DNA of 64,000 bases from Erythrobacter sp. YJ-T3-07. Lineage in GTDB: Bacteria; Pseudomonadota; Alphaproteobacteria; Sphingomonadales; Sphingomonadaceae. This document shows, in pieces, positions 1 through 64,000 of this stretch. A program made the translations under genes and the position numbers. The DNA lies in contig NZ_JAEAGP010000001.1 of the NCBI RefSeq assembly GCF_015999305.1, positions 2,356,001 through 2,420,000 of the forward strand, given 5' to 3'. The first letter of the stretch is position 1, and every line of letters starts with the position of its first letter. The notes beneath the pieces were generated by a model. It had not been told where the DNA came from. It did no database searches and saw only the letters and a list, made by a program, of their open reading frames with translations.

Positions 1-603
1 TTCGATTTCCAGAAGATCGGCCCCGGCGGCCCGTCTGCGCTGGTCGACGGGCCAACCTGGATCTTCGTCGACTGGATCATGCCCGAAATCTCCGGGCTGG
101 AAATGGTCCGCCGCCTGCGCGCCGACGATCGGCTGGCCGATGCCCACATCACGATCGTGCTGGAGCAGGACGACGACGAGGATCGTCGCCGCGCGATCAA
201 GGCGGGCGCGGATGATTACGTGGTCGGCCCGCTCGATCGCAATGGCGTGCTCGACCGCATCCTGACGCTGCAATCGCAGCATGGAATCCAGCGCTCGCCG
301 CCGCGCAAGCGGGTCGGCCTGCTGGAAGTCGTTCCCGCCGCGCAGCAGGCGCGGTGGGATGGCACGCCGCTGAAGCTGAGCCCGAACGAGTTCCGCCTGC
401 TGCGCTTCCTCGTCGAACATCGCGACGAGGTGCTTTCGCGTCAGCGGATCATCGAGGGGCTCGGCAAGCTGGAGCCGCCGATCGACGAACGCACGGTCGA
501 TGTGTGGATCGGGCGACTGCGGCGGGCATTCCGGGCAGCGGATGGGCCAGAGGCAATCCGCACGGTGCGCAAGCAGGGCTACGCCTTCGATCTGGAGGGC
601 TGA
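1..603 (+). CDS. Response regulator, OmpR/PhoB-type, 5' truncated by the window edge
   Basis: The reading frame is open from base 1, so only the C-terminal 200 residues are present. A receiver fragment contains the phosphoacceptor-like Asp at visible residue 24 (VDWIMPEISG), followed by a winged-helix DNA-binding domain (LSPNEFRLLRFLV ... RTVDVWIGRLRR ... RTVRKQGYAF) typical of the Trans_reg_C family. It would act as a cytoplasmic transcription factor. The receiver is degenerate: the usual Lys-Pro of the active site reads G-P (DDYVVGPLD) and the usual Ser/Thr after the fourth strand reads Glu (ITIVLEQDD). That suggests weak or absent phosphorylation switching. No kinase is visible, but the upstream side is cut off. 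The target genes are unknown. Confidence 0.93.
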   Translation, partial: FDFQKIGPGGPSALVDGPTWIFVDWIMPEISGLEMVRRLRADDRLADAHITIVLEQDDDEDRRRAIKAGADDYVVGPLDRNGVLDRILTLQSQHGIQRSPPRKRVGLLEVVPAAQQARWDGTPLKLSPNEFRLLRFLVEHRDEVLSRQRIIEGLGKLEPPIDERTVDVWIGRLRRAFRAADGPEAIRTVRKQGYAFDLEG

Positions 604-652
604 GGCCGGGTCGTCGCAGGACCGCCCGCTTTCACTCCAACACTCAAAAAGA

Positions 653-681
653 AAAGGCCCGCGGGATCACCGCGGGCCTTT
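653..681. terminator. Bidirectional intrinsic terminator
   Basis: There is a perfect 12-bp inverted repeat (arms 653-664 and 670-681, AAAGGCCCGCGG and its complement) around a 5-base loop. It has A and T tracts at its ends, so it reads as a Rho-independent terminator from both sides. It lies between the convergent response regulator and TonB receptor genes. Confidence 0.9.
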
Positions 682-708
682 CCAGTCCTGATGCGTGGGG
701 GAGGCGCG

Positions 709-3498
709 TCAGAACTCGGCGGACAGCGACAGCGCGAAGCTCTGGCCGACCTGATAGCTGTTCACATCGACCCGGCCGCTGTCATTGGCGACGTACTCGT
801 AATTGTCCGTCCCCGTGAGGTTGCGGGCCTCGAACTTCAGTTCCAGCGGCACACCGCCCAGTTCGACGCCCTGCCGGATCACGAGGTCGAGCCTGGCGCC
901 CGGCTTCTCGATCACGTCGGGCAGGCCGCCCGCGTTCTGGCCAAGACGGCTGGTCACGCGCTCGCTGGCGTAGGAGAACAGCAGCGTCACCTGGCTCAGC
1001 CGGTCGATATCCTCGAACCCGACCTGGATATTGGCAAGGTGATCGGACTGGCCGGTCAGCGGATCGCCATCACGGAACAGCGAGGTCGCATCGCGCGGGC
1101 TCGCCCCCACCCCGGTGATGAAGATGTAGGTCTGATCGCCCGGTTGCACCTGAATCTGCGACTGCGTGTAGGTGTAGTTCGCGATCAGCAGCGCGCGCTT
1201 GCTCTCGAAGAAGCCACCCAGATCGTAGAGGTCGTAGTTCCACACCAGCTCGGCCTCGGCCCCGTACAGCTCTGCCTTGGGAGCATTGGCGAAACTGGTC
1301 GACTGCGAGTTGTCGGTGAACTGCGAGAACGCCTCGATCGGATTGTCGATCGACTTGTAGAAGCCCGCCAGCGAGACGCGGTTGCCCTGCCCGAAATAGT
1401 ATTCCCCGCGCACTTCCGCGTTGAACAGCGTGCTGTCCTGCAAGGCAGGGTTACCAACGAAGGAGCGCAGGCTTTCCGGGTCGGTATATTCCTGCAGCAG
1501 CAGTTCGCGGAACTGCGGGCGGGCGATCGTTTTCGATGCGCTCGCACGCAGCTGCAGCCCGTTGTCGAACTCGTAGGTGATCGTGGCCGAGGGCAGCCAG
1601 TAGCCGTTCTCGATCGCGGTCACCGCGCCCAGGTTGGGCTGGTTGGTGAAGACCTGCGCCGGTGCGACGGTCTGCTTGCCGTCTTCGTAGCGCACGCCCG
1701 CATCGATGGTCAGCCCCTCGACCGGGGTCAGATTGCCCTTCAGGTAGCCGGCAATCACCTTCAGCCGGGCGTCGAAAGCGGGTGTATCCTCGGTCAGCTC
1801 GCGCAGGTCGACCGGCGCGGATACGCCCGGCGCCGCGAAGCCGGGCACGTTCGACGCCTCGATGATCGCAGGTGCGATCAGCAGGTCCGGACGCAGCAGC
1901 GCAATGCCATTGGGGAAGTTGCTCGGCGCGGTGAACTGGAACGCGCGGCGTTCCGAATAGCGCTGGGTGTCGGTGTAGGCGGCGCCGGCGGTCAGCGACA
2001 GCACGTCGGGCATCACCGGCACGGTCAGATCGCCGCCGCCGTAATAGACCTTCTCGGTCAGGTCGGAGAACGCGACCGCCGCCTGTCCGCCGGGCAGGTT
2101 GTTGTCGAGCGGGTTGACGAAGTAATCGCCGTAGGGATCGTTCGGATTGTTGGTCCGCACGTAGTCGAAGCGATATTCGTACGGGCTCTCGCGATCGGTC
2201 TGGGCGTAGCCGCCACGCAGGTCGAGCGAGATGTCGTTGCCCAGCTTGAATTCGCCGACCACCTGCGAATCGATCAGCTGGCGTTCGAACCAGCCGTTCT
2301 GCTGGATCAGCTTGTCGAACCCGTCATCGCCCGAGCCGACGATGATCCGCCCCTGGCTGAGCGACGCCTGCTTGAGAACGTCGCGGATGAACACATTGGT
2401 CCAGCGGATCTTCTGATCGCCATACTCGAGCCCGAAGCCGAGCAGCCCGTTCAGCAGGATGCGGTTGTCGGTGACGAAACGGCGGAAGTCGTCGGCCGGA
2501 GTGACCACGTCCTGGCGGACCGGCGTCTGGCTGAGCACGTTGCGATTGCGCAGTGAATTGCTGAGGTTCGCGGTTGCAATGACGCCCAGTTCCACGTCGT
2601 CGCCGACGAAGAAGCTGGTTCCGGCGGTCAGGCCGCCCGACATGTTGGGGCGCAGCTTGTCGGCCTTCTGCAGCACGATCAGGTTGGGCACCGCCAGCGT
2701 GCTGGCGATCGCTTGGCGCTGCTCCAGCGGCAGCTCTTCAAGCTCGACCGTGCCGTCGAGATAGGCCTGCAGCGCAGGCTGCGCATCGCGCCGACCACTG
2801 GCGAACCCGTACCAGTCCATATCGCTGCCGTAGTACAGCAACCCGTTCTCGAAGGTGGTTTCGGTATCGCCGCTGACGCCGAGGCTGACCTTGAGGAAGC
2901 TCTCGTCGGGGATTGCCTGCGTGGTCAGGTTGATCACGCCGCCGCCGAATTCGCCGGGGAAGTTGGCCGAATAGGTCTTCTGGACCAGCGAGGAGGCGAT
3001 GATGTCGGTCGGGAAGATGTCGAGCGGGACGACGCGGCTCAGCGGCTCGGGCGACGGCAGCGGAAGGCCGTTGAGCAGTGCGAGCGAATAGCGATCGCCA
3101 AGGCCGCGCACGAAGACGCGGCCATTGCCCGTGTTGGACAGGCCGGTGACACGGCTCAGCGCGCCGGCAATATCGCCTTCACCGGTACGCGCGATGTCTT
3201 CCGTGCTGAGCACCGAGACGACCTGGCTCGATCCGCGCGTGATGTCGCGCGGGCCACGGCGGCCGGTCACGGTGATGACGTTGCCGCCGGGAACGGAGAC
3301 GTCGACATCTCCCTCGTCCTGCTGCGCAGCATCGTTTTCGTCGGGATTGACGGGCTCCTCAGCGGGCGTCTCGACCGCCGGCTGTGCCGCCGCGTTGCCG
3401 GACTGGGCCGCACCCGTGCCTTGAGCGAATGCGACACCCGGGAGGGTGAGCGCGGTGGAGAGCAATAGCAGCCCTGCCAACTGCTTGCCGGTGGACAT
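709..3498 (-). CDS. TonB-dependent outer-membrane receptor
   Basis: This is a 929-residue TonB-dependent receptor. It has an N-terminal signal peptide (about residues 1-25, ending AFA before Q), then an Ala/Glu-rich linker, a TonB-box-like stretch (NVITVTGRRG), a plug domain (RVFVRGLGDRYS, NFPGEFGGGVINL) and a long beta-barrel ending in Phe as expected for BAM substrates. An upstream ATG at 3516 is in frame. I chose 3498 because GAGGGGG lies about 8 bases before it and the signal peptide then starts cleanly. The gene follows the lipoprotein gene 3633-5213 on the same strand after 134 bp, which suggests a receptor plus surface-lipoprotein uptake pair. The substrate is unknown. Confidence 0.95.
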   Translation of the reverse strand: MSTGKQLAGLLLLSTALTLPGVAFAQGTGAAQSGNAAAQPAVETPAEEPVNPDENDAAQQDEGDVDVSVPGGNVITVTGRRGPRDITRGSSQVVSVLSTEDIARTGEGDIAGALSRVTGLSNTGNGRVFVRGLGDRYSLALLNGLPLPSPEPLSRVVPLDIFPTDIIASSLVQKTYSANFPGEFGGGVINLTTQAIPDESFLKVSLGVSGDTETTFENGLLYYGSDMDWYGFASGRRDAQPALQAYLDGTVELEELPLEQRQAIASTLAVPNLIVLQKADKLRPNMSGGLTAGTSFFVGDDVELGVIATANLSNSLRNRNVLSQTPVRQDVVTPADDFRRFVTDNRILLNGLLGFGLEYGDQKIRWTNVFIRDVLKQASLSQGRIIVGSGDDGFDKLIQQNGWFERQLIDSQVVGEFKLGNDISLDLRGGYAQTDRESPYEYRFDYVRTNNPNDPYGDYFVNPLDNNLPGGQAAVAFSDLTEKVYYGGGDLTVPVMPDVLSLTAGAAYTDTQRYSERRAFQFTAPSNFPNGIALLRPDLLIAPAIIEASNVPGFAAPGVSAPVDLRELTEDTPAFDARLKVIAGYLKGNLTPVEGLTIDAGVRYEDGKQTVAPAQVFTNQPNLGAVTAIENGYWLPSATITYEFDNGLQLRASASKTIARPQFRELLLQEYTDPESLRSFVGNPALQDSTLFNAEVRGEYYFGQGNRVSLAGFYKSIDNPIEAFSQFTDNSQSTSFANAPKAELYGAEAELVWNYDLYDLGGFFESKRALLIANYTYTQSQIQVQPGDQTYIFITGVGASPRDATSLFRDGDPLTGQSDHLANIQVGFEDIDRLSQVTLLFSYASERVTSRLGQNAGGLPDVIEKPGARLDLVIRQGVELGGVPLELKFEARNLTGTDNYEYVANDSGRVDVNSYQVGQSFALSLSAEF

Positions 3499-3582
3499 GG
3501 TATGAGACCCCCTCATGCTAAGGTCTTGAAAAACTGGTGCACCCGGGCCGCATAGGCCGGGGCGTCATCGAAAAATCGAGCA

Positions 3583-3621
3583 GGGGAGGAGCCCGGCGCA
3601 CCAGCGCCCGGCCCCTCCTCC
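3583..3621 (-). terminator. Hairpin between lipoprotein and TonB receptor, possible attenuator
   Basis: Arms GGAGGAG (3585-3591) and CTCCTCC (3615-3621) pair outside an inner GGCGC/GCGCC stem (3595-3599, 3604-3608), with small bulges between. On the minus strand a T5 run follows about ten bases later (near 3571-3575). The structure may terminate part of the transcription after the lipoprotein gene and lower expression of the receptor, or it may stabilise the mRNA end. I infer this from shape only. Confidence 0.5.
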
Positions 3622-3632
3622 GATTGGCTCGA

Positions 3633-5213
3633 TCAGATCTGCGGAAGCGTGTCGCAGCTGCCGGTGTTGTTCAGACCCAGCGTCACGGTCGCCGAGTTAC
3701 AGGTCCAGCCTTCGGCCCAGTTCGCCGCTTCGCTCGGCACGGCGCCGATGTAGGTGCGGCCGGTCGGGAAGAAGCTCGACACGGCGTTCGCGTCGAAGAT
3801 GGCGCTGTAGCTGTTTTCCGCGCTGCCGTTGATAAACGGAGCACCGGTGGTGATCCCGGTCAGGCGGGCCAGCGTGTTGGTGAAGGCCTTCGTGTTGGCC
3901 GCGCCCGCATCGAAGCGCGCTTCGACCTGTGCCGCGGTCGAGCCACTGCCGCCACGGAAGTTGGTGCCGCACTGCAGAGCGACCGAGTTGAACGCGACCG
4001 GGCCCGATTCGTCGTTGGCACCGGCGGCGCGATCCACCGAAACGCCCTGCACGTTGATGCAGCCGTTATTGGTGCCCAGGCGATCCCAGACGAGCGAGTT
4101 GAACAGCGAGAAGTCCGAGCTGCCGCGGATGCGGATGCCGCGGTCGCCGATGCTGCTCTGGGCGATCATGGTGGCGTTGTTCACGCGCACGTTGGTGCGC
4201 GGGGACGCTTCTTCGTTACCGTCCGAATCCTGTTCGATGACAGTGTCCGACGCGGCCGGACGCTGCACGATCAGGACCTGGTCGAACAGGCCCTTGAGGC
4301 CGGTATCGGTGTCGAGCGAGTCGTCTTCCGCGCCCACGATGGCGAGCTGCGAGGCGCGCACGGCGCCGCCGAAGAACTCGGCCCCGTCATCCGAGCTGTT
4401 GTAGCTCTGGATATGATTGAAGACCGTGCCCGAACCGACGCCACCGGTCGTCAGCGACTGAAGCTCGTCGCCATTCGACAGCGCAAAGCCGGAGAAGCGG
4501 ATCTGGACGTAGCTGAGCGCACCCGAGCTGTCGTTGCTCTGCGTGCCGCCGTACAGGATCTGGTTGGTCGCGCCTTCCACGCGGCGTTCGCAGGTACCCG
4601 CCGCTTCCGAACCGACGAAGCAGTCGACGACCGGCGCGCGGCCCGACAGGATGATCCCGCCCCACTGGCCCGAGGTGTCGGTGCTGGTGCTGCCCTCCAC
4701 GTTCTGGAGGCTGGTGAAGATGATCGGCCGGGCTGCCGTGCCGACCGCGTTCAGCTTGTTGCCGCGGTTGACGTTCAGGAAGTCGTTACCCGAGGCGAAG
4801 ATGATCACGCCCGGTTCGATGTCGAGCGTCACGGCGGTGTTGGTCGAGGCAAAGCCCTGATCCACGCCGACGTCGGTCTGGCCGTTGAGTTCGTAGAGCG
4901 TACCGGCGACGCGCGGCAGCGTCGACGAAGCGGTGAAGGCGGCAGGCAGGCGGCAACGGCGATAGGTGCCGGTCGGGCCGGAGACCGTGCCGAGGTCGAG
5001 CAGCTGGGTCGGGTTGGCGATCTGCGGGCAGCTGGCCGCCGGAGTTGCCAGCGTGCTGGTCGGCGTGGGAGCCGGTGCCGGAGCGGGCGTCGGGGCCGGG
5101 TTGTTGATCGTCACATTGCCGCCCGTGCCGGGCGAGACGATTTCATCGGCACCACAGCCGGCAAGAGCCAGCGCGCTACAACCGATTACGAGCGAGCGAT
5201 GGAGATTTTTCAC
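3633..5213 (-). CDS. Predicted surface lipoprotein with parallel beta-helix-like repeats
   Basis: This is a 526-residue protein starting at GTG 5213, where TGAGGGGA lies about 8 bases upstream. The N-terminus is a lipoprotein signal with a clear lipobox (LALAGC, Cys20). A Pro/Ala/Thr-rich tether follows at about residues 35-60. The rest is rich in Asn, Gly and Ser with recurring short hydrophobic strands (GQWGGIILSG, RGIRIRGSSDFSLFNSLVW), as seen in right-handed parallel beta-helix proteins. I cannot name a characterised family. It is probably exported and anchored to the outer membrane. It sits immediately upstream of a TonB-dependent receptor, so a ligand-capturing role at the surface is plausible but inferred. 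Confidence 0.8.
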   Translation of the reverse strand: MKNLHRSLVIGCSALALAGCGADEIVSPGTGGNVTINNPAPTPAPAPAPTPTSTLATPAASCPQIANPTQLLDLGTVSGPTGTYRRCRLPAAFTASSTLPRVAGTLYELNGQTDVGVDQGFASTNTAVTLDIEPGVIIFASGNDFLNVNRGNKLNAVGTAARPIIFTSLQNVEGSTSTDTSGQWGGIILSGRAPVVDCFVGSEAAGTCERRVEGATNQILYGGTQSNDSSGALSYVQIRFSGFALSNGDELQSLTTGGVGSGTVFNHIQSYNSSDDGAEFFGGAVRASQLAIVGAEDDSLDTDTGLKGLFDQVLIVQRPAASDTVIEQDSDGNEEASPRTNVRVNNATMIAQSSIGDRGIRIRGSSDFSLFNSLVWDRLGTNNGCINVQGVSVDRAAGANDESGPVAFNSVALQCGTNFRGGSGSTAAQVEARFDAGAANTKAFTNTLARLTGITTGAPFINGSAENSYSAIFDANAVSSFFPTGRTYIGAVPSEAANWAEGWTCNSATVTLGLNNTGSCDTLPQI

Positions 5214-5529
5214 AGCGAGCGGTCCCCTCAAAAAACCGAAGATTCGAAAATGCGGACGCGAATAGTGATCGCGAGAGGGGCGCTAGAGACGCGACGTGAC
5301 ACTTTCGGGGAGCATTTGTGACCGTTCGGTTTCATGGACGTATACGCGTCACCCTGGGCCATTTCGGTCACAGCTTTGCTCGGCTGCGGGCACCCGAGCG
5401 TCGTCGCCCGGCCTGAATCGGGGGGGCGATGCCGCATCCAGCTTCCGAATCGCTCCGGTGCCCTCAAGCAGCCATCACGCGCCAACTTGATACTGGCCAA
5501 GCGCGGTCAGGCTCGTATAGGCGCGAGCC
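5214..5529. other. Divergent intergenic region with 22-bp-spaced GTGAC repeats
   Basis: This 316-bp region separates the minus-strand lipoprotein and plus-strand serS. No credible gene is present. GTGAC occurs at 5296-5300 and again at 5318-5322, exactly 22 bp apart. On the minus strand these read GTCAC, upstream of the lipoprotein start at a distance that suits an activator site. The spacing is two times 11, as in Pho-box-type direct repeats, but the middle repeat is absent. No clear -35/-10 pair could be assigned. Confidence 0.35.
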
Positions 5530-6813
5530 ATGCACGACATCGCCACCATCCGCCGCGAACCCGAAGCTTTCGACGCCGCGCTCGCCCGTCGCGGGGCAGA
5601 GCCGGTCACCGCGCGTCTGCTCGACCTCGACACCCGCCGCCGCGCCGTCCTGACCGAATTGCAGGACGCGCAGAACCGCCGCAACGCCGCCTCCAAGGCG
5701 ATCGGCCAGGCAATGGGCAGCGGCAATACCGAGGAAGCCGACCGGCTGAAGGCCGAGGTCACCGAGCTCAAGGCGACCACCCTTCCCCGGCTCGAGGAAG
5801 ACGCGCGCGTTCTCGGTGCCGAGATGGACGACATGCTCGCTGCGATCCCCAACCTCCCCGCCGACGACGTGCCCGAGGGCGCGGGCGAGGACGAGAACGT
5901 CGAGCTGTCGACTTGGGGCGAAAAGCGCGAGTTCGACTTCGAGCCGCGCGAACATGCCGATATCGGCCCGATGCTGGGCCTCGATTTCGAGATCGGCGCC
6001 AATATCGCCGGCGCACGCTTCACCTTCCTGCGGGGCGGGATCGCCCGGCTGCACCGCGCGCTCGGCCAGTTCATGCTCGACCGGCAGACGATCGAGAACG
6101 GCTATCTGGAATGCAACCCGCCGCTGCTGGTGCGCGACGATGCGGTGTTCGGCACCGGGCAATTGCCCAAATTCGCCGACGACCTGTTCCATACCACCGA
6201 CGGCCGCTGGCTGATCCCGACCGCCGAAGTCAGCCTGACCAATGCGGTGCGCGGGCACATCATCGAGGAAGCGCATCTGCCGCTGCGGATGACCGCGCTG
6301 ACCCAGTGCTTCCGTTCCGAAGCAGGCGCGGCGGGCAAGGACACGCGCGGCTTCATCCGCCAGCACCAGTTCGAAAAGGTCGAACTGGTCAGCATCGTGC
6401 GCTCCGAAGACAGCGAGGCGGAGCATGAACGGATGACGCAGTGTGCCGAAGGCGTGCTCCAGGCGCTCGGCCTGCCCTATCGCAAGATGCTGCTGTGCAC
6501 CGGCGACATGGGCTTCGGCGCGCGCAAGACCTACGATCTGGAGGTCTGGCTGCCCGGTCAGGGTGCCTATCGCGAAATTTCCAGCTGCTCCAACGTGGGC
6601 GATTTCCAAGCCCGCCGGATGAGCGCGCGCTACCGCCCGGAAAGCGGCGACAAGAAGACCGAGTTCGTCCACACGCTCAACGGATCGGGCCTCGCCGTGG
6701 GCCGCACGCTGGTTGCGGTGCTGGAGAACTACCAGAACGAAGACGGCAGCGTCGACGTGCCCGAAGCGCTGCATCCCTACATGGGCGGTCTGACGCGGAT
6801 CAGCCCCGAGTAA
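5530..6813 (+). CDS. serS: Seryl-tRNA synthetase
   Basis: This 427-residue class II aminoacyl-tRNA synthetase charges tRNA-Ser (and tRNA-Sec where present) with serine in the cytoplasm. The N-terminal coiled-coil arm (about residues 1-110) binds the tRNA long variable arm. The catalytic core carries the class II motifs, including [12 protein letters not shown] (motif 2 region), the serine-binding TAEVSLTN stretch and the C-terminal motif 3 segment [19 protein letters not shown]. The length is normal for the family. The start is the ATG that gives the canonical [14 protein letters not shown] opening. It is followed by a repeat element and surE. Confidence 0.98.
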
Positions 6814-6820
6814 TCTTAGT

Positions 6821-6914
6821 CGTCACCCTGAACTTGTTTCAGGGTCCAGTTCTCATCTGCGCTGACGTTCGCAGCGGAAGGGAATCTGGATGCTGAAACG
6901 AGTTCAGCATGACG
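6821..6914. repeat. Paired-palindrome intergenic repeat (REP/MITE-like)
   Basis: This 94-bp element has CGTCA (6821-6825) and TGACG (6910-6914) as inverted ends. Each end contains its own palindrome: ACCCTGAA/TTCAGGGT (6825-6832, 6838-6845) and ATGCTGAA/TTCAGCAT (6890-6897, 6903-6910). The two halves are related to each other in inverted orientation. Elements of this style are dispersed between genes in sphingomonad genomes. It fills most of the serS-surE gap and could act as a transcript-end structure or be a non-autonomous mobile sequence. Confidence 0.8.
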
Positions 6915-6933
6915 AATTGGAGAAGGAACACAG

Positions 6934-7695
6934 ATGAAAATCCTCCTCACCAACGACGATGGCATCCACGCCCCCGGCCTCGAAGTGCTGCAGGAGATCG
7001 CCCGCGCCTTCTCCGACGACATCTGGATCTGCGCCCCGGATGAAGAGCAGTCGGGGATGGGCCACGCGCTCACGCTGACCCGCCCCGTCCGCCTGCGAAA
7101 GCACGGCGAGCGGCGCTATTCCGTCACCGGCACCCCGACCGACGCGGTCACCATGGGTCTGCGGCAGGTGATGGACGGCCCGCCCGATGTGATCCTCTCC
7201 GGCGTCAATCGCGGGGCGAACCTGGCCGACGACATCACCTATTCAGGCACCGTGTCCGCCGCGATCGAGGGTGCGCTGGCAGGCATTCGCTCGATCGCGC
7301 TGAGCCAGGTGACCAACAAGGAAGGCGCGGCAACCGACGACACGTTCGAAGCCGCCCGCGCCTGGGGCGAAAAGGTGATGGGCCCGCTGCTCGACACGCC
7401 GCTGCCCAAGCGCACGCTGGTGAACGTCAATTTCCCCGCCCTGCCCGCCGATCAAATCCGGGGCATCCGCGCGGTGCGTCAGGGCTTCCACGACTATTCG
7501 CGTGGCACCGTGGTCGAAGGGCGCGACCCGCGCGGCTTCAAATATTACTGGTTCGGCCTGCAGGCGATCGAGCACACGCTGGACCACGGCACCGACCTGG
7601 AAGCGATCAACGAAGGCTTCGTCTCGGTCACCCCGCTGCAACTCGATCTGACGCACCACGCCTCGCTCGGCGAGCTGGGCGAGCGTTACGGCTGA
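6934..7695 (+). CDS. surE: 5'/3'-nucleotidase SurE
   Basis: This 253-residue survival protein E is a metal-dependent phosphatase acting on nucleoside 5'- and 3'-monophosphates. The metal-binding N-terminus MKILLTNDDGIHAPG has Asp8 and Asp9. The conserved EQSGMGHALT and SGVNRGANLADDITYSGTV segments supply the remaining ligands and the family signature. The Shine-Dalgarno sequence AGAAGGAA precedes the ATG. In many proteobacteria surE is linked to pcm and nlpD. Here it stands between serS and a potassium channel gene, so that link is not seen. Confidence 0.97.
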   Translation: MKILLTNDDGIHAPGLEVLQEIARAFSDDIWICAPDEEQSGMGHALTLTRPVRLRKHGERRYSVTGTPTDAVTMGLRQVMDGPPDVILSGVNRGANLADDITYSGTVSAAIEGALAGIRSIALSQVTNKEGAATDDTFEAARAWGEKVMGPLLDTPLPKRTLVNVNFPALPADQIRGIRAVRQGFHDYSRGTVVEGRDPRGFKYYWFGLQAIEHTLDHGTDLEAINEGFVSVTPLQLDLTHHASLGELGERYG

Positions 7696-7760
7696 CAGGA
7701 TCGGTTGCCGTGCGCGCGGTGCGTGTCTAGTCCGGCAGTGCGGATGGGAGAGGACCGACC

Positions 7761-8894
7761 TTGAGCAGGAAGCCAGAAAAACGGGCCCGACAGCAAGTCG
7801 AAAAGGTCGGCACCGGCCCGGGCAGCCGCGACGTGCGCGGGCCGCGTTTCCAGCCCCTGCGACGCGCGGTGAAGGTGCCCGTCTGGGGCGACCTGTCGAT
7901 CCGGCTGGGGCTGGCGCTTGGTCTCATTTTCCTGGTGGTGATGATCCACTGGTGGGATCGCGAGGGGCTGGTCGATAACCTCGATGGCGAGGTCAGCTTC
8001 CTCGACGTCGTCTATTTCACGATGATCTCGATCACCACGACCGGCTTCGGCGACATCGCGCCGATCACCGACCGCGCGCGGCTTGTGGAGGCGGTGATCG
8101 TCACCCCGGTCCGCTTCGCCGTGCTCTTCATTTTCGTGGGCACCGCCTACAACTTCCTCATTCAGCGCAGCTGGGAGAAATTCCGCATGAACCGCATTCA
8201 GGAACAACTCGCGGACCACATCGTGGTGCTGGGCTACGGCGTCTCCGGCTCGGAATCGGTCGCCGAGCTGATCGATCGCGGGGTCGAACCCCATTGCATC
8301 GTCGTGATCGACCCGAGCGAGGAACGCCTCGCCGATGCCGAAGCGCTGGGCTGCAACATCATGGCTGCCGACGCGACCCGGGACGAAACGCTCAAGGCGG
8401 TCAAGATCGACCGCGCGCAGAGCGTGCTCGTCTCCGCCGGGCGCGACGACACCTCGATCCTGATCGTGCTGACCGTGCGCGCGCTCGCGCCTGCGGTGCC
8501 GATCAGCGTGGTCGTGCGCGCGTCGGACAACGAGAGCCTTGCGCGGCAGGCCGGGGCCAACAACGTCATCAACCCGGTCCACTTCACCGGGCTGCTGCTG
8601 GCGGGCAGCGTCAAGGGCGCGCATATCGCGGATTATCTCGCCGATCTGGCCTCTGTCGCAGGGCGGGTCCAGCTGGTTGAGCGCCCCGTTACCGCCGAGG
8701 AATGCGGCTGCGCGATATCGGCGCTGAAGACCGGCGGCCGGGGCCTCAGGATCTATCGCAATGGCGAGGCGCTGGGCTTCTGGGAAGACGAGTGCCAGAA
8801 CCTGCAGGCAGGCGATATCGTGGTCGAAATCGTGCCGACCACCGCCGGGGAAGAACGCGGTGACGGGCATAATGGTGCTGCGCGCCCGCAATAG
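7761..8894 (+). CDS. Potassium channel with RCK/TrkA domain
   Basis: This 377-residue ion channel subunit has a short basic N-terminus, a first membrane helix near residues 45-68, a pore loop with selectivity filter [10 protein letters not shown], and a second helix near residues 112-132. An RCK (TrkA-N) Rossmann domain ([15 protein letters not shown]) and a TrkA-C-like end follow. RCK domains gate K+ channels with nucleotides or ions, and the filter predicts K+ selectivity. The start is TTG at 7761, supported by GGGAGAGGA eight bases upstream. It stands alone on the plus strand after surE. Confidence 0.93.
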
Positions 8895-8911
8895 CGGGAC
8901 GGCCTACCCGC

Positions 8912-9316
8912 TCAGCGCAGCGCCACGAACACCGCGCCCATCGCCGCCATCGCGGTGACGAAGAAACCTGCGTCGATCGCGAACACCCGCCACGGGGCGT
9001 TGAGGTAGAGGTAGCGAATGCCCACCGCGGGCACCATCAGCATCAGGCCGTAACCGACCGAGATCATCATCATCGCGCGCACCGACGGGCTCGACATCGC
9101 GAACTGGTGCGCCAGCGTCAGCGAAATCAGCAATGCGAAGGCGAAGGTCAGCCCGAAGACCAGCCACAGCGGCCGGTCACCGCTGAAACCCTCGTCCTCG
9201 CCGCGCCCGATCGCGCGCTTCCAGATCTTGCCGAACAGCACACCGTACCAGACCATTCCCACGAAGAAGAACGCGGCTGCGCCAAGGACGATATTCAGCA
9301 GATCGATCTGGCCCAT
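8912..9316 (-). CDS. DUF1761 family small membrane protein
   Basis: This 134-residue protein has about four membrane helices. The opening [20 protein letters not shown] and the following [19 protein letters not shown] are characteristic of DUF1761. The function of this family is not established. The start at 9316 is set by GGAGG about seven bases upstream. The frame stays open further upstream on this strand, opposite rimO, but that extension is antisense noise. It converges with the K+ channel gene and is divergent from rimO. Confidence 0.88.
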
Positions 9317-9388
9317 TTGCAGCCTCCATTGGTGTTCGACGCGCCACCTAGCGCAAAGCGTCACTTGGGTGTAGAGGCGCGCGCAATC

Positions 9389-10774
9389 ATGGCAACAACC
9401 ACTACCTCGATCCCCGACCCCAAGAAGGTCGGCATGGTCAGCCTCGGCTGCCCCAAGGCACTCGTCGATAGCGAGCGCATTCTCACCCGCCTGCGGGCCG
9501 ATGGCTACGCGATGAGCGCCGATTATGCGGGCGCGGACATCGTGCTGGTCAACACCTGCGGCTTCCTCGACTCCGCCAAGGAAGAGAGCCTGCAGGCGAT
9601 TGGCGAAGCGATTGCCGAGAATGGCCGCGTGATCGTGACCGGCTGCATGGGCGAGGAAGCCGACGCGATCCGCGCCGCGCATCCACAGGTGCTCGCGGTG
9701 ACGGGCGCGCATCAGTACGAACAGGTGGTCGAGGCGGTGCACGAACACGCCCCGCCCAGCCAGGGGCCCTATGTCGACCTGATCCCCCAGCCCGATCTGG
9801 CGGACATCAAGCTGACCCCGCGCCACTACAGCTATCTCAAGATTTCCGAGGGCTGCAATCACTCCTGCGCCTTCTGCATCATCCCCGACCTGCGCGGAAA
9901 ACTCGCCAGCCGGCGGATTGACGCGGTGCTGCGCGAGGCCGAAAAGCTGGTCGCGGCGGGGACGAAGGAACTGCTGGTCATCAGCCAGGACACCTCGGCC
10001 TATGGCGTCGATACCCGGCACGAAGCGCGCGAGTGGAAGGGCCGCGAGGTGCGTGCGCACATGACCGATCTTGCGCGCGAACTCGGCCAGCTGCGCACCG
10101 ATCAGGGCACGCCGCCGTGGGTGCGGCTGCATTACGTGTACCCCTACCCCCATGTCGATCAGGTCATCCCGCTGATGGCCGAAGGGCTGCTGACGCCCTA
10201 TCTCGACATCCCCTTCCAGCACGCCGCGCCGTCTGTCCTCAAGCGCATGAAGCGCCCCGCGAACGAGGCCAAGGTGCTCGAGCGGCTGAAGGGCTGGCGC
10301 GAGATCTGCCCCGACATTGTCGTGCGCTCCAGCTTCGTCGTCGGCTTCCCGGGCGAGACCGAGGCGGATTTCGAATACCTGCTCGAATGGCTCGAAGAAG
10401 CCCAGCTCGACCGTGTCGGCGCGTTCCGGTTCGAGCCGGTCGAAGGCGCGGCGGCGAACGCCCTGCCCGATCCCGTGCCCGAAGCGGTCAAGGAAGAACG
10501 CTACGCCCGGATCATGGAAGCGACCGCGCGGATCAGCGCGGCCAAGCTGCAGGCCAAGATCGGCCGCACGCTGCCCGTGATTATCGACGAGGTCGGCGAG
10601 CCTGACGAAGACGGCGATATTGGTGCAACCGGCCGCTCGCAGGCCGACGCGCCCGAGATCGACGGCAATGTGTTCCTGCGCAATGTCTCCGCCAGCCTCG
10701 CCCCCGGCGATATCGTGGAGGTGCAGGTCGAGGACGCGGACGAGCACGATCTGTTCGGCGCACCTAGCGAATAA
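9389..10774 (+). CDS. rimO: Ribosomal protein S12 methylthiotransferase RimO
   Basis: This 461-residue radical SAM enzyme adds a methylthio group to the conserved Asp of ribosomal protein S12. The domains are an N-terminal MTTase (UPF0004) domain with Cys in [20 protein letters not shown] and VTGCMGEE, which holds one 4Fe-4S cluster. The radical SAM core follows with CNHSCAFC (CxxxCxxC), then a C-terminal TRAM domain. RimO rather than MiaB is indicated by the [12 protein letters not shown] and [13 protein letters not shown] openings. The start at 9389 gives the usual N-terminus, and an upstream in-frame extension from 9107 is not credible. Confidence 0.97.
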
Positions 10775-10819
10775 AATCGATCGCGCCCGGCACTTAGTGC
10801 TCGCGGCGCGTTACCGGGT

Positions 10820-11617
10820 ATGGCCATTTCCATCCGATCGAGCTTCGCCTTCACCACGCAGGCACCCACAGACGCGCTGATGCAGTTTGCGGCCGCCGAC
10901 ATTCCCGAGCAGCATCTTCTGAGCTGCCGGACGGGCATGACCGACGCACACGACTGCACGCGCATCCCGGCGCAGGAGGATATCGGCGAGCGAGTATGGG
11001 CCCGCGCCGATGGGCGGTTCGAGGTTCACCACGAAGCTGAGGTGGAGATTCGCCGCCAGATCGTCGCGCTCGACCATCTGGAGCAGTTGCTTCCCAGCGA
11101 AATGCCCGCAGCCCCGGTCAAATACCTGTTCGATTCCCGCTATTGCCTTGCCGACAAATTCCAGAGCTTCGTCAGAGCCGAGTTCGGCGGCACCGAAGGC
11201 GGTGCGCGGGTCGAGGCGATCCGTAGCTGGGTGGCGGACAAATTCACCTACACGCCGGGCAGTTCGGATGCGAACACCACCGCGCTCGACAGTTTTGTCG
11301 AGCGGCGCGGGATCTGCCGCGACTATGCGCACATGGTGATCACGCTGGCCCGCGCGAGCGTGATCCCCGCGCGGTTCGTCGCCTGCTACGCGCCCGACGT
11401 GACGCCGCCCGATTTCCACGCGGTGGCCGAGGTGTTCCTGAAAGACCCGGGCACCGATGCAGGCGGTACCTGGCAGCTGGTCGATGCGACGGGCATGGGA
11501 ACGGCGGAAGACATTGTGAAGATCGGCGTCGGCCGCGATGCCGCCGATGTCAGCTTCCTGACCACTTTCGGGATGGTCGAACTGTGCGAAAAGACGGTCG
11601 AGGTAAGCCGCAGCTAA
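10820..11617 (+). CDS. Transglutaminase-like cysteine peptidase family protein
   Basis: This 265-residue protein has a transglutaminase-core fold. The catalytic triad is visible as Cys166 (RRGICRDYAHM), His200 (PPDFHAVAEVF) and Asp222 (QLVDATG). The N-terminal 100 residues resemble the beta-rich domain that precedes the core in bacterial homologues. There is no signal peptide, so it is probably cytoplasmic. Bacterial members act as proteases or amidases or have unknown substrates, and no precise role can be assigned. It is flanked by rimO and an L,D-transpeptidase gene on the same strand, with gaps of 45 and 119 bp. Confidence 0.9.
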   Translation: MAISIRSSFAFTTQAPTDALMQFAAADIPEQHLLSCRTGMTDAHDCTRIPAQEDIGERVWARADGRFEVHHEAEVEIRRQIVALDHLEQLLPSEMPAAPVKYLFDSRYCLADKFQSFVRAEFGGTEGGARVEAIRSWVADKFTYTPGSSDANTTALDSFVERRGICRDYAHMVITLARASVIPARFVACYAPDVTPPDFHAVAEVFLKDPGTDAGGTWQLVDATGMGTAEDIVKIGVGRDAADVSFLTTFGMVELCEKTVEVSRS

Positions 11618-11736
11618 CGGGCGGCGGCGAGATTTTCCGCAGCGCGTTAACTTTTGTCCGCTATAGAGTCCCTCGCCGATACGCAGTAGCGCAACCCGCT
11701 GGGATTGATCGCGCGCGCGAGGCAGGAAAGATCACT

Positions 11737-12585
11737 ATGACCAAGGCACTTCTCTGGATCGGCGGAGCAACGCTCGCAACCGTGCTGCTGTTCGGCGGCG
11801 CGGCGATCGGTACGCGCATGATGTATGCCGATACAGCCGGAAACACCGCGGCTATCGCCCCGAATATCGAGGACGCCATCCCGGTCGATCCCTCCAAGTT
11901 CGACGAGGACGGGAACGTGCTTAGTGACAGCGAGCCGTTCGATCCCGAAAGCGTAACCGATGCGAGCCTGAGCGACGAAGCCGTCGCAGGCGACGGAACG
12001 GATGAAGACGCCGGGCTCGACGCCGAGGACCATGATGGAGAGGTGATCTACGACGCGCGCAGCGGTGCGAGCGGTGCAAGCCGCAGCGTCGCCCGATCAG
12101 CCCCGTCGCGGGCCTCGCGCTCCGAACCGATGGTGGTCAAGCGCGTGCTGCCGATCAAGGGCCCGATCAAGTACGGCGAATGGCATTGGGATACCAAGGG
12201 CGTGCCCGCAGGCCCGATCGTGATCACGGTCGATCTGGACGCCCGGGTCATCTCGGTCTTCCGCGGCGGTTACGAGATCGGCGCAGCGGCAGTGCTGGTC
12301 GGCACGCAGGAGCATCCGACCCCGCTCGGCGTATTCCCGATCCGCTACAAGATGCGCGACAACGTGTCCGAGAAGTACAACAACGCGCCGATGCCCTATT
12401 CGATGTTCCTGACCAATGACGGCGTTGCGCTGCACGGGTCGCAGGTCGAAAACGGCTATGCCAGCCACGGCTGCATCGGCCTGCCCAACGAATTCGCGGC
12501 CAAGGTGTTCGCGGTGGCCAAGAAGGGCGACAAGGTCGTGATCACCCGGGGCGAGACGCTCAAGATGGGCGAGGCGATCCTCTAA
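11737..12585 (+). CDS. L,D-transpeptidase, YkuD domain
   Basis: This 282-residue periplasmic enzyme is predicted to form 3-3 peptidoglycan cross-links or to attach proteins to peptidoglycan. A single N-terminal membrane segment (about residues 3-27) is followed by an acidic low-complexity region and a Ser/Arg/Ala-rich stretch. The YkuD domain then carries the catalytic motif HGSQ...SHGCIGL with His244 and Cys246. The start at 11737 follows an AGGAAAG sequence and begins directly at the membrane anchor. An earlier in-frame start at 11584 would overlap the preceding gene and is rejected. Confidence 0.94.
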   Translation: MTKALLWIGGATLATVLLFGGAAIGTRMMYADTAGNTAAIAPNIEDAIPVDPSKFDEDGNVLSDSEPFDPESVTDASLSDEAVAGDGTDEDAGLDAEDHDGEVIYDARSGASGASRSVARSAPSRASRSEPMVVKRVLPIKGPIKYGEWHWDTKGVPAGPIVITVDLDARVISVFRGGYEIGAAAVLVGTQEHPTPLGVFPIRYKMRDNVSEKYNNAPMPYSMFLTNDGVALHGSQVENGYASHGCIGLPNEFAAKVFAVAKKGDKVVITRGETLKMGEAIL

Positions 12586-12596
12586 CGCAGGACGGC

Positions 12597-13604
12597 TTAC
12601 GCCCCACGTGGGGGCTCTTTTTCGAATTTGACGCTGTCGCTGGTCGTGTTGGGGCCGGTTTTCACCCATTCCCGCTTTGCAAGAATACCGCCGAGAGACG
12701 CGTTTTCGCGGGCGCGCAGCCGGTCCACCATGCGGGCAATCTCGGACCTGCGCACCTCGATCCCGCCAAGCCGCTCGAGAATCCGCTCGACCACCCCGAT
12801 TTCCACCAGTCGGGGATAGCCCATGCAGAAATAGCAGGCGCCATCGCGCCAGATCAGCCGGTTCGCGATGCTCGACACATAGTCCTCGACCGCGTTCTCT
12901 GCCTCGGCGAGATGGCGGGCGGAACGGGCCATCGCCAGCGGATCGAGCCAGTCAGCCTCGGCGATCGCCTTGCGCATGCGGGCACGGTCGAACGCATCGT
13001 CGGAATTGGAAGGGTCGTCGACCGCCTCAAGCCCCGCTGCCCGCACCACCGCCGCAAGCTCCTCGCGCCGCCAGCCGAGCAGCGGCCGGACGAGCACCAT
13101 TTCCGCGATGATGCCTTCGGGAAAGAAGACCGACCAGGGCCGCACCCCTGCGAGCCCCGCCAGCCCGCTTCCCCGGTTGAGGCGCATCAGCAGGGTTTCA
13201 GCCTGGTCGTCGGCATGATGCGCGGTGGCGAAAACCGACGCGCCGACCTGCTCGAAATGGCAACCGAGCGCCTCGTAGCGCGCGGCGCGTGCATTGGCCT
13301 GCAGGTTACCGGGTTCGACCTCCACCCGCAGCGTAGCATGCGGAATGTTCGATCCTTCGCACACCCGGGCGACGAACGCCGCTTCCTCCGCGCTTTCAGG
13401 GCGCAGGCCATGATCGACCGTCGCCGCCCTCACCCGCCCCGGCATCGCCGCGTGGGCCAACAGCAGCAGCGCGAGGCTATCCGGTCCGCCGGAGACGGCG
13501 ATCCCCAGCGGTACATCGGCGAGCTCGGGATCGTCGGGCCAGACCTGCTCGAGGTCGGCCCGGAACCGCTCGATCAGCGCAGGGTCGGGCGGCCTGCCTG
13601 TCAG
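12597..13604 (-). CDS. tilS: tRNA(Ile)-lysidine synthetase TilS, probable CTG start
   Basis: This 335-residue enzyme converts C34 of the tRNA-Ile CAU anticodon to lysidine with ATP. The PP-loop SGGPDS is at about residues 38-43, and the conserved TVDHGLRPES and HHADDQAETLLMRLNRGSG segments follow. The frame contains no ATG or GTG upstream of the PP-loop, and the first TTG (13460) lies after it. The only well-placed initiation site is CTG at 13602-13604, with AAGGTGA seven bases upstream. This CTG overlaps the TGA stop of the TPR gene as CTGA, the same geometry as ATGA coupling. That start is inferred. Confidence 0.9.
   Translation of the reverse strand: MTGRPPDPALIERFRADLEQVWPDDPELADVPLGIAVSGGPDSLALLLLAHAAMPGRVRAATVDHGLRPESAEEAAFVARVCEGSNIPHATLRVEVEPGNLQANARAARYEALGCHFEQVGASVFATAHHADDQAETLLMRLNRGSGLAGLAGVRPWSVFFPEGIIAEMVLVRPLLGWRREELAAVVRAAGLEAVDDPSNSDDAFDRARMRKAIAEADWLDPLAMARSARHLAEAENAVEDYVSSIANRLIWRDGACYFCMGYPRLVEIGVVERILERLGGIEVRRSEIARMVDRLRARENASLGGILAKREWVKTGPNTTSDSVKFEKEPPRGA
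12601..12622 (+). terminator. Terminator of the L,D-transpeptidase gene, inside the tilS 3' end
   Basis: The perfect palindrome CCCCACGTGGGG (12602-12613) is followed by a T5 run at 12618-12622 on the plus strand, 16 bp after the L,D-transpeptidase stop codon. It also encodes the last residues of tilS on the other strand. The stem is short, so the strength is uncertain. Confidence 0.5.
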
Positions 13605-14548
13605 GAGCAGCTCACCTTGCGACGGCTGGCCTGATACTGATCGCTCAACCGACCGGTCGCGAGCGCGGGGTAGGTTTCGCTGAACTCGGCCAGTGCGATG
13701 CAGGCTCGGCTGGTATCGCCCAGCTCGATCATCGATTCGGCGAGATAGAGCAGGCTGTCGGGCGCACGTGCCGCGTCGTTATCGGCCTGGTAGTTCTTCA
13801 GGAACCACGGAGCCGCCTCGCGCGCCTGCCCATTGTCGAGGAATGCACGGCCCAGCAGGTTGCGACCATAGGTGGTCCGCCAGTGGTCCGGATATTTCTC
13901 GACGAAGGCGGCGAGTGCCTGCTGCGCTTCAGGATAGAAGCCCGCTTCCCACAGGCGGAAGCCGTAGGAATAGTCGTCGTCGGCCGCATCGTCGGTCTGC
14001 GGCTTGGCGATCGCGCGGACCGCTGCCAGTCGCTCAGCGCTCGGCCCGGTAGCCGCAGCGGGGGTCGGTGTCGGCGTGGTGGTGGCCGGCCTTGTGGTCG
14101 TGGTCGCTGTGCCCGTGTTCGCCGCGCTGGCGTTCCCGGCAGGCAGAAGCGCAGCGGGCGCGCCACCGGTGGCGGTCGCGTTTTCAAGCACGGCGAGCCG
14201 CTGTTCGATCCCCGTTTGCGTGTTGGTCGCAACCTCTACCTGACGGGTGAGCGACTGGATCGACGCCTCGAGCGCGTCGAGCCGGGCGAGGATGTCGGTC
14301 ACCGCGGTGGTCTGGGTGCTGGCATTTGGGCCGCTGTTCGCAGGGCCGGAAATCTCGGGTTCGAAATAGCGGCCATCGCCGCCAGGGAAGACCCGCCGCT
14401 GGAGCGCGCGGATCTCCGCCTCAAGCTTGCGGATGCGCGAGGAATCGTTGTCCTGCGCCATGGCGGGCACGCCACTCGTCAACAAAAGCCCTGCCAGCGC
14501 GCCGTAGATCGCGAGCCGTTTCCTTGCGGGTGCTTTGGCCAAAATCAT
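13601..14548 (-). CDS. Periplasmic TPR protein, YbgF/CpoB-like
   Basis: This 315-residue exported protein has a signal peptide at residues 1-31 (VPAMA before Q), a coiled coil (RIRKLEAEIRALQRR and a second one near residues 75-110), an Ala/Thr/Pro-rich linker, and C-terminal TPR repeats (YSYGFRLWEAGFYPEAQQAL). That is the architecture of CpoB (YbgF), which links the Tol-Pal system to peptidoglycan synthesis. No tol or pal genes are present here, so the name is by architecture only. The start at 14548 is supported by GAGAGGG; a second ATG 21 bases upstream is less well placed. The stop overlaps the tilS start. Confidence 0.85.
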   Translation of the reverse strand: MILAKAPARKRLAIYGALAGLLLTSGVPAMAQDNDSSRIRKLEAEIRALQRRVFPGGDGRYFEPEISGPANSGPNASTQTTAVTDILARLDALEASIQSLTRQVEVATNTQTGIEQRLAVLENATATGGAPAALLPAGNASAANTGTATTTTRPATTTPTPTPAAATGPSAERLAAVRAIAKPQTDDAADDDYSYGFRLWEAGFYPEAQQALAAFVEKYPDHWRTTYGRNLLGRAFLDNGQAREAAPWFLKNYQADNDAARAPDSLLYLAESMIELGDTSRACIALAEFSETYPALATGRLSDQYQASRRKVSCS

Positions 14549-14646
14549 CGAATCCCTCTCTGTGTCCATCGGGCGATGGTGCGCGGCGCGGCACGAACCG
14601 GGCCTGAACCATCGCCCCCCATTTTTCTCACCAGTGGTGCCAGCGC

Positions 14647-15516
14647 TCAGCGCTGCGCGCCACCCGGGCCACCTTGCACGGCGGGATCGGCTGCCGCAGT
14701 CCCGGGCAGGCCGACGCCATCGCGTGCGAGCAGCGCTTTCGCATTCACCGGCACATCGCTGACCACGGCATCATTTTCGGCAAGGCGCGGCACGCTCTTC
14801 CCGCCCACGGTAATCGTGAAGGCATCCGGGCGTCCGGTGCGGACCTGTGGATCGCTCGCCGTGTCGGGCACGGTGTAGCTCTCGCCCTTGCCCATCAGGG
14901 TTTCCATCAGCACGTTCGATTCATCGCCGTCGTAGAAACGCACCCACATGCCGTCTTCGGTGGAGGTGAACACGACCGGCCCCTCGACCGCAGCGGCGCG
15001 AGCCCCGCTCTGAGTAGCGGCGGCCTGCGCCTGCTGCTCCGCCTCGGTGCGCTGCTCTTCTGCCGCAAGCAGTGAATCCGCCTCGGACTCGGGCGCGAAG
15101 AAGCTGCGCGAAAAGGCGAAAACGCCGATCAGCAGGACGATCCCTGCGATGATCGATGCGATCACCAGCCCGCGCGAAGGCAACCGCGTGGGGTCCTCCG
15201 TCTGCATCGTGCCGTCGCGCAGCCGCTCCGCCGGGTCTTCGATGCCCAGCTGCTCGCGCACGTCGTTGACGATTTCCTCGTCGTTCAGCCCGACCGCCTT
15301 GGCGTAGCTGCGCGAAAAACCGATCGCGTAGGTACGTCCCGGAAGGACGGCGAAATCGCCATCCTCGATCGTTTCCAGATGCCGTTTGGGAATACGGGTG
15401 GCGGACGCGACGTCCTGCACGCTCATTCCCTTGGCCTCGCGCGCGGCACGCAGCCGCTCACCCGGAGCGGTCGGCTCCGAATTGTCTATTTCAAAAGTGG
15501 CTTCGTCTTCTGCCAT
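14647..15516 (-). CDS. RodZ-like helix-turn-helix membrane protein
   Basis: This 289-residue bitopic membrane protein has a cytoplasmic Cro/C1-type helix-turn-helix domain (residues 18-95, GERLRAAREAKGMSVQDVA), one transmembrane helix (about 116-136) and a periplasmic DUF4115-type C-terminal domain. This is the RodZ layout; RodZ anchors MreB and controls rod shape. An Ala/Gln-rich coiled stretch follows the membrane helix. The start at 15516 has AAGGA seven bases upstream. The gene lies upstream of the YbgF-like gene and tilS, so the run may form an envelope-related operon. Confidence 0.9.
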   Translation of the reverse strand: MAEDEATFEIDNSEPTAPGERLRAAREAKGMSVQDVASATRIPKRHLETIEDGDFAVLPGRTYAIGFSRSYAKAVGLNDEEIVNDVREQLGIEDPAERLRDGTMQTEDPTRLPSRGLVIASIIAGIVLLIGVFAFSRSFFAPESEADSLLAAEEQRTEAEQQAQAAATQSGARAAAVEGPVVFTSTEDGMWVRFYDGDESNVLMETLMGKGESYTVPDTASDPQVRTGRPDAFTITVGGKSVPRLAENDAVVSDVPVNAKALLARDGVGLPGTAAADPAVQGGPGGAQR

Positions 15517-15639
15517 ATCCCATCCTTGGCGCGCCCCAGCTGCCCCCGGTTGCCACGCGCCCGGTCTAGCGGCCTTCGTGCGCGAAGCCAACGCCCGGAT
15601 GGCATGATTTCCGGGCCTTTTCTCGCAAGCGAGACACGG

Positions 15640-17913
15640 TCAGTCGGTTTCGATCCCGCGCTCCTGCGCCCACTGCGTGATTGCCGCCCGGGTATCGGCG
15701 GGCGGCTGGGCGATCAGCTGGGCCATGAAAGCCCCGATTTCGGCGAGGTCGATCTGGCGGATCAGCTCCTTGATCGGCCCGACGGAGACCGGCGTGATCG
15801 ACAGCCGGCGATAGCCCAAACCCAGCAGCGCGAGCGCCTCCAGCCGACGGCCGCCCATCTCGCCGCACAGGCCCAGCGTCACTTGGTGGCCGGTGGTCGC
15901 ATCGACGATCCGCTTGAGAAAGCGCAGGATCGACGGGCTCAGCCAGTCATAACGCGCCGCAAGCTTGGGGTTCGCGCGATCGGCGGCGAACAGGAACTGG
16001 GTCAGGTCGTTGGTCCCGACCGAGAGAAACGAGACCTTGGGCACCAGCATGTCGAGCACTTCGACCAGCGAAGGCACCTCGATCATCGCGCCGTACTGGA
16101 TCTCTTCGGGCGGCCTGATCCGCTTGTGCTTGCGAAGAAACTCGCGCTGTTCCTCGAACACCTTGCGCGCCGCGTCGAATTCCCACGGTTCCGACACCAT
16201 CGGGAACATCACCCTGAGCGTGCGCCCGGCGGATGCTTCGATCAGCGCACGCGCCTGCGCCTTGAACAGGCCTTCGCGTTCCAGCGCGAGCCGCAGCGCA
16301 CGCCAGCCCATCGCCGGGTTCTCGTCCTGCAGGCCGCTGTCGCTCGACACATAGGGCACCGCCTTGTCGCCCCCGATATCGACCGTGCGGAACACCACCG
16401 GCTTGTCGCCCGCGGCATCGAGCACGTCCTTGTAGAAGCGCGTCTGCTTCTCCCGCCCCGGAAGAGTGGCCGCGACGAGGAACTGGAATTCGGTGCGAAA
16501 CAGCCCGATCCCGTCCGCGCCAACCAGCGAAAGCGTAGTCAGGTCATCGCGCAGGCCGGCATTCATCATCACCTGAATGCGGGTGCCGCAGCGGGTAAAC
16601 GGCTCGACATCGCGCAGCTCGGCATAGGCTGCGCGGCGTTCCTTGGATTTTGCGAAGCGCGCCTCGAACGCCTCGACAATAGAGGGCTGCGCGCGGACGT
16701 GGGCAATCCCCGCGTCCGCATCCAGCAGCACGTGGTCGCCCTCTCCGATCATGCCGCGAAGGCCGCGCACACGGCCCAGCACCGGGATGCCCATCGCCCG
16801 CGCGACGATTACCACATGCGAGGTCAGCGACCCCTCTTCCAGAATCACGCCCTTGAGCCGCCGCCGGTCGTACTCGAGCAGTTCGGCAGGCCCCAGGTTG
16901 CGGGCGATCAGGATCGTGTCGTTCTTGAGGCCGGTGGTCGCAGCCGTTCCCATCTGGCCCGCGACGATGCGCAGCAGGCGGTTCGACAGATCCTCCAGAT
17001 CGTGCATCCGGTCCGCGAGCAGCGGATCGTCGATCTCGCGCATCCGCATCCGGGTGCGTTGCTGCACGCGCTCGATCGCGGCCTCGGCGGTAAGGCCTGC
17101 GTCGATCGCTTCGTTGATCCGGCGGCTCCACCCTTCGTCGTAGGCGAAGGCCTTGTAGGCGGCGAGCACCTCGTCGGTCTCTCCGCCTGCGCCGAACTCG
17201 GCCTGCTGACCCATCTGGTCGATCTGTTCGCGCATCCGCTCGAACGCGCGATAGACCCGCTGGCGCTCGAACTCGGTATCCTCGGCGACGACCTTGTCGA
17301 TCGTGATGCGCGGCTGGTGATAGACGGCGGTGCCGCTGGCGAGCCCCTTGACCAGCGCCAGCCCCGCAAGCTGCGCCGGGCCGCTGCGTTCGGGCGCGGC
17401 CTCGTCTGCCGAGCGTTCGTCGATCAGCTCGGCATTCACGATCAGCTCGCTCAGCACCATCGCGGTGGTCTGCAGCGCCTCGATCTCGACATCCTCGTAC
17501 CGGCGCGGATCGACATGCTGGACGTTGAGCGCACCCACCGCCCGCTCGCGATAGACGATCGGCACGCCTGCAAAGCTGGAGAATTTCTCTTCGCCCGTTT
17601 CAGGGCGGTACTGGAAGTCGGGGTGCGCCTTGGCCTGCGCGAGGTTGAGCGTTTCGCCATTGGCGACCAGCGTACCGGTCAGCCCCTCGCCCACCGTCAT
17701 CCGGGTGACGTGGACCGCCGACTGGTTGAGCCCGCGGGTGGCAAACAGTTCGAGCATGCCCGAGCGCAGGAGGTAGATCGAGCAGACCTCGCTATCGAGC
17801 GCCTCGCCCACCAGTTCCACCGTGCGGTCGAGTTTTTCCTGCGCAGACAGGCGCGTCGCCATCAACGCATGGAGGCCGGTGAGGATCTGTCGCGCCGCGG
17901 CTGTCGCTTTCAT
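15640..17913 (-). CDS. ptsP: Phosphoenolpyruvate-protein phosphotransferase PtsP (enzyme I-Ntr)
   Basis: This 757-residue first component of the nitrogen-type PTS takes phosphate from PEP and passes it to NPr (PtsO). An N-terminal GAF domain (about residues 17-165) is followed by the enzyme I N-terminal domain, the phosphohistidine domain with catalytic His366 (GSLTSHVVIVARAMG), and the PEP-binding TIM barrel (FRTEFQFL, GLCGEMGG). GAF domains in PtsP sense glutamine or 2-oxoglutarate. ATG 17913 is chosen over the TTG two codons upstream; neither has a strong ribosome-binding site. ptsO and ptsN are not in the window. Confidence 0.96.
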   Translation of the reverse strand: MKATAAARQILTGLHALMATRLSAQEKLDRTVELVGEALDSEVCSIYLLRSGMLELFATRGLNQSAVHVTRMTVGEGLTGTLVANGETLNLAQAKAHPDFQYRPETGEEKFSSFAGVPIVYRERAVGALNVQHVDPRRYEDVEIEALQTTAMVLSELIVNAELIDERSADEAAPERSGPAQLAGLALVKGLASGTAVYHQPRITIDKVVAEDTEFERQRVYRAFERMREQIDQMGQQAEFGAGGETDEVLAAYKAFAYDEGWSRRINEAIDAGLTAEAAIERVQQRTRMRMREIDDPLLADRMHDLEDLSNRLLRIVAGQMGTAATTGLKNDTILIARNLGPAELLEYDRRRLKGVILEEGSLTSHVVIVARAMGIPVLGRVRGLRGMIGEGDHVLLDADAGIAHVRAQPSIVEAFEARFAKSKERRAAYAELRDVEPFTRCGTRIQVMMNAGLRDDLTTLSLVGADGIGLFRTEFQFLVAATLPGREKQTRFYKDVLDAAGDKPVVFRTVDIGGDKAVPYVSSDSGLQDENPAMGWRALRLALEREGLFKAQARALIEASAGRTLRVMFPMVSEPWEFDAARKVFEEQREFLRKHKRIRPPEEIQYGAMIEVPSLVEVLDMLVPKVSFLSVGTNDLTQFLFAADRANPKLAARYDWLSPSILRFLKRIVDATTGHQVTLGLCGEMGGRRLEALALLGLGYRRLSITPVSVGPIKELIRQIDLAEIGAFMAQLIAQPPADTRAAITQWAQERGIETD

Positions 17914-17975
17914 ATGCAAGCGACTAGCCTATTGCGGCGCGCAGGGGAAATGGTTGACCGTTTTTTAGATCGCGG

Positions 17976-18131
17976 TCAGCTGCCACCCATCTCCTGTTTG
18001 AGTTGCAGCTTCTGTTTCTTGAGGGTTCGGATCGTCGCATCATCGGGCGCGGCCTTGCGCATTTCCTCGGCAATCGCCTCGTCGAGCGTGGCATGCTTGG
18101 TCTTGAGGGCGGTGATGTGCGAAGCGTTCAT
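17976..18131 (-). CDS. Small DUF465 (YdcH-like) protein
   Basis: This 51-residue helical, charged protein matches the DUF465/YdcH pattern: an N-terminal helix (ALKTKHATLDEAIAEEMRK), a turn with Asp and Ala, then a Lys/Leu/Gln-rich helix (IRTLKKQKLQLKQEM). The start at 18131 has AAGGAGAAGAGG just upstream. The function is unknown. A second member of the same family lies divergently at 18360-18557. Confidence 0.85.
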   Translation of the reverse strand: MNASHITALKTKHATLDEAIAEEMRKAAPDDATIRTLKKQKLQLKQEMGGS

Positions 18132-18359
18132 ATGCCTCTTCTCCTTGGTCATCGAAGCTGCTCGCCGGGGGGCGAGCATCCGCGAATGGCGGGGAAAAAG
18201 GCCCTTGCGATCGCTTGGGCCTGCCCGCCATCGCAATTGGATAAAACCACACAATCGCATTCCTGCGAAGGGGTGTTATGAGGCAATGCGATTAAACCGG
18301 CGTTGCGTGCGTCGGATCGCCGTTTGGCAACCACCTGTCGACCATGAGGAACGTCTCGC

Positions 18360-18557
18360 GTGACCGAAGCGGAATTGCGCAAACGGCTCGAACAGCTGCG
18401 GATCGAGCATCGCGACCTCGACGCGGCGATTGCGGCGCTGTCGGCAATGGAATCGCCCGATCAGTTGCAGATCGCCCGGCTCAAGAAGCGCAAGCTGCAA
18501 CTGCGCGACCGGATGGCGGCGATCGAGGACGAGCTTATCCCCGACATCATCGCCTGA
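18360..18557 (+). CDS. Small DUF465 protein, divergent paralogue
   Basis: This 65-residue all-helical protein starts at GTG 18360, with GAGGAAC eight bases upstream. The pattern ELRKRLEQLRIEHRDLDAAI ... LQIARLKKRKLQLRDRM matches DUF465. It shares the KLQL-type second helix with the 51-residue protein encoded divergently at 17976-18131, so the two look like paralogues sharing a 228-bp control region. The function is unknown; a small helical hairpin could bind a partner protein. Confidence 0.85.
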   Translation: MTEAELRKRLEQLRIEHRDLDAAIAALSAMESPDQLQIARLKKRKLQLRDRMAAIEDELIPDIIA

Positions 18558-18704
18558 GCGCTTGCTCGCGGCGCACGCCTGTTTGCACGGGCGCGCAAGA
18601 TTCCTGCGGGAGATATGCACATCTACGTTGCACCCGCCCCTTCGCGGGACAGGCTGGTGCGGGCCACTTATCGCAGCAGCCCGAACTGCTTAGGCGACAC
18701 CCCC

Positions 18705-19163
18705 ATGCAGCACACGGTCGATATCACCGCTCTGATCATCGAGGAACTCTACTGCGAGGCCAACGTGCTCGCCGATGAGGTGCGTACGGCATTCGTCCCC
18801 GCCGCGACCGAGCTGATGCCCATCGACCTTCCATTGCGACGCGCACTCGAATGCGAAGGGCTCAAGGCGACCACCCGGATCATGCATGTGCTTGCCTGGC
18901 TGCTCAATCACCGCGCCTTCCTCGCCGGGCAGATGAGCGACCTGCAATGGGAACGGCACACCCAGCTGCCGCCCGACCGCGCACCGAGCGCGGAACTGAT
19001 GGACATGCTCGACCTGTCGACCAGAGCGCTGGTCGCGCAGACGCAGCGTCTGCATGCCCGGGTCGCGCGGATCGATGCGGAATATCGCATGGCGCGCAGC
19101 AATCTTCAGCCCTCCTGCGGCCAGCTGCACGAGCGGCTCGAGCGTCAGTTCGCGCAAGGCTAG
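18705..19163 (+). CDS. RcdA-like DUF1465 protein
   Basis: This 152-residue helical protein of the DUF1465 family includes Caulobacter RcdA, an adaptor that works with CpdR and PopA to deliver CtrA and other substrates to ClpXP during the cell cycle. Family features seen are IIEELYCEANVLADEVRTAF, the central LKATTRIMHVLAWLLNHRAF and the closing helix RALVAQTQRLHARVARIDAE. I chose the ATG at 18705, which starts just before the conserved helix. An upstream in-frame ATG at 18615 has a better ribosome-binding site (GGGAGA) but adds an unconserved 30 residues. The role here is by family only. Confidence 0.85.
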   Translation: MQHTVDITALIIEELYCEANVLADEVRTAFVPAATELMPIDLPLRRALECEGLKATTRIMHVLAWLLNHRAFLAGQMSDLQWERHTQLPPDRAPSAELMDMLDLSTRALVAQTQRLHARVARIDAEYRMARSNLQPSCGQLHERLERQFAQG

Positions 19164-19173
19164 CCGCGCGGCC

Positions 19174-20640
19174 TCAGGCGTTGGCGAGCGCCTGCGCCCA
19201 GCGTTCCAGACGTTCCTTGCGCACGCCCTCGCCCATCTCCGGTTCGAACCGGTCGATCGGGCCGCGCATCGCCTCGACCGCCCCCTGAAGATCGGCGAAC
19301 CAGCCGGCCCCGGTCGCTGCCGCGACCGCCGCACCCAGTGCCGTGGTCTCGACGAACCGCGGCCGCTCGACCGCGATGTTCAGGATGTTAGCAATATCCT
19401 GCGCCAGCCAGTCGTTCGCGCTCATCCCCCCGTCGATCCGCAGGCTTTCCCAGCGCGCGCCGTCGGCAGCAAACGCAGTCGCCAGATCGTAGGTCTGGCA
19501 CGACATCGATTCGAGCGCGGCGCGCACGACATGCGCCTTGCCGGTGGAGAAGCTGAGGCCCGCGATCAGCCCGCGCGCCTCGGCCCGCCAGTGCGGCGCG
19601 CCCAGCCCTGCAAGCGCGGGCACGATCACCACCTCGCCCGAATTCTCGACCGATCGGGCCAGCGCTTCGGTTTCCTGCGCGCTGTCGATCAGACCGAGTG
19701 AGTCGCGCAGCCACTGGATCAGGCTGCCCGCGACGAATACCGAACCCTCGATCGCATAGGTGCGCTGGCCGTCGTTCTGCGTGAGCACGGTCGAGAGCAG
19801 GCGATGCTCGGAATGCGGGATCTGGGTTCCGTGATTGGCGAGGATGAAGGCGCCCGTGCCGTAGGTCGCCTTGGTCTCGCCTTCGGACAGGCAGCCTTGG
19901 CCGATCGTCGCCGCCTGCTGATCGCCGACCAGCCCACAGATCGGGATCGCGCGGCCGAACAGTTCGGGATCGGTGCGGGCGATCTCGCCATGCGTGTCGA
20001 CCACTTGCGGCAGCGCCTCGTGCGGCACGCCGAACAGATCGCACAGATCGGACGAGAAGCCCGCCTCACCCAGCGGCAGCAGCAGCGTGCGGCTGGCATT
20101 GCTCGCATCGCTGACATGTGCCCCGCCCGATAGCTTCGCGACCAGCCAGCTCTCGACAGTGCCGAAGGCAAGCCGCCCGGCCTCCTGCGCCTGCGCGACC
20201 GCATCGACATTATCGAGCATCCAGCGCATCTTGGTGGCGGAGAAATAGGGGTCGAGCAGCAGGCCCGTCTCCTTGTGGACCGCTTCTTCGCGGCCCTCGT
20301 CGCGAAGCCGCCGGCAAGCATCCGCGGTACGCCGGTCCTGCCACACGATCGCGCGGGCGAGCGGCTTCAGCGTCTCGCGATCCCACGCCACCACCGTCTC
20401 GCGCTGGTTGGTGATTCCGATCGCGGCGATGCTCTCGGGCGGGCGGTTGCCGAGCACGCGGCGCGCGCAATTGAGGCTCGCCTGCCAGATTTCCTGCGCA
20501 TCGTGCTCGACCCGGCCGGGCTGCGGAAAGTGCTGCGTGATCTCGGCCTGCGCGGTGCCCGCGACCGCGCCGTCGCGCCCGAACAGGATCGCGCGGGTCG
20601 AGGTGGTTCCGGCGTCGATCACCAGGATATGTTCGCTCAA
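19174..20640 (-). CDS. glpK: Glycerol kinase
   Basis: This 488-residue FGGY-family kinase phosphorylates glycerol to sn-glycerol 3-phosphate with ATP. The N-terminal phosphate-binding loop is ILVIDAGTTSTRAILF. The FGGY signatures (KATYGTGAFIL; the C-terminal GGMSANDWLAQDIANIL) are present, and the length is normal. The start is TTG at 20640, with GAGAGAGG about six bases upstream. Neither a glycerol facilitator nor glpD is nearby. The gene converges on the RcdA-like gene with a 10-bp gap and is divergent from an MBL hydrolase gene. Confidence 0.97.
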   Translation of the reverse strand: MSEHILVIDAGTTSTRAILFGRDGAVAGTAQAEITQHFPQPGRVEHDAQEIWQASLNCARRVLGNRPPESIAAIGITNQRETVVAWDRETLKPLARAIVWQDRRTADACRRLRDEGREEAVHKETGLLLDPYFSATKMRWMLDNVDAVAQAQEAGRLAFGTVESWLVAKLSGGAHVSDASNASRTLLLPLGEAGFSSDLCDLFGVPHEALPQVVDTHGEIARTDPELFGRAIPICGLVGDQQAATIGQGCLSEGETKATYGTGAFILANHGTQIPHSEHRLLSTVLTQNDGQRTYAIEGSVFVAGSLIQWLRDSLGLIDSAQETEALARSVENSGEVVIVPALAGLGAPHWRAEARGLIAGLSFSTGKAHVVRAALESMSCQTYDLATAFAADGARWESLRIDGGMSANDWLAQDIANILNIAVERPRFVETTALGAAVAAATGAGWFADLQGAVEAMRGPIDRFEPEMGEGVRKERLERWAQALANA

Positions 20641-20698
20641 GGCTGACCTCTCTCGATTATCTGCGGCGTGACATGCGCCAGCGCGGTGCCCATATGCA

Positions 20699-21577
20699 AT
20701 GGCGATGGTTCAGATTCCGCCCCGCCCATGGCCGACCGGCACGCCCGAAAAGCCCGAGCCGCTGGTCACCCGCGTGCTCGCGCCCAATCCCTCGCCCTAC
20801 ACCTTCACCGGGACGCAGACCTATCTGGTCGGCCACGGTTCGGATCGGGCGGTGATCGACCCGGGGCCGGACGAGGCGGAGCATCTCGACGCGATCCTCG
20901 CCGCAGCGGGCGACGCGCGCATCTCCGCGATCCTGTGTACCCATACCCACCGCGACCATTCCCCGGGCGCCACCCCGCTGGCCGAGCGGACGGGCGCTCC
21001 GGTGATGGGCTGCGCCAAGCTGGTGATCGCCGATAACGGCCCGCGCCTCGACGAGTCTTTCGACACCACTTACGAGCCCGAACGGGTTCTATCCGATGGC
21101 GAGGCGGTGTCGGGCGAAGGCTGGACGCTGCGCGCGATCCACACCCCCGGCCACACCTCCAACCACGTATGTTTCGCGCTGGAGGAGAGCGGAGCGCTGT
21201 TCACCGGCGACCATGTGATGGGCTGGTCGACCAGCGTGATCGTGCCGCCCGATGGCGACATGGGGCATTACCTGGAAAGCCTCGACAAGCTCTACGGCCG
21301 CGAGGATCGGGTGTATTATCCAGCCCACGGCGCACCGGTCGAAAAGCCCCAGCAACTGGTCCGCTCGATGCTCGGGCACCGCCGTCAGCGGGAGCGCCAG
21401 ATCCTCAAGGTGCTGGCCGATGGGCCGCGCAGTCTGCCTGAGTTCATCCCGATCATGTACAGGGGGCTCGACCCGCGGCTGGAGAAAGCTGCGCAGATGT
21501 CGGTTCACGCCCACCTCATCCATCTGGAACGCCGCGACATGGTTAACCGTTCTGGGGAGCGATGGACCGCCCTTTAG
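20699..21577 (+). CDS. MBL-fold metallo-hydrolase, LACTB2-like
   Basis: This 292-residue metallo-beta-lactamase-fold hydrolase has the metal motif HTHRDH (His82, His84, Asp86, His87), the downstream histidine HTPGHTSNH and Asp in FTGDHVMGW. A C-terminal winged-helix-like segment (RSLPEFIPIMYRGL) is typical of the LACTB2 (beta-lactamase-like 2) group. Members include endoribonucleases and thioesterase-like hydrolases, so the substrate is not assigned. DUF4230 follows 9 bp later, so the two are probably co-transcribed. Confidence 0.9.
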   Translation: MAMVQIPPRPWPTGTPEKPEPLVTRVLAPNPSPYTFTGTQTYLVGHGSDRAVIDPGPDEAEHLDAILAAAGDARISAILCTHTHRDHSPGATPLAERTGAPVMGCAKLVIADNGPRLDESFDTTYEPERVLSDGEAVSGEGWTLRAIHTPGHTSNHVCFALEESGALFTGDHVMGWSTSVIVPPDGDMGHYLESLDKLYGREDRVYYPAHGAPVEKPQQLVRSMLGHRRQRERQILKVLADGPRSLPEFIPIMYRGLDPRLEKAAQMSVHAHLIHLERRDMVNRSGERWTAL

Positions 21578-21586
21578 TGGAGACGA

Positions 21587-22330
21587 ATGCCTGTGAGTGA
21601 CGATCAGACCGAGACCGCCGTCGAGCATGAAACGCCCGTGAAGGACGCAAAGCCGGTCAAGAAGGCACGCCCGCCGTTTCTGCCATGGTTTCTGGTGATC
21701 CTGCTGCTCGCCGCGATCGCATGGATCGGCTGGCGTACCTACGGCCCCAACCGGATGGGCGACCCGATCGGCACCACGCTGGTCTCGTTCGAGAAGCAGA
21801 ATCGGTTGGTGGTGTTCACCGCCGAATTCGCGCCGGTCGTCGCGAGCAAGGACAGCCGCTTTTTCGGGGCGCTGCAAAGCCGCCAGATCGCGGTGATCCC
21901 CGCGCGGGTCGATTATTCGGTCGACCTGTCGAAGATGGACCGATCGCGCCTCTCGTGGAACGCCGAGACGCAGACCATGGATGTGCGCCTGCCCTCGCTC
22001 GAGCTGAGCAAACCCAATCTGGACGAGGCGCGCGCCAAGTACATGCGCGAAGGCCTGTGGATCACGCGCGATGCGGAAGACGATCTGAGCCGCAACAATA
22101 CCGAGATCGCAGAGCGCGAAGCGCTCGACAGCGCGCGCAGCCCGGCGCTGATGGAACTGGCGCGCGCGTCTGCGCGGGCAGCGGTGCAGCAGAACATCGC
22201 CGTGCCGCTCGCCGCAGCGGGCTATCGCGGGATTACGGTGGAGGTCAGCTTCGACGGGGATACGCCCAGGAAGCTGGGATCGCCCGCCAAGGCGGCGACC
22301 AAGGCTGCCGAAAAGACCTCCACCCGGTAA
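21587..22330 (+). CDS. DUF4230 family membrane-anchored protein
   Basis: This 247-residue protein has a charged cytoplasmic N-terminus (about 30 residues, Lys/Glu/Val-rich), one membrane helix (PFLPWFLVILLLAAIAWIGW) and a soluble domain matching the DUF4230 pattern (VVFTAEFAPVVASKDSRFFG ... ARVDYSVDLSKMD). The function is unknown. The start is ATG at 21587, with GGAG four bases upstream; GTG at 21593 is an alternative. It lies in a presumed operon after the MBL hydrolase. Confidence 0.85.
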   Translation: MPVSDDQTETAVEHETPVKDAKPVKKARPPFLPWFLVILLLAAIAWIGWRTYGPNRMGDPIGTTLVSFEKQNRLVVFTAEFAPVVASKDSRFFGALQSRQIAVIPARVDYSVDLSKMDRSRLSWNAETQTMDVRLPSLELSKPNLDEARAKYMREGLWITRDAEDDLSRNNTEIAEREALDSARSPALMELARASARAAVQQNIAVPLAAAGYRGITVEVSFDGDTPRKLGSPAKAATKAAEKTSTR

Positions 22331-22347
22331 CCGCTAGCGCGCGGCGA

Positions 22348-24354
22348 TCAGGCCAGCCGCCGCGCGTGGCGGAAATGCTCGTAGCGGTTGAGCAGGTCGC
22401 CGATCAGCTGTTCGGTGGTGTAACCCGTCACATCGAGCGGATGGCCGCCTTCGGAGCTACGCGCCATCGCCCGGAAATGGCGCTTGTCTTCGTCGCCCGG
22501 GCGATGCGCTTCGGCCCAGGCGAAGCTCGGCGGGCGGAAGGAGCGCGCGCGCACCTCGTAGCTGAAGGTGCCGTGCTCGCCGTGCGGGACCGATAGCAGC
22601 ACATCGCCGCCATCGCGGGTCAGTTCGGGCGCCAGGCTGCGGCGGCGCATTTCCGCCGCCACATCTTCCAGCGCGGGCAAGGCCTTCTGTTCGAGGAATT
22701 CAGCCACCTGCTCCTTGCGGAACGAACCGGTGATGGTGGACAGGCGCTTCTTCCAGCTGATGTCGGGGTCGACCGGCTGACTGGGCAGCACGCCGTAATC
22801 GGGTACGCCGCCAGCGTGTTCCATGGCCAATGCCTTGAGCAGGCCATAGCAGATGAAGATCATGATCACCGCGAAAGGCAGCGCACTGGCGATGGCGGCC
22901 GTCTGCAAGGCTTGCAGCCCGCCCGCGACCAGCAGGACTGCGGCGACTGCGCCCGCGCACACCGCCCAGAACACGCGCTGCCACACCGGCGGCGCCTCTG
23001 CCGCGCCATTGGTGATCGTATCGATCACCAGCGCGCCCGAATCCGCAGAAGTAACGAAGAAGGTCACGATCAGCAGCGTGGCCGCAACCGATGTGATCGA
23101 CGACAGAGGCAGCTCGGCCAGCGTCGCGAACAGCGCGGTGGGCAGGTTGTCCTGAACCACCTGGGCGAGCGGTGCGACGCCTGCCATGTCCAGCGCAATC
23201 GCGGTGTTGCCGAACGCGGTCATCCACAGGAAGGTGAACAGCACCGGCACCACCAGCACGCCGAGCACAAACTGGCGGATCGTGCGCCCGCGCGAAATGC
23301 GCGCGATGAACATGCCGACGAAGGGCGACCATGCGATCCACCAGCCCCAGTAGAACAGCGTCCAATTGGCCAGCCAGTCGTTCGGTTCGTAGGCGTAGAG
23401 ACGGAACGTGCGCTCCACCACCTGGCCCAGATAGGCCCCGGTATTCTGGACGAAGGCCTGCAGCAGGAAGATCGTCGAACCGGTCACCAGCACGAAGGCG
23501 AGCAGGATCACGGCGAGCAGGATGTTGAACTCGGACAGGCGCTTCACGCCCTTGTCGAGCCCGAGATAGACCGACATCGTCGCGAGCCCGGTGATGACCG
23601 CAATCAGGCCGATCTGGATGCCCGGCGATTGCGGGATCCCTGCGATGAAGGCGAGCCCGGCATTGACCTGCAGCACGCCCAGCCCAAGCGAGGTGGCAAC
23701 CCCGAACATGGTGCCGAGAACCGCGAAGATGTCGATCGCGTGGCCGATCGGCCCGTGGATACGCTCCCCGAGCAGCGGATAGAGCGCGGAGCGCGGGGTT
23801 AGCGGCAGGCCGCGGCGGAAGGCGAAATAGGCCAGCGCCAGCCCGACCACCGCGTAGATCGCCCAGGCGTGCACGCCCCAGTGGAAGAAGGTGAGCACCA
23901 TCGCCTGTCGCGCAGACTCCACGCTGAGCGGGTCACCGCGCGGCGGCTCTGCATAGTGCAGCATCGGCTCGGCCACGCCGAAGAACACCAGCCCGATCCC
24001 CATGCCTGCGCTGAACAGCATCGCGAACCACGACAGGTGGCTGTACTCGGGCTCGCTCCAGTCCGGCCCCAGCTTGATGTCGCCGTATTTGCTGATCGTG
24101 AGGAACACGATGAAGATCAGGAAACCGGCCACCGTAAGGATATAGAACCAGCCGAAATCGGCCACGATCAGGGCCTGCAAGCGATCGAATACCTGCCCCG
24201 CCGTCTCCGAAAAAAGCGCCCCGAACAGCGCGAACGCCACGATCAGGATCGCCGACCCGAAGAACACCGGGCGATTGGCGACCAGACGCCACTGCGAGGG
24301 ATTGTCGGCGGCTTCTTGCAATACGGGATCGGTCATGGCGGTGCGCTGTTGCAT
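22348..24354 (-). CDS. BCCT-family betaine/carnitine/choline transporter
   Basis: This 668-residue inner-membrane secondary transporter has twelve predicted helices. The family signature is WGWWIAWSPFVGMFIARISR, and the substrate region WGVHAWAIYAVVGLALAYF precedes it. A cytoplasmic C-terminal domain of about 130 residues follows the last helix, as in BetT-type members that respond to osmotic stress. The start at 24354 has GAGGGG six bases upstream; ATG 24336 is an alternative. The substrate (choline or betaine) is not determinable from the sequence. No bet or ect genes are nearby. Confidence 0.94.
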   Translation of the reverse strand: MQQRTAMTDPVLQEAADNPSQWRLVANRPVFFGSAILIVAFALFGALFSETAGQVFDRLQALIVADFGWFYILTVAGFLIFIVFLTISKYGDIKLGPDWSEPEYSHLSWFAMLFSAGMGIGLVFFGVAEPMLHYAEPPRGDPLSVESARQAMVLTFFHWGVHAWAIYAVVGLALAYFAFRRGLPLTPRSALYPLLGERIHGPIGHAIDIFAVLGTMFGVATSLGLGVLQVNAGLAFIAGIPQSPGIQIGLIAVITGLATMSVYLGLDKGVKRLSEFNILLAVILLAFVLVTGSTIFLLQAFVQNTGAYLGQVVERTFRLYAYEPNDWLANWTLFYWGWWIAWSPFVGMFIARISRGRTIRQFVLGVLVVPVLFTFLWMTAFGNTAIALDMAGVAPLAQVVQDNLPTALFATLAELPLSSITSVAATLLIVTFFVTSADSGALVIDTITNGAAEAPPVWQRVFWAVCAGAVAAVLLVAGGLQALQTAAIASALPFAVIMIFICYGLLKALAMEHAGGVPDYGVLPSQPVDPDISWKKRLSTITGSFRKEQVAEFLEQKALPALEDVAAEMRRRSLAPELTRDGGDVLLSVPHGEHGTFSYEVRARSFRPPSFAWAEAHRPGDEDKRHFRAMARSSEGGHPLDVTGYTTEQLIGDLLNRYEHFRHARRLA

Positions 24355-24509
24355 CCTGAGCCCCTCGGGGCAAGGCAAGCTGGCCATCTTCGCTATCAGC
24401 GAGCCTGCTTCGCATGCCCCCGATGCGCTTTTGCGCGGAACACACTCGCGCGCGGGCCCGTTCGTCCTATATGCGTCACCCAACACGAACGACCGGGGCC
24501 CACTAGACC

Positions 24510-25499
<990 letters not shown>

Positions 25500-25529
25500 C
25501 GCCGCCAGCCGAACATCGGACACACGAAA

Positions 25530-25561
25530 AAGGGCCGGGGAGATCCACTTCCCCGGCCCTT
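25530..25561. terminator. Intrinsic terminator between nadA and the rhodopsin gene
   Basis: There is a perfect 12-bp stem (25530-25541 and 25550-25561, AAGGGCCGGGGA) with an 8-base loop. On the minus strand it is followed by a T5 run (25527-25531), so it is a good terminator for the rhodopsin gene. On the plus strand it lies 30 bp after nadA, but with only a weak T tract. Confidence 0.88.
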
Positions 25562-25580
25562 CTTATGTGACGTGCTGCTG

Positions 25581-26492
25581 TCAGGGAGCGCGTCGTAATC
25601 CGGGCCCGCCGGTATTGGGCTTGTCCGGCGCGGGGGCGAGCGCTTCGGCGGCGGGCATGTAGCCCTCGAAAGCACTGCGCCGCAGGACGAAGCGGGCGAG
25701 AATGATGCCGTAGATCAGCTTGGAAGCAATATCGGCGAAGGAATAGATCGCCTGACGCGCAACCACCAGATCGCCCGTCGCGCCAAGCTGCGGCAGGGCA
25801 TAGGCAAGCGGATAGAGGCCCCAGGTGGCGAGGAAGAACCACCACAGGTTGCTGGGCCAGGATCTCAGGATGTCGGGCGTGGTCGCCAACCCCGCGATCA
25901 GCGTCTGGCGCACTTCCAGGATCAGCCACAGGAAGAAGATCGAAGAGATCACACCCCACAGGTTGAGATGCGAGAAATCGCCCACCGCGCCGAACTGGCC
26001 GTAGAGGCCGGTCCAGATCATCAGCACGCCGGGCACTGCCATGCGCAGCGCGCGCCGATGCACCTCCGCCTGACGCAGGCCCATCGCGATCGCCAGCTGG
26101 GCCAGCAGGATCGGCACGGTGATCGTCCAGTTGCCGTAGCGATAGGCGTTGGAGAAGCTGTCGTTCTGCGCCAGCGGGCGATACAGGCCGTCGACGTAGG
26201 CGTAGCTTTCCTTCCACAGGCCGAATTCCTGCATCAGGGTCAGCCCCGCGCTCGCCATCACGACCGCCGAAAGGATCGGCACCAGCCGATAACGCGGTGC
26301 GAGGTTCTGCACGCTCATCAGGAAGAACAGAATGAACCCGAAGAACGCCGCGTAACTAACCATAAGGATTAACGAACCCAGATGGTATTGCTGGCTGGTC
26401 AGGGTGACGAGGTTCTCTATGGCCGAGATCGCTGCGTCGGCCTGAGCAATCTGCGGCTCTGCAACAGTGGTATCGGCGATCGGGGCAGCCAT
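25581..26492 (-). CDS. Microbial rhodopsin with NTQ motif, predicted light-driven chloride pump
   Basis: This 303-residue seven-helix retinal protein has helix C reading RYGNWTITVPILLAQ. Arg118 is followed by the pump triad Asn121, Thr125 and Gln132, which correspond to D/T/E of proteorhodopsin, N/D/Q of sodium pumps and N/T/Q of chloride pumps. Helix G carries SFADIASKLIYG, with Asp254 and the retinal Schiff-base Lys258. NTQ rhodopsins that have been tested pump chloride inward. The start at 26492 has AGGA seven bases upstream. A Pro/Ala-rich tail closes the protein. No retinal or carotenoid genes are in the window, so retinal must come from elsewhere. The gene is divergent from a DUF2254 gene. 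Confidence 0.93.
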   Translation of the reverse strand: MAAPIADTTVAEPQIAQADAAISAIENLVTLTSQQYHLGSLILMVSYAAFFGFILFFLMSVQNLAPRYRLVPILSAVVMASAGLTLMQEFGLWKESYAYVDGLYRPLAQNDSFSNAYRYGNWTITVPILLAQLAIAMGLRQAEVHRRALRMAVPGVLMIWTGLYGQFGAVGDFSHLNLWGVISSIFFLWLILEVRQTLIAGLATTPDILRSWPSNLWWFFLATWGLYPLAYALPQLGATGDLVVARQAIYSFADIASKLIYGIILARFVLRRSAFEGYMPAAEALAPAPDKPNTGGPGLRRAP

Positions 26493-26664
26493 GTGTGTCC
26501 TTTCAGAGGGCGGGAAATCCGGCCTCGCCATGCCCGCGTCCAATCGCAGGAAGCCTGCCGCAGCGCAATTCTGGTAAGGATAATCTGCGCGCTCCCGTTT
26601 CGTGGCGAGACACACGCGGGCAAAGTCCCTAACTTCGCCACCAAACCGGAGTGAAATACCCCAG

Positions 26665-27981
26665 ATGATCGCCAGACTGCAAAAATTATGGAGCGATATC
26701 AACGCCAGCTACTGGTTCTTCCCGGGGCTGTTCGCGATCTCGACCCTGCTCCTGGCGACGCTGACGGTGGAGCTTGACCGGCGGGGCCTGACCGAGTGGG
26801 TCGATCATCTCAACTGGTTGCCCCCCGCCCGGCCCCAGGGGGCCAGCAACATGCTGACCGTGATCGCCAGTTCGATGATCGGGGTGGCGTCCACCGTCTT
26901 CTCGATCACGATCGCGGCGGTCGCCTATGCCAGCGGCAATTACGGCCCACGGCTGCTGACCAACTTCATGGAAGATCGCGGCAACCAGCTGAGCCTGGCG
27001 ACCTTCATCGGCACCTTCGTCTACGCGATCACGGTGCTTCTGTCGGTGCGGATGCCCGACGAATCCGGGATGCTGAGCTCGCAAGGCGACGGGTTCGTGC
27101 CGCAACTGTCGATGGTGATCGCCTACGTTCTGATGGCCCTGTCGGTCATGGTGCTGGTCTATTTCCTAAACCACGTGCCCTCCTCGATCCGTATCAACGC
27201 CGTACTGGAAGGGATCGGTCGCCGCCTGCTGAACGCGATTCGCGACAATTTCGACGAACCGATGAAGGCGCGCGTGGAAGGCGAGGTGCGCGAGGGCACG
27301 CCCGTATTTGCCTCGCGCACAGGCTACATCCAGGTGATCAACTGGCACGAACTGCTCAAGGTTGCGCGCAAGAGCGGGTCGGAACTGCAACTGGCGGTGC
27401 GGACCGGCGATTTCTGCCACCCCTCGGTCGCCATCGGCTACTGGTCCGAAAAGCCGGACGATGCCTGCGACGAGCAGGTGCGCGAGTGCATTGCGCTGGG
27501 CGATGCACGCACCCCGGCGCAGGATCTGCATTTCATGATCGACGAGCTGGTCGAGATCGGGCTGCGCGCGCTGTCGCCCGGCATCAACGATCCCTTCACC
27601 GCGATCTCCGCCTTGCACTGGATCGGCGCGGCCACTGCCGAACTGGGCAAGCGCGACCTGAACTGGTCGGTGGGCGAACCCGACGAGGACGGGCGACGCC
27701 CGCTGCGGCCGATGGCGGACGATTTCAGCCACTATCTCGGGCGCGGCTTCGGCACGATCCGGTCCGCCGTCGCAACCAGCCCGCCGGCTGCGACGGTCAT
27801 GTTCGATTCTCTCGAAAGCGCCGCTGCGACGATCACCGATCCGGTGCGTCACAAGAATATCCGCGACGAGGCGGACCAGCTGATGCGCCAGGCAAAAGCC
27901 TCCCTCACCGGGCCGGATCTGGAGCAGGTGGAGGCCCGCTTCGCGCTGTTTCGCAAGCGGCTGGAGGACCACCCCAAATAG
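26665..27981 (+). CDS. DUF2254 family membrane protein
   Basis: This 438-residue membrane protein has four predicted N-terminal helices (about residues 17-160) followed by a large cytoplasmic part. Conserved stretches are MIGVASTVFSITIAAVAYAS, YGPRLLTNFMEDRGNQ and SPGINDPFTA (the last is a family hallmark). The function of DUF2254 is unknown. The start ATG 26665 gives the canonical opening; GGAG lies about 13 bases upstream, which is far. The divergent rhodopsin gene shares its 172-bp upstream region. Confidence 0.9.
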   Translation: MIARLQKLWSDINASYWFFPGLFAISTLLLATLTVELDRRGLTEWVDHLNWLPPARPQGASNMLTVIASSMIGVASTVFSITIAAVAYASGNYGPRLLTNFMEDRGNQLSLATFIGTFVYAITVLLSVRMPDESGMLSSQGDGFVPQLSMVIAYVLMALSVMVLVYFLNHVPSSIRINAVLEGIGRRLLNAIRDNFDEPMKARVEGEVREGTPVFASRTGYIQVINWHELLKVARKSGSELQLAVRTGDFCHPSVAIGYWSEKPDDACDEQVRECIALGDARTPAQDLHFMIDELVEIGLRALSPGINDPFTAISALHWIGAATAELGKRDLNWSVGEPDEDGRRPLRPMADDFSHYLGRGFGTIRSAVATSPPAATVMFDSLESAAATITDPVRHKNIRDEADQLMRQAKASLTGPDLEQVEARFALFRKRLEDHPK

Positions 27982-27985
27982 GGTG

Positions 27986-28891
27986 TCAGCCGACCCGTGC
28001 GCGCGCGACCGCGAGCGCCGCGCCGACCATCGCCATGCCGACAAGATCGAGCAGGCCGAGCGTCTCGCCGAACGCCAGATAGCCGGAGAGTACCGCCACC
28101 GCAGGCTGCATCAGCAGCGCCAGGCCGATGATCATCGGCGGGAAGGCGCGCAGCGCAAACACCAGCAGCCCCTGCCCGGCAACTTGGCTCAGCAACGCGA
28201 GCACGATCAGCGGAGTCCAGTCGTGCGGCCACACAGGCTCGCCGCGCAGCAGCGCCACCGTCAGCAGCACCGGCGCAGCGATGCAGCACACACGCACCAG
28301 CAGGCTCCACCCGCCCAGCCCCTTGCGGGCATCCTGCAGGCACAGCAGGTAGATCGCGTAGAGCATCCCCGCAGTGATGCAGAACAGGTCGCCCATCAGG
28401 CTATCCGCGCTAATCTCTGCGCTGCGCCCCAGCAGGATCGCCGCCCCGCCCAGAGCGAGCAAGATCGCCGCCCACTCGGCCCGCGCCGGCATGGTCCGGG
28501 CGATCACGATGCCCCAGAAAAGCAGCACGATGCTGCCCGCATTGCCGAACAGCGTCGCATTGCCCAGCCGGGTATGTTCGATCCCGATGTGCCAGCTGGC
28601 CAGATCGAGCGCGAAGGCGATCGCCCCCAGCGCGACCAGCCATGCGGTGCGGCGCGGCACGCCCAGCACAGGCTGACGCGCACTGCGCGCGATCAGCCAG
28701 ATGATCGGCAAGGCCAGCACCAGCCGCCAGAACCCCGCCGACACCGGCCCGCTGTCCGCCAGCCGGACCGACCACGGGCCGAGCGCGAGCGCGACATTGC
28801 CCGCGATCAGCGCGGCCCAGTGCAGCGCGCGCGGGTTTTGGCTTGCCCCCTGCAAAGGCGTTCTTTCATGTGCGTTGCTTGCCGTGGCCAT
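27986..28891 (-). CDS. DMT-superfamily (EamA) transporter
   Basis: This 301-residue inner-membrane protein has ten predicted helices in two EamA repeats (first WAALIAGNVALALGPWSVRL; second from about residue 155). EamA proteins export amino acids, metabolites or drugs, and the substrate cannot be told here. The ATG start is preceded only by a weak purine-rich sequence. It converges with the DUF2254 gene (4-bp gap) and is divergent from the ene-reductase gene. Confidence 0.92.
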   Translation of the reverse strand: MATASNAHERTPLQGASQNPRALHWAALIAGNVALALGPWSVRLADSGPVSAGFWRLVLALPIIWLIARSARQPVLGVPRRTAWLVALGAIAFALDLASWHIGIEHTRLGNATLFGNAGSIVLLFWGIVIARTMPARAEWAAILLALGGAAILLGRSAEISADSLMGDLFCITAGMLYAIYLLCLQDARKGLGGWSLLVRVCCIAAPVLLTVALLRGEPVWPHDWTPLIVLALLSQVAGQGLLVFALRAFPPMIIGLALLMQPAVAVLSGYLAFGETLGLLDLVGMAMVGAALAVARARVG

Positions 28892-28949
28892 GGAGCGCCC
28901 CTAACTCCGCCCGACGCCCACGGGTCAACCAAATAAGGAGAACACCTCC

Positions 28950-30059
28950 ATGCACGACGCCCTGTTCCAGCCGATCCGCCTCGGCGCGATCACCGCGCCC
29001 AACCGGATTTTGATGGCACCGCTGACGCGCGGCCGCGCGACCCCGCCCAACTTCGTACCCAACGCGATGATGGAAACCTATTACCGCCAGCGCGCGGGTG
29101 CAGGCCTGATCATTACCGAGGCGACCGGGATCAGCGTGGAAGGGCTCGGCTGGCCCAACGCGCCGGGCATCTGGAGCGAAGAGCAGATCGAAGGCTGGAA
29201 GCCGATCACCGACGGCGTGCACGAGGATGGCGGGCGGATCGTCCTGCAGCTGTGGCACATGGGGCGGATCGTCCATTCCGATTTCCTCGGCGGGGAACCG
29301 CCGGTCTCGGCCAGCGCGACCACCGCGCCGGGCCACGCGCACACCCCCACGGGCCGCAAGGACCACGTGCAGGCCCGCGCGCTGTCGATCGACGAGATCA
29401 AGCGGGTGGTCGAGGATTACCGCAAGGCGGGTGAGAACGCGAAGGCCGCCGGGTTCGACGGGGTGCAGCTGCACGCCGCGAATGGCTACCTCATCGACCA
29501 GTTCCTGCGCCGCAGCAGCAACCTGCGCGAAGACGAATATGGCGGCTCTGCGGAAAACCGCGCCCGCCTGCTGGGCGAAGCGCTCGACGCGCTGATCGAT
29601 GTGTGGGGCGCGGATCGCGTCGGCCTGCGCCTGTCGCCCAATGGCGAGACGCAGGGTGTAGACGATCCCGATCCGGCGGAAACCTTCGGCGCGGCAGCGA
29701 AGGTGGCGGAAGATCGCAAGGTCGCCTTCCTCGAACTGCGCCAGCCCGGCCCCAACGGCACCTTCGGCGCGACCGATGTGCCCAAGCAGGATGCGCACAT
29801 CCGGGGGATCTACACCGGCCCGCTGGTGCTCAACAGCGATTACACGCCGGAAGAGGCAGCCAGCGATGTGGAGAGCGGGCGTGCCGACGCGATCAGTTTC
29901 GGCCGGCCGTTCATCTCAAACCCAGATCTGCCTACGCGGATCGCCAAGGGCGCGCATTTGGCTGAGAACGTCAAAGTGCCGCAAAGCTGGTACCTTCCCG
30001 GCCCCGAAGGCTACATCGATTATCCGACGCTGGAAGAAGAAGCCGCGGCGAGCGCCTGA
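28950..30059 (+). CDS. Old Yellow Enzyme family alkene reductase
   Basis: This 369-residue FMN-dependent NAD(P)H oxidoreductase is of the classical OYE/NemA type and reduces activated C=C bonds or nitro groups of electrophiles. Visible elements are the FMN-binding APLTRGRA near residue 25, LQLWHMGRI, the substrate-binding DGVQLHAANGYLIDQFLR, and GRPFISNPDL in the C-terminal phosphate-binding region. A strong AAGGAG precedes the ATG. In this genome it may serve electrophile detoxification, but the neighbours do not narrow the substrate. Confidence 0.95.
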   Translation: MHDALFQPIRLGAITAPNRILMAPLTRGRATPPNFVPNAMMETYYRQRAGAGLIITEATGISVEGLGWPNAPGIWSEEQIEGWKPITDGVHEDGGRIVLQLWHMGRIVHSDFLGGEPPVSASATTAPGHAHTPTGRKDHVQARALSIDEIKRVVEDYRKAGENAKAAGFDGVQLHAANGYLIDQFLRRSSNLREDEYGGSAENRARLLGEALDALIDVWGADRVGLRLSPNGETQGVDDPDPAETFGAAAKVAEDRKVAFLELRQPGPNGTFGATDVPKQDAHIRGIYTGPLVLNSDYTPEEAASDVESGRADAISFGRPFISNPDLPTRIAKGAHLAENVKVPQSWYLPGPEGYIDYPTLEEEAAASA

Positions 30060-30087
30060 TCTTCCGATCGCGGACCGGCGGACGGCG

Positions 30088-30432
30088 TTATTCGGCGTCG
30101 TCCGCCTGTTCGGGATCCGCCCCTTCGTCGCTGGCAGCATCGTCACTAGCGGCATCGTCAGCGCCAGCGTCGTCGTTAGCGGCATCGTCGTTCGCAGCAC
30201 CGCCACTGCCAGCGCGTCCATCGGCTGCGTCGCCATTGTCGTCGCCGCCACGTTTGGGCGACTGCGACTGGACCATCACCACCGGCAGCATGGAGTCGGT
30301 GATCGTCCCGCCCAGCACTTCGCCCTGCGGGCCGGTATCCTCGGCTTCTTTCGATTCGGCGGCATCCTCGCCTCCCCCGCACGAGGCGAGCAGCAAAGCG
30401 CATGCACCAATGGCCAAAATCCTGCGGGTCAT
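30088..30432 (-). CDS. Small lipoprotein with an acidic low-complexity tail
   Basis: This 114-residue protein has a lipoprotein signal with lipobox LLASC (Cys18), a short folded-looking middle ([21 protein letters not shown]), and a tail made of degenerate Asp/Ala repeats ([15 protein letters not shown]). The tail should be unfolded and very acidic. The ATG overlaps the lipB stop as ATGA, so the two are translationally coupled. I recognise no family. A role at the envelope surface is inferred only from the lipobox. Confidence 0.75.
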
Positions 30433-31088
30433 GACACGTCCTGTCGTTCGAGCGCCTCGAGAAACGTGGGCGCGGTTGCCTTCAATGCCTCATCCCACGC
30501 CTCGGGCGCAAGCGCGATCCCCAGATCGGCGAGGCTGGTGACGCCGAACTCGTCGATCCCGCAGGGGACGATTCCGGTGAAGTGCGAAAGGTCGGGCGAC
30601 AGGTTGACCGCAAAGCCGTGCATCGTCACCCAGCGCCGTACGCGCACGCCGATCGCCCCGATCTTCGCCTCGCGCCCGTCGGGCCCCTTGGTCCAGATGC
30701 CGACCCGTTCGGGCACCGTCCAGCACTCCACCCCGAGGCCGCCGAGCGTATCGACCACCCAGCCCTCCAGCGAGTGGACGAAGCGGCGGACATCCTTGCC
30801 GCGCCTGCGCAGGTCGAGCAGGGTGTAGGTCACCCGCTGACCCGGCCCATGATAGGTGTAGCGCCCGCCACGGCCCGCCTCGACCACTTCGAACCGCGGA
30901 TCGAGCAACTCGCTCGCCACAGCGCTGGTCCCCGCGGTGTAGACCGGCGGGTGCTCCAGCTGCCAGATCAGCTCGCGCGCCTCGCCCCGCTCGATCGCGG
31001 CGTTGCGCGCCTCCATCTGGTCCAGCGCCTCGCGATAGGGCACCTGCTGCGCGGCGACGTGCCATTCGATCTGTTCAAGTCCGGCCAT
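30429..31088 (-). CDS. lipB: Octanoyltransferase LipB
   Basis: This 219-residue enzyme moves octanoate from acyl carrier protein to lipoyl domains, the first step of lipoate assembly. The conserved [33 protein letters not shown] and GIVPCGI (catalytic Cys) are present. The start at 31088 gives the usual N-terminus; the frame is open much further upstream, opposite the next gene, which is spurious. The stop overlaps the acidic lipoprotein start by 4 bp. lipA is not in the window. Confidence 0.96.
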
Positions 31089-31148
31089 TTTCGTTTGCGT
31101 GGCCCATGACCCGCCGCTTATCAAGAGCCGCACACAAGGGGGTTGCCA

Positions 31149-31973
31149 ATGAAACTCGACATGAATCGCGCGTGGACCGAAGCGCTCAGCCTGATCCAGG
31201 CCAATATCGGCGTGGTCGCGACCGTCGCGGGCGTGTTCTTCTTCCTGCCCTATCTCGCCTTCGCATTGCTGATGCCGCAGACGGCCAACTTCGCCGTCGA
31301 ACCCAACCCGGACGATCCGACCGCCGCGTTCGATCAGATTATGGCGCTGTATGCGGACATCTGGTGGATCATGCTGCTGCTGATTGTAGCGCAGACCGTC
31401 GGCACGCTCGCCCTGCTGGCGCTGCTGCGGGCGGATAACCGCCCGACCGTGGGCCAGGCGATCACGGTGGGCGCGATCGGTTTCCTCACCTCCATCGCGG
31501 CGACCATCATCCTGTATATCGGCGTGGGCGTAATCGGGGGCGTGCTGATGGGGGTCGCGATCGCAAGCAAAATCACCGCGCTGGCAGTGATCCTGGGCCT
31601 CCTGCTGTTGGTCGCCTTCATCTACCTGATGGTGAAGTTCTCGCTGCTCGCGCCGGTCATCGCGATCGACAAGGTCTACAACCCGCTCACCGCCCTGCTG
31701 CGGTCGTGGCGGTTGACGAAAGGCAATTCGGTGCGGCTGTTCTTCTTCTACCTGCTGCTTTTCATCGCCCTCGTGGTGGTCAGCGGCGTGATCGGCATGA
31801 TCGTGATGCTGGTCTTCGGCCTGATGGGGGAGGAAGTCATGCTGATCGGTTCGGGGCTGATCAATTCGGCAGTTAATGCGGTGGTCATCGTGCTGATGCT
31901 GGGCGTCCTCGCCGCAGTTCACCGCCAGCTCGCCGGGCCGAGCGCGCAAAGCGTGGGCGAAACCTTCGAATAG
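31149..31973 (+). CDS. Glycerophosphoryl diester phosphodiesterase membrane-domain protein
   Basis: This 274-residue protein has about six membrane helices and matches the membrane domain found N-terminal in some glycerophosphodiesterases (GPDPase_memb), but no catalytic domain is attached. The motif [16 protein letters not shown] near residue 190 is typical of the family. The function is unknown. ATG 31149 is chosen because AAGGGGG lies eight bases upstream; an alternative TTG two codons earlier is less well placed. Confidence 0.8.
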
Positions 31974-32031
31974 CCTTTATGGGGGAGCGCCGATTGCCAC
32001 CTGCGCGCGCGCGGCCTAGCGTTGCGCCGTA

Positions 32032-33432
32032 ATGGCCGACAATCCCCCAACCGCTTCCGAGAATTCCCGTCTGAGCCCACCGGCTCCGGCAGATCACCAG
32101 GGCATCCCGCGCGGGCGCATGGCGCTGCTGTTCACCGTCGTGCTGGTCTCGGCGGCGGGCAACACGGCGATGCAGTCGGTCATGCCCTCGATCGGCACCG
32201 CGCTGGGCGTCGCGGACGTCTGGATCAGCCTGGCCTACAGCTGGTCCGCGCTGCTGTGGGTGATCTTCGCGCCCTACTGGGCAAGCCGGTCGGACCGGCG
32301 CGGCCGCAAGGCGATGATGGCGCTGGGCCTCGCAGGCTTCGTCGCCTCCATGGGCCTGTGCGGCGCGGTCCTCTGGATCGGCCTTGCGGGCTGGCTTACC
32401 CCGCTGCTGACCCTGCTGCTGTTTGCGCTGTGCCGCTCGCTCTACGGCCTGCTGGGTTCCGCCGCGCCGCCGGCGGTGCAGGCCTATGTCGCCAGCCGCA
32501 CCCCCCGCGCGGAGCGCACGCAGGCGCTGTCGCTCATCTCGTCCAGCTTCGGGCTCGGCACGGTGATCGGCCCCGCGCTTGCCCCCTTGCTGATCTTCCC
32601 GCTGGTCGGGCTGACCGGCCCGTTCTTCTCCTTCGCGCTGATCGGGATCGTCGCGATGGTCGCGCTGCGGCTGCGCCTGCCCAATGACGAGCCGCGCTTT
32701 GCCGCGCGCGGGCTCGCCTTCGATGCGCCCTATGGCGGCAGTGGCGCGGGCCGCCATGCGACCGACAAGCCGTCGGACGAGGAGGCGGATACGCCCGCCG
32801 GGCAAGACACGCCCCTGCCTGCCGAAGCGCCCGCTCTGAAATGGGCCGACAGGCGCATTCGCCCGTGGCTGCTGGCGGGGCTGCTAGGCGGCCACGCGCA
32901 GGCGATGATGCTGGGTATTGCGGGCTTCCTCGTGCTCGACCGGCTGGGCCTGCGCGACGATCCGCTGGCAGGTGCCGGGCCGGTCAGCATCGTGCTGATG
33001 ATCGGCGCGGTGGCGACCCTGCTCGCGCAATGGGGGCTGATCCCCATTCTGCATCTGGGCCCGCGTGTCTCGACACTGGCGGGCATGGCGTTGAGCGTGG
33101 TCGGCGCGGCGATCTTCGGCACGGCGGGCGACCTTCACGGCATCGCGCTGGGCTTTGCCGTCGCCGCGCTGGGCTTCGGCCTGTTCCGCCCCGGTTTCAC
33201 CTCGGGCATGTCGCTTGCGGTCAGCAGGCCGGAGCAGGGGCAGGTTTCGGGCAAGGTCGCCAGCGTCAACGGCGCGAGCTACATCTACGCGCCTGCACTG
33301 GGCGTGTGGCTGTACGGCCATAGCGACTGGATCGGCTTCGCCGCGATCATTGGCTTTTGCGTGGCGGTGATGGTGATCGGCTGGACCCGGCTCGATAGTG
33401 ACGAGGCGCTGATGGCACGCGCGGACGACTAG
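32032..33432 (+). CDS. MFS transporter
   Basis: This 466-residue major facilitator has twelve predicted helices. The loop between helices 2 and 3 is ASRSDRRGRKAMMALGLAGF (the family GxxxDRxGRR motif). A hydrophilic insertion of about 40 residues in the central loop (GGSGAGRHATDKPSDEEAD) separates the halves. The general pattern is that of TetA/multidrug-type proton antiporters, and the substrate is unknown. It stands alone on the plus strand between the GPDPase-type protein and the converging ArsC-family gene. Confidence 0.92.
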   Translation: MADNPPTASENSRLSPPAPADHQGIPRGRMALLFTVVLVSAAGNTAMQSVMPSIGTALGVADVWISLAYSWSALLWVIFAPYWASRSDRRGRKAMMALGLAGFVASMGLCGAVLWIGLAGWLTPLLTLLLFALCRSLYGLLGSAAPPAVQAYVASRTPRAERTQALSLISSSFGLGTVIGPALAPLLIFPLVGLTGPFFSFALIGIVAMVALRLRLPNDEPRFAARGLAFDAPYGGSGAGRHATDKPSDEEADTPAGQDTPLPAEAPALKWADRRIRPWLLAGLLGGHAQAMMLGIAGFLVLDRLGLRDDPLAGAGPVSIVLMIGAVATLLAQWGLIPILHLGPRVSTLAGMALSVVGAAIFGTAGDLHGIALGFAVAALGFGLFRPGFTSGMSLAVSRPEQGQVSGKVASVNGASYIYAPALGVWLYGHSDWIGFAAIIGFCVAVMVIGWTRLDSDEALMARADD

Positions 33433-33472
33433 GTCGCTCCGCACGCACCCGGGCTAGCCAAGCCCCGCCAGA

Positions 33473-33817
33473 TCAGAGGATTTCCAGCACCCGGTCCTGC
33501 GGGCGGCACAAGCGTGCGCCCTTCTCCGTCTCGACCAGCGGGCGCTCGATCAGGATCGGGTCGGCGACCATCGCATCCAGAATCGTGTCCGCATCGGCAT
33601 CGGGCAGGCCGCGTTCTTCCGCATCCGTGCCCCGTGTGCGCAGCCCCTCGGCAGGGGTGATCCCGGCATCGCGGTAAAGCTGGGCAAGCTTGTCGCGGGT
33701 CGGCGGCTCCTTGAGATATTCGACCACGGTGAGGTCGACCGACTTGAGGTTCTCAAGGATCGCAAGCGTCTTGCGCGAAGTGCCGCATTTCGGATTGTGC
33801 CAGATGGTCGCTTTCAT
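33473..33817 (-). CDS. arsC: ArsC/Spx-family arsenate reductase
   Basis: This 114-residue thioredoxin-fold protein is of the glutaredoxin-dependent arsenate reductase family. The catalytic Cys11 lies in HNPKCGTSRKT; downstream Arg residues match the oxyanion site (GLRTRGTD, RPLVETEKGARLCRP). It reduces arsenate to arsenite with glutathione and glutaredoxin. ATG 33817 has AAGGG about nine bases upstream. No arsenite pump or ArsR is adjacent. YffB-like relatives of unknown role share the fold, but the CGTSR and RLCRP motifs favour ArsC. Confidence 0.9.
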   Translation of the reverse strand: MKATIWHNPKCGTSRKTLAILENLKSVDLTVVEYLKEPPTRDKLAQLYRDAGITPAEGLRTRGTDAEERGLPDADADTILDAMVADPILIERPLVETEKGARLCRPQDRVLEIL

Positions 33818-33908
33818 GATCCGCATCCCTTCGATGAAACTGATGCCGCTCGCCTAGCGCCGCGCCGATCCCCAGCCAAGACGAGACTCTCGACATACAG
33901 CGGTTGTA

Positions 33909-33929
33909 ATTGCGAACCCTTCTCATTAG
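33909..33929 (+). promoter_or_regulatory. Putative iron-responsive operator upstream of the heme receptor
   Basis: A 21-bp site, ATTGCGAA-CCCTT-C-T-CAT-T-AG, ends 39 bp before the receptor start. The same skeleton (ATTGCGAA-N5-C-N-CAT-N-AG) lies 34 bp before the second TonB receptor at 57682-57702 on the other strand. It resembles alphaproteobacterial Fur-type sites, though the match to the classical Fur box is only partial. Confidence 0.5.
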
Positions 33930-33968
33930 TCGGAGCTATCGCGAATCAATTGCAACAAAGGGATCGCC

Positions 33969-36212
33969 ATGAGGGACCACACTTTCCGTATCGCGCTTTT
34001 GCTGGGGGCATCTGCCCTGCCCGGCGCGGTCCATGCGGAGGACGCCGCCACCGGTAAAGAAGAGGCCGCGCAGGCGGCCGGGGAAGGCGAACAGATCGTC
34101 GTCACCGCAACCCGCACCCCTCTCGCTATCGAGGATGTGCCCGCCACCGTCACCGTGATCGACGCCGAAGACATAGCCGATGACATGGTGACCGACATCA
34201 AGGATCTGGTCCGCTACGAACCGGGTGTCTCGGTGCGCCGCGCCCCTGCCCGCTTCGGCGCGGCGCTGGGCACGCTGGGCCGCGCGCGGAACGAGGATTT
34301 CGTGATCCGCGGGATCGGCGGCAACCGGGTGTTGATCCAGGTCGACGGCATCCGCACACCGCAGGGCTTCACCTTCGGCGCGCAGGAAGCGGGTCGTGGC
34401 GGCTACACCGATGTCAGCCTGGTCAAATCGGTCGAAATCCTGCGCGGGCCCGCATCGGCGCTCTATGGCAGTGACGGGCTGGCCGGGGCGGTCAGCTTTA
34501 CCACCAGCGATCCGGTCGACCTGATCGGAAACGACAGCTTCGGCGGCTTCGCCAGCGCTTCCTATTCGAGCGCTGACGAGGAATTCTCCGAAACCGTGGC
34601 GCTCGCCGGGCAGAGCGGCGCGTTCTCGGCGCTGCTCGCCTATACCCGCCGCGATTTCCACGAGCTGGAGAACAAGGCCACGGTCGGCGGGATCGGCGAG
34701 GCGCGCACGCTGCCCAACCCGCAGGATGGCGAGTCCGACGCGTTTCTGGGCAAGCTGGTGTGGGAACAGGGCGCGCACCGGGTACGACTGACCGGCGAGT
34801 ACCTCGACAGCGCGCTCTTCACCGACGTGCTGACCGGGCAAGGCCCGCAATTCCTGTTCGGCCCCTCCCCCAGCTGGATCGTCGACGACCTGACCGCCAA
34901 CGACACCACGAGCCGCAAGCGCGTCTCGCTCGACTGGACCTATAGCGGCGGTGGCGCGGTCGATTACGCGCATGTCGCGGCCTATTATCAGACGGGCAAG
35001 GACGTGCAGTTCGCAGACGAGGATCGCTCCCCCGTCGGGGCCACTCCGCGCCCCGATCGCGAACGGCTCAACACCTTCGAGAACGAGGTGTTCGGCGGCG
35101 TGGCCGAGGCGCGCAAGGTCTTCTCGACCGGCGCGATCGGCCATGTGCTGGCCTTCGGCGGCGATGTCAGCTTCACCCGGCAGGAGGGCCTGCGCGACGG
35201 GACCGAACCGCCCGCAGGCGAGGTCTTCCCCTCGCGCGCCTTCCCGGCGACCGACTTCACGCTGGGCGGGATATTCCTCGCCGACGAGATCGCGCTGTTC
35301 GACAACCGGCTGACGATCTTCCCCGCGGTGCGGTTCGACTTCTACGACCTCTCGCCGACCGACGACCCGCTGCTGCCCAGCTTCACCGGATCGGCCCAGA
35401 GCGGAAACCGCCTGTCGCCCAAGCTGGGCGTCACGCTGAAGCTGGCCGAGAACACGCTGCTTTTCGCCAATTACGCGCAAGGCTTCCGTGCGCCCACCCC
35501 CTATCAGGTGAACAATTTCTTCGAGAACCTGGCCTACGGCTACACCTCGCTGCCCAACCCGGACCTCGGCCCGGAAACCAGCGAGAGCTGGGAGGGCGGC
35601 TTGCGTTTCTCGACCGATGCGGTCTCGCTCCAAGTGGTTGGGTTCAAGGCCAATTACGACGACTTCATCAGCCAGCAGATCGTCGGCGGGTCGTTTACCC
35701 CCGCAGATCCGGCGCAATACCAGTACGTCAATTTCGACGCGGTCGAGATCAACGGGGCGGAGGCCAAGGCATCCTACCGTGCGGATAATGGCCTGACGGC
35801 GAACTTCGCCATCGCCTATGCCGATGGCGACATCCTGTCGCCGGGGGCTGCACCTCAGCCGCTCTCGACCATCGATCCACTCAATCTGGTGGCCGGTATC
35901 GGATACCGCCATCCGCAAGGGCGCTTCGGCATCAACCTGACCGCGATCCACCACGCGCGCAAGGAACTGGACGAGACGACCGGCACGTGCACCGGCGATT
36001 GCTATCGCCCCGACGCGTTCACGGTGCTCGACGCGACCGCCTTCGTCGCGATCACCGATGCGCTCAAACTGCGCGCCGGCATCTTCAACCTGACCGACGA
36101 GACCTACGCCTACTGGCAGGACGTGCGCGGCCTTTCCGACACTTCGACGATCACCTCGGCCTTCACCCGGCCGGGCCGCAACGCCAGCGTTTCGATCAAC
36201 TTTTCATTCTGA
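33969..36212 (+). CDS. TonB-dependent hemoglobin/heme-type receptor
   Basis: This 747-residue outer-membrane receptor has a signal peptide (residues 1-23, VHA before E), a TonB box region (EQIVVTATRTPLAIEDVPAT), a plug with RNEDFVIRGIGGNRVLIQVD and EILRGPASALYGSDGLAGAV, and a barrel ending in Phe. The barrel contains FRAPTPYQVNNFF and NPDLGPETSESW, the FRAP/NPxL hallmarks of heme/hemoglobin receptors. It probably imports heme iron across the outer membrane. An ATTGCGAA-type operator lies upstream. The DUF6607 gene follows 11 bp later in the same operon. Confidence 0.93.
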   Translation: MRDHTFRIALLLGASALPGAVHAEDAATGKEEAAQAAGEGEQIVVTATRTPLAIEDVPATVTVIDAEDIADDMVTDIKDLVRYEPGVSVRRAPARFGAALGTLGRARNEDFVIRGIGGNRVLIQVDGIRTPQGFTFGAQEAGRGGYTDVSLVKSVEILRGPASALYGSDGLAGAVSFTTSDPVDLIGNDSFGGFASASYSSADEEFSETVALAGQSGAFSALLAYTRRDFHELENKATVGGIGEARTLPNPQDGESDAFLGKLVWEQGAHRVRLTGEYLDSALFTDVLTGQGPQFLFGPSPSWIVDDLTANDTTSRKRVSLDWTYSGGGAVDYAHVAAYYQTGKDVQFADEDRSPVGATPRPDRERLNTFENEVFGGVAEARKVFSTGAIGHVLAFGGDVSFTRQEGLRDGTEPPAGEVFPSRAFPATDFTLGGIFLADEIALFDNRLTIFPAVRFDFYDLSPTDDPLLPSFTGSAQSGNRLSPKLGVTLKLAENTLLFANYAQGFRAPTPYQVNNFFENLAYGYTSLPNPDLGPETSESWEGGLRFSTDAVSLQVVGFKANYDDFISQQIVGGSFTPADPAQYQYVNFDAVEINGAEAKASYRADNGLTANFAIAYADGDILSPGAAPQPLSTIDPLNLVAGIGYRHPQGRFGINLTAIHHARKELDETTGTCTGDCYRPDAFTVLDATAFVAITDALKLRAGIFNLTDETYAYWQDVRGLSDTSTITSAFTRPGRNASVSINFSF

Positions 36213-36223
36213 GGGAGGACCAC

Positions 36224-37255
36224 ATGAAACTGACAACACTGATCGGCGCAGCCCTGCTCGCCACCACTGCCATCGCCAGCCCCGCGCTCGCCGACGGCCC
36301 CATCGCGGATCGCGGCGAAGCGGTCGAGCGCGCGCACTTCCAGAAGGACCGCGAGACCATCCTGTTAATGGCGGGCGACTACAAGGTGCGCTTCGACATG
36401 CAGGAATCGACCCCTTGGATGGAAGGTTACGAACCGCTCGATCGCAAGATTTCCGGCGGGTACGAATCGGTCCGCGTGATCGAGGATACCGGCACCAAAA
36501 TCGTCCTCCAGCACCTGCTGGTGGTCGGCGACGAGGGTGAGGAATTCGTCATCAAGCACTGGCGGCAGGACTGGGAATACGAGCCCGAGAAGATCCTCGC
36601 CTATACCGGCCCCAATACCTGGGAATGGAAGGAAATGCCCGAGCGGATGCGCAATGGCCGCTGGTCGCAGACGGTCTATCAGGTGGACGACAGCCCGCGC
36701 TATGCCGGGTGGGGCGAATGGCAGGACAGCCAGGGCATTCGCCGCTGGCGCTCCAACTGGACCAGCCGCCCGCTCGCCCGCCGCGACGCGGTGCGCCATC
36801 CGATCTACGACCGCTACGAAGGGATCAACCGCCACCAGCTGACCCCGACCGGCTGGATCCACTGGCAGGACAACACCAAGATGATGCCCGACGCGTCGGC
36901 AGAAGATGGGCTGAAGCCGGTGGTGCAGGAATACGTCCTCAACACTTATGACCGGTTCGATGGTTACAACACCGGCGCGGCCGATGCCTACTGGGCGGCC
37001 ACCAAGGATTACTGGGCGGCGGTGCGCGACATGTGGGCCGAGGTAGCCGAGGCGAATGGCGGCATCACGATCGAGGAAGAGGCCGAGACCGGCACGGTCA
37101 TCAGCGGTCGGCTGCTGACCATCGGAAACGAGCTGCAGGAAGGCACAATCGCGCAGGATGCCGCGATTGCAGAGGCACGCGCGCTGATCGGGGAGGCGAC
37201 GGCACCAGGCGCCGCCTCGAGCCGGCGCACGGCGGCTGCCGGGGCGGATTACTAG
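36224..37255 (+). CDS. DUF6607 family exported protein
   Basis: This 343-residue protein has a signal peptide (about residues 1-24, SPALA before D). The mature part is rich in Trp and aromatic residues (HWRQDWEYEPEKIL, GWGEWQDSQGIRRWRSNW) and matches the DUF6607 pattern. Such proteins commonly follow heme-type TonB receptors, which fits here. The biochemical role is not established; a periplasmic heme-handling role is an inference. The start at 36224 follows GAGGGAGGACC. The stop overlaps the convergent 2Fe-2S gene through a shared CTAG. Confidence 0.85.
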   Translation: MKLTTLIGAALLATTAIASPALADGPIADRGEAVERAHFQKDRETILLMAGDYKVRFDMQESTPWMEGYEPLDRKISGGYESVRVIEDTGTKIVLQHLLVVGDEGEEFVIKHWRQDWEYEPEKILAYTGPNTWEWKEMPERMRNGRWSQTVYQVDDSPRYAGWGEWQDSQGIRRWRSNWTSRPLARRDAVRHPIYDRYEGINRHQLTPTGWIHWQDNTKMMPDASAEDGLKPVVQEYVLNTYDRFDGYNTGAADAYWAATKDYWAAVRDMWAEVAEANGGITIEEEAETGTVISGRLLTIGNELQEGTIAQDAAIAEARALIGEATAPGAASSRRTAAAGADY

Positions 37256-37812
37256 CCCCTAGTCGCGGGCGGCGCGGTGGTGGTCCTCAATGCAGGCACG
37301 TCGCGCGCCGCCTCTTCCGGGGCGATGGCCGGTGGCGGCGCGGCGTCGATTACCTCGGCGCGCGCGGCCACCCGCCCTGCCCGCTCGATCGCGCGGACCA
37401 GCCGCGGATAGACCCCGCAGCGGCACAGGTTGGGGATCGCCGCGTCGATCTGCTCTCGCGAGGGTGAGGGATTGTCTTCCAGCAGCGCTGCCGCGGCGAT
37501 CGCGATCCCCGGCGTGCAGAAGCCGCACTGGATCGCCTGTTCGGCGACCAGCGCCTGCTGGACCGGGTGCGAACGATCGCGCGAAAGCCCCTCTATCGTG
37601 GTGATCAGCCGCCCTTCGGCCTCGGCAATGGAAACGAGGCAGGATCGCAGCGGCACGCCGTCGATCAGCACCATGCACGCACCGCAATCGCCCGTCCCGC
37701 AGCCGAATTTGGTGCCGGTAAGGTTGCTAGCCTCGCGCAGTGCAAACAGCAGTGGGGTTTCGGGGTCGAGCAGATATTGCACCGGCCGATTATTGACCGT
37801 CATCTTTGTCAC
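37252..37812 (-). CDS. Orphan (2Fe-2S) subunit of a molybdenum hydroxylase (IorA/CoxS-like)
   Basis: This 186-residue protein binds two 2Fe-2S clusters: a plant-ferredoxin type (KFGCGTGDCGACM, with distal Cys) and the four-Cys motif QCGFCTPG with CRCGVYP. It corresponds to the small subunit of xanthine-oxidase-family enzymes such as isoquinoline 1-oxidoreductase. A Pro/Ala-rich C-terminal tail of about 30 residues is unusual. No large molybdopterin subunit is within the window. The start is GTG 37812 or ATG 37803. Electron transfer is the inferred role. Confidence 0.9.
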   Translation of the reverse strand: MTKMTVNNRPVQYLLDPETPLLFALREASNLTGTKFGCGTGDCGACMVLIDGVPLRSCLVSIAEAEGRLITTIEGLSRDRSHPVQQALVAEQAIQCGFCTPGIAIAAAALLEDNPSPSREQIDAAIPNLCRCGVYPRLVRAIERAGRVAARAEVIDAAPPPAIAPEEAARDVPALRTTTAPPATRG

Positions 37813-37834
37813 GGCATCACCAAGCTAATCCGCC

Positions 37835-38065
37835 CTAATCCGCATAAAACTCGACCAGATGGCACCGCTCGCAGCGGAACGCGCGCAGCGGCTTGAGCTG
37901 CTTCTTGTCCACTTTGACGCTGCCGGTCCAGCCGGTCTGCGGCGTACCTTCCTGCCAGCGGGCGGGCTGCACCTCGCCATAGCCCATGTCGAGCACGAAG
38001 CCTTCGGCGGCGCGCCCGCCGCACTTGCCGCAATGGCGCGCTTCGGCGGGTGCAGGATCGCTCAC
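37835..38065 (-). CDS. Small zinc-ribbon protein coupled to the class II aldolase
   Basis: This 76-residue protein has two CxxC knuckles (CGKCGG near residue 12 and CERCHLVEF near residue 68), the pattern of a zinc ribbon. The start is GTG 38065, overlapping the aldolase stop as GTGA. I recognise no characterised family. The middle (GYGEVQPARWQEGTPQTGW) contains several aromatic residues. It may be a regulatory or structural partner, but that is speculation. Confidence 0.72.
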   Translation of the reverse strand: MSDPAPAEARHCGKCGGRAAEGFVLDMGYGEVQPARWQEGTPQTGWTGSVKVDKKQLKPLRAFRCERCHLVEFYAD

Positions 38066-38826
38066 TGCTGCCAGCTGTCGTCGATCCGCGTGGCCTTGCG
38101 CTTCCACGCCTCGAAATCGAACAGGCCGGCCCCGCCCTGGCCCTGCATGACGGCAAGGTCGCGCTGGTGCACGTCGACCACGTCCTGCTGTACCACCACG
38201 GCCTCTCCCTGGCTGAGCGTGGCGACCTGAATCTCGCACGCGCGCTGCAGCGACCACATCATCACGAACATCTGCTGGATCGTCTTGCCCATGACCACCG
38301 GGCCGTGGTTGCGCAGCATCAGGATCGACTTGTCGCCCAGATTCTCGAGCAGCCGGTCGCCCTCTTCGGCGCGCACCGTGACGCCCTCGAAATCGTGATA
38401 GCCGATCTGGTTCTGGAAATTGCAGGCGTAGAAATTGGTCGGCAGCAGCCCGTCCTTGTGGCTGCATACCGCCATCGCCGCGGTCGTGTGGACATGGCAG
38501 ATCGCGTTCGCCCGCTCGCCCAGATGCTTGTGGAAATGCGCGTGCTGGGTGAAGCCCGCCTTGTTCACCATGTAGGGCGAACCGCCGATATTATTGCCCT
38601 CGACATCGATCTTCACGAGGTTGGAGGCGGTCACTTCCTCGTACAGCAGGCCGAACGGATTGATCAGGAACGCGCCCTCCTCGCCCGGCACCGCGAGCGA
38701 GATGTGGTTGTAGATCGATTCCGACCAGCCGAGCAGATCGAAGATGCGATAGCAGGCGGCGAGATCGAGCCGCGCCTGCCATTCTTCCTTCGAACATTCG
38801 TAATCGAGCTTCGCCTGCGTCGCCAT
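38062..38826 (-). CDS. Class II aldolase/adducin family protein
   Basis: This 254-residue member of the fuculose-aldolase/adducin fold has a metal-binding ICHVHTTAAMAV histidine pair and RNHGPVVMG, plus the N-terminal SIYNHISLAVPG. Close homologues act as aldolases, epimerases or decarboxylases on sugar phosphates and related compounds, and the exact reaction is unknown. The start at 38826 is followed by a hydrophilic MATQAKLDYE leader. The stop overlaps the zinc-ribbon gene, so the two are coupled. Confidence 0.88.
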   Translation of the reverse strand: MATQAKLDYECSKEEWQARLDLAACYRIFDLLGWSESIYNHISLAVPGEEGAFLINPFGLLYEEVTASNLVKIDVEGNNIGGSPYMVNKAGFTQHAHFHKHLGERANAICHVHTTAAMAVCSHKDGLLPTNFYACNFQNQIGYHDFEGVTVRAEEGDRLLENLGDKSILMLRNHGPVVMGKTIQQMFVMMWSLQRACEIQVATLSQGEAVVVQQDVVDVHQRDLAVMQGQGGAGLFDFEAWKRKATRIDDSWQQ

Positions 38827-38941
38827 CGGGCCTCTCCTTCATGCCTGTTTGCCGCGCATGATAGGGCAACGCGTGGCACGCGCACAAGCACGCGGATTTG
38901 GCGCTTTAGCTTGTGCGGCGTTCGGTCTACCGACCCGCGCA

Positions 38942-40306
38942 ATGAGCAAACAAGCAAAGCTGACGCGCGGGAGCATTCCGGGCCATCTCGTGACGCAGAC
39001 CCTGCCGATGATCATCGGTGTCGCCGCAATCATGTCGATCAGCCTGATCGACGCCTATTTCATCGGCCAGCTGGGGCCGGACCCGCTCGCCGCGATCAGC
39101 TTCATTTTCCCCATCTCGGTCGCGCTGACCAGTCTCGGCGTGGGCGTGATGGTCGGCATCAATTCGGTCGTCGCGCGTTCGCTAGGCGCGGGCGATCACG
39201 ATCAGGCCGCGCGGCGGGCGAACCTGGGCGTCGTGTTCGCCACCGTGGTCGGCGTGATCCTGGGGATCGCGCTGTGGCTGCTGCAGGAGCCGCTGTTCCG
39301 GCTGATGAACGCGCCTGACAACCTGCTGCCGCTGATCCGCGACTATATGGACCCGTTCGCGCTCGCCTTCCCCTTTTCGCTCGTGCTGATGGGCTTCAAC
39401 GGCGTGCTGCGCGGACAGGGCGAGGCGAAGATGAGCAGCTTCATCAACATCGCCTACGCAGCGGTGAACTGGGTGCTCGACCCGCTTTTGATCACCGGCG
39501 CATTCGGGTTCGAAGGCTTCGGCATCGCAGGCGCGGCCTATGCCACGCTTGTGGGCTGGGCGATTGCGGTGGTGCTGGCGGTTGTATGTGTCGGGCGCAC
39601 GCACCTGCCGTTCAATCCGGCGCTGATCCGCGATTGCGAGAACCCGCGCGAGCCGATCGTGGCGATCATGAAGGTGGCAGGCCCCGCCTCCTTCTCCAAC
39701 GCGATCAACCCCATCGGCCTGTCGGTGCTGACCGCGCTGATCGCGCTGGAAGGCCAGTCCGCAGTCGCCGCCTTCGGTGCGGCGGGCCGGTTGCAGAGCT
39801 TCGCCATCGTCCCGCTGCTTGCGCTGTCGGGGTCGATCGGCGCTATCGTCGGCCAGAACTGGGGCGCGAACCAGCCCGAAAGGTCGCGCGCGGCGGCGCG
39901 CGGCGCAGGGCTGTTCGCCGTGATCTACGGCTTGGTGATTGCGGTCGCGCTGGTTGCAGCGGCGAAGTGGTTTGCCGGCTTCTTCACCGACGACCCGGCG
40001 ATCGTGCGTCAGTTCTCCCGCTATCTGGAGATCGCCGCATGGGGCTATGCCGGGTTCGGCCTGCTGATCGTGGGCAACGGCATCCTCAACGCGGTCGACA
40101 AGGCAGGCCTCGCGCTGGCGCAGAGCTGCGCGCGCGTGTTCCTGGTGATGCTGCCCTTCGGCTGGTTGCTGCGGCCGGTCTGGGATTCGGACGCGATCTA
40201 CGCCGCGGAACTTGCCGCCAACATCATCGGCGGGCTGGTCGCGGTGCTGCTGGTGCGCAAGGTGCTCAGCGGCACCCCGCCCGCCGCACAGCACAAGGGC
40301 GGCTAG
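38942..40306 (+). CDS. MATE-family efflux transporter
   Basis: This 454-residue inner-membrane exporter has twelve predicted helices in two MatE repeats. Conserved features are LIDAYFIGQLGPDPLAAIS and VGINSVVARSLGAGD in the first repeat and SLGVGVMVG-type Gly-rich helices. NorM-like members expel cationic drugs by Na+ or H+ exchange, and the substrate is unknown. The start is ATG 38942. It converges with the desaturase gene, and the two stop codons share a CTAG. Confidence 0.93.
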   Translation: MSKQAKLTRGSIPGHLVTQTLPMIIGVAAIMSISLIDAYFIGQLGPDPLAAISFIFPISVALTSLGVGVMVGINSVVARSLGAGDHDQAARRANLGVVFATVVGVILGIALWLLQEPLFRLMNAPDNLLPLIRDYMDPFALAFPFSLVLMGFNGVLRGQGEAKMSSFINIAYAAVNWVLDPLLITGAFGFEGFGIAGAAYATLVGWAIAVVLAVVCVGRTHLPFNPALIRDCENPREPIVAIMKVAGPASFSNAINPIGLSVLTALIALEGQSAVAAFGAAGRLQSFAIVPLLALSGSIGAIVGQNWGANQPERSRAAARGAGLFAVIYGLVIAVALVAAAKWFAGFFTDDPAIVRQFSRYLEIAAWGYAGFGLLIVGNGILNAVDKAGLALAQSCARVFLVMLPFGWLLRPVWDSDAIYAAELAANIIGGLVAVLLVRKVLSGTPPAAQHKGG

Positions 40307-41115
40307 CGCAGGCTGACAGCGCCCGGCGGGAGCGGCGCGGGCGTCGCGCGAAACGGCGCGGTCAGACTACTGCCCAGCGACAGGTCCGCCAGCGAGGCCG
40401 CGTCCGCGACCCCGATCTCGATCCGATCCTGTGGTTTGCTGCGCAAGGTTCGGTGCAGCCGGTCCCACATGCTCAACCCGCTGGTCCAATTGCTGTTCAT
40501 CTCGTCCCATACCTTGGAGTGATGCACGCCATGCATCTTCGGCGTGGTGAGGATCAGCGACAGAGTTTCGTCCCAGCGCCCCGGCAGCGCTAGGTTGGAA
40601 TGGTGGAACAGCACCGATGCGTCGAAGAAGCGCCGGTGTGCCATCAGTATGCGCACGTCTGCGCCGCTGAGCATCACTTGTGCGACCCTGAAGGGCAGAG
40701 AGACCAGCATATCGACCGCGTGAAACCGCAGCGCGGTGGTCATGTCCATGTCCGGGTCGATGTGATGGACCCGGTGAAAACGCCACAGGAATGGCACCTT
40801 GTGGGTCGCGATGTGCCACCAATAATAGGCGTAATCCATCGCCGCGACGCCCAGCACGATCTGCAACGGGCGCGGCAGTGGCAGCACTTGCACGAGGCCG
40901 CGTCCCGCGCGGACATTGCCCTTCGCCAGCCGGGTGAGCAGCGGCATCTCGATCGCGGTGACCACCAGCATCGTGCCCGCGCCCAGCGCGAGATTTCGGA
41001 CCTGCCGGGTTGCGGTGGAGTGCGTCTGGCGGCGCAGCGGCCGCGCCCGTTCGGCCAGCCACAATCCGCCGACCAGCGCGACGCCGAGTACCGTCAGGGG
41101 TGAAATGCGAGCCAT
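40303..41115 (-). CDS. Sterol desaturase/fatty acid hydroxylase family protein
   Basis: This 270-residue diiron membrane enzyme carries the histidine clusters HIATHK, HRVHH, HHSN and HGVHH that bind the two irons. The N-terminal part has two to three membrane helices. The family hydroxylates or desaturates lipids, sterols and carotenoids, and the substrate cannot be told. The start at 41115 is uncertain because its purine-rich sequence (AAGAGGG) abuts the ATG. It is divergent from the arsenosugar-type transferase gene, so it could be a neighbour rather than a pathway member. Confidence 0.87.
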   Translation of the reverse strand: MARISPLTVLGVALVGGLWLAERARPLRRQTHSTATRQVRNLALGAGTMLVVTAIEMPLLTRLAKGNVRAGRGLVQVLPLPRPLQIVLGVAAMDYAYYWWHIATHKVPFLWRFHRVHHIDPDMDMTTALRFHAVDMLVSLPFRVAQVMLSGADVRILMAHRRFFDASVLFHHSNLALPGRWDETLSLILTTPKMHGVHHSKVWDEMNSNWTSGLSMWDRLHRTLRSKPQDRIEIGVADAASLADLSLGSSLTAPFRATPAPLPPGAVSLR

Positions 41116-41152
41116 CCCTCTTGGCTTATGGGAAAAGTGGCGCGCTGTCGCT

Positions 41153-41740
41153 ATGCCCGCAAGGATGACGCCCGAGATCGCGATTTTCGTCCGCTGGCCG
41201 GAGCCGGGCAAGGCCAAGACCCGACTGATCCCGACGCTGGGCGCCGAAGGCGCGGCGCAGCTCTATCGCACATTGCTGGAACTGACCGTGCGCGAGGCAC
41301 GCGGCAGCGGCCTGCCGTTCCACCTGCGGGTGACCGGCGGCGACCCGGCGCGCTTCCGCGAGTGGCTCGGCAGCGATCTCGACGTGCGCGACCAGGGGGG
41401 CGGCGACTTGGGTGAAAAGCTGACCCGCGTACCCACGCCGGGGATGATGATCGGCAGCGACTGCCCGGGCCTGACTGCCGCGCTGTTGCGCGAGGCTGGC
41501 GATGCTCTTTCGAGCCACGAAGCAGTGGTCGGCCCGGCGGATGATGGCGGTTACTGGCTGCTCGGCCTCCGCGCGCCCTGCCCCGACCTGTTCGTCGACA
41601 TGGCGTGGAGCACGGACGCGGTCTTCCCCGAAACCATGCGGCGGCTTGAGGCCAGGGGGATCGCCCCGCACCTGCTGCCCGAGCTGACCGATATCGACAC
41701 GGGCGAGGATCTCGCCGCATGGCCGGAACTGCTGGCGTGA
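41153..41740 (+). CDS. TIGR04282-type arsenosugar biosynthesis glycosyltransferase
   Basis: This 195-residue GT-A-fold protein of the rSAM/selenodomain-associated transferase 1 family is annotated in other genomes as an arsenosugar glycosyltransferase. The nucleotide-binding opening is AIFVRWPEPGKAKTRLIPTLG; metal or substrate motifs include GSDCPGL and VGPADDGGYWLLG. The second in-frame ATG (41165) is an alternative start. It overlaps the TIGR04283 gene by 4 bp (GTGA). It forms part of the 41.1-47.1 kb block with the ArsM-type gene. Confidence 0.88.
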   Translation: MPARMTPEIAIFVRWPEPGKAKTRLIPTLGAEGAAQLYRTLLELTVREARGSGLPFHLRVTGGDPARFREWLGSDLDVRDQGGGDLGEKLTRVPTPGMMIGSDCPGLTAALLREAGDALSSHEAVVGPADDGGYWLLGLRAPCPDLFVDMAWSTDAVFPETMRRLEARGIAPHLLPELTDIDTGEDLAAWPELLA

Positions 41741-42465
41741 GCGACACAAGCGTCACGATCGTGGTGCCGGTGCTGAACGAGGCGGCGGCGATTCCCGCGC
41801 TCGCCACGCATCTCGCCACACTCGACCCAAAGCCTGCGCAGGTCATTGTCGTCGATGGAGGGAGCAGCGACGACACGCTTGCTCTGGCGCGCGCAGCCGG
41901 ATGGCAGACACTCTCCGCCGAGCGTGGCCGCGCGCGGCAGATCAATGCGGGGGTCGAAGCCGCCGAGGCGCCCCTTGTCTGCGTGGTCCATGCCGACAGC
42001 TTTCCGCCCGCCGACATGGTCACGGTGATCCGCGAGACGCTGGCCGACAGCCGCATCGCGCTCGCCAGCTTCACTCCGCTGATTACCGGCGCAAAGACCC
42101 GCTGGCTGACCAGCGCGCACAATTACGTGAAGACCTGGTACGCGCCGCTGCTGTGCCGCCCGCACGAGTTCGTGCGCGGGGTGCGGCTGCTGTTCGGCGA
42201 CCACGCGATGTTCTTCCGCCGCGCCGACTTCCTGACCATTGGCGGCTGTACACCGGGCGACATGGTGATGGAGGAAGCGGATCTATGCGTGAAATTCGCG
42301 CGGCTGGGCCGTATCCGCATGGTCCCCCGCGTGGTGCGCACATCGGACCGGCGGATCGCCGCGTGGGGTCCGCTCAAAGCCAACTGGATCTACTTCAAGG
42401 TCGGCATCCTGTGGGCACTCGGCCTGCGCGGACGCATGGAGCGCGACTACCCCGATATCCGGTGA
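41737..42465 (+). CDS. TIGR04283-type arsenosugar biosynthesis glycosyltransferase
   Basis: This 242-residue family 2 glycosyltransferase of the rSAM/selenodomain-associated transferase 2 group has the opening VTIVVPVLNEAAAIPALATH, the nucleotide-binding IVVDGGSSDDTLA and the catalytic-type HADSFPP. The start is GTG 41737, overlapping the previous stop as GTGA; an ATG at 41719 inside the previous gene is less likely. The two transferases are usually found together, often near arsM, as here. The sugar donor and acceptor are unknown. Confidence 0.9.
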   Translation: MSDTSVTIVVPVLNEAAAIPALATHLATLDPKPAQVIVVDGGSSDDTLALARAAGWQTLSAERGRARQINAGVEAAEAPLVCVVHADSFPPADMVTVIRETLADSRIALASFTPLITGAKTRWLTSAHNYVKTWYAPLLCRPHEFVRGVRLLFGDHAMFFRRADFLTIGGCTPGDMVMEEADLCVKFARLGRIRMVPRVVRTSDRRIAAWGPLKANWIYFKVGILWALGLRGRMERDYPDIR

Positions 42466-42466
42466 G

Positions 42467-43501
42467 CTAGCGCGCCAGCACTCCGGCGGCGGGCAGGAAG
42501 CCTTCGTCCGTGCAGAAATCGATCAACCGGCGCAGATAGGCCTCGTCCGCCGGGCCGGATTCGATCCCGGTGAGCGAGCGAAAGCGGCTGTCGTCGAAGC
42601 GCGGGTCGCGCTGGAAATAGCTCGCATAAAGCGCCGAAACCCGCCCATGCAGCCGCCGTTCGAGCGGTGGCAGAGTGCTCGCATCGAAGCGCGCGGGATC
42701 GACCAGCGTGGGCGAGCGCAGGCCTTCGACCGAGCCGATCCCGCGCGCGAAATCGGCCATCGGCAGCGGCTCGGACGGGACAAGGTGGTAGGTTCCACCG
42801 CGTGCAGCCTCCCACTGCTCCGCCATCGCGGCGATCCCGCCAGCGACATGGTCGATCGGCACGAAGGCGAGCGTCGCGTCCGCCCCTGCCGGGACCAGCC
42901 TGATGCGCCCCTCCGCGATCAGCCGGAACGCCACATAAAGCGCGTCGAACTGGCGCACCCGGCCGCTTTCGTATTCGCCCAGCGTGATCCCGGGCCGCGC
43001 GATCGCCCAGTCGAGGCCGGAGGCACGCACCAGCCGCTCGCCAGCAGCCTTGCTCGCCTCGTAGCCATTGGCGAAACCTCTGTCGGGCAGTGGATCGTCC
43101 TCGCGGATCACCCCGTCGCGCGTGCCGCAGACATAGGCCGTGCTGACATGCAGCAGCCCTGCTCCGCCCGCCTGCGCCAGCGCGACCACATTCGCCGTGC
43201 CGCGCGTGTTGGTCGCCTCGTACTCGGCGTCGGTCAGATCGAAGCGGATCGTGGCCGCGCAGTGGATCACGAGGTCGTGCGACTGCGCCAGCCGGTCGAA
43301 GGTCGCTGCGTCCAGCCCCAGCCGCTCGCGCCGGATATCGCACGGCACCGCCTCGGCAATCGCCACCTCGCTCCCGTCGTTCGCGCGCACCTCGGGGTTG
43401 CGGTGGACCAGCGCGGTCACCCGATGCCCTGCGGCGACAAGACGCGCGCAAACCTCGCCGCCGATCAGCCCGGCGGCACCCGTTACGAGAATCCGGCTCA
43501 A
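42467..43501 (-). CDS. NAD-dependent epimerase/dehydratase (extended SDR) next to arsM
   Basis: This 344-residue extended SDR has an N-terminal Rossmann motif ILVTGAAGLIGG, the Ser/Tyr/Lys active site (HVSTAYVCG, YEASK) and a substrate-binding C-terminal half. It probably acts on a nucleotide sugar or a sterol/lipid alcohol. The start is TTG 43501, which overlaps the ArsM stop as TTGA, so the two are coupled. That coupling makes a role in modifying the product of the arsenic pathway likely but unproven. Its 3' end converges on the TIGR04283 transferase with a 1-bp gap. Confidence 0.9.
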   Translation of the reverse strand: MSRILVTGAAGLIGGEVCARLVAAGHRVTALVHRNPEVRANDGSEVAIAEAVPCDIRRERLGLDAATFDRLAQSHDLVIHCAATIRFDLTDAEYEATNTRGTANVVALAQAGGAGLLHVSTAYVCGTRDGVIREDDPLPDRGFANGYEASKAAGERLVRASGLDWAIARPGITLGEYESGRVRQFDALYVAFRLIAEGRIRLVPAGADATLAFVPIDHVAGGIAAMAEQWEAARGGTYHLVPSEPLPMADFARGIGSVEGLRSPTLVDPARFDASTLPPLERRLHGRVSALYASYFQRDPRFDDSRFRSLTGIESGPADEAYLRRLIDFCTDEGFLPAAGVLAR

Positions 43502-44550
43502 CAGCAGCCGCCGCCGGTCGCGACCTGGGGCGTAGCCCCGGCAAGCGGAAACAGCGTGCCGCAATCGGGATAGATGCCGTAATGCGTGCCGAAGTCGCCG
43601 AAGAACTCGAAATGCTCGGCAAAGCGTGTGTCGGCCAGCATCTTCCAGCTATTGCCGCACACCGAAAACATACGCCCGCGTTCGATCCGGTGATGATCGT
43701 CGAGCACGAAGACGCGTTCTTCGCCCGCGACCGTGCCCTTGTAGCGAACCGCCTGCCCGTAATCCTCGCACAGCGGCTCAAGCTCGGGCAGCTTGAACAG
43801 GCGCGCGGTGGCCGAGTGGAAGGCGATCCCGTCCAGCTTTTCCTGAATTTGCGGGTCATTGATCCCCAGCGGGCGGCTGGTGACCAGTCGCGGGTCAAGG
43901 AACCCGGCAGCCTTGGCCGAGGCGATGAAGTCGAACCAGTACATCGCGCCCGAAAGGCACTCGCCATGCAGCACGGGATCGTCGCGCAGACCCTCGGGCA
44001 CGCGGCGGTCGGAATAGACGTCCGAGAAATACAGCTCCCCGCCGGGCTTGAGCAGGCGGTAGGCCGCGTCGAACACCGCCCGCTTGTCTGCCACCAGGTT
44101 GATCACGCAGTTGGAGACGATCACGTCGAAGCTGCCATCTTCCAGATCGAGGTCGCCCAGCTTTTCGATGTCGCCCTCGATGAAGCGCACGTTGCTCTTC
44201 GCGTAACCGAACCGCTCGCGGTGCCATTCCTCATGCTCGCGGGCGACCGCCAGCTGCGCGGGGGTCGCGTCGACGCCGGTAACAGAGCCATTCTCGCCCA
44301 CCATCTGCGCCAGCAGATAGGCGTCCTGGCCGCTGCCCGAACCGAGATCGAGCACCTTGGCCCCCTCGATCGCCTGCGGGGCAACCAGCCCGCAACCGTA
44401 ATAGCGCGCGCGGACATCCTCATGCACATTGCGCAGCAGCGCCATCAGCGCGGGCGGCGGTGCGTCGAGAGTGCAGCAGGCATCGGTCTTGAGATCGGCG
44501 GAGCCTTGCAGCACCTCGCCATAATAGTTCTGCGAATTTTCGAGATTCAT
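43498..44550 (-). CDS. arsM: Arsenite methyltransferase, ArsM type
   Basis: This 350-residue S-adenosylmethionine-dependent methyltransferase has the SAM-binding loop VLDLGSGSGQDAY (residues 66-78). Four cysteines, Cys26 (ACC), Cys53 (YYGCGL), Cys148 (SNCVINL) and Cys198 (GECLSG), show nearly the same spacing as the arsenic-binding cysteines of characterised ArsM. It ends in a Gly-Gly-Gly-Cys-Cys tail. ArsM methylates trivalent arsenic to mono-, di- and trimethylated forms. ATG 44550 lacks a close ribosome-binding site. The product probably feeds the coupled SDR and the nearby transferases and radical SAM protein. Confidence 0.9.
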   Translation of the reverse strand: MNLENSQNYYGEVLQGSADLKTDACCTLDAPPPALMALLRNVHEDVRARYYGCGLVAPQAIEGAKVLDLGSGSGQDAYLLAQMVGENGSVTGVDATPAQLAVAREHEEWHRERFGYAKSNVRFIEGDIEKLGDLDLEDGSFDVIVSNCVINLVADKRAVFDAAYRLLKPGGELYFSDVYSDRRVPEGLRDDPVLHGECLSGAMYWFDFIASAKAAGFLDPRLVTSRPLGINDPQIQEKLDGIAFHSATARLFKLPELEPLCEDYGQAVRYKGTVAGEERVFVLDDHHRIERGRMFSVCGNSWKMLADTRFAEHFEFFGDFGTHYGIYPDCGTLFPLAGATPQVATGGGCC

Positions 44551-44633
44551 GAAACGTTTCGACCCTTGCCTGCGAATATGCCACACACAGCACGAGGTTC
44601 GGTTCTCGGGCAAGCTTGGTTTCAGGGACAGGC

Positions 44634-46055
44634 ATGAAATTTACCCATGACGTGATCGTGATCGGCGCGGGGTCCGCCGGTCTCACCGCTGCGGGCGGCT
44701 GCGCGATGTTCGGCCTGAAGGCCGCGCTGATCGAGCGGGCCGAGATGGGCGGCGAGTGCCTCAACAACGGCTGCGTGCCGTCGAAGGCGCTGATTACCGC
44801 CGCCAAACGCGCAGCGGAAGCGAACGAGCACGAACGCTTCGGCATCCAGATGGCCGCCGCGAAGGTCAACTGGAGCGGCGTGCACGCGCATATCCACGAA
44901 GCGATCGCGCACATCGCCCCGCACGACAGCCAGGAACGGTTCGAGGAGATGGGCTGCGACGTCTATCGCGGCCACGCGCACTTCATCGGCCCGCGCAAGG
45001 TGCAGGTCGGCGATGTCGAGCTGAGTGCCCCAAAGATCGTCATCGCCACCGGATCCGAACCGATGGTGCCGCCGATCGAGGGGCTGGACACCGTCCCCTA
45101 CCTGACCAACGAGAATATCTGGGATCTCGACCAGTTGCCCCAGCACCTCGTCATCATCGGCGGCGGGGTGATCGGGATGGAGATGGCGCAGAGCTTCCGT
45201 CGGCTGGGCAGCGAAGTCACCATCATCGAACCGGGCGACCTGATGAGCCGCGACGATCCGGAATCGGTCGCGGTGGTGGTCGAGCAAATGAAGACCGAAG
45301 GGGTGATGTTCGTGAAGGGCACAGCCGCCAAGGTGACGCCCGGCGTGCTCGCCAGCCTCACCGTGACGCTGGAGGACGGGCAGGAAGTTGCGGGCACGCA
45401 TCTGCTGATCGCCACCGGGCGCAAGGCACGCACCGAAGGCTACGGGCTGGAGGAGATCGGCGTCGAGCTTGGCCGCAACGGGATCAAGGTTGACGCGCGG
45501 CGGCGCACGAACCTCAAGCATATCTACGCGATCGGCGATTGCCGAGAAGGCCCGCGGCTGACGCATGTGTCTGGCTACGAAGGGTCCAACGTCGCGCTGG
45601 AAATCACGCTGGGCGTGCCGACCAAAGTCGACTGGTCCGCCCTGCCCTGGTGCACCTATACCGACCCCGAAGTCGCGCAGATCGGGATGACCGAGGCGCA
45701 GGCGCGCGAGGAACTGGGCGACAAGGTGACCGTGGTGCGCGAAGGCTTCGACGACAACGAGCGCGCCATTGCGGAAGGGGACACGCGGGGCCACCTGAAG
45801 GTGGTGATGGTCGGAAAGAAAGTTCTCGGCGCCAGCATCGTCGGCAAAAATGCGGGCGAGATGCTGCTGCCGTTCACGCAAGCGATTACCGGCAAGGCGA
45901 GCACCTTCGCGCTTGGCAGCGCGATCATCGCCTATCCGACCCGTAGCGAGATCACCAAGGCGGCAGCGTTCAGCGCGTGGGAGGGCACGGTGTTCGGCAG
46001 CATGCCCAAAGGCTACGCCAGAACGCGCGCCTGGTTCAGGAAGACGCTGCGCTGA
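44634..46055 (+). CDS. FAD-dependent disulfide oxidoreductase (MerA/LpdA fold)
   Basis: This 473-residue class I pyridine-nucleotide-disulfide oxidoreductase has the FAD loop IGAGSAGLTAAGG, the redox pair Cys42/Cys47 in GGECLNNGCVPSKAL, the NAD(P) loop IIGGGVIGMEMAQS and a C-terminal dimer domain. At the usual catalytic His-Pro of the dimer domain it reads Tyr-Pro (YPTRSE), as in mercuric reductases and some relatives. No MerA metal-binding CC tail is present. ATG 44634 follows CAGGGACAGG. The stop overlaps the radical SAM start (TGATG). Reduction of an arsenic-thiol intermediate is an inference. Confidence 0.9.
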   Translation: MKFTHDVIVIGAGSAGLTAAGGCAMFGLKAALIERAEMGGECLNNGCVPSKALITAAKRAAEANEHERFGIQMAAAKVNWSGVHAHIHEAIAHIAPHDSQERFEEMGCDVYRGHAHFIGPRKVQVGDVELSAPKIVIATGSEPMVPPIEGLDTVPYLTNENIWDLDQLPQHLVIIGGGVIGMEMAQSFRRLGSEVTIIEPGDLMSRDDPESVAVVVEQMKTEGVMFVKGTAAKVTPGVLASLTVTLEDGQEVAGTHLLIATGRKARTEGYGLEEIGVELGRNGIKVDARRRTNLKHIYAIGDCREGPRLTHVSGYEGSNVALEITLGVPTKVDWSALPWCTYTDPEVAQIGMTEAQAREELGDKVTVVREGFDDNERAIAEGDTRGHLKVVMVGKKVLGASIVGKNAGEMLLPFTQAITGKASTFALGSAIIAYPTRSEITKAAAFSAWEGTVFGSMPKGYARTRAWFRKTLR

Positions 46056-47047
46056 TGGCGTCGCGTTCCAAAAGCCGCAACGCGCCGCAAGGCCCCTCGC
46101 CCTTCGCGGTCGAGGCCGAGGCTCTGCCCGAAGGCAAGTTCACCGATCCCGACATCACCGCCAACGGATCGCCGCGCGCGCAGGTCCCGCTGCTGGAGCT
46201 GGAGACGCTGTGGCTGTGCACCGGCACGCTGTGCAATCTCGCCTGCGCCACCTGTTATATCGAGAGCAGCCCGACCAACGACGCGCTGATCTATCTGACC
46301 GCAGAGCACGCCGCGCGCTATTTCGACGAGATCGAGCGCGATGGATGGTCGACGCGCGAGATCGGCTTCACCGGCGGCGAGCCGTTCATGAACCCGCATT
46401 TCATGGCCATGCTGGAAGACGCGCTCTCGCGCGGGTTTGAAGTGCTGGTGCTGTCCAATGCGATGAAGCCGATGCGTCTGCACGAGGCCAAGCTGCTGGC
46501 CCTGCGCGAGGCCTATGGCGACAAGCTGACGATCCGAGTCAGCCTCGACCACCACACCAAACCCGTGCACGAGGGCGAGCGCGGGCCGAACAGCTGGGAT
46601 GCCGCGATCGACGGGCTCCGCTGGCTGTCCGAGCACGGTTTTCGTATCGCGGTCGCAGGAAGGCTGCTGCCCGGCGAGGGCATGGTCGAGGCGCGCGAGG
46701 GCTATGCCGCGCTGTTCGAGCGAGAGACCATCCGCATCGACGCGCATGATCCCTCACGCTGCGTGCTGTTTCCAGAGATGGACGCGGACAAAGACGTCGC
46801 GGAGATCACCACGGCCTGCTGGGACATTCTGGGCAAGTCGCCTGCCGACATCATGTGCGCAACCAGCCGCATGGTCGTCCACCGCAAGGGCGAACCTACC
46901 CCGCGCGTGGTCGCCTGCACGCTGATCCCGCATGATCGCGAGTTCGACTTCGGCGAGACGCTGGCCGATGCCAACGTCGCGGTGAAGCTGAACCACCCGC
47001 ACTGCGCGCGCTTCTGCGTGCTGGGCGGGGCGAGTTGTTCGGCCTGA
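46055..47047 (+). CDS. Radical SAM protein in the putative organoarsenical cluster
   Basis: This 330-residue radical SAM enzyme has the 4Fe-4S motif CNLACATC (Cys60, Cys64, Cys67) and an extra Cys55 just upstream. The GGEP motif is FTGGEPFMNP. The C-terminus carries three more cysteines (Cys317, Cys321, Cys328 in HPHCARFCVLGGASC), together with CATSRM and VACTLIP, which suggest an auxiliary iron-sulfur site. It has no obvious match to the ArsS (selenodomain) or ArsL (RCCLKC) arrangements. It overlaps the FAD enzyme gene. Adding an organic group to arsenic is the natural hypothesis given the neighbours. Confidence 0.85.
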   Translation: MASRSKSRNAPQGPSPFAVEAEALPEGKFTDPDITANGSPRAQVPLLELETLWLCTGTLCNLACATCYIESSPTNDALIYLTAEHAARYFDEIERDGWSTREIGFTGGEPFMNPHFMAMLEDALSRGFEVLVLSNAMKPMRLHEAKLLALREAYGDKLTIRVSLDHHTKPVHEGERGPNSWDAAIDGLRWLSEHGFRIAVAGRLLPGEGMVEAREGYAALFERETIRIDAHDPSRCVLFPEMDADKDVAEITTACWDILGKSPADIMCATSRMVVHRKGEPTPRVVACTLIPHDREFDFGETLADANVAVKLNHPHCARFCVLGGASCSA

Positions 47048-47055
47048 ACTGCTTA

Positions 47056-47172
47056 ACTCCTCCCCCTTGAGGGGGAGGTCGGGTGGGGGGTGTACGGTGC
47101 ATGTGGCCCCGACGCACTTCACCAAGAGCGCAGTACCCCCACCCCCGGCCCCTCCCCCAAGGGGAGGGGAGT
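47056..47172. repeat. Paired-palindrome G/C-rich intergenic repeat
   Basis: This 117-bp element lies between the radical SAM and malate synthase genes. The left part has an 8-bp stem CCTCCCCC/GGGGGAGG (47059-47066, 47071-47078) and the right part a 9-bp stem CCCCTCCCC/GGGGAGGGG (47149-47157, 47161-47169). The two ends, including flanking GGTGGGGG/CCCCCACC, are inverted copies of each other. This is the same design as the 6821 element but with a different sequence family. Confidence 0.78.
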
Positions 47173-47185
47173 AAAAAGGGGCGTC

Positions 47186-49282
47186 CTAGCCGCCCGCCTT
47201 CACCTTCTGGCGATACGCATGCAGCAGCGGCTCGGTATAGCCGCTAGGCTGTTCGGTCCCTTCGAAGATCAGCGCGCGCGCGGCCTGGAAGGCGAGGCTT
47301 TGCTCCGGATTATCGGCCATCGGGCGATAGGCCGGGTCGCCCGCATTCTGCGCATCGACCTTCTTCGCCATCGCGACCAGCACCTCGTCGACCTCTTCGG
47401 GGCTGACCACGCCATGCTCCAGCCAGTTGGCGATGTGCTGGCTGGAAATACGCAGCGTGGCGCGGTCTTCCATCAGGCCGACATCGTCGATGTTGGGCAC
47501 CTTGGAACAGCCCACGCCCTGATCGACCCAGCGCACGACATAACCCAGGATGCCCTGCGCGTTGTTCTCCAGCTCTGCGCGGATCTCGTCCGGCGACCAG
47601 TTCTCACCCCGGTGCAGCGGGATGGTCAGCAGGTCGGATAGCGGCGCGATTGTCTCCTTCGCCCGCTCGTCCTGCCGCGCGAACACGTCGACCATGTGAT
47701 AATGCGTCGCGTGCAGGGTCGCCGCAGTCGGGGATGGCACCCAGGCGGTGTTCGCGCCCGAGCGCGGATGGCCGATCTTCTCCGCCAGCATGTCCGCCAT
47801 ACGGTCGGGCATGGCCCACATGCCCTTGCCGATCTGGGCCTTGCCCGAGAGGCCGCAGGCGAGCCCGATCTGCACGTTGCGATCCTCGTAAGCGGCGATC
47901 CAGGGCGTCTCCTTCATCGCACCCTTGCGCTTCATCGCACCCGCTCGCATTGCCGTGTGGATCTCGTCGCCCGTCCGGTCGAGGAAGCCGGTATTGATGA
48001 ACATGATCCGGTCGCGCACCGCGTGGATGCACGCCGCGAGATTGGCGGAGGTGCGCCGTTCCTCGTCCATCACGCCGACCTTGATCGTGTGCCGCGCGAG
48101 GCCGAGCATGTCCTCCACCGCGTCGAACAGGTCATTGGTCAGCGCGCATTCCTCGGGCCCGTGCATCTTGGGCTTCACGAGATAGATCGAGCCTTCGCGG
48201 CTGTTGGAAAGCGTGCCGGTGCGCTTCAGGTCATGGCAGCCGATCGTCGCGGTGACGATCGCATCGAGGATGCCCTCGGGCGCTTCGTTGCCATCGGGCA
48301 GATGCACCGCAGGCGTCGTCATCAGATGGCCGACATTGCGCGCGAGCAGCAGGCTGCGCCCGGGGAGCGTGAAGCTCTCGCCGTCAAGGCCGACATATTC
48401 GCGATCGGGGTGGAGCGTGCGGGTCATCTCCTCCCCGCCCTTCATGAAGGTTTCGCGCAAGTCCCCCTTCATCAGGCCGAGCCAGTTGGAATAGCCCAGC
48501 ACCTTGTCCTCTGCATCCACCGCCGCGACCGAATCCTCGAAATCGCAGATGGTCGAGATGGCGGATTCCAGCACGATGTCGGCAACCCCGGCCTTGTCGC
48601 CCGCGCCGACCGGATGATCGGGATCGATCACGATCTCGACGTGCAGGCCATTGTGGCGGATCAGCCAGTTCTTGCCGTTGCGCCCGATCAGCTGAGCCGG
48701 GGCCTTCAGCTTCGGCTCGCTGCCATCCCAGTTGCTCCACAGCTGGTCTTCGAGCGGCACCGCGCGGTCGAGGAACTGGCGGCCCCAGTCGATCACCATC
48801 GCCCCGCGTTCCTCGTCGTAACCGCCCGGCTTGGGCGATCCGGGAATCGCGTCCGTGCCATAGAGCGCGTCGTACAGGCTGCCCCAGCGCGCGTTCGCGG
48901 CATTGAGCAGGAAGCGCGCATTGAGCACGGGCACCACCAGCTGAGGGCCGGCGATCTGCGCCAGTTCCGGGTCGACGTTCTGCGGGCTCACGCTGAAGGC
49001 GTCCGGCTCGGGCACCAGATAGCCGAGATCGGTCAGGAAGGTGCGATAGGCGTCCGCATCGATCGGCGCGGGGTTCTGCCGGTGCCAGGCGTCGATCTTC
49101 GCCTGCATCGCCTCGCGCTTCTGCAGCAGCTCGCGATTGCGCGGCACGAAACGGCTGAAAATGTCCGCCGCTCCAGACCAGAAGGCGCCTGCGTCGATGT
49201 CGAGCCCGGGAAGCACCTGCGCTTCGATGAAGTCGGCCAGTTCCTCGGCAACCTTCAGCCCGGCGAGTTCGCGCATGCCCAT
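47186..49282 (-). CDS. glcB: Malate synthase G
   Basis: This 698-residue glyoxylate-bypass enzyme condenses glyoxylate with acetyl-CoA to malate. It has a TIM barrel with the signature GLNCGRWDYI-like stretch replaced by the G-type segments [14 protein letters not shown] and [14 protein letters not shown]. The conserved [12 protein letters not shown] and [21 protein letters not shown] are present. The length is normal for form G. The start is ATG 49282, with AGGACAAGAGA upstream; ATG 49276 is an alternative. Isocitrate lyase is not in the window. Confidence 0.96.
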
Positions 49283-49358
49283 TCTCTTGTCCTTCCTCGT
49301 GTGTCGCTTTTGCGTGTTTCCGACCCGCTTGGCGCGATCGAAGGGCGTGAGTCAAATG

Positions 49359-49400
49359 CGTAGCAGGTCCGCAGCGGCACTGCCGCTACGGCACGCTACG
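49359..49400. repeat. Long imperfect hairpin between glcB and fumC
   Basis: Nested inverted repeats CGTAGC/GCTACG (49359-49364, 49395-49400), CCG/CGG and AGCGGCA/TGCCGCT lie around a very small loop. On the minus strand it follows the fumC stop by about 11 bp and precedes glcB. It could terminate fumC transcription, stabilise the transcript end or bind a regulator. No T tract is present, so a simple terminator is doubtful. Confidence 0.5.
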
Positions 49401-49410
49401 TCACCTGAAT

Positions 49411-50862
49411 CTAGGCCCCGGCCAGCCCGTTGCCGATCATGGTCCTGGGCTGCACGATCCGGTCGTAATCCTCTTCGCTGATCTTGCCGCTGGCGATCGC
49501 CTCCTCGCGCAAGGTGGTGCCGTTCTTGGCGGCGGCCTCTGCGATATGCGCTGCGTCCATATAGCCGATTTCGGGCACCAGCGCGGTCACCAGCATCAGC
49601 GACTGCTCCAGATGCTGCTCGATCCGCTGCTCGTCGAGCGTGGTGCCCTCGATCGCGTTCTCGCGGAAGCTCGCGCAGCCATCGGCGAGGATGCGGATCG
49701 AGTGGAGCACGTTCGCCGCGATCACCGGGCGCATCGCGTTGAGCTGCAGGTTGCCCCAGCTTCCCGCCATTGCATTGGCGGTGTCGTGGCCGATCACCTG
49801 CATCGCGACCATCAGCAGCGCCTCGCTCTGGGTCGGATTGACCTTGCCCGGCATGATCGAGGAGCCCGGCTCGTTCGCGGGCAGCTTGAGCTCGCCGATC
49901 CCGCAGCGCGGGCCGCTCGCCAGCCAGCGCACGTCATTGGCGATCTTGATCAGCGCGACCGCAACGCCCCGCAGCGCGGCGGACAGGCGCACGATCGGGT
50001 CGAGCGTTCCCTGCGCGTGAAACTTGTTGGCTGCGGTGCGCACCGGCAGGCGCGTGAGATACGCGATTTCCTTCGCGACATGATCCGAAAAGCCGTCCGG
50101 CGCGTTGAGGCCGGTCCCCACCGCCGTCCCACCGAGCGAGATGGCGAGCAGTCCCTCGCGCACATGGTTGAGGTCGGCAACCGCCGCGCGCAGCGCCTCG
50201 GCCCACGCGCTCCATTCCTGCCCGACCGACAGCGGCACCGCGTCCTGCAGATGGGTGCGACCGATCTTGACCGTGTCCATCCAGCCGCCCGCCTTCTGCT
50301 CGATCACCTCGGCCAGCTGTTCGATCTCGGGGATCAATTGCGCGTCGAGCGCGCCCAGCGCGGCCAGATGCATCGCGGTGGGGAAGGTGTCGTTGGAGGA
50401 TTGGCTCTTGTTGACGTCGTCGTTGGGCGCGACCGGTTTCTGGCTGCCCAGTTCCCCGCCCAGAAGCTGAATCGCGCGGTTCGCGATCACCTCGTTGACG
50501 TTCATGTTGGTCTGCGTGCCAGAGCCTGTCTGCCACACGCGCAGCGGGAACTGGTCGTCGAATTCGCCCGCGATCAGTTCGTCGCAGGCGCGGGTGATCG
50601 CCTCGCACTTGTCTTCGGCAAGCAGACCTGCACGGCGATTGACGATGGCAGCGGCCTTTTTGAGATACCCATAGGCGCGGCACAGCTCGACCGGCATGCG
50701 GTCCTCGCCGATATCGAAATGCTGGAGCGAGCGGGCGGTCTGCGCGCCCCAATAGCGGTCGGCGGGGACGCGAACCTCGCCCATCGAGTCGAACTCGACG
50801 CGTTCGCCCTTCGCCTTGATCCCGACAGGAATGTCGCGAAGCGTTTGCCCCTTTTCGGTCAT
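49411..50862 (-). CDS. fumC: Class II fumarate hydratase
   Basis: This 483-residue TCA-cycle enzyme interconverts fumarate and malate without iron-sulfur clusters. It belongs to the fumarase/aspartase superfamily, with the signature GSSIMPGKVNP and SSNDTFPTAMH, GRTHLQDAVPLSVGQE and the WQTGSGTQTNMNVNEV segment. ATG 50862 follows AAAGGACC. An in-frame extension to 51057 is rejected as non-conserved. With glcB it forms a minus-strand TCA/glyoxylate pair. Confidence 0.97.
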   Translation of the reverse strand: MTEKGQTLRDIPVGIKAKGERVEFDSMGEVRVPADRYWGAQTARSLQHFDIGEDRMPVELCRAYGYLKKAAAIVNRRAGLLAEDKCEAITRACDELIAGEFDDQFPLRVWQTGSGTQTNMNVNEVIANRAIQLLGGELGSQKPVAPNDDVNKSQSSNDTFPTAMHLAALGALDAQLIPEIEQLAEVIEQKAGGWMDTVKIGRTHLQDAVPLSVGQEWSAWAEALRAAVADLNHVREGLLAISLGGTAVGTGLNAPDGFSDHVAKEIAYLTRLPVRTAANKFHAQGTLDPIVRLSAALRGVAVALIKIANDVRWLASGPRCGIGELKLPANEPGSSIMPGKVNPTQSEALLMVAMQVIGHDTANAMAGSWGNLQLNAMRPVIAANVLHSIRILADGCASFRENAIEGTTLDEQRIEQHLEQSLMLVTALVPEIGYMDAAHIAEAAAKNGTTLREEAIASGKISEEDYDRIVQPRTMIGNGLAGA

Positions 50863-51074
50863 GGCGGTCCTTTCACCTTCCTCTTTCGAGAACCGCGCCC
50901 TCCACTGCTCGTTCCCGCAGCCGGCGTGCCCTTTGGGGTCCTGCACGCGCCCGCGCGCAAGCTGGCAGGGCGCCTGACCTGAGCGGGCGCCCGCACTGCC
51001 TCTTTCGATAAGAGTGATCGCCCATCTGCGACATTCCCGGGGAAACGATACCGGCATCTGCCCGTTCGCCAGAC

Positions 51075-52556
51075 ATGTCAGAAAAATACAGCAAGCTCGA
51101 CCGCCTCTTCGTCGCCGGTGAATGGCGCGAAGGCACAGGCGACACCCTGAAAAACATCTGCCCGTGGGACGAAAGCGAGATCTTCTCGATGAAGACCGCG
51201 CAGGCCGGCGACGTCGACGAGGCGTGCAAGGCCGCTCAGCGGGCCCAGCGCGAATGGGCCGCGCTCCCGCCCTCGGCCCGCGCCGCGAAGATGCTCGCGA
51301 TCGGAGACATCCTGGAGGCGCGCAAGGACGAGATCGCGGCGTGGATCGTGCGCGAAGTCGGCGGGACGAAGGTGAAGGCCGCGCTCGAACTGATGCTGGT
51401 GACGCAGGTCGCCCGGCAGGAGGCGGCTGCCCTGCCCTACATGGTCGAAGGCGCGATCCTGCCCGAGGATATCCCGGGCAAGGAAAGCCGCGCCTATCGC
51501 CAGCCGGCGGGCGTCGTCGCGCTGATCAGCCCGTGGAACTTCCCGCTCCAGCTGACCGCGCGCACGCTCTTCCCGGCGCTGGCGCTGGGCAACGCGGTGG
51601 TCCTGAAGCCCGCCAGCGACACGCCGGTCACCGGCGGGACGATCTTCGCTGCGATCTGCGAGGAAGCGGGCCTGCCCAAGGGCCTCGTCTCGGTGCTCCC
51701 CGGCAGCGGGTCGGAGATCGGCGATGCGCTGGTGCGTCACCCGATCCCCTCGGTGGTCAGCTTTACCGGCTCCACCCCCGTGGGGCGCGGCGTCGGCAAG
51801 GCGGCGCTCGATGGCGACCGGATCAAGTCGCTTGAGCTTGAGCTAGGCGGCAATTCGCCGATCGTCGTGCTCGACGATGCGGATATCGACTATGCCGTGG
51901 AGGCGAGCGTCTGGGGCAAGTTCATGCATCAGGGCCAGATCTGCATGATCGCGAACCGGATCGTGGTGGAAGACGCAGTGCACGACGAATTCGTCGAGAA
52001 ATTCGTCGCGCGAACCCGCAAGCTGGTCGTCGGCAAACGCGATGCGGCGGACTGCCTGATCGGACCGATCGTCAATCGCGACCAGTTCGACGGGATCATG
52101 GAAATGATCGCCAAGGCGAAAAACCAGGGCGCGACCTGCGCGCTGGGCGGAGAGCCCGACGGGCTCGTCATCCCGCCGCACGTCTTCACCGATGTGTCCG
52201 ATGACAATTGCCTCGTCGCTAACGAGATCTTCGGCCCGGTCGCGCCGATCCAGCGCGCGCGGGATGAAGACCATGCGCTCGAACTGGCGAACAAGACCGA
52301 CATGGGCCTGTCGAGTTCGGTCTTCAGCCGGGACGAGGGGCGCGCGCTGGCCTTCGCCAAGCAGGTCGAAGCGGGGATGACGCATATCAACGACCAGCCG
52401 GTCAACGACAGCCCCTTCTCCCCCTTCGGCGCGGTCAAGAATTCGGGCGTCGGCCGGTTCAACGGGCGCTGGGCGATCGAGGCCTTCATGACCACGCACT
52501 GGATCTCGGTCCAGCACGGCAAGCGCCAGTTCCCCTTCTCTGCAAAGGATCTTTGA
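51075..52556 (+). CDS. Aldehyde dehydrogenase
   Basis: This 493-residue NAD(P)-dependent aldehyde dehydrogenase has general base Glu256 (LELGGNSPIV), catalytic Cys290 (GQICMI) and the PWNFPL cofactor region. It resembles benzaldehyde/vanillin-type dehydrogenases, but the substrate is not proven. It is followed after 4 bp by a glutathionyl-hydroquinone reductase and then pirin, suggesting oxidation of aldehydes produced from aromatic or quinone compounds. The start is ATG 51075 with no strong ribosome-binding site. Confidence 0.94.
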   Translation: MSEKYSKLDRLFVAGEWREGTGDTLKNICPWDESEIFSMKTAQAGDVDEACKAAQRAQREWAALPPSARAAKMLAIGDILEARKDEIAAWIVREVGGTKVKAALELMLVTQVARQEAAALPYMVEGAILPEDIPGKESRAYRQPAGVVALISPWNFPLQLTARTLFPALALGNAVVLKPASDTPVTGGTIFAAICEEAGLPKGLVSVLPGSGSEIGDALVRHPIPSVVSFTGSTPVGRGVGKAALDGDRIKSLELELGGNSPIVVLDDADIDYAVEASVWGKFMHQGQICMIANRIVVEDAVHDEFVEKFVARTRKLVVGKRDAADCLIGPIVNRDQFDGIMEMIAKAKNQGATCALGGEPDGLVIPPHVFTDVSDDNCLVANEIFGPVAPIQRARDEDHALELANKTDMGLSSSVFSRDEGRALAFAKQVEAGMTHINDQPVNDSPFSPFGAVKNSGVGRFNGRWAIEAFMTTHWISVQHGKRQFPFSAKDL

Positions 52557-52560
52557 GACG

Positions 52561-53526
52561 ATGGGCTTCCTGAAGAACGGCACCTGGCACGACGAGTGGG
52601 CGCATAACGACGAGGACAGCGGCGAGTTCGAGCGCGACGAGAGCGCATTTCGCAACTGGATCACGCCCGACGGATCGCCCGGCCCCACCGGGGAAGGCGG
52701 GTTCGTCGCCGAACCTGGCCGCTACCGGTTCTACATCAGCCTCGCCTGCCCTTGGGCGCACAGGGCCAATGTCGCGCGGCATCTGAAAGGACTGACCGAC
52801 GCGATCGAGCTGAACGTGGTCCACTGGCTGATGAAGGACGGCGGCTGGTCCTTCCGCGAGGGTGAATGCGTCACCGGCGATCCCGCAATCGGCGCTGACC
52901 ACCTCCACCAGCTCTACGCCCATGCCGAGCCCGACTATTCGGGCCATGTCACCGTGCCTGTGCTGTGGGACACGAAGACCGAGACGATCGTCAATAACGA
53001 GAGTGCGGACATCCTGCGCATGCTCGGCACCGCCTTCGACGACTGCGGCGCGAACGACCTCGACCTCTACCCAGCCGACCTGCGCGATGAGATCGATGCG
53101 CTGAACGACCGGGTGTACGGCGCGGTCAACAACGGCGTCTACAAGGCCGGCTTTGCGATCACGCAGGAAGCCTACGACAGGGCCGTCAAGCCACTGTTCG
53201 CGGTGCTGGACGAGCTGGAGGCACGGCTGGAGGGGCGCGAATGGCTGGTCGGTGACCGGCTAACCGAGGCGGACATCCGCCTGTGGACCACGCTGATCCG
53301 GTTCGATCCGGTCTACCACACGCATTTCAAGTGCAATATCCGCCGGATTGCGGACTACCCCAACCTTTCCGCGCTGACCCGGCGGCTCTACGAGCTGGAC
53401 GGGATCGCGGAAACGGTCAATTTCCGCCACATCAGGCACCACTATTACGAGAGTCACGAGCGGATCAATCCGAACGGCATCGTGCCAGCCGGGCCCGACC
53501 CGCTGATCCCGGAGAACAACGCATGA
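52561..53526 (+). CDS. Glutathionyl-hydroquinone reductase (GST Xi class)
   Basis: This 321-residue glutathione transferase-fold enzyme has the catalytic Cys63 in LACPWAHR, which identifies the Xi-class glutathionyl-hydroquinone reductases that reduce GS-hydroquinones back to hydroquinones with glutathione. The C-terminal helical domain includes RIADYPNLSALTRRLYEL. The family length is normal. The start is ATG 52561. It overlaps the pirin gene by 4 bp (ATGA) and follows the aldehyde dehydrogenase by 4 bp, so one operon is likely. Confidence 0.93.
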   Translation: MGFLKNGTWHDEWAHNDEDSGEFERDESAFRNWITPDGSPGPTGEGGFVAEPGRYRFYISLACPWAHRANVARHLKGLTDAIELNVVHWLMKDGGWSFREGECVTGDPAIGADHLHQLYAHAEPDYSGHVTVPVLWDTKTETIVNNESADILRMLGTAFDDCGANDLDLYPADLRDEIDALNDRVYGAVNNGVYKAGFAITQEAYDRAVKPLFAVLDELEARLEGREWLVGDRLTEADIRLWTTLIRFDPVYHTHFKCNIRRIADYPNLSALTRRLYELDGIAETVNFRHIRHHYYESHERINPNGIVPAGPDPLIPENNA

Positions 53527-54362
53527 GCAGCCGCCAGCTTCTCTCCCTGCACCGCGCGATACGCGATGATATTCAGGACCTGACGACGCGCCGTCCGGTG
53601 CCGGGCCCGGGCCTGCCGCAGGTCGACCCGTTCCTGTTCCTCAACCACCACGGGCCGCAGACCTACCCGCCCGGCAATCGCGGGCTGCCCTTCGGCCCGC
53701 ACCCGCATCGCGGATTCGAGACGGTGACCTTCATTCTCGAAGGCAGTCTCGCCCATCACGACAGCGGTTCCGGCGCGAGCGTGGTCGAGGCGGGCGGCGT
53801 GCAGTGGATGACCGCAGGTAGCGGGCTGGTCCATGCCGAGCTTTCGCCGGAAGACTTCAAGCGCACCGGCGGGCCGCTGGAAATCCTGCAGCTATGGGTC
53901 AACCTGCCCTCGGGGCTGAAGATGACCGACCCTGCCTATATCCCGGTGCCTGCGGCGGATATCGCCGCGACCGAGCTGAGCGAAGGCGTGTCGATGCGCG
54001 CGGTCTCCGGCACCGAAGGAGCGCCGATCCATTCGCTGACTGATGTAATGCTGGCTATCGTGGAGATCGCGCCCGGTGGCAGCGCCACCCTCCCCGCGCC
54101 TTCGGGTCGCAACGTGTTCTTCTACACCGTCGAAGGAGAAGCGAAGATCGGCGAAGAGACCGTGCCCGAACATACGCTGGCCCAGTTCGGCGATGGCGAC
54201 GGCCTCGCGGTCAGCAGCGAGCATGGATGCCGTATCCTGTTCGGACACGCCGACCCGATCGGCGAACCGGTGGTGGCGCATGGTCCCTTCGTGATGAACA
54301 GCGAGGCGGAAATCGCGCAGGCGATCCGCGACTATCAGGCTGGCAAGTTCGGCGGGCTCTGA
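53523..54362 (+). CDS. Pirin family protein
   Basis: This 279-residue bicupin has metal ligands His60, His62, His104 and Glu106 with the same spacing as pirin (GPHPHRGFETVTF, GLVHAELSPE). Bacterial pirins act as quercetinases or as redox-sensing regulators of metabolism. ATG 53523 overlaps the preceding stop as ATGA. Its place after an aldehyde dehydrogenase and a glutathionyl-hydroquinone reductase suggests a quinone/flavonoid detoxification operon. Confidence 0.93.
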   Translation: MSSRQLLSLHRAIRDDIQDLTTRRPVPGPGLPQVDPFLFLNHHGPQTYPPGNRGLPFGPHPHRGFETVTFILEGSLAHHDSGSGASVVEAGGVQWMTAGSGLVHAELSPEDFKRTGGPLEILQLWVNLPSGLKMTDPAYIPVPAADIAATELSEGVSMRAVSGTEGAPIHSLTDVMLAIVEIAPGGSATLPAPSGRNVFFYTVEGEAKIGEETVPEHTLAQFGDGDGLAVSSEHGCRILFGHADPIGEPVVAHGPFVMNSEAEIAQAIRDYQAGKFGGL

Positions 54363-54420
54363 CTCCCGGTCATTCGGGCGTCGTGGGAATCGGGGACGTC
54401 GCGATTGGCCCCGGGGAGGT

Positions 54421-55512
54421 TCAGGACTGGCCGACCGCCCGCCCGGCGCGCGGGGCCGCTCGCCCGCGACCGGCTCGCCTGTCGATCTGCCCTCTCCAGA
54501 AGCTGTAGCTGGCCAGCAGGCCCAGCATGACGAGGGCCAGACCGGCAAAGGTCATCGCGAACTTCCACACGATCCCGCCGACCTTGGCGGCGTGAATGGG
54601 GTAGAACGTCTCGCTGATGGCCGACACCGCACCAGCCTTTGCAGGGTCGTCGATGCCGACCACCGCTGCGCTGTCCGGGGCAATCCACACGTAGCTGCGC
54701 CCGTTCGGCGTCCATTCGAAATCCTGCCGGAAACGTATGGCGATCGGCTCGCCGGGCTTGGATGGCAACATCAGGCGTCGCGGCGCTGCCGACGGGAAGG
54801 CTCCTTGCGCATTGCGCATCACGCTTTGCCAGTCGGTCGCCGGACCGACCGGGGCCAACTCAGCCGGGAGTGCGGGTTTTTGGTGTGCCTCCCCGAAAGG
54901 TGACAGCAGAAAGCCGCTCACCGCCGGGAAGATCATCAGCGTGCCCGTCGCCGCCGCCACGATCAGCAGCGGCGAGGCGACCACGCCCAGATCGCGATGG
55001 TGTCGCACGATGGCGCTGGCCGTGTAGCGGGGCGGCCAGAGGCGAAACCGGAACGTCTTTCGCGTGCGCCACCACAGGATCGTTCCGGTGATGGTGAACG
55101 CGAGCAGCAGGATGCCCAGCACGCCGGTAATCGTCTTCCCGGTCTCTCCCAGAAACAGGTAATGATGCAGATCGAACAGCCAGAGCTCGGGCCGCTCCCA
55201 CATGCCGGACCAGCGATCGACGATCGTCCCGTCCTGCCTGATGTAGGCCCCGCCGCCGTCGGAATAGACCGCCTGGTGCAGACCGATCTCATCCCCGGCA
55301 AAGGTGACGCGTGAAAGGCCCGGTGCCGTCTCTCTCGCCACCTCGATCGCACGCCCCATCGCCACGGGATCGGTAACTGCCGGATCATGCGCGCCGTCGA
55401 GCATGATCCAGCTATCCTCCCACAGCAACACCGTGCCGGACAGGCCGATGACCGCCAGCAGGATGCCGACCATGCCGCCCGTCCAGCGGTGCAGGAGCGA
55501 GAGCAGCTTCAT
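54421..55512 (-). CDS. PepSY domain membrane protein (iron-regulated type)
   Basis: This 363-residue membrane protein has four predicted helices (first at about residues 8-31) and two periplasmic PepSY segments. The family pattern is LLHRWTGGMVGILLAVIGLSG, LHHYLFLGETGKTITGVLG and a penultimate VWKFAMTFAGLALV. Members beside siderophore receptors are thought to help reduce iron in the periplasm or inner membrane. The ATG overlaps the TonB receptor stop by one base (TGATG), so the two are coupled. The Arg/Ala-rich tail of about 25 residues is probably cytoplasmic. Confidence 0.92.
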   Translation of the reverse strand: MKLLSLLHRWTGGMVGILLAVIGLSGTVLLWEDSWIMLDGAHDPAVTDPVAMGRAIEVARETAPGLSRVTFAGDEIGLHQAVYSDGGGAYIRQDGTIVDRWSGMWERPELWLFDLHHYLFLGETGKTITGVLGILLLAFTITGTILWWRTRKTFRFRLWPPRYTASAIVRHHRDLGVVASPLLIVAAATGTLMIFPAVSGFLLSPFGEAHQKPALPAELAPVGPATDWQSVMRNAQGAFPSAAPRRLMLPSKPGEPIAIRFRQDFEWTPNGRSYVWIAPDSAAVVGIDDPAKAGAVSAISETFYPIHAAKVGGIVWKFAMTFAGLALVMLGLLASYSFWRGQIDRRAGRGRAAPRAGRAVGQS

Positions 55513-57647
55513 CAGAACTCGCTGCGCAGGCTCAGCGTGAAGGTGCGCCCGCGGCCTGAGAAGAACCGGCTGCTGTCGGTCACCCGCACGGTGTCGCTGT
55601 CATAGGTGATGAAGAACTCGTTGGTCAGGTTCTGCGCCGCCAGCGAAATCTCGCCGAAATCGGTTCGATAGGAGATGAACGCGTCGAGCAGCGTGTAGCC
55701 TTCGAAATCGGTCGCGGTGGATGCGTCGTTGAACTCGCGTTCGAGATACATGCGGGCCTGAGCGCGCGCGCTGAAGGGGCCTGCGCTGTAGTCCGCCGCG
55801 AGGTTGATCCGGTCGGGCGAGATGTTCGCGCCGTCGAGATCTTCGTCGATCAGGCCGTCTCCGTCGGCATCGGTCTGCCCCTTGAGGTTGGCATAGCCCC
55901 CGCTGAGCGCGAGACCCGGCACGGGTGTCTGCCACGAAAGGCTGGCTTCGAAGCCCTCGATCTCGATCGGCTGGCGTTCCACTTCGAACACGTCGTTGCG
56001 CAGGACGAGGATCGATCCGAACTCGCTCGACGACCAGAAGTAGCTCGCCGAAGCCTTGACCGCCCCGCGATCCCACTCGAGCCCGAGTTCGCGATTGTTC
56101 GACACAACCGGTTCGAGCGAGAGGTAGTCATCGACGTCGATATTGGGCTGGCTGATGCCACGCAGGATCCGCCCGACATCGGCGATCGTGAAACCCTCGG
56201 CATAGCTGCCGTAGGCGCGAAGGCCCTCGATCGGCTCGACGATGACGCCGCCGTTCCACAGCACATCCTCGAAGGACGGAGAGCCGCCGGTCACGTTGAC
56301 CGGGCCGTAGCTCGCCAGGGTCGTGAAATCGTCGACCTTGAGCTGGACATTCTCGAACCGCAGCCCGCCGGCGAGACGCACCAGCCCGTCGGCGAGCGCG
56401 AGATTGCCCTGGAGGAACGGAGCGAGGCTGCGAAAATCGGTCTGCGGCACCCAGGCCCGGTCGGTTTGCACCAGTACCTGTTCGGTGCGGTCGAACAGCG
56501 CGTCGAAGCCGGCGGTCAGGACAAGGTCGTCGAAGCCGGGCACCGCACGTTCGTAGCTGACCTTGCCGCCGAGCTTGCGCGAGCGGTTGGCCGACTGGTC
56601 GAACAGGTTGCCCGTGGGATCGATCGCCGGGTCCTGAAAGGTCCCGAACACGCCGCCGCCGTACACATCGTTGGTGCGGCTGTAGAAGCCCTGCAGCACG
56701 AAGGTGCCGCCGCCGAGATCGGGATCGACCAGCGATGCGGAGAGGAGTTCCGCCTTGTTGGAAGGCGCATCGCCCGGCGTCACCCCGCGAATGCTGCTCG
56801 CGGGGATTCCCGCAGACCGGTCGCCGGAAACGAACACATAGTTCGCGTTGCCCTGCAGCTCGAACCGGTTGGCGACCACTTCCAGTTTTGCGCCGGTGGC
56901 CAGCTCATAGCCCAGGCGCGCAAAGACCGACCAGCTATCGCTATCCTGAATGTCGCCCTGCGTCCCGTCGACACCGATCCGGTTGTCGTTCCCGTCGAAG
57001 AAGGCGCCGCGCTTTTCGTAGGTGGCACCGATACTGGCATCGAACGGCCCGGCCCGATAGCCGACCAGCGCCCCGGTCTTCGCACCGATGCCCTCGCCTT
57101 CGAAGTTGGTCGGCAGCGTCACCTGCGACAGGGTCCGGAAGGAAACCCCGTCCTCTCGCGGTGCGCCAACCGTCACCTGATTGACCACACCACCGGTCGC
57201 ACCAATGCCCTGCAGCGCGTTCGAGCCGTAGATTACCTCGACCCGGTCGATGAAGAACGGATCGATCGTGTAGCCGTCGCGTGAACCGTCGCGCACCGGG
57301 GTCGACTGGGGAATGCCGTTGATCGCGTAGAGCGGAGCGCGACCGCGCAGGCTCTCCCCCGCCCCGGTCAGCTTCTCTCGAGTAGGCGAGAAGGACGGCA
57401 GCAACGCCGACACCGCGTCGACGGTGGAGCCGGATATCTGCACCTGCCGCTCCAGCGCCTCGCTGTCGATGATGTCGACCGTCAGCGGCAGCGCGCTCGC
57501 GGGAAGCTGGGTGCGGGCCGCAGTGACGATGATGGTGCTCTGCTCGTCCGCGTCGGAGGAGGGACCATCGGCGGGCGCGATGTCCTGCGCGAACGCAATG
57601 GTCGAAAGCGGTGCCAGCGCGAGGGCGCCGACGGAGTAGCGGTACAT
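55512..57647 (-). CDS. TonB-dependent siderophore-type receptor
   Basis: This 711-residue outer-membrane receptor has a signal peptide (about residues 1-19, ending AFA before Q), a TonB box (STIIVTAART), a plug (EKLTGAGESLRGRAPLYAIN, EVIYGSNALQGIGATGGVVNQ) and a barrel ending in Phe. It is coupled to a PepSY protein, the usual arrangement for ferric siderophore uptake. The start at 57647 has GGAG about seven bases upstream; upstream in-frame starts to 57701 lack the signal-peptide logic. A 21-bp operator-like site lies 34 bp upstream. The ligand is unknown. Confidence 0.94.
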   Translation of the reverse strand: MYRYSVGALALAPLSTIAFAQDIAPADGPSSDADEQSTIIVTAARTQLPASALPLTVDIIDSEALERQVQISGSTVDAVSALLPSFSPTREKLTGAGESLRGRAPLYAINGIPQSTPVRDGSRDGYTIDPFFIDRVEVIYGSNALQGIGATGGVVNQVTVGAPREDGVSFRTLSQVTLPTNFEGEGIGAKTGALVGYRAGPFDASIGATYEKRGAFFDGNDNRIGVDGTQGDIQDSDSWSVFARLGYELATGAKLEVVANRFELQGNANYVFVSGDRSAGIPASSIRGVTPGDAPSNKAELLSASLVDPDLGGGTFVLQGFYSRTNDVYGGGVFGTFQDPAIDPTGNLFDQSANRSRKLGGKVSYERAVPGFDDLVLTAGFDALFDRTEQVLVQTDRAWVPQTDFRSLAPFLQGNLALADGLVRLAGGLRFENVQLKVDDFTTLASYGPVNVTGGSPSFEDVLWNGGVIVEPIEGLRAYGSYAEGFTIADVGRILRGISQPNIDVDDYLSLEPVVSNNRELGLEWDRGAVKASASYFWSSSEFGSILVLRNDVFEVERQPIEIEGFEASLSWQTPVPGLALSGGYANLKGQTDADGDGLIDEDLDGANISPDRINLAADYSAGPFSARAQARMYLEREFNDASTATDFEGYTLLDAFISYRTDFGEISLAAQNLTNEFFITYDSDTVRVTDSSRFFSGRGRTFTLSLRSEF

Positions 57648-57681
57648 GAGTGACTCCGTGAAAGTTCGAAACCGCCTAACG

Positions 57682-57702
57682 CTCATGCGTTTAATTCGCA
57701 AT
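57682..57702 (-). promoter_or_regulatory. Putative iron-responsive operator upstream of the siderophore-type receptor
   Basis: On the minus strand the site reads ATTGCGAA-TTAAA-C-G-CAT-G-AG, matching the site at 33909-33929 at ATTGCGAA and C-N-CAT-N-AG. It ends 34 bp before the start codon, almost the same offset as at the heme receptor. Shared Fur-type control is inferred. Confidence 0.5.
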
Positions 57703-57950
57703 AGCGCTCACCAATGGTGCTCTCCTCATGCGCGAAAGTGATCTGGCGCAAGGCAAGAACAGCCCGCGCCTGACGCAATTTTTCGTCATCGCTCGGGTCG
57801 TGCAAGATCCGAAAAAGTCCTGAATTCACGTTAACCTAAAAAAAAGCATGCCAAGGCGAACGGGCACGCGACGCCGCCAACTAAAAGTGAGTGAGTGCCG
57901 CCTTTGTCTTCAAAGGCACTTCGGCAACACTCTCATAGCGGATCGCCAAC
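57703..57950. other. Divergent control region before the chemotaxis operon
   Basis: There is no gene in this stretch, which with the receptor's upstream sequence makes a 303-bp gap. An A/T-rich patch lies near 57828-57846. A 7-bp hairpin (GCCTTTG/CAAAGGC, 57900-57906 and 57911-57917) sits about 33 bp before the STAS gene start and could be a leader structure. No convincing -35/-10 pair was found by eye. Confidence 0.35.
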
Positions 57951-58292
57951 GTGCTGAAATCAAACAGGCTTTGTCCGGAAGCGGATGCGCTTGCCGTAAC
58001 CGGAATTCGTGAGACCGCCACCACACTCAATTCGATGATCGGAAACGACGAAGCGGTCACGATCGACCTTGGCGAGGCGGCCGAGATCGATGCCTCGGGC
58101 CTTCAGCTGCTGATCGCCGCGAAGCGCAGCGCCGAACGCCTCGAAACGCAATTTTCCATCCTCGCCGACCGGGGCGGCGCGCTGGAGCAATCGCTGGTGC
58201 GCGTCGGACTCCTCGACGCGAACGGCCAGCCTCGCAACGCGCAAGAACAGGCCTGGGCGGACATTCTCAACAAAGGGAGCCAAGCGGCATGA
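57951..58292 (+). CDS. STAS domain protein of the chemotaxis operon
   Basis: This 113-residue STAS/anti-sigma-antagonist-like protein has the core TIDLGEAAEIDASGLQLLIAA; in this family the phosphorylatable residue is the Ser of DASGLQ. The start is GTG 57951 with a weak ribosome-binding site. It overlaps cheY as ATGA. Similar small proteins open chemotaxis operons in other alphaproteobacteria. A role in CheY signal termination, as reported for rhizobial CheS, is possible but is an inference. Confidence 0.85.
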   Translation: MLKSNRLCPEADALAVTGIRETATTLNSMIGNDEAVTIDLGEAAEIDASGLQLLIAAKRSAERLETQFSILADRGGALEQSLVRVGLLDANGQPRNAQEQAWADILNKGSQAA

Positions 58293-58657
58293 GCAAGACA
58301 ATCCTCACCATCGACGATTCCCCGTCGGTCCGCCAGCTGGTGGCGATGACACTGTCGAACGCCGGATATCAGGTGATCGAAGCGTGCGACGGGGCCGATG
58401 GTCTTGCCAAGGCAACGAACAACCGCGTCAACGCGGTGATCACCGATCTCAACATGCCGGTGATGAACGGCCTCGACTTCATCCGGCAGTATCGCGCGCA
58501 TCCGTCCAGTGCGGGCGTCCCGATCATTTTCCTCACCACCGAGTCCGATGACGGGCTGAAGGCAGAGGCGCGCGCCGCTGGCGCCACGGGCTGGCTGGTC
58601 AAGCCTTTCAAGCAGGATCAGATGCTCGCGATCATGCGCAAGGTAGTCGGCGCATGA
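58289..58657 (+). CDS. cheY: CheY-type response regulator
   Basis: This 122-residue single-domain receiver has acidic residues DD near residues 9-10, phosphoacceptor Asp53 (TDLNMPVMNG), conserved Thr in FLTTES and Lys in LVKPFK. All active-site residues are intact. It would carry phosphate from CheA to its output. ATGA overlaps occur at both ends, with the STAS gene and with cheA. Confidence 0.95.
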   Translation: MSKTILTIDDSPSVRQLVAMTLSNAGYQVIEACDGADGLAKATNNRVNAVITDLNMPVMNGLDFIRQYRAHPSSAGVPIIFLTTESDDGLKAEARAAGATGWLVKPFKQDQMLAIMRKVVGA

Positions 58658-60645
58658 GTGGCAGCGATCCCGCAGATACCTTCCGCCAGGAAGCGCGCGA
58701 CCTGCTCGAAGCACTCGAGCAGGCGCTGCTCGACCTTTCGCAAGATCACAGCGACCGTGAGTTGGTCGACAGCGCGTTTCGCGCGCTGCACACGCTCAAG
58801 GGATCGGGCAGCATGTTCGGTTTCGACGAGGTGGCCGATTTCGTCCACGCGTTCGACCGCGTTCGCAAGGGGCTCGCGCCGATCAGCGAAGAGCTGGTCC
58901 GCATCGCGCTCAATGCGAAGGATCATGTCCAGCTGCTGGTCGCCGAACCGGGTGAACATGCTCCCGCCGGCGAGCCGATCCTGAATGCGCTGCGCGCCCT
59001 CGTCGCGGATGCCGGCAGCCAGGCACAGCCGTCGAGCGATAAGGCGAGCCCTGCGCAGAATGACGCCGGCGCACCCGAGGCAACGGGCTGGCACATCCGC
59101 TTCAAACTGCCAGCCGACGCGATCGGCATGGGCACCAATCCCATGCTGCTCCTGGATGAACTGCGCGAACTCGGCCCGTGCGAGATCGTGGCGAGCGGCG
59201 ATGACGTGCCCGCACTGGACGAGCTCGACCCGCTCGAATGCCATCTCGGCTGGGATGTGACGCTGCGGGCGGCAGTTGCGCAGGACGCGATCGAGGATGT
59301 CTTCCTGTTTCTGCGCGACGACATGGAACTGTCGATCGAGCCGCTCACCGCGGATGGCGATGCCGATGCAGGTCGATCAGGATCCGAACCGCAGTCGGAT
59401 GCCTCACCCGACGCGTCGGCCACCCCTCGCGCATCCGCAGCTCCCGCTGGCAACACGGGCGCGTCGCTTCGCGTTGCGGCCGAGCGGCTGGACGAGCTGA
59501 TGGACTGCGTGGGCGAACTGGTGATCGCGCAGGCACGCCTGTCGCAGATCGCGGCGGGCAGCCAGGATGTCGGCCTCACCGGCGTTGCCGAAGACATTGA
59601 ACGCCTCGCGGCGACGCTGCGCGACACCACGATGGGTGTGCGCATGGTCCCCATCGGTAGCCTGTTCGGTCGCTTCCGCCGCCTGGTCCACGATCTGGCG
59701 AGCGACCTCGACAAGAAGGTCGAATTCGTCACCACCGGCGAGGAGACCGAGCTCGACAAGACCATGGTCGAACGGCTCGCCGATCCGCTGGTCCACATCA
59801 TCCGCAATGCGATCGACCACGGGATGGAAACTCCCGAGGCCCGCCGCGCGGCAGGCAAGGCGGAATGCGGCAAGGTGCAGATCACCGCAGTCCATTCGGG
59901 TGCCGAGGTCGCAATCTCTGTGTCGGACGACGGCGCGGGTCTCGATGCAGAGCGCATCCGTGCGAAGGCCGAGGAAAGCGGCCTAATCGCGCCGGACGCG
60001 AAGCTGAGCGATCACGAGCTGTTCCAGTACATCTTCCATCCGGGCTTCTCGACCGCGAAGGAAATCACCTCGGTATCGGGTCGCGGCGTCGGGATGGACG
60101 TCGTCAAGCGCGCGATCGAAGGGCTGCGCGGCACGATCGAGCTGACCAGCAAGCCCGGTGAGGGGACGAAGGCGACCCTGCGCCTGCCGCTGACCTTGGC
60201 GATCGTCGAAGGCATGCTGGTTCGCGTCGGCGACGGACGTTACGCGATCCCGCTTTCGGCGGTCGAGGAATGTCTCGAACTGCCCGCATCCGAAGTGTCG
60301 GGCACCAGCGGGCGCAACTTCCTCGACGTGCGCGGCGCGCTGGTCCCCTATCTCAGACTGCGCGACATGTTCGGTACGCAGACGCCCGCCGACCTGCATC
60401 AGAAAGTGGTCATCGTCGGCTCGGGCGAGCAGCGTGTGGGCCTGGTGGTCGATCAGATCATCGGCAACGCCCAGACGGTCATCAAGTCCCTGTCCCGGCT
60501 TCATTCCTCGATCGGCACCTTCTCGGGGGCAACGATCCTGGGCGACGGCGAAGTCGCGCTGATCCTCGACGTGGCGCAGCTGGTCAGCTCCGCCGAACAG
60601 CAACAGCGCCGCGCCGCCGGCCGCCATCTGGAGCTTGCAGCATGA
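58654..60645 (+). CDS. cheA: Chemotaxis histidine kinase CheA
   Basis: This 663-residue kinase has an N-terminal Hpt domain with phosphorylated His46 ([15 protein letters not shown]), a CheY-binding region near residues 145-225, an Ala/Pro/Ser linker, a dimerisation domain ([17 protein letters not shown]), an HATPase with N-box [12 protein letters not shown] and G boxes VSDDGAGLD and [10 protein letters not shown], and a C-terminal CheW-like regulatory domain. It autophosphorylates in response to receptors and phosphorylates CheY. It overlaps cheY and cheW by 4 bp. Confidence 0.97.
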
Positions 60646-61145
60646 GCGAGACTCTTGCCGAACCCGAAACCGAAACGCACGCAGGCACCCGGCGCGCACT
60701 GACCCTTGCCCTGCAGGGCGAAGTCTTCGCGATCGACGCGGGAACCGTGCGCGAGATTCTCGACATGCCGCCGGTTACGCAGGTGCCCAACGCACCCGCC
60801 TTCGCCACCGGGCTGATCAACGTGCGCGGGCGGGTCGTCCCGCTGGTGGACCTGCGCGTGACCTTCGGGATGGAGCGTCCGCCCGCCGACCACGACACGC
60901 GGATCATCGTGATCGAGACGCTGCTCGATGGCGAGGAGAACATCCTCGGCATCGTCGCCGACAAGGTGCTCGACGTGTGCGATCTGGAAGACGTGTCCGT
61001 CGAGGAAGCGCCGCAGGTCGGCATGCGCTGGCGGCCCGAATTCCTGCTCGGGATCGCCCGCCACAACGGCGACTTCGTCATCCTTCCGAACATCGCCCGG
61101 ATCTTCGCCGAGCATCTCGGAACCCTCATTCCCGAAACCAACTAA
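60642..61145 (+). CDS. cheW: Chemotaxis coupling protein CheW (first copy)
   Basis: This 167-residue CheW-like scaffold links receptors to CheA. The two beta-barrel halves include [20 protein letters not shown] and [20 protein letters not shown] (the signature Asn-Val-Arg-Gly), with [20 protein letters not shown] at the end. The start is ATG 60642, overlapping cheA as ATGA. The N-terminal 18 residues are charged and not conserved. A second CheW lies downstream of the MCP. Confidence 0.95.
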
Positions 61146-61171
61146 TCCACCTCAAACCCGAAGGTAGAGCC

Positions 61172-62860
61172 ATGAAGATGACCCTCAAGCTGAAACTGGC
61201 GGCGGCATTTTCCGCCATTCTGATACTGACCGCCATTCTTGGCATTGTCGGCATCACGCGGATGAGCGCGATCAACAATCAGTCGACGATCATCGCCTCC
61301 AACTGGATGCCCAGCATCGACGCGATCCATCGCATCAACACCTCGACATCCGATCTGCGCGTCAAGGAATACCGCCACGTCGTGGCGACCGAAGCCGATG
61401 CCATGCGCGCGGCCGAGGCGTCCATCGCCGAGATCCTGGCAGCGCTCGAAAAGGAGCGCGCCGTTTACGAAGGCCTGATTTCTTCACCTGAAGAGCGCGC
61501 AATCTACGATCGCTTTTCCGAGAAATTCGGCCGGTACATGGAAGCCCACCAGCAGTTCACGGTCCTTTCGCGCCGTAACGAGAACGACGCGGCGAAACGT
61601 ATGCTGGACTCCTCGGTGACACTGTACGACGCCTTCTCGAACGACCTGATGGAGCTGGTCGAGCTCAACGTAAATGGTGGGCAGAAGGCCAGTGCGGATG
61701 GCGACGTTGCCTATGCCGACGCGCGCAATCTGTTCATCGGGATCATTCTGGTCGCTCTGCTCGTCGGTCTGGCCGCAGCAGTGGTGGTCACCCGCAGCAT
61801 CCTGAAGCAGATCGGCGGCGAACCCGACTATGCCCGCACCGTGCTCCGTGAAATCGCAGCCGGCAACCTGACCGTCGCCGTCAACACCAAGAGCGGCGAC
61901 AAGGACAGGCTGCTTGCCGGCACCCGCGACATGGTCGCCAAGCTTAAGGAAGTCATCGGCGAAGTGTCCGGGGCGGCGCGCAACGTCGCATCGGGTAGCG
62001 AGCAGATGGCAGCCGGTGCCGAGCAGCTCTCGCAGGGCGCGACCGAACAGGCCGCCTCGACCGAGGAAGCCTCGAGCTCCGTCGAAGAGATGGCCGCCAA
62101 CATCAAGCAGAGCGCCGACAATGCCGCGCAGACCGAGGAGATCGCCCGCCAGTCGTCGGCCAATGCCGAAGTCTCCGGCAAGGCGGTGGCCGAGGCGGTG
62201 ATCGCGATGGAAACCATCGCCGAGAAGATCATGATCGTGCAGGAAATCGCACGTCAGACCGATCTCCTGGCCCTCAACGCGGCGGTCGAAGCTGCGCGGG
62301 CTGGCGAACATGGTCGCGGTTTCGCGGTCGTCGCTGCCGAAGTCCGCAAGCTTGCCGAACGCAGCCAGGCGGCCGCGCAGGAAATCTCGGGCCTGTCGGG
62401 CAACACCGTGAAGGCGGCGCAGAGCGCGGGCGAGATGCTGACCAAGCTGGTGCCCGACATCCGCAAGACCGCGGAACTGGTCGCCGAAATCGCCGGTGCG
62501 AGCAACGAGCAGAACGCCGGTGTTGCGCAGATCAACCAGGCGATCCAGCAGCTCGACCGGGTGACCCAGCAGAACACCTCCGCCGCCGAGGAAATGTCCT
62601 CGACCGCTGAGGAGCTGTCGAGCCAGGCCGATCAGCTCACGAGCGCGATCAGCTACTTCCGCCTCGATGAGCGTGAAACCGCGGCGCGCCAGTCGGTTAC
62701 CGTGACCAAGCCCGCCCGCAATCCGGTCGGCGCGATGCACGAGAGGCTGAAAAGCGCGACCGGCACCCTGCGCACGTCGGGCGGCGGCTTCGACCTCAAT
62801 CTGGGCGATGCGGGCGACGATCTCGACCGCGAGTTCACCCGGAACCGCGACGCGGCCTGA
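61172..62860 (+). CDS. Methyl-accepting chemotaxis protein
   Basis: This 562-residue transmembrane receptor has TM1 (about residues 8-28), a four-helix-bundle periplasmic sensor domain (about 31-185), TM2 (about 187-207) and a HAMP domain with the GGEPDYA variant. The cytoplasmic signalling domain has the hairpin [20 protein letters not shown], followed by helical methylation regions. No C-terminal CheR-docking pentapeptide is seen; the tail is Asp/Arg-rich. The ligand is unknown. It lies between two cheW genes. Confidence 0.95.
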
Positions 62861-62874
62861 CAGGGAACCGACAA

Positions 62875-63360
62875 ATGGCTGACACGACCCAATATGTCAC
62901 CATGAGCGTGGCAGGCGAGACATTCGCCCTCCCCGTCGCCCGGGTGCGGGAAATTCTGGAGAACCGCCAGATTTCCCGTATGCCCCACGCGCCGGACGGC
63001 TTCCTCGGCGTGATCGATGTGCGCAACCACAGCGTCTCGGTGTTCGATCTGCGCACACAGCTCGGCTTCGAGGCGGGCGAGGACGGCGACAATACCCGCA
63101 TCGTCGTCCTCACCGTGGTCACGCCCGAGGGCCAGGAGATGACCGTCGGCCTGAAGACCGATCGCGTGTTCGAAGTGACCGTGCTCGACGACGATGGTGC
63201 GCTCGATCCGCCGCCGTCGGTCGGTCCGGCGTGCAAGACGAATTGTGTGGTCGGCCTCGGCCGGCGCAACGGCACCTTCGTTACCCTGCTGGACATCGAC
63301 CGGCTGTTCTCCCTGCGGCAGATCGGCGCCATTGTGGACGCGCCGGATCTGGCCGCCTGA
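62875..63360 (+). CDS. cheW: Chemotaxis coupling protein CheW (second copy)
   Basis: This 161-residue CheW homologue includes YVTMSVAGETFALPVARVRE and DGFLGVIDVRNHSVSVFDLR, where the usual N-V-R-G is D-V-R-N. Sequence differences from the first copy suggest it serves another receptor set or competes for CheA. The start ATG 62875 follows the MCP by 14 bp. cheR follows 20 bp later. Confidence 0.94.
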   Translation: MADTTQYVTMSVAGETFALPVARVREILENRQISRMPHAPDGFLGVIDVRNHSVSVFDLRTQLGFEAGEDGDNTRIVVLTVVTPEGQEMTVGLKTDRVFEVTVLDDDGALDPPPSVGPACKTNCVVGLGRRNGTFVTLLDIDRLFSLRQIGAIVDAPDLAA

Positions 63361-63380
63361 CCGAAAGCAACCACGTCGCC

Positions 63381-64000
63381 ATGGCTACCGCCCCGTGCAA
63401 TCCGGCACCGCGACCCGCGGCCGGTTCCTCCACGCTGAGCGAGCGAGACTTCGCGCGCATAGCAGGCATCATCAGCGAGCATACCGGCATCAAACTGCCT
63501 GCGACCAAGCACCTGATGCTGGAGGGCCGTCTGCGGCGCAGGGCTGGCCTGGCCGGCTTCGCGACTATCGATGACTATTGCGCCTATCTGTTCGAAGAAG
63601 GCGGGCTGAAAGAGGAATTCCAGCACGTCGTCGATGTCTCGACGACCAACAAGACGGACTTCTTCCGTGAGGCCAGTCACTTCGATTTCCTCGCCGAGAG
63701 GATCGTGCCCGCCCTGCTCGCGCAAGGTGCTGCCAACCGCACGATCAAGCTGTGGAGCGCAGCAAGCTCGACCGGTGCGGAAGCCTACACCATCGCCATG
63801 GTGATGGCCGAGCTGGCGCGCAGCAACACCGGCCTGCGCTACGCCATCCTCGGGACCGACATCTCGACCGCGGTTCTCGAGAGCGCGCGCCGGGCGATCT
63901 ATCCCAGGCCGATGTTCGACCCGGTGCCGCCCGCGCTGCAGCGGCGCTATGTGATGTTCGATAATGGCGTGGGGGAGAGCGGCCGGGCGCGGATCGTTCC
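63381..64000 (+). CDS. cheR: CheR protein-glutamate methyltransferase, 3' truncated by the window edge
   Basis: The first 206 residues of a CheR-type SAM-dependent methyltransferase are present. The N-terminal helical domain (LSERDFARIAGIISEHTGI) is followed by TNKTDFFREASHFDFL and the SAM-binding WSAASSTGAEAYTIAM, where the usual GEEPYS reads GAEAYT. GTDIS, near the nucleotide site, is intact. It would methylate receptor glutamates in adaptation. The start is ATG 63381. The reading frame is open to the last base, and cheB would be expected downstream. Confidence 0.93.
   Translation, partial: MATAPCNPAPRPAAGSSTLSERDFARIAGIISEHTGIKLPATKHLMLEGRLRRRAGLAGFATIDDYCAYLFEEGGLKEEFQHVVDVSTTNKTDFFREASHFDFLAERIVPALLAQGAANRTIKLWSAASSTGAEAYTIAMVMAELARSNTGLRYAILGTDISTAVLESARRAIYPRPMFDPVPPALQRRYVMFDNGVGESGRARIV

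Follow-up and report, generated by a model that had tools for sequence, protein, structure and literature searches.

We analyzed a 64,000-nucleotide stretch of the genome of the marine alphaproteobacterium Erythrobacter sp. YJ-T3-07 (the window), taking start codons from the DNA itself. On the forward strand, a gene for a CofC-like protein of the TIGR04282 family (T82; DUF2064; 41153–41740) is followed by one for a TIGR04283-like family-2 glycosyltransferase (T83; PF00535; 41719–42465), the two reading frames overlapping by 22 nt. On the reverse strand lie genes for an extended SDR protein (PF07993; 42467–43501) and an arsenite methyltransferase of the ArsM type (43498–44550), with the TTG start of the SDR gene overlapping the ArsM stop at 43498–43500. 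A divergent intergenic region (44551–44633) separates ArsM from a forward-strand gene for a PRK06370/MerA-like FAD disulfide oxidoreductase (44634–46055) with a CX4C motif (CLNNGC), whose reading frame overlaps by 1 nt that of a PF04055 radical SAM protein, here called rSAM' (46055–47047). All six reading frames and their overlaps were confirmed on the DNA, in agreement with an initial annotation that described six genes in three overlapping pairs in 5.9 kb. An Rfam scan of the window gave no match at the gathering threshold, and an RNA element or riboswitch in the window was rejected on that basis.

The gene order recurs in relatives—a comparison that the initial annotation had called for—at about 50–75% protein identity and with different flanking genes, so the six genes form a conserved unit that is more than a chance neighborhood; a chance grouping is rejected by this conservation and by co-occurrence without linkage. 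In the nearest relatives the flanking MATE, malate synthase and fumarase genes are also retained. We propose that a fatty-acid-hydroxylase superfamily gene (FAH; PF04116, 80 bits against a gathering score of 31; 40303–41115, reverse strand), which is divergent from the T82 start at 41153, is a seventh member that extends the cluster to 40303. The six genes of the initial annotation are all present, but its limit of six is too narrow, as FAH recurs with the unit: it accompanies T82 in 21 of 55 loci in the family, divergent beside T82 in all 21, and keeps that position in L109 and L130 although the T82/T83 block is inverted. Loci L147 and L164 have FAH adjoining the T82/T83 pair and not divergent. 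Against OlsE, FAH scores only 79 of 475 bits. The assignment of the first pair to TIGR04282 and TIGR04283 holds for T82 (183 bits, cut-off 134), which also matches the putative nucleotide-diphospho-sugar transferase 3cgx in the PDB (E = 2.4e-25), but T83 falls just under its cut-off (162 bits against 182).

That the radical SAM enzyme is not of the usual type was borne out: it scores 58 bits, against a cut-off of 300, with the profile of ArsS (TIGR04167), the enzyme that adenosylates arsenic (PMC12159101, there citing Cheng 2021). Its best NCBIfam profile is that of the Rv1681 family (NF049973), which it resembles in the core domain, differing in that the score is 89 of 380 bits and the match stops at residue 208 of 330. 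rSAM' is below every NCBIfam cut-off shown and, judged by these profiles, belongs to no named family. It is 21–24% identical to the aligned ArsS proteins, and in an alignment of 12 sequences, six of ArsS and the others of rSAM' and bridging proteins, eight cysteines (CX3CX2C and five C-terminal) do not vary, a likeness weakened in that the shared C-terminal cysteines come from a single multiple alignment without any Rv1681-family sequence. Within the rSAM' family nine cysteines are invariant. When rSAM' and ArsS are compared by profile, the alignment is confined to the core domain, which counts against equivalence. The structure model of rSAM' is mediocre (pLDDT 72), and a fold search returned only generic radical SAM enzymes, BlsE first (TM 0.46) and the highest among the top ones at 0.52.

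rSAM' is present in 115 of 385 alphaproteobacterial genomes and canonical ArsS in two (G277 and G409); outside Alphaproteobacteria, ArsS occurs in 46 of 67 sampled genomes of the phylum. No genome holds both at E 1e-40 (0 of 385 and 0 of 90). rSAM' is retained in three genomes of 1.2–1.3 Mb (G361, G558 and G635) that have no ArsM match. T82 was found in all 40 rSAM' genomes tested versus 6 of 40 without rSAM' (E 1e-8), and above the curated cut-off in 32 versus 3 (40 each). Counting against an arsenosugar-type role for rSAM', a T82 or T83 gene lies within 8 kb of it at only 11 of the 61 rSAM' loci in the class; two of the 61 have a methylthioadenosine phosphorylase (MtnP) gene.

ArsM matches the PDB arsenite methyltransferase 5evj over residues 7–341 (E = 2.8e-106). 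Its C25, C53, C148 and C198 align with cysteines of 4fr0, a CmArsM structure, and do not vary among 12 homologues. The criterion for ArsM in PMC5552862 is the presence of counterparts to CmArsM cysteines 44, 72, 174 and 224; all four arsenic-binding cysteines are kept here, and the initial assignment to the ArsM type stands. By profile, the protein is ArsM-like, yet it scores under every curated NCBIfam ArsM cut-off: 167 of 263 bits (PRK11873), 145 of 500, and 95 of 400 (arsenosugar ArsM). Every sampled genome with this type of ArsM also has rSAM': 47 of 47 in the family, a count that includes G053 (contig ending inside rSAM') and G173 and G226 (a stop within the rSAM' match), and 11 of 11 in the class at E 1e-85 or better, G379 being counted with a 36% relative. 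Fisher's test gives p = 3e-32 and 1e-6, respectively, uncorrected for kinship, and the two genes co-occur even when more than 400 kb apart on one contig (G445, G017, G111 and G223).

ArsM is nonetheless dispensable to the unit, since 7 of 16 named relatives with the other five genes yielded no ArsM. Also weighing against an arsenosugar-type pathway, across the class ArsM is missing at E 1e-30 from 102 of the 115 rSAM' genomes, and the orthologous type from 104; the PRK11873 profile, run on 40 rSAM' genomes, gave a long match in six (G356 with an internal stop) and a match to about 100 residues in seven more. ArsM absence fails to separate the rSAM' and ArsS systems, because G277 and G409, the two alphaproteobacterial genomes with canonical ArsS, likewise show no ArsM at E 1e-30. 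The organoarsenical pathway of the initial annotation thus keeps its ArsM-type enzyme and partners but loses ArsM as an essential component, and because ArsM is non-essential the term organoarsenical draws on the partner genes and, in genomes that have it, on ArsM; the core genes by themselves do not give it. None of the neighbor genes scanned stood out as an arsenic-specific regulator, which counts against an arsenic pathway.

Partners are shared between ArsS and rSAM' loci. The canonical ArsS loci L145 and L146 have the gene order T82, TVP38, FAD, ArsS, MtnP, T83 and MPE, with TVP38 and FAD forming one open frame in L145, and ArsS locus L197 has the order MtnP, ArsS, TVP38, FAD, T83, T82 and ArsM. 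The same kinds of partner are found at rSAM' loci L147, L123, L082 and L042, and a distant rSAM' relative at L213 lies with T82, ArsM and MtnP. Sharing of T82, T83, FAD and phosphorylase is seen between L145, L146 and L197 on one side and L147, L123 and L082 on the other, the full set being rare; among 18 non-alphaproteobacterial ArsS loci the counts are FAD 5, ArsM 5, T82 2, T83 2, TVP38 2, MtnP 1 and MPE 0, which counts against a fixed association. MtnP adjoins rSAM' in 19 of 55 family loci (L119, L121 and L122 among them). In the genome studied here its only match lies some 143 kb away from the cluster, and a dedicated phosphorylase within the window was rejected. TVP38 lies near rSAM', with split queries, in 1 of 55 family and 3 of 61 class loci.

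The flavoenzyme scores 391 bits with PRK06370.1-3 (cut-off 620) and 336 with MerA (cut-off 454), and matches mercuric reductase 5x1y in the PDB (E = 9.4e-74). MerA carries a C-terminal cysteine pair, which is absent from the flavoenzyme sequence, and identity as a mercuric reductase was rejected on the sub-threshold MerA score. The initial annotation had regarded both the flavoenzyme and the SDR as additions to arsenosugar logic. For the flavoenzyme this does not hold: homologues of 40–41% identity directly precede canonical ArsS in L145 and L146, and a homologue is near ArsS in 5 of the 18 non-alphaproteobacterial loci. Upstream of the flavoenzyme, the intergenic region contains a GGTTTC box (44618–44623); with 4 near-duplicates removed, 20 of 39 related loci have GGTT[AT]C in the 45 nt that immediately precede the flavoenzyme start, against a mean of 0.7 and a maximum of 4 in 500 single-base shuffles.

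The SDR, together with FAH, is indeed extra, and it is on this account that a new arsenic metabolite is possible. The SDR scores 131.6 bits with PF07993, and its motifs TGAAGLxGG and YEASK are invariant in 12 sequences. Its model (pLDDT 84) is closest among PDB folds to the terminal reductase domains of PKS/NRPS systems, 4u7w and 4w4t (TM 0.82 and 0.81 by query). This modeled thioester-reductase fold and FAH hint at a lipid-linked product.

On balance we think it likely that the cluster encodes an arsenosugar-type pathway with rSAM' in place of ArsS, as the partners and aligned cysteines common to rSAM' and ArsS loci support; its product would probably be an arsenosugar or an arsenic lipid, reached by a variant route. 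rSAM' is most likely the enzyme of the ArsS step, because it shares cysteines and partners with ArsS, co-occurs with ArsM and T82, and is never found with ArsS in the sampled genomes. Each reaction below and its place in the pathway, arsenic as the substrate of rSAM', and the use of a lipid as acceptor are our proposals, built on the gene set, its conservation and co-occurrences, the ArsM cysteines and those common to rSAM' and ArsS, all of which are read from sequence. ArsM would methylate arsenite to dimethylarsenite, with the flavoenzyme holding arsenic intermediates trivalent using NAD(P)H, and rSAM' would couple the 5'-deoxyadenosyl radical of SAM to arsenic. Methylthioadenosine phosphorylase would then remove adenine to give 5-deoxy-5-arsinoyl-ribose 1-phosphate, which T82 would activate to a nucleotide sugar and T83 would move onto an acceptor. 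In the weakest step, the acceptor would be a lipid alcohol, produced or altered by the SDR and the hydroxylase, which would yield a lipid-linked arsenosugar. Where ArsM is absent, the starting material would be either methylarsenicals that the cell scavenges or arsenite itself.

Three other explanations were weighed. The core cassette (rSAM', T82, T83 and phosphorylase) could make an arsenic-free 5-deoxy-5-substituted ribose conjugate, ArsM and its neighbors being recruited in some lineages or ArsM being a parked detoxification gene. The excess of rSAM' genomes over those with cluster-type ArsM (115 against 11 of 385), the relatives that lack only ArsM, and the persistence of rSAM' in the three 1.2–1.3 Mb genomes would fit such a core; cluster-type ArsM was never found without rSAM', even at the distances noted above, and the ArsS genomes likewise show no ArsM, and we consider this explanation unlikely, though far from negligible. 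It is also conceivable, if quite improbable, that rSAM' acts first, on arsenite, like ArsL in arsinothricin synthesis, with ArsM methylating afterwards and strains without ArsM making the unmethylated form. Burkholderia arsL alone yields AST-OH in E. coli and arsM adds the methyl group (PMC8552651), and loss of ArsM while the other genes stay would be accounted for. The cysteines and partners that rSAM' has in common with ArsS argue otherwise, as do the phosphorylase adjoining rSAM', which implies an adenosine intermediate, and the three conserved cysteines described there for ArsL against nine invariant in rSAM'. Lastly, the flanks kept in the nearest relatives would suit ordinary neighbors that share no pathway, a very improbable reading given that in distant relatives the flanks change while the gene set stays, and that co-occurrence holds for unlinked genes.

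The favored arsenosugar-type pathway resembles the cyanobacterial one (ArsM plus ArsS, with TIGR04282 and TIGR04283 partners), with a four-cysteine ArsM, a radical SAM enzyme with the same eight aligned cysteines, and partners of the T82, T83, FAD and MTA-phosphorylase types, the comparison being made on proteobacterial ArsS loci. It differs in the low identity of rSAM' to ArsS and its score far under the cut-off, the added SDR and FAH, and the optional ArsM. The arsinothricin cluster arsQML is alike in pairing ArsM with a radical SAM enzyme, in C–As bond formation and in an ArsM dispensable for the first product; as described in PMC8552651, it is set apart by an ArsL predicted to transfer an aminocarboxypropyl group and by no sugar genes being named there, whereas rSAM' has ArsS-like cysteines. 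The bisenarsan cluster likewise specifies a bacterial organoarsenical secondary metabolite, and is set apart by a C–As bond said to form without SAM enzymes and to require an EPSP-synthase homologue (PMC12159101).

Arsenosugars and arsenolipids account for much of the arsenic in seaweeds (PMC6656958), and our search of the open-licence literature found no paper on an ArsS counterpart or on arsenosugar or arsenolipid route genes in Alphaproteobacteria. Tentatively, and though we think it less likely than not, rSAM' may represent a second, alphaproteobacterial family of arsenic adenosyltransferases that stands in for ArsS in about 30% of the class, streamlined genomes of 1.2–1.3 Mb among them. 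In this clade it would then belong to a route of seven genes leading to a lipid-linked arsenosugar, with the thioester reductase making the alcohol part and the hydroxylase modifying it. An ArsS counterpart across Alphaproteobacteria, together with a list of its genetic parts, would bring the synthesis of arsenosugars and arsenolipids by bacteria within reach of direct tests in tractable marine strains.

The six genes that the initial annotation placed at positions 41153 to 47047 of the window, in overlapping pairs, are borne out by reading frames and starts read from the DNA. Its family names agree overall with our family scans: the TIGR04282 transferase (T82) lies above its cut-off, the flavoenzyme (FAD) is PRK06370/MerA-like, and the SDR is NAD_binding_4/Epimerase. 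The TIGR04283-like transferase (T83), however, falls slightly below the TIGR04283 cut-off, and ArsM and the radical SAM protein of unnamed family (rSAM') each fall below every NCBIfam curated cut-off shown. The genome is 3.3 Mb; its nearest named relatives found, by identity of the radical SAM protein, are Alteriqipengyuania abyssalis (96%) and Citromicrobium bathyomarinum (94%).

Of the 16 named loci recovered with the radical SAM protein, the 15 that bear Sphingomonadales names all preserve gene order, with or without ArsM. Seven (L004, L005, L008, L009, L010, L013 and L014) hold the other five genes but lack ArsM there; a genome-wide search for ArsM gave nothing at E 1e-8 in five of these and a partial 35% match at E 1e-9 to 1e-10 in two, and the PRK11873 profile at 1e-25 matched in none of the seven. 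L015 (Beijerinckiaceae) has only rSAM' of the unit genes, and ArsM, sought in its genome, gave no match. A single open frame there (L015:8840-10945) contains a metallophosphoesterase-like stretch, to which Pfam gave no name, and then rSAM'; the stretch resembles the metallophosphoesterase (MPE) adjoining rSAM' in L044, L057, L058 and L065, and one of this type also lies near ArsS, the known arsenosugar radical SAM enzyme (TIGR04167), in L145 and L146.

Neighbours within 8 kb of rSAM' and scoring at least 50 bits were counted in 116 loci, 55 from the window's family and 61 from the class, drawn from 40 of 72 family matches, 60 of 115 class matches and the 16 named loci; these counts are not independent, as L129 duplicates L004 and further loci are closely related. 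The family loci have T82 (48), T83 (48), SDR (45), FAD (43), ArsM (27), a fatty-acid-hydroxylase-family gene (FAH, 21), a methylthioadenosine-phosphorylase homologue (MtnP, 19) and TVP38 (1); the class loci have T82 (11), T83 (11), MPE (5), FAD (4), TVP38 (3), MtnP (2), FAH (2), ArsM (2) and SDR (0). Judged by these sequence neighbourhoods, rSAM', T82 and T83 form the core that persists, and the SDR is clade-specific at the sensitivity of this search. A simpler version, the core with MtnP, occurs in L119, L121 and L122; clusters L110, L125 and L131 have no FAD, and rSAM' has no other unit gene nearby in L111, L114 and L126-L128. Genes that we take from sequence to be metZ and apaG each lie near rSAM' in 25 of the 61 class loci (e.g. 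L035, L036 and L059), which may be plain synteny. In two streamlined genomes of 1.2-1.3 Mb (G558, L089; G361, L090) rSAM' is followed by a membrane protein with a VTT domain, by Pfam in L089 and by similarity in L090; G361 further carries a low-scoring T82 homologue (79 bits) next to T83 (L173).

T82 also co-occurs with rSAM' irrespective of linkage. When 40 rSAM' genomes were compared with 40 class genomes lacking rSAM', selected in order of handle, T82 was present at E 1e-8 in 40/40 versus 6/40, over the curated cut-off in 32 versus 3, and among genomes of at least 2 Mb in 38/38 versus 6/20. One of the six (G277) carries canonical ArsS; the other five have neither rSAM' nor ArsS at E 1e-40, so T82 can occur without either. 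T83 was in the retrieved stretch for 35 of 39 T82 loci (34 from genomes with rSAM', five without).

GGTT[AT]C lies between genes, roughly 15 to 30 nt before the flavoenzyme start (window: 44551-44633), in 20 of 39 loci, counted with four near-duplicates dropped and the rest still related; single-base shuffles gave at most 4 loci. GTAACC near the divergent start often mirrors it, and a shared regulatory or promoter element is possible.

The main doubt arises from the lack of a recognisable ArsM in most genomes with rSAM', so that the core pathway may not concern methylated arsenic, or arsenic at all. Of 249 family genomes, 72 have rSAM' and 47 have ArsM, and 46 of these 47 are also in the rSAM' list; in the 47th (G053) rSAM' is interrupted by a contig end (L144). 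Two counted among the 46, G173 and G226, have one in-frame stop each within the rSAM' match, possibly decay or sequencing error. Of 385 class genomes, 115 have rSAM' (G379 as a 36% relative) and 14 have ArsM at E 1e-30. All 11 with ArsM at E 1e-85 or better have rSAM', as do two of the three weaker ones (G342 and G458, not G394); thus ArsM at 1e-30 was not found in 102 of the 115. Seven genomes (G360, G406, G389, G273, G279, G322 and G401) give partial but strong matches to an arsenite methyltransferase profile (about 95-105 residues, 92-119 bits, inside 314-454 aa frames), which may represent a further ArsM-like group among genomes with rSAM'. In G445, G017, G111 and G223 a single contig carries ArsM and rSAM' more than 400 kb apart; in other genomes, some of them fragmented assemblies, the two are on separate contigs. 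Where ArsM is unlinked from rSAM' in five congeneric genomes (L133-L137), it still has the SDR and flavoenzyme adjoining.

PMC12159101 reports, second-hand, that arsenosugar synthesis involves a radical SAM enzyme that adenosylates arsenic. On chemical grounds, 5'-deoxy-5'-arsinoyl adenosine would be the kind of nucleoside that MTA phosphorylase could split; T82, which resembles nucleotidyl- or nucleotide-sugar transferases (CofC-like; PDB 3cgx), would follow, and T83, a family-2 glycosyltransferase, would come last. It is a reasonable, if unproven, guess that the acceptor is a lipid alcohol, because the AlphaFold model of the SDR (pLDDT 84) has its best fold matches in PKS/NRPS terminal reductase domains, which reduce acyl thioesters, and because FAH (40303-41115, minus strand) stands divergently beside T82 in 21/21 family loci holding both (among 55). 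Algae are known to contain arsenosugar phospholipids and arsenosugar-phytol compounds (PMC11009773).

TIGR04167 exceeds its cut-off in 2 of 385 class genomes and, in a phylum sample of 90, in 46/67 non-alpha and 0/23 alpha genomes; by profile, rSAM' is in 5 of those 23, and two of the 67 have a distant match (G650 and G702, about 200 bits). No genome in the class and phylum samples holds both enzymes. ArsS loci L145, L146 and L197 have the partner types of rSAM' loci. The phosphorylases of L145 and L082 are MTAP-type, just below the MTAP cut-off (264 and 268 versus 275 bits), and that of the window's genome is above it (282 versus 275). In 18 non-alpha ArsS loci the queries matched FAD (5), ArsM (5, some weak), T82 (2), T83 (2), TVP38 (2), FAH (1), MtnP (1) and MPE (0), so a complete cassette is exceptional in those loci as well, at the sensitivity of that search. 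As the strongest new statement, we propose rSAM' as the counterpart of ArsS in Alphaproteobacteria.
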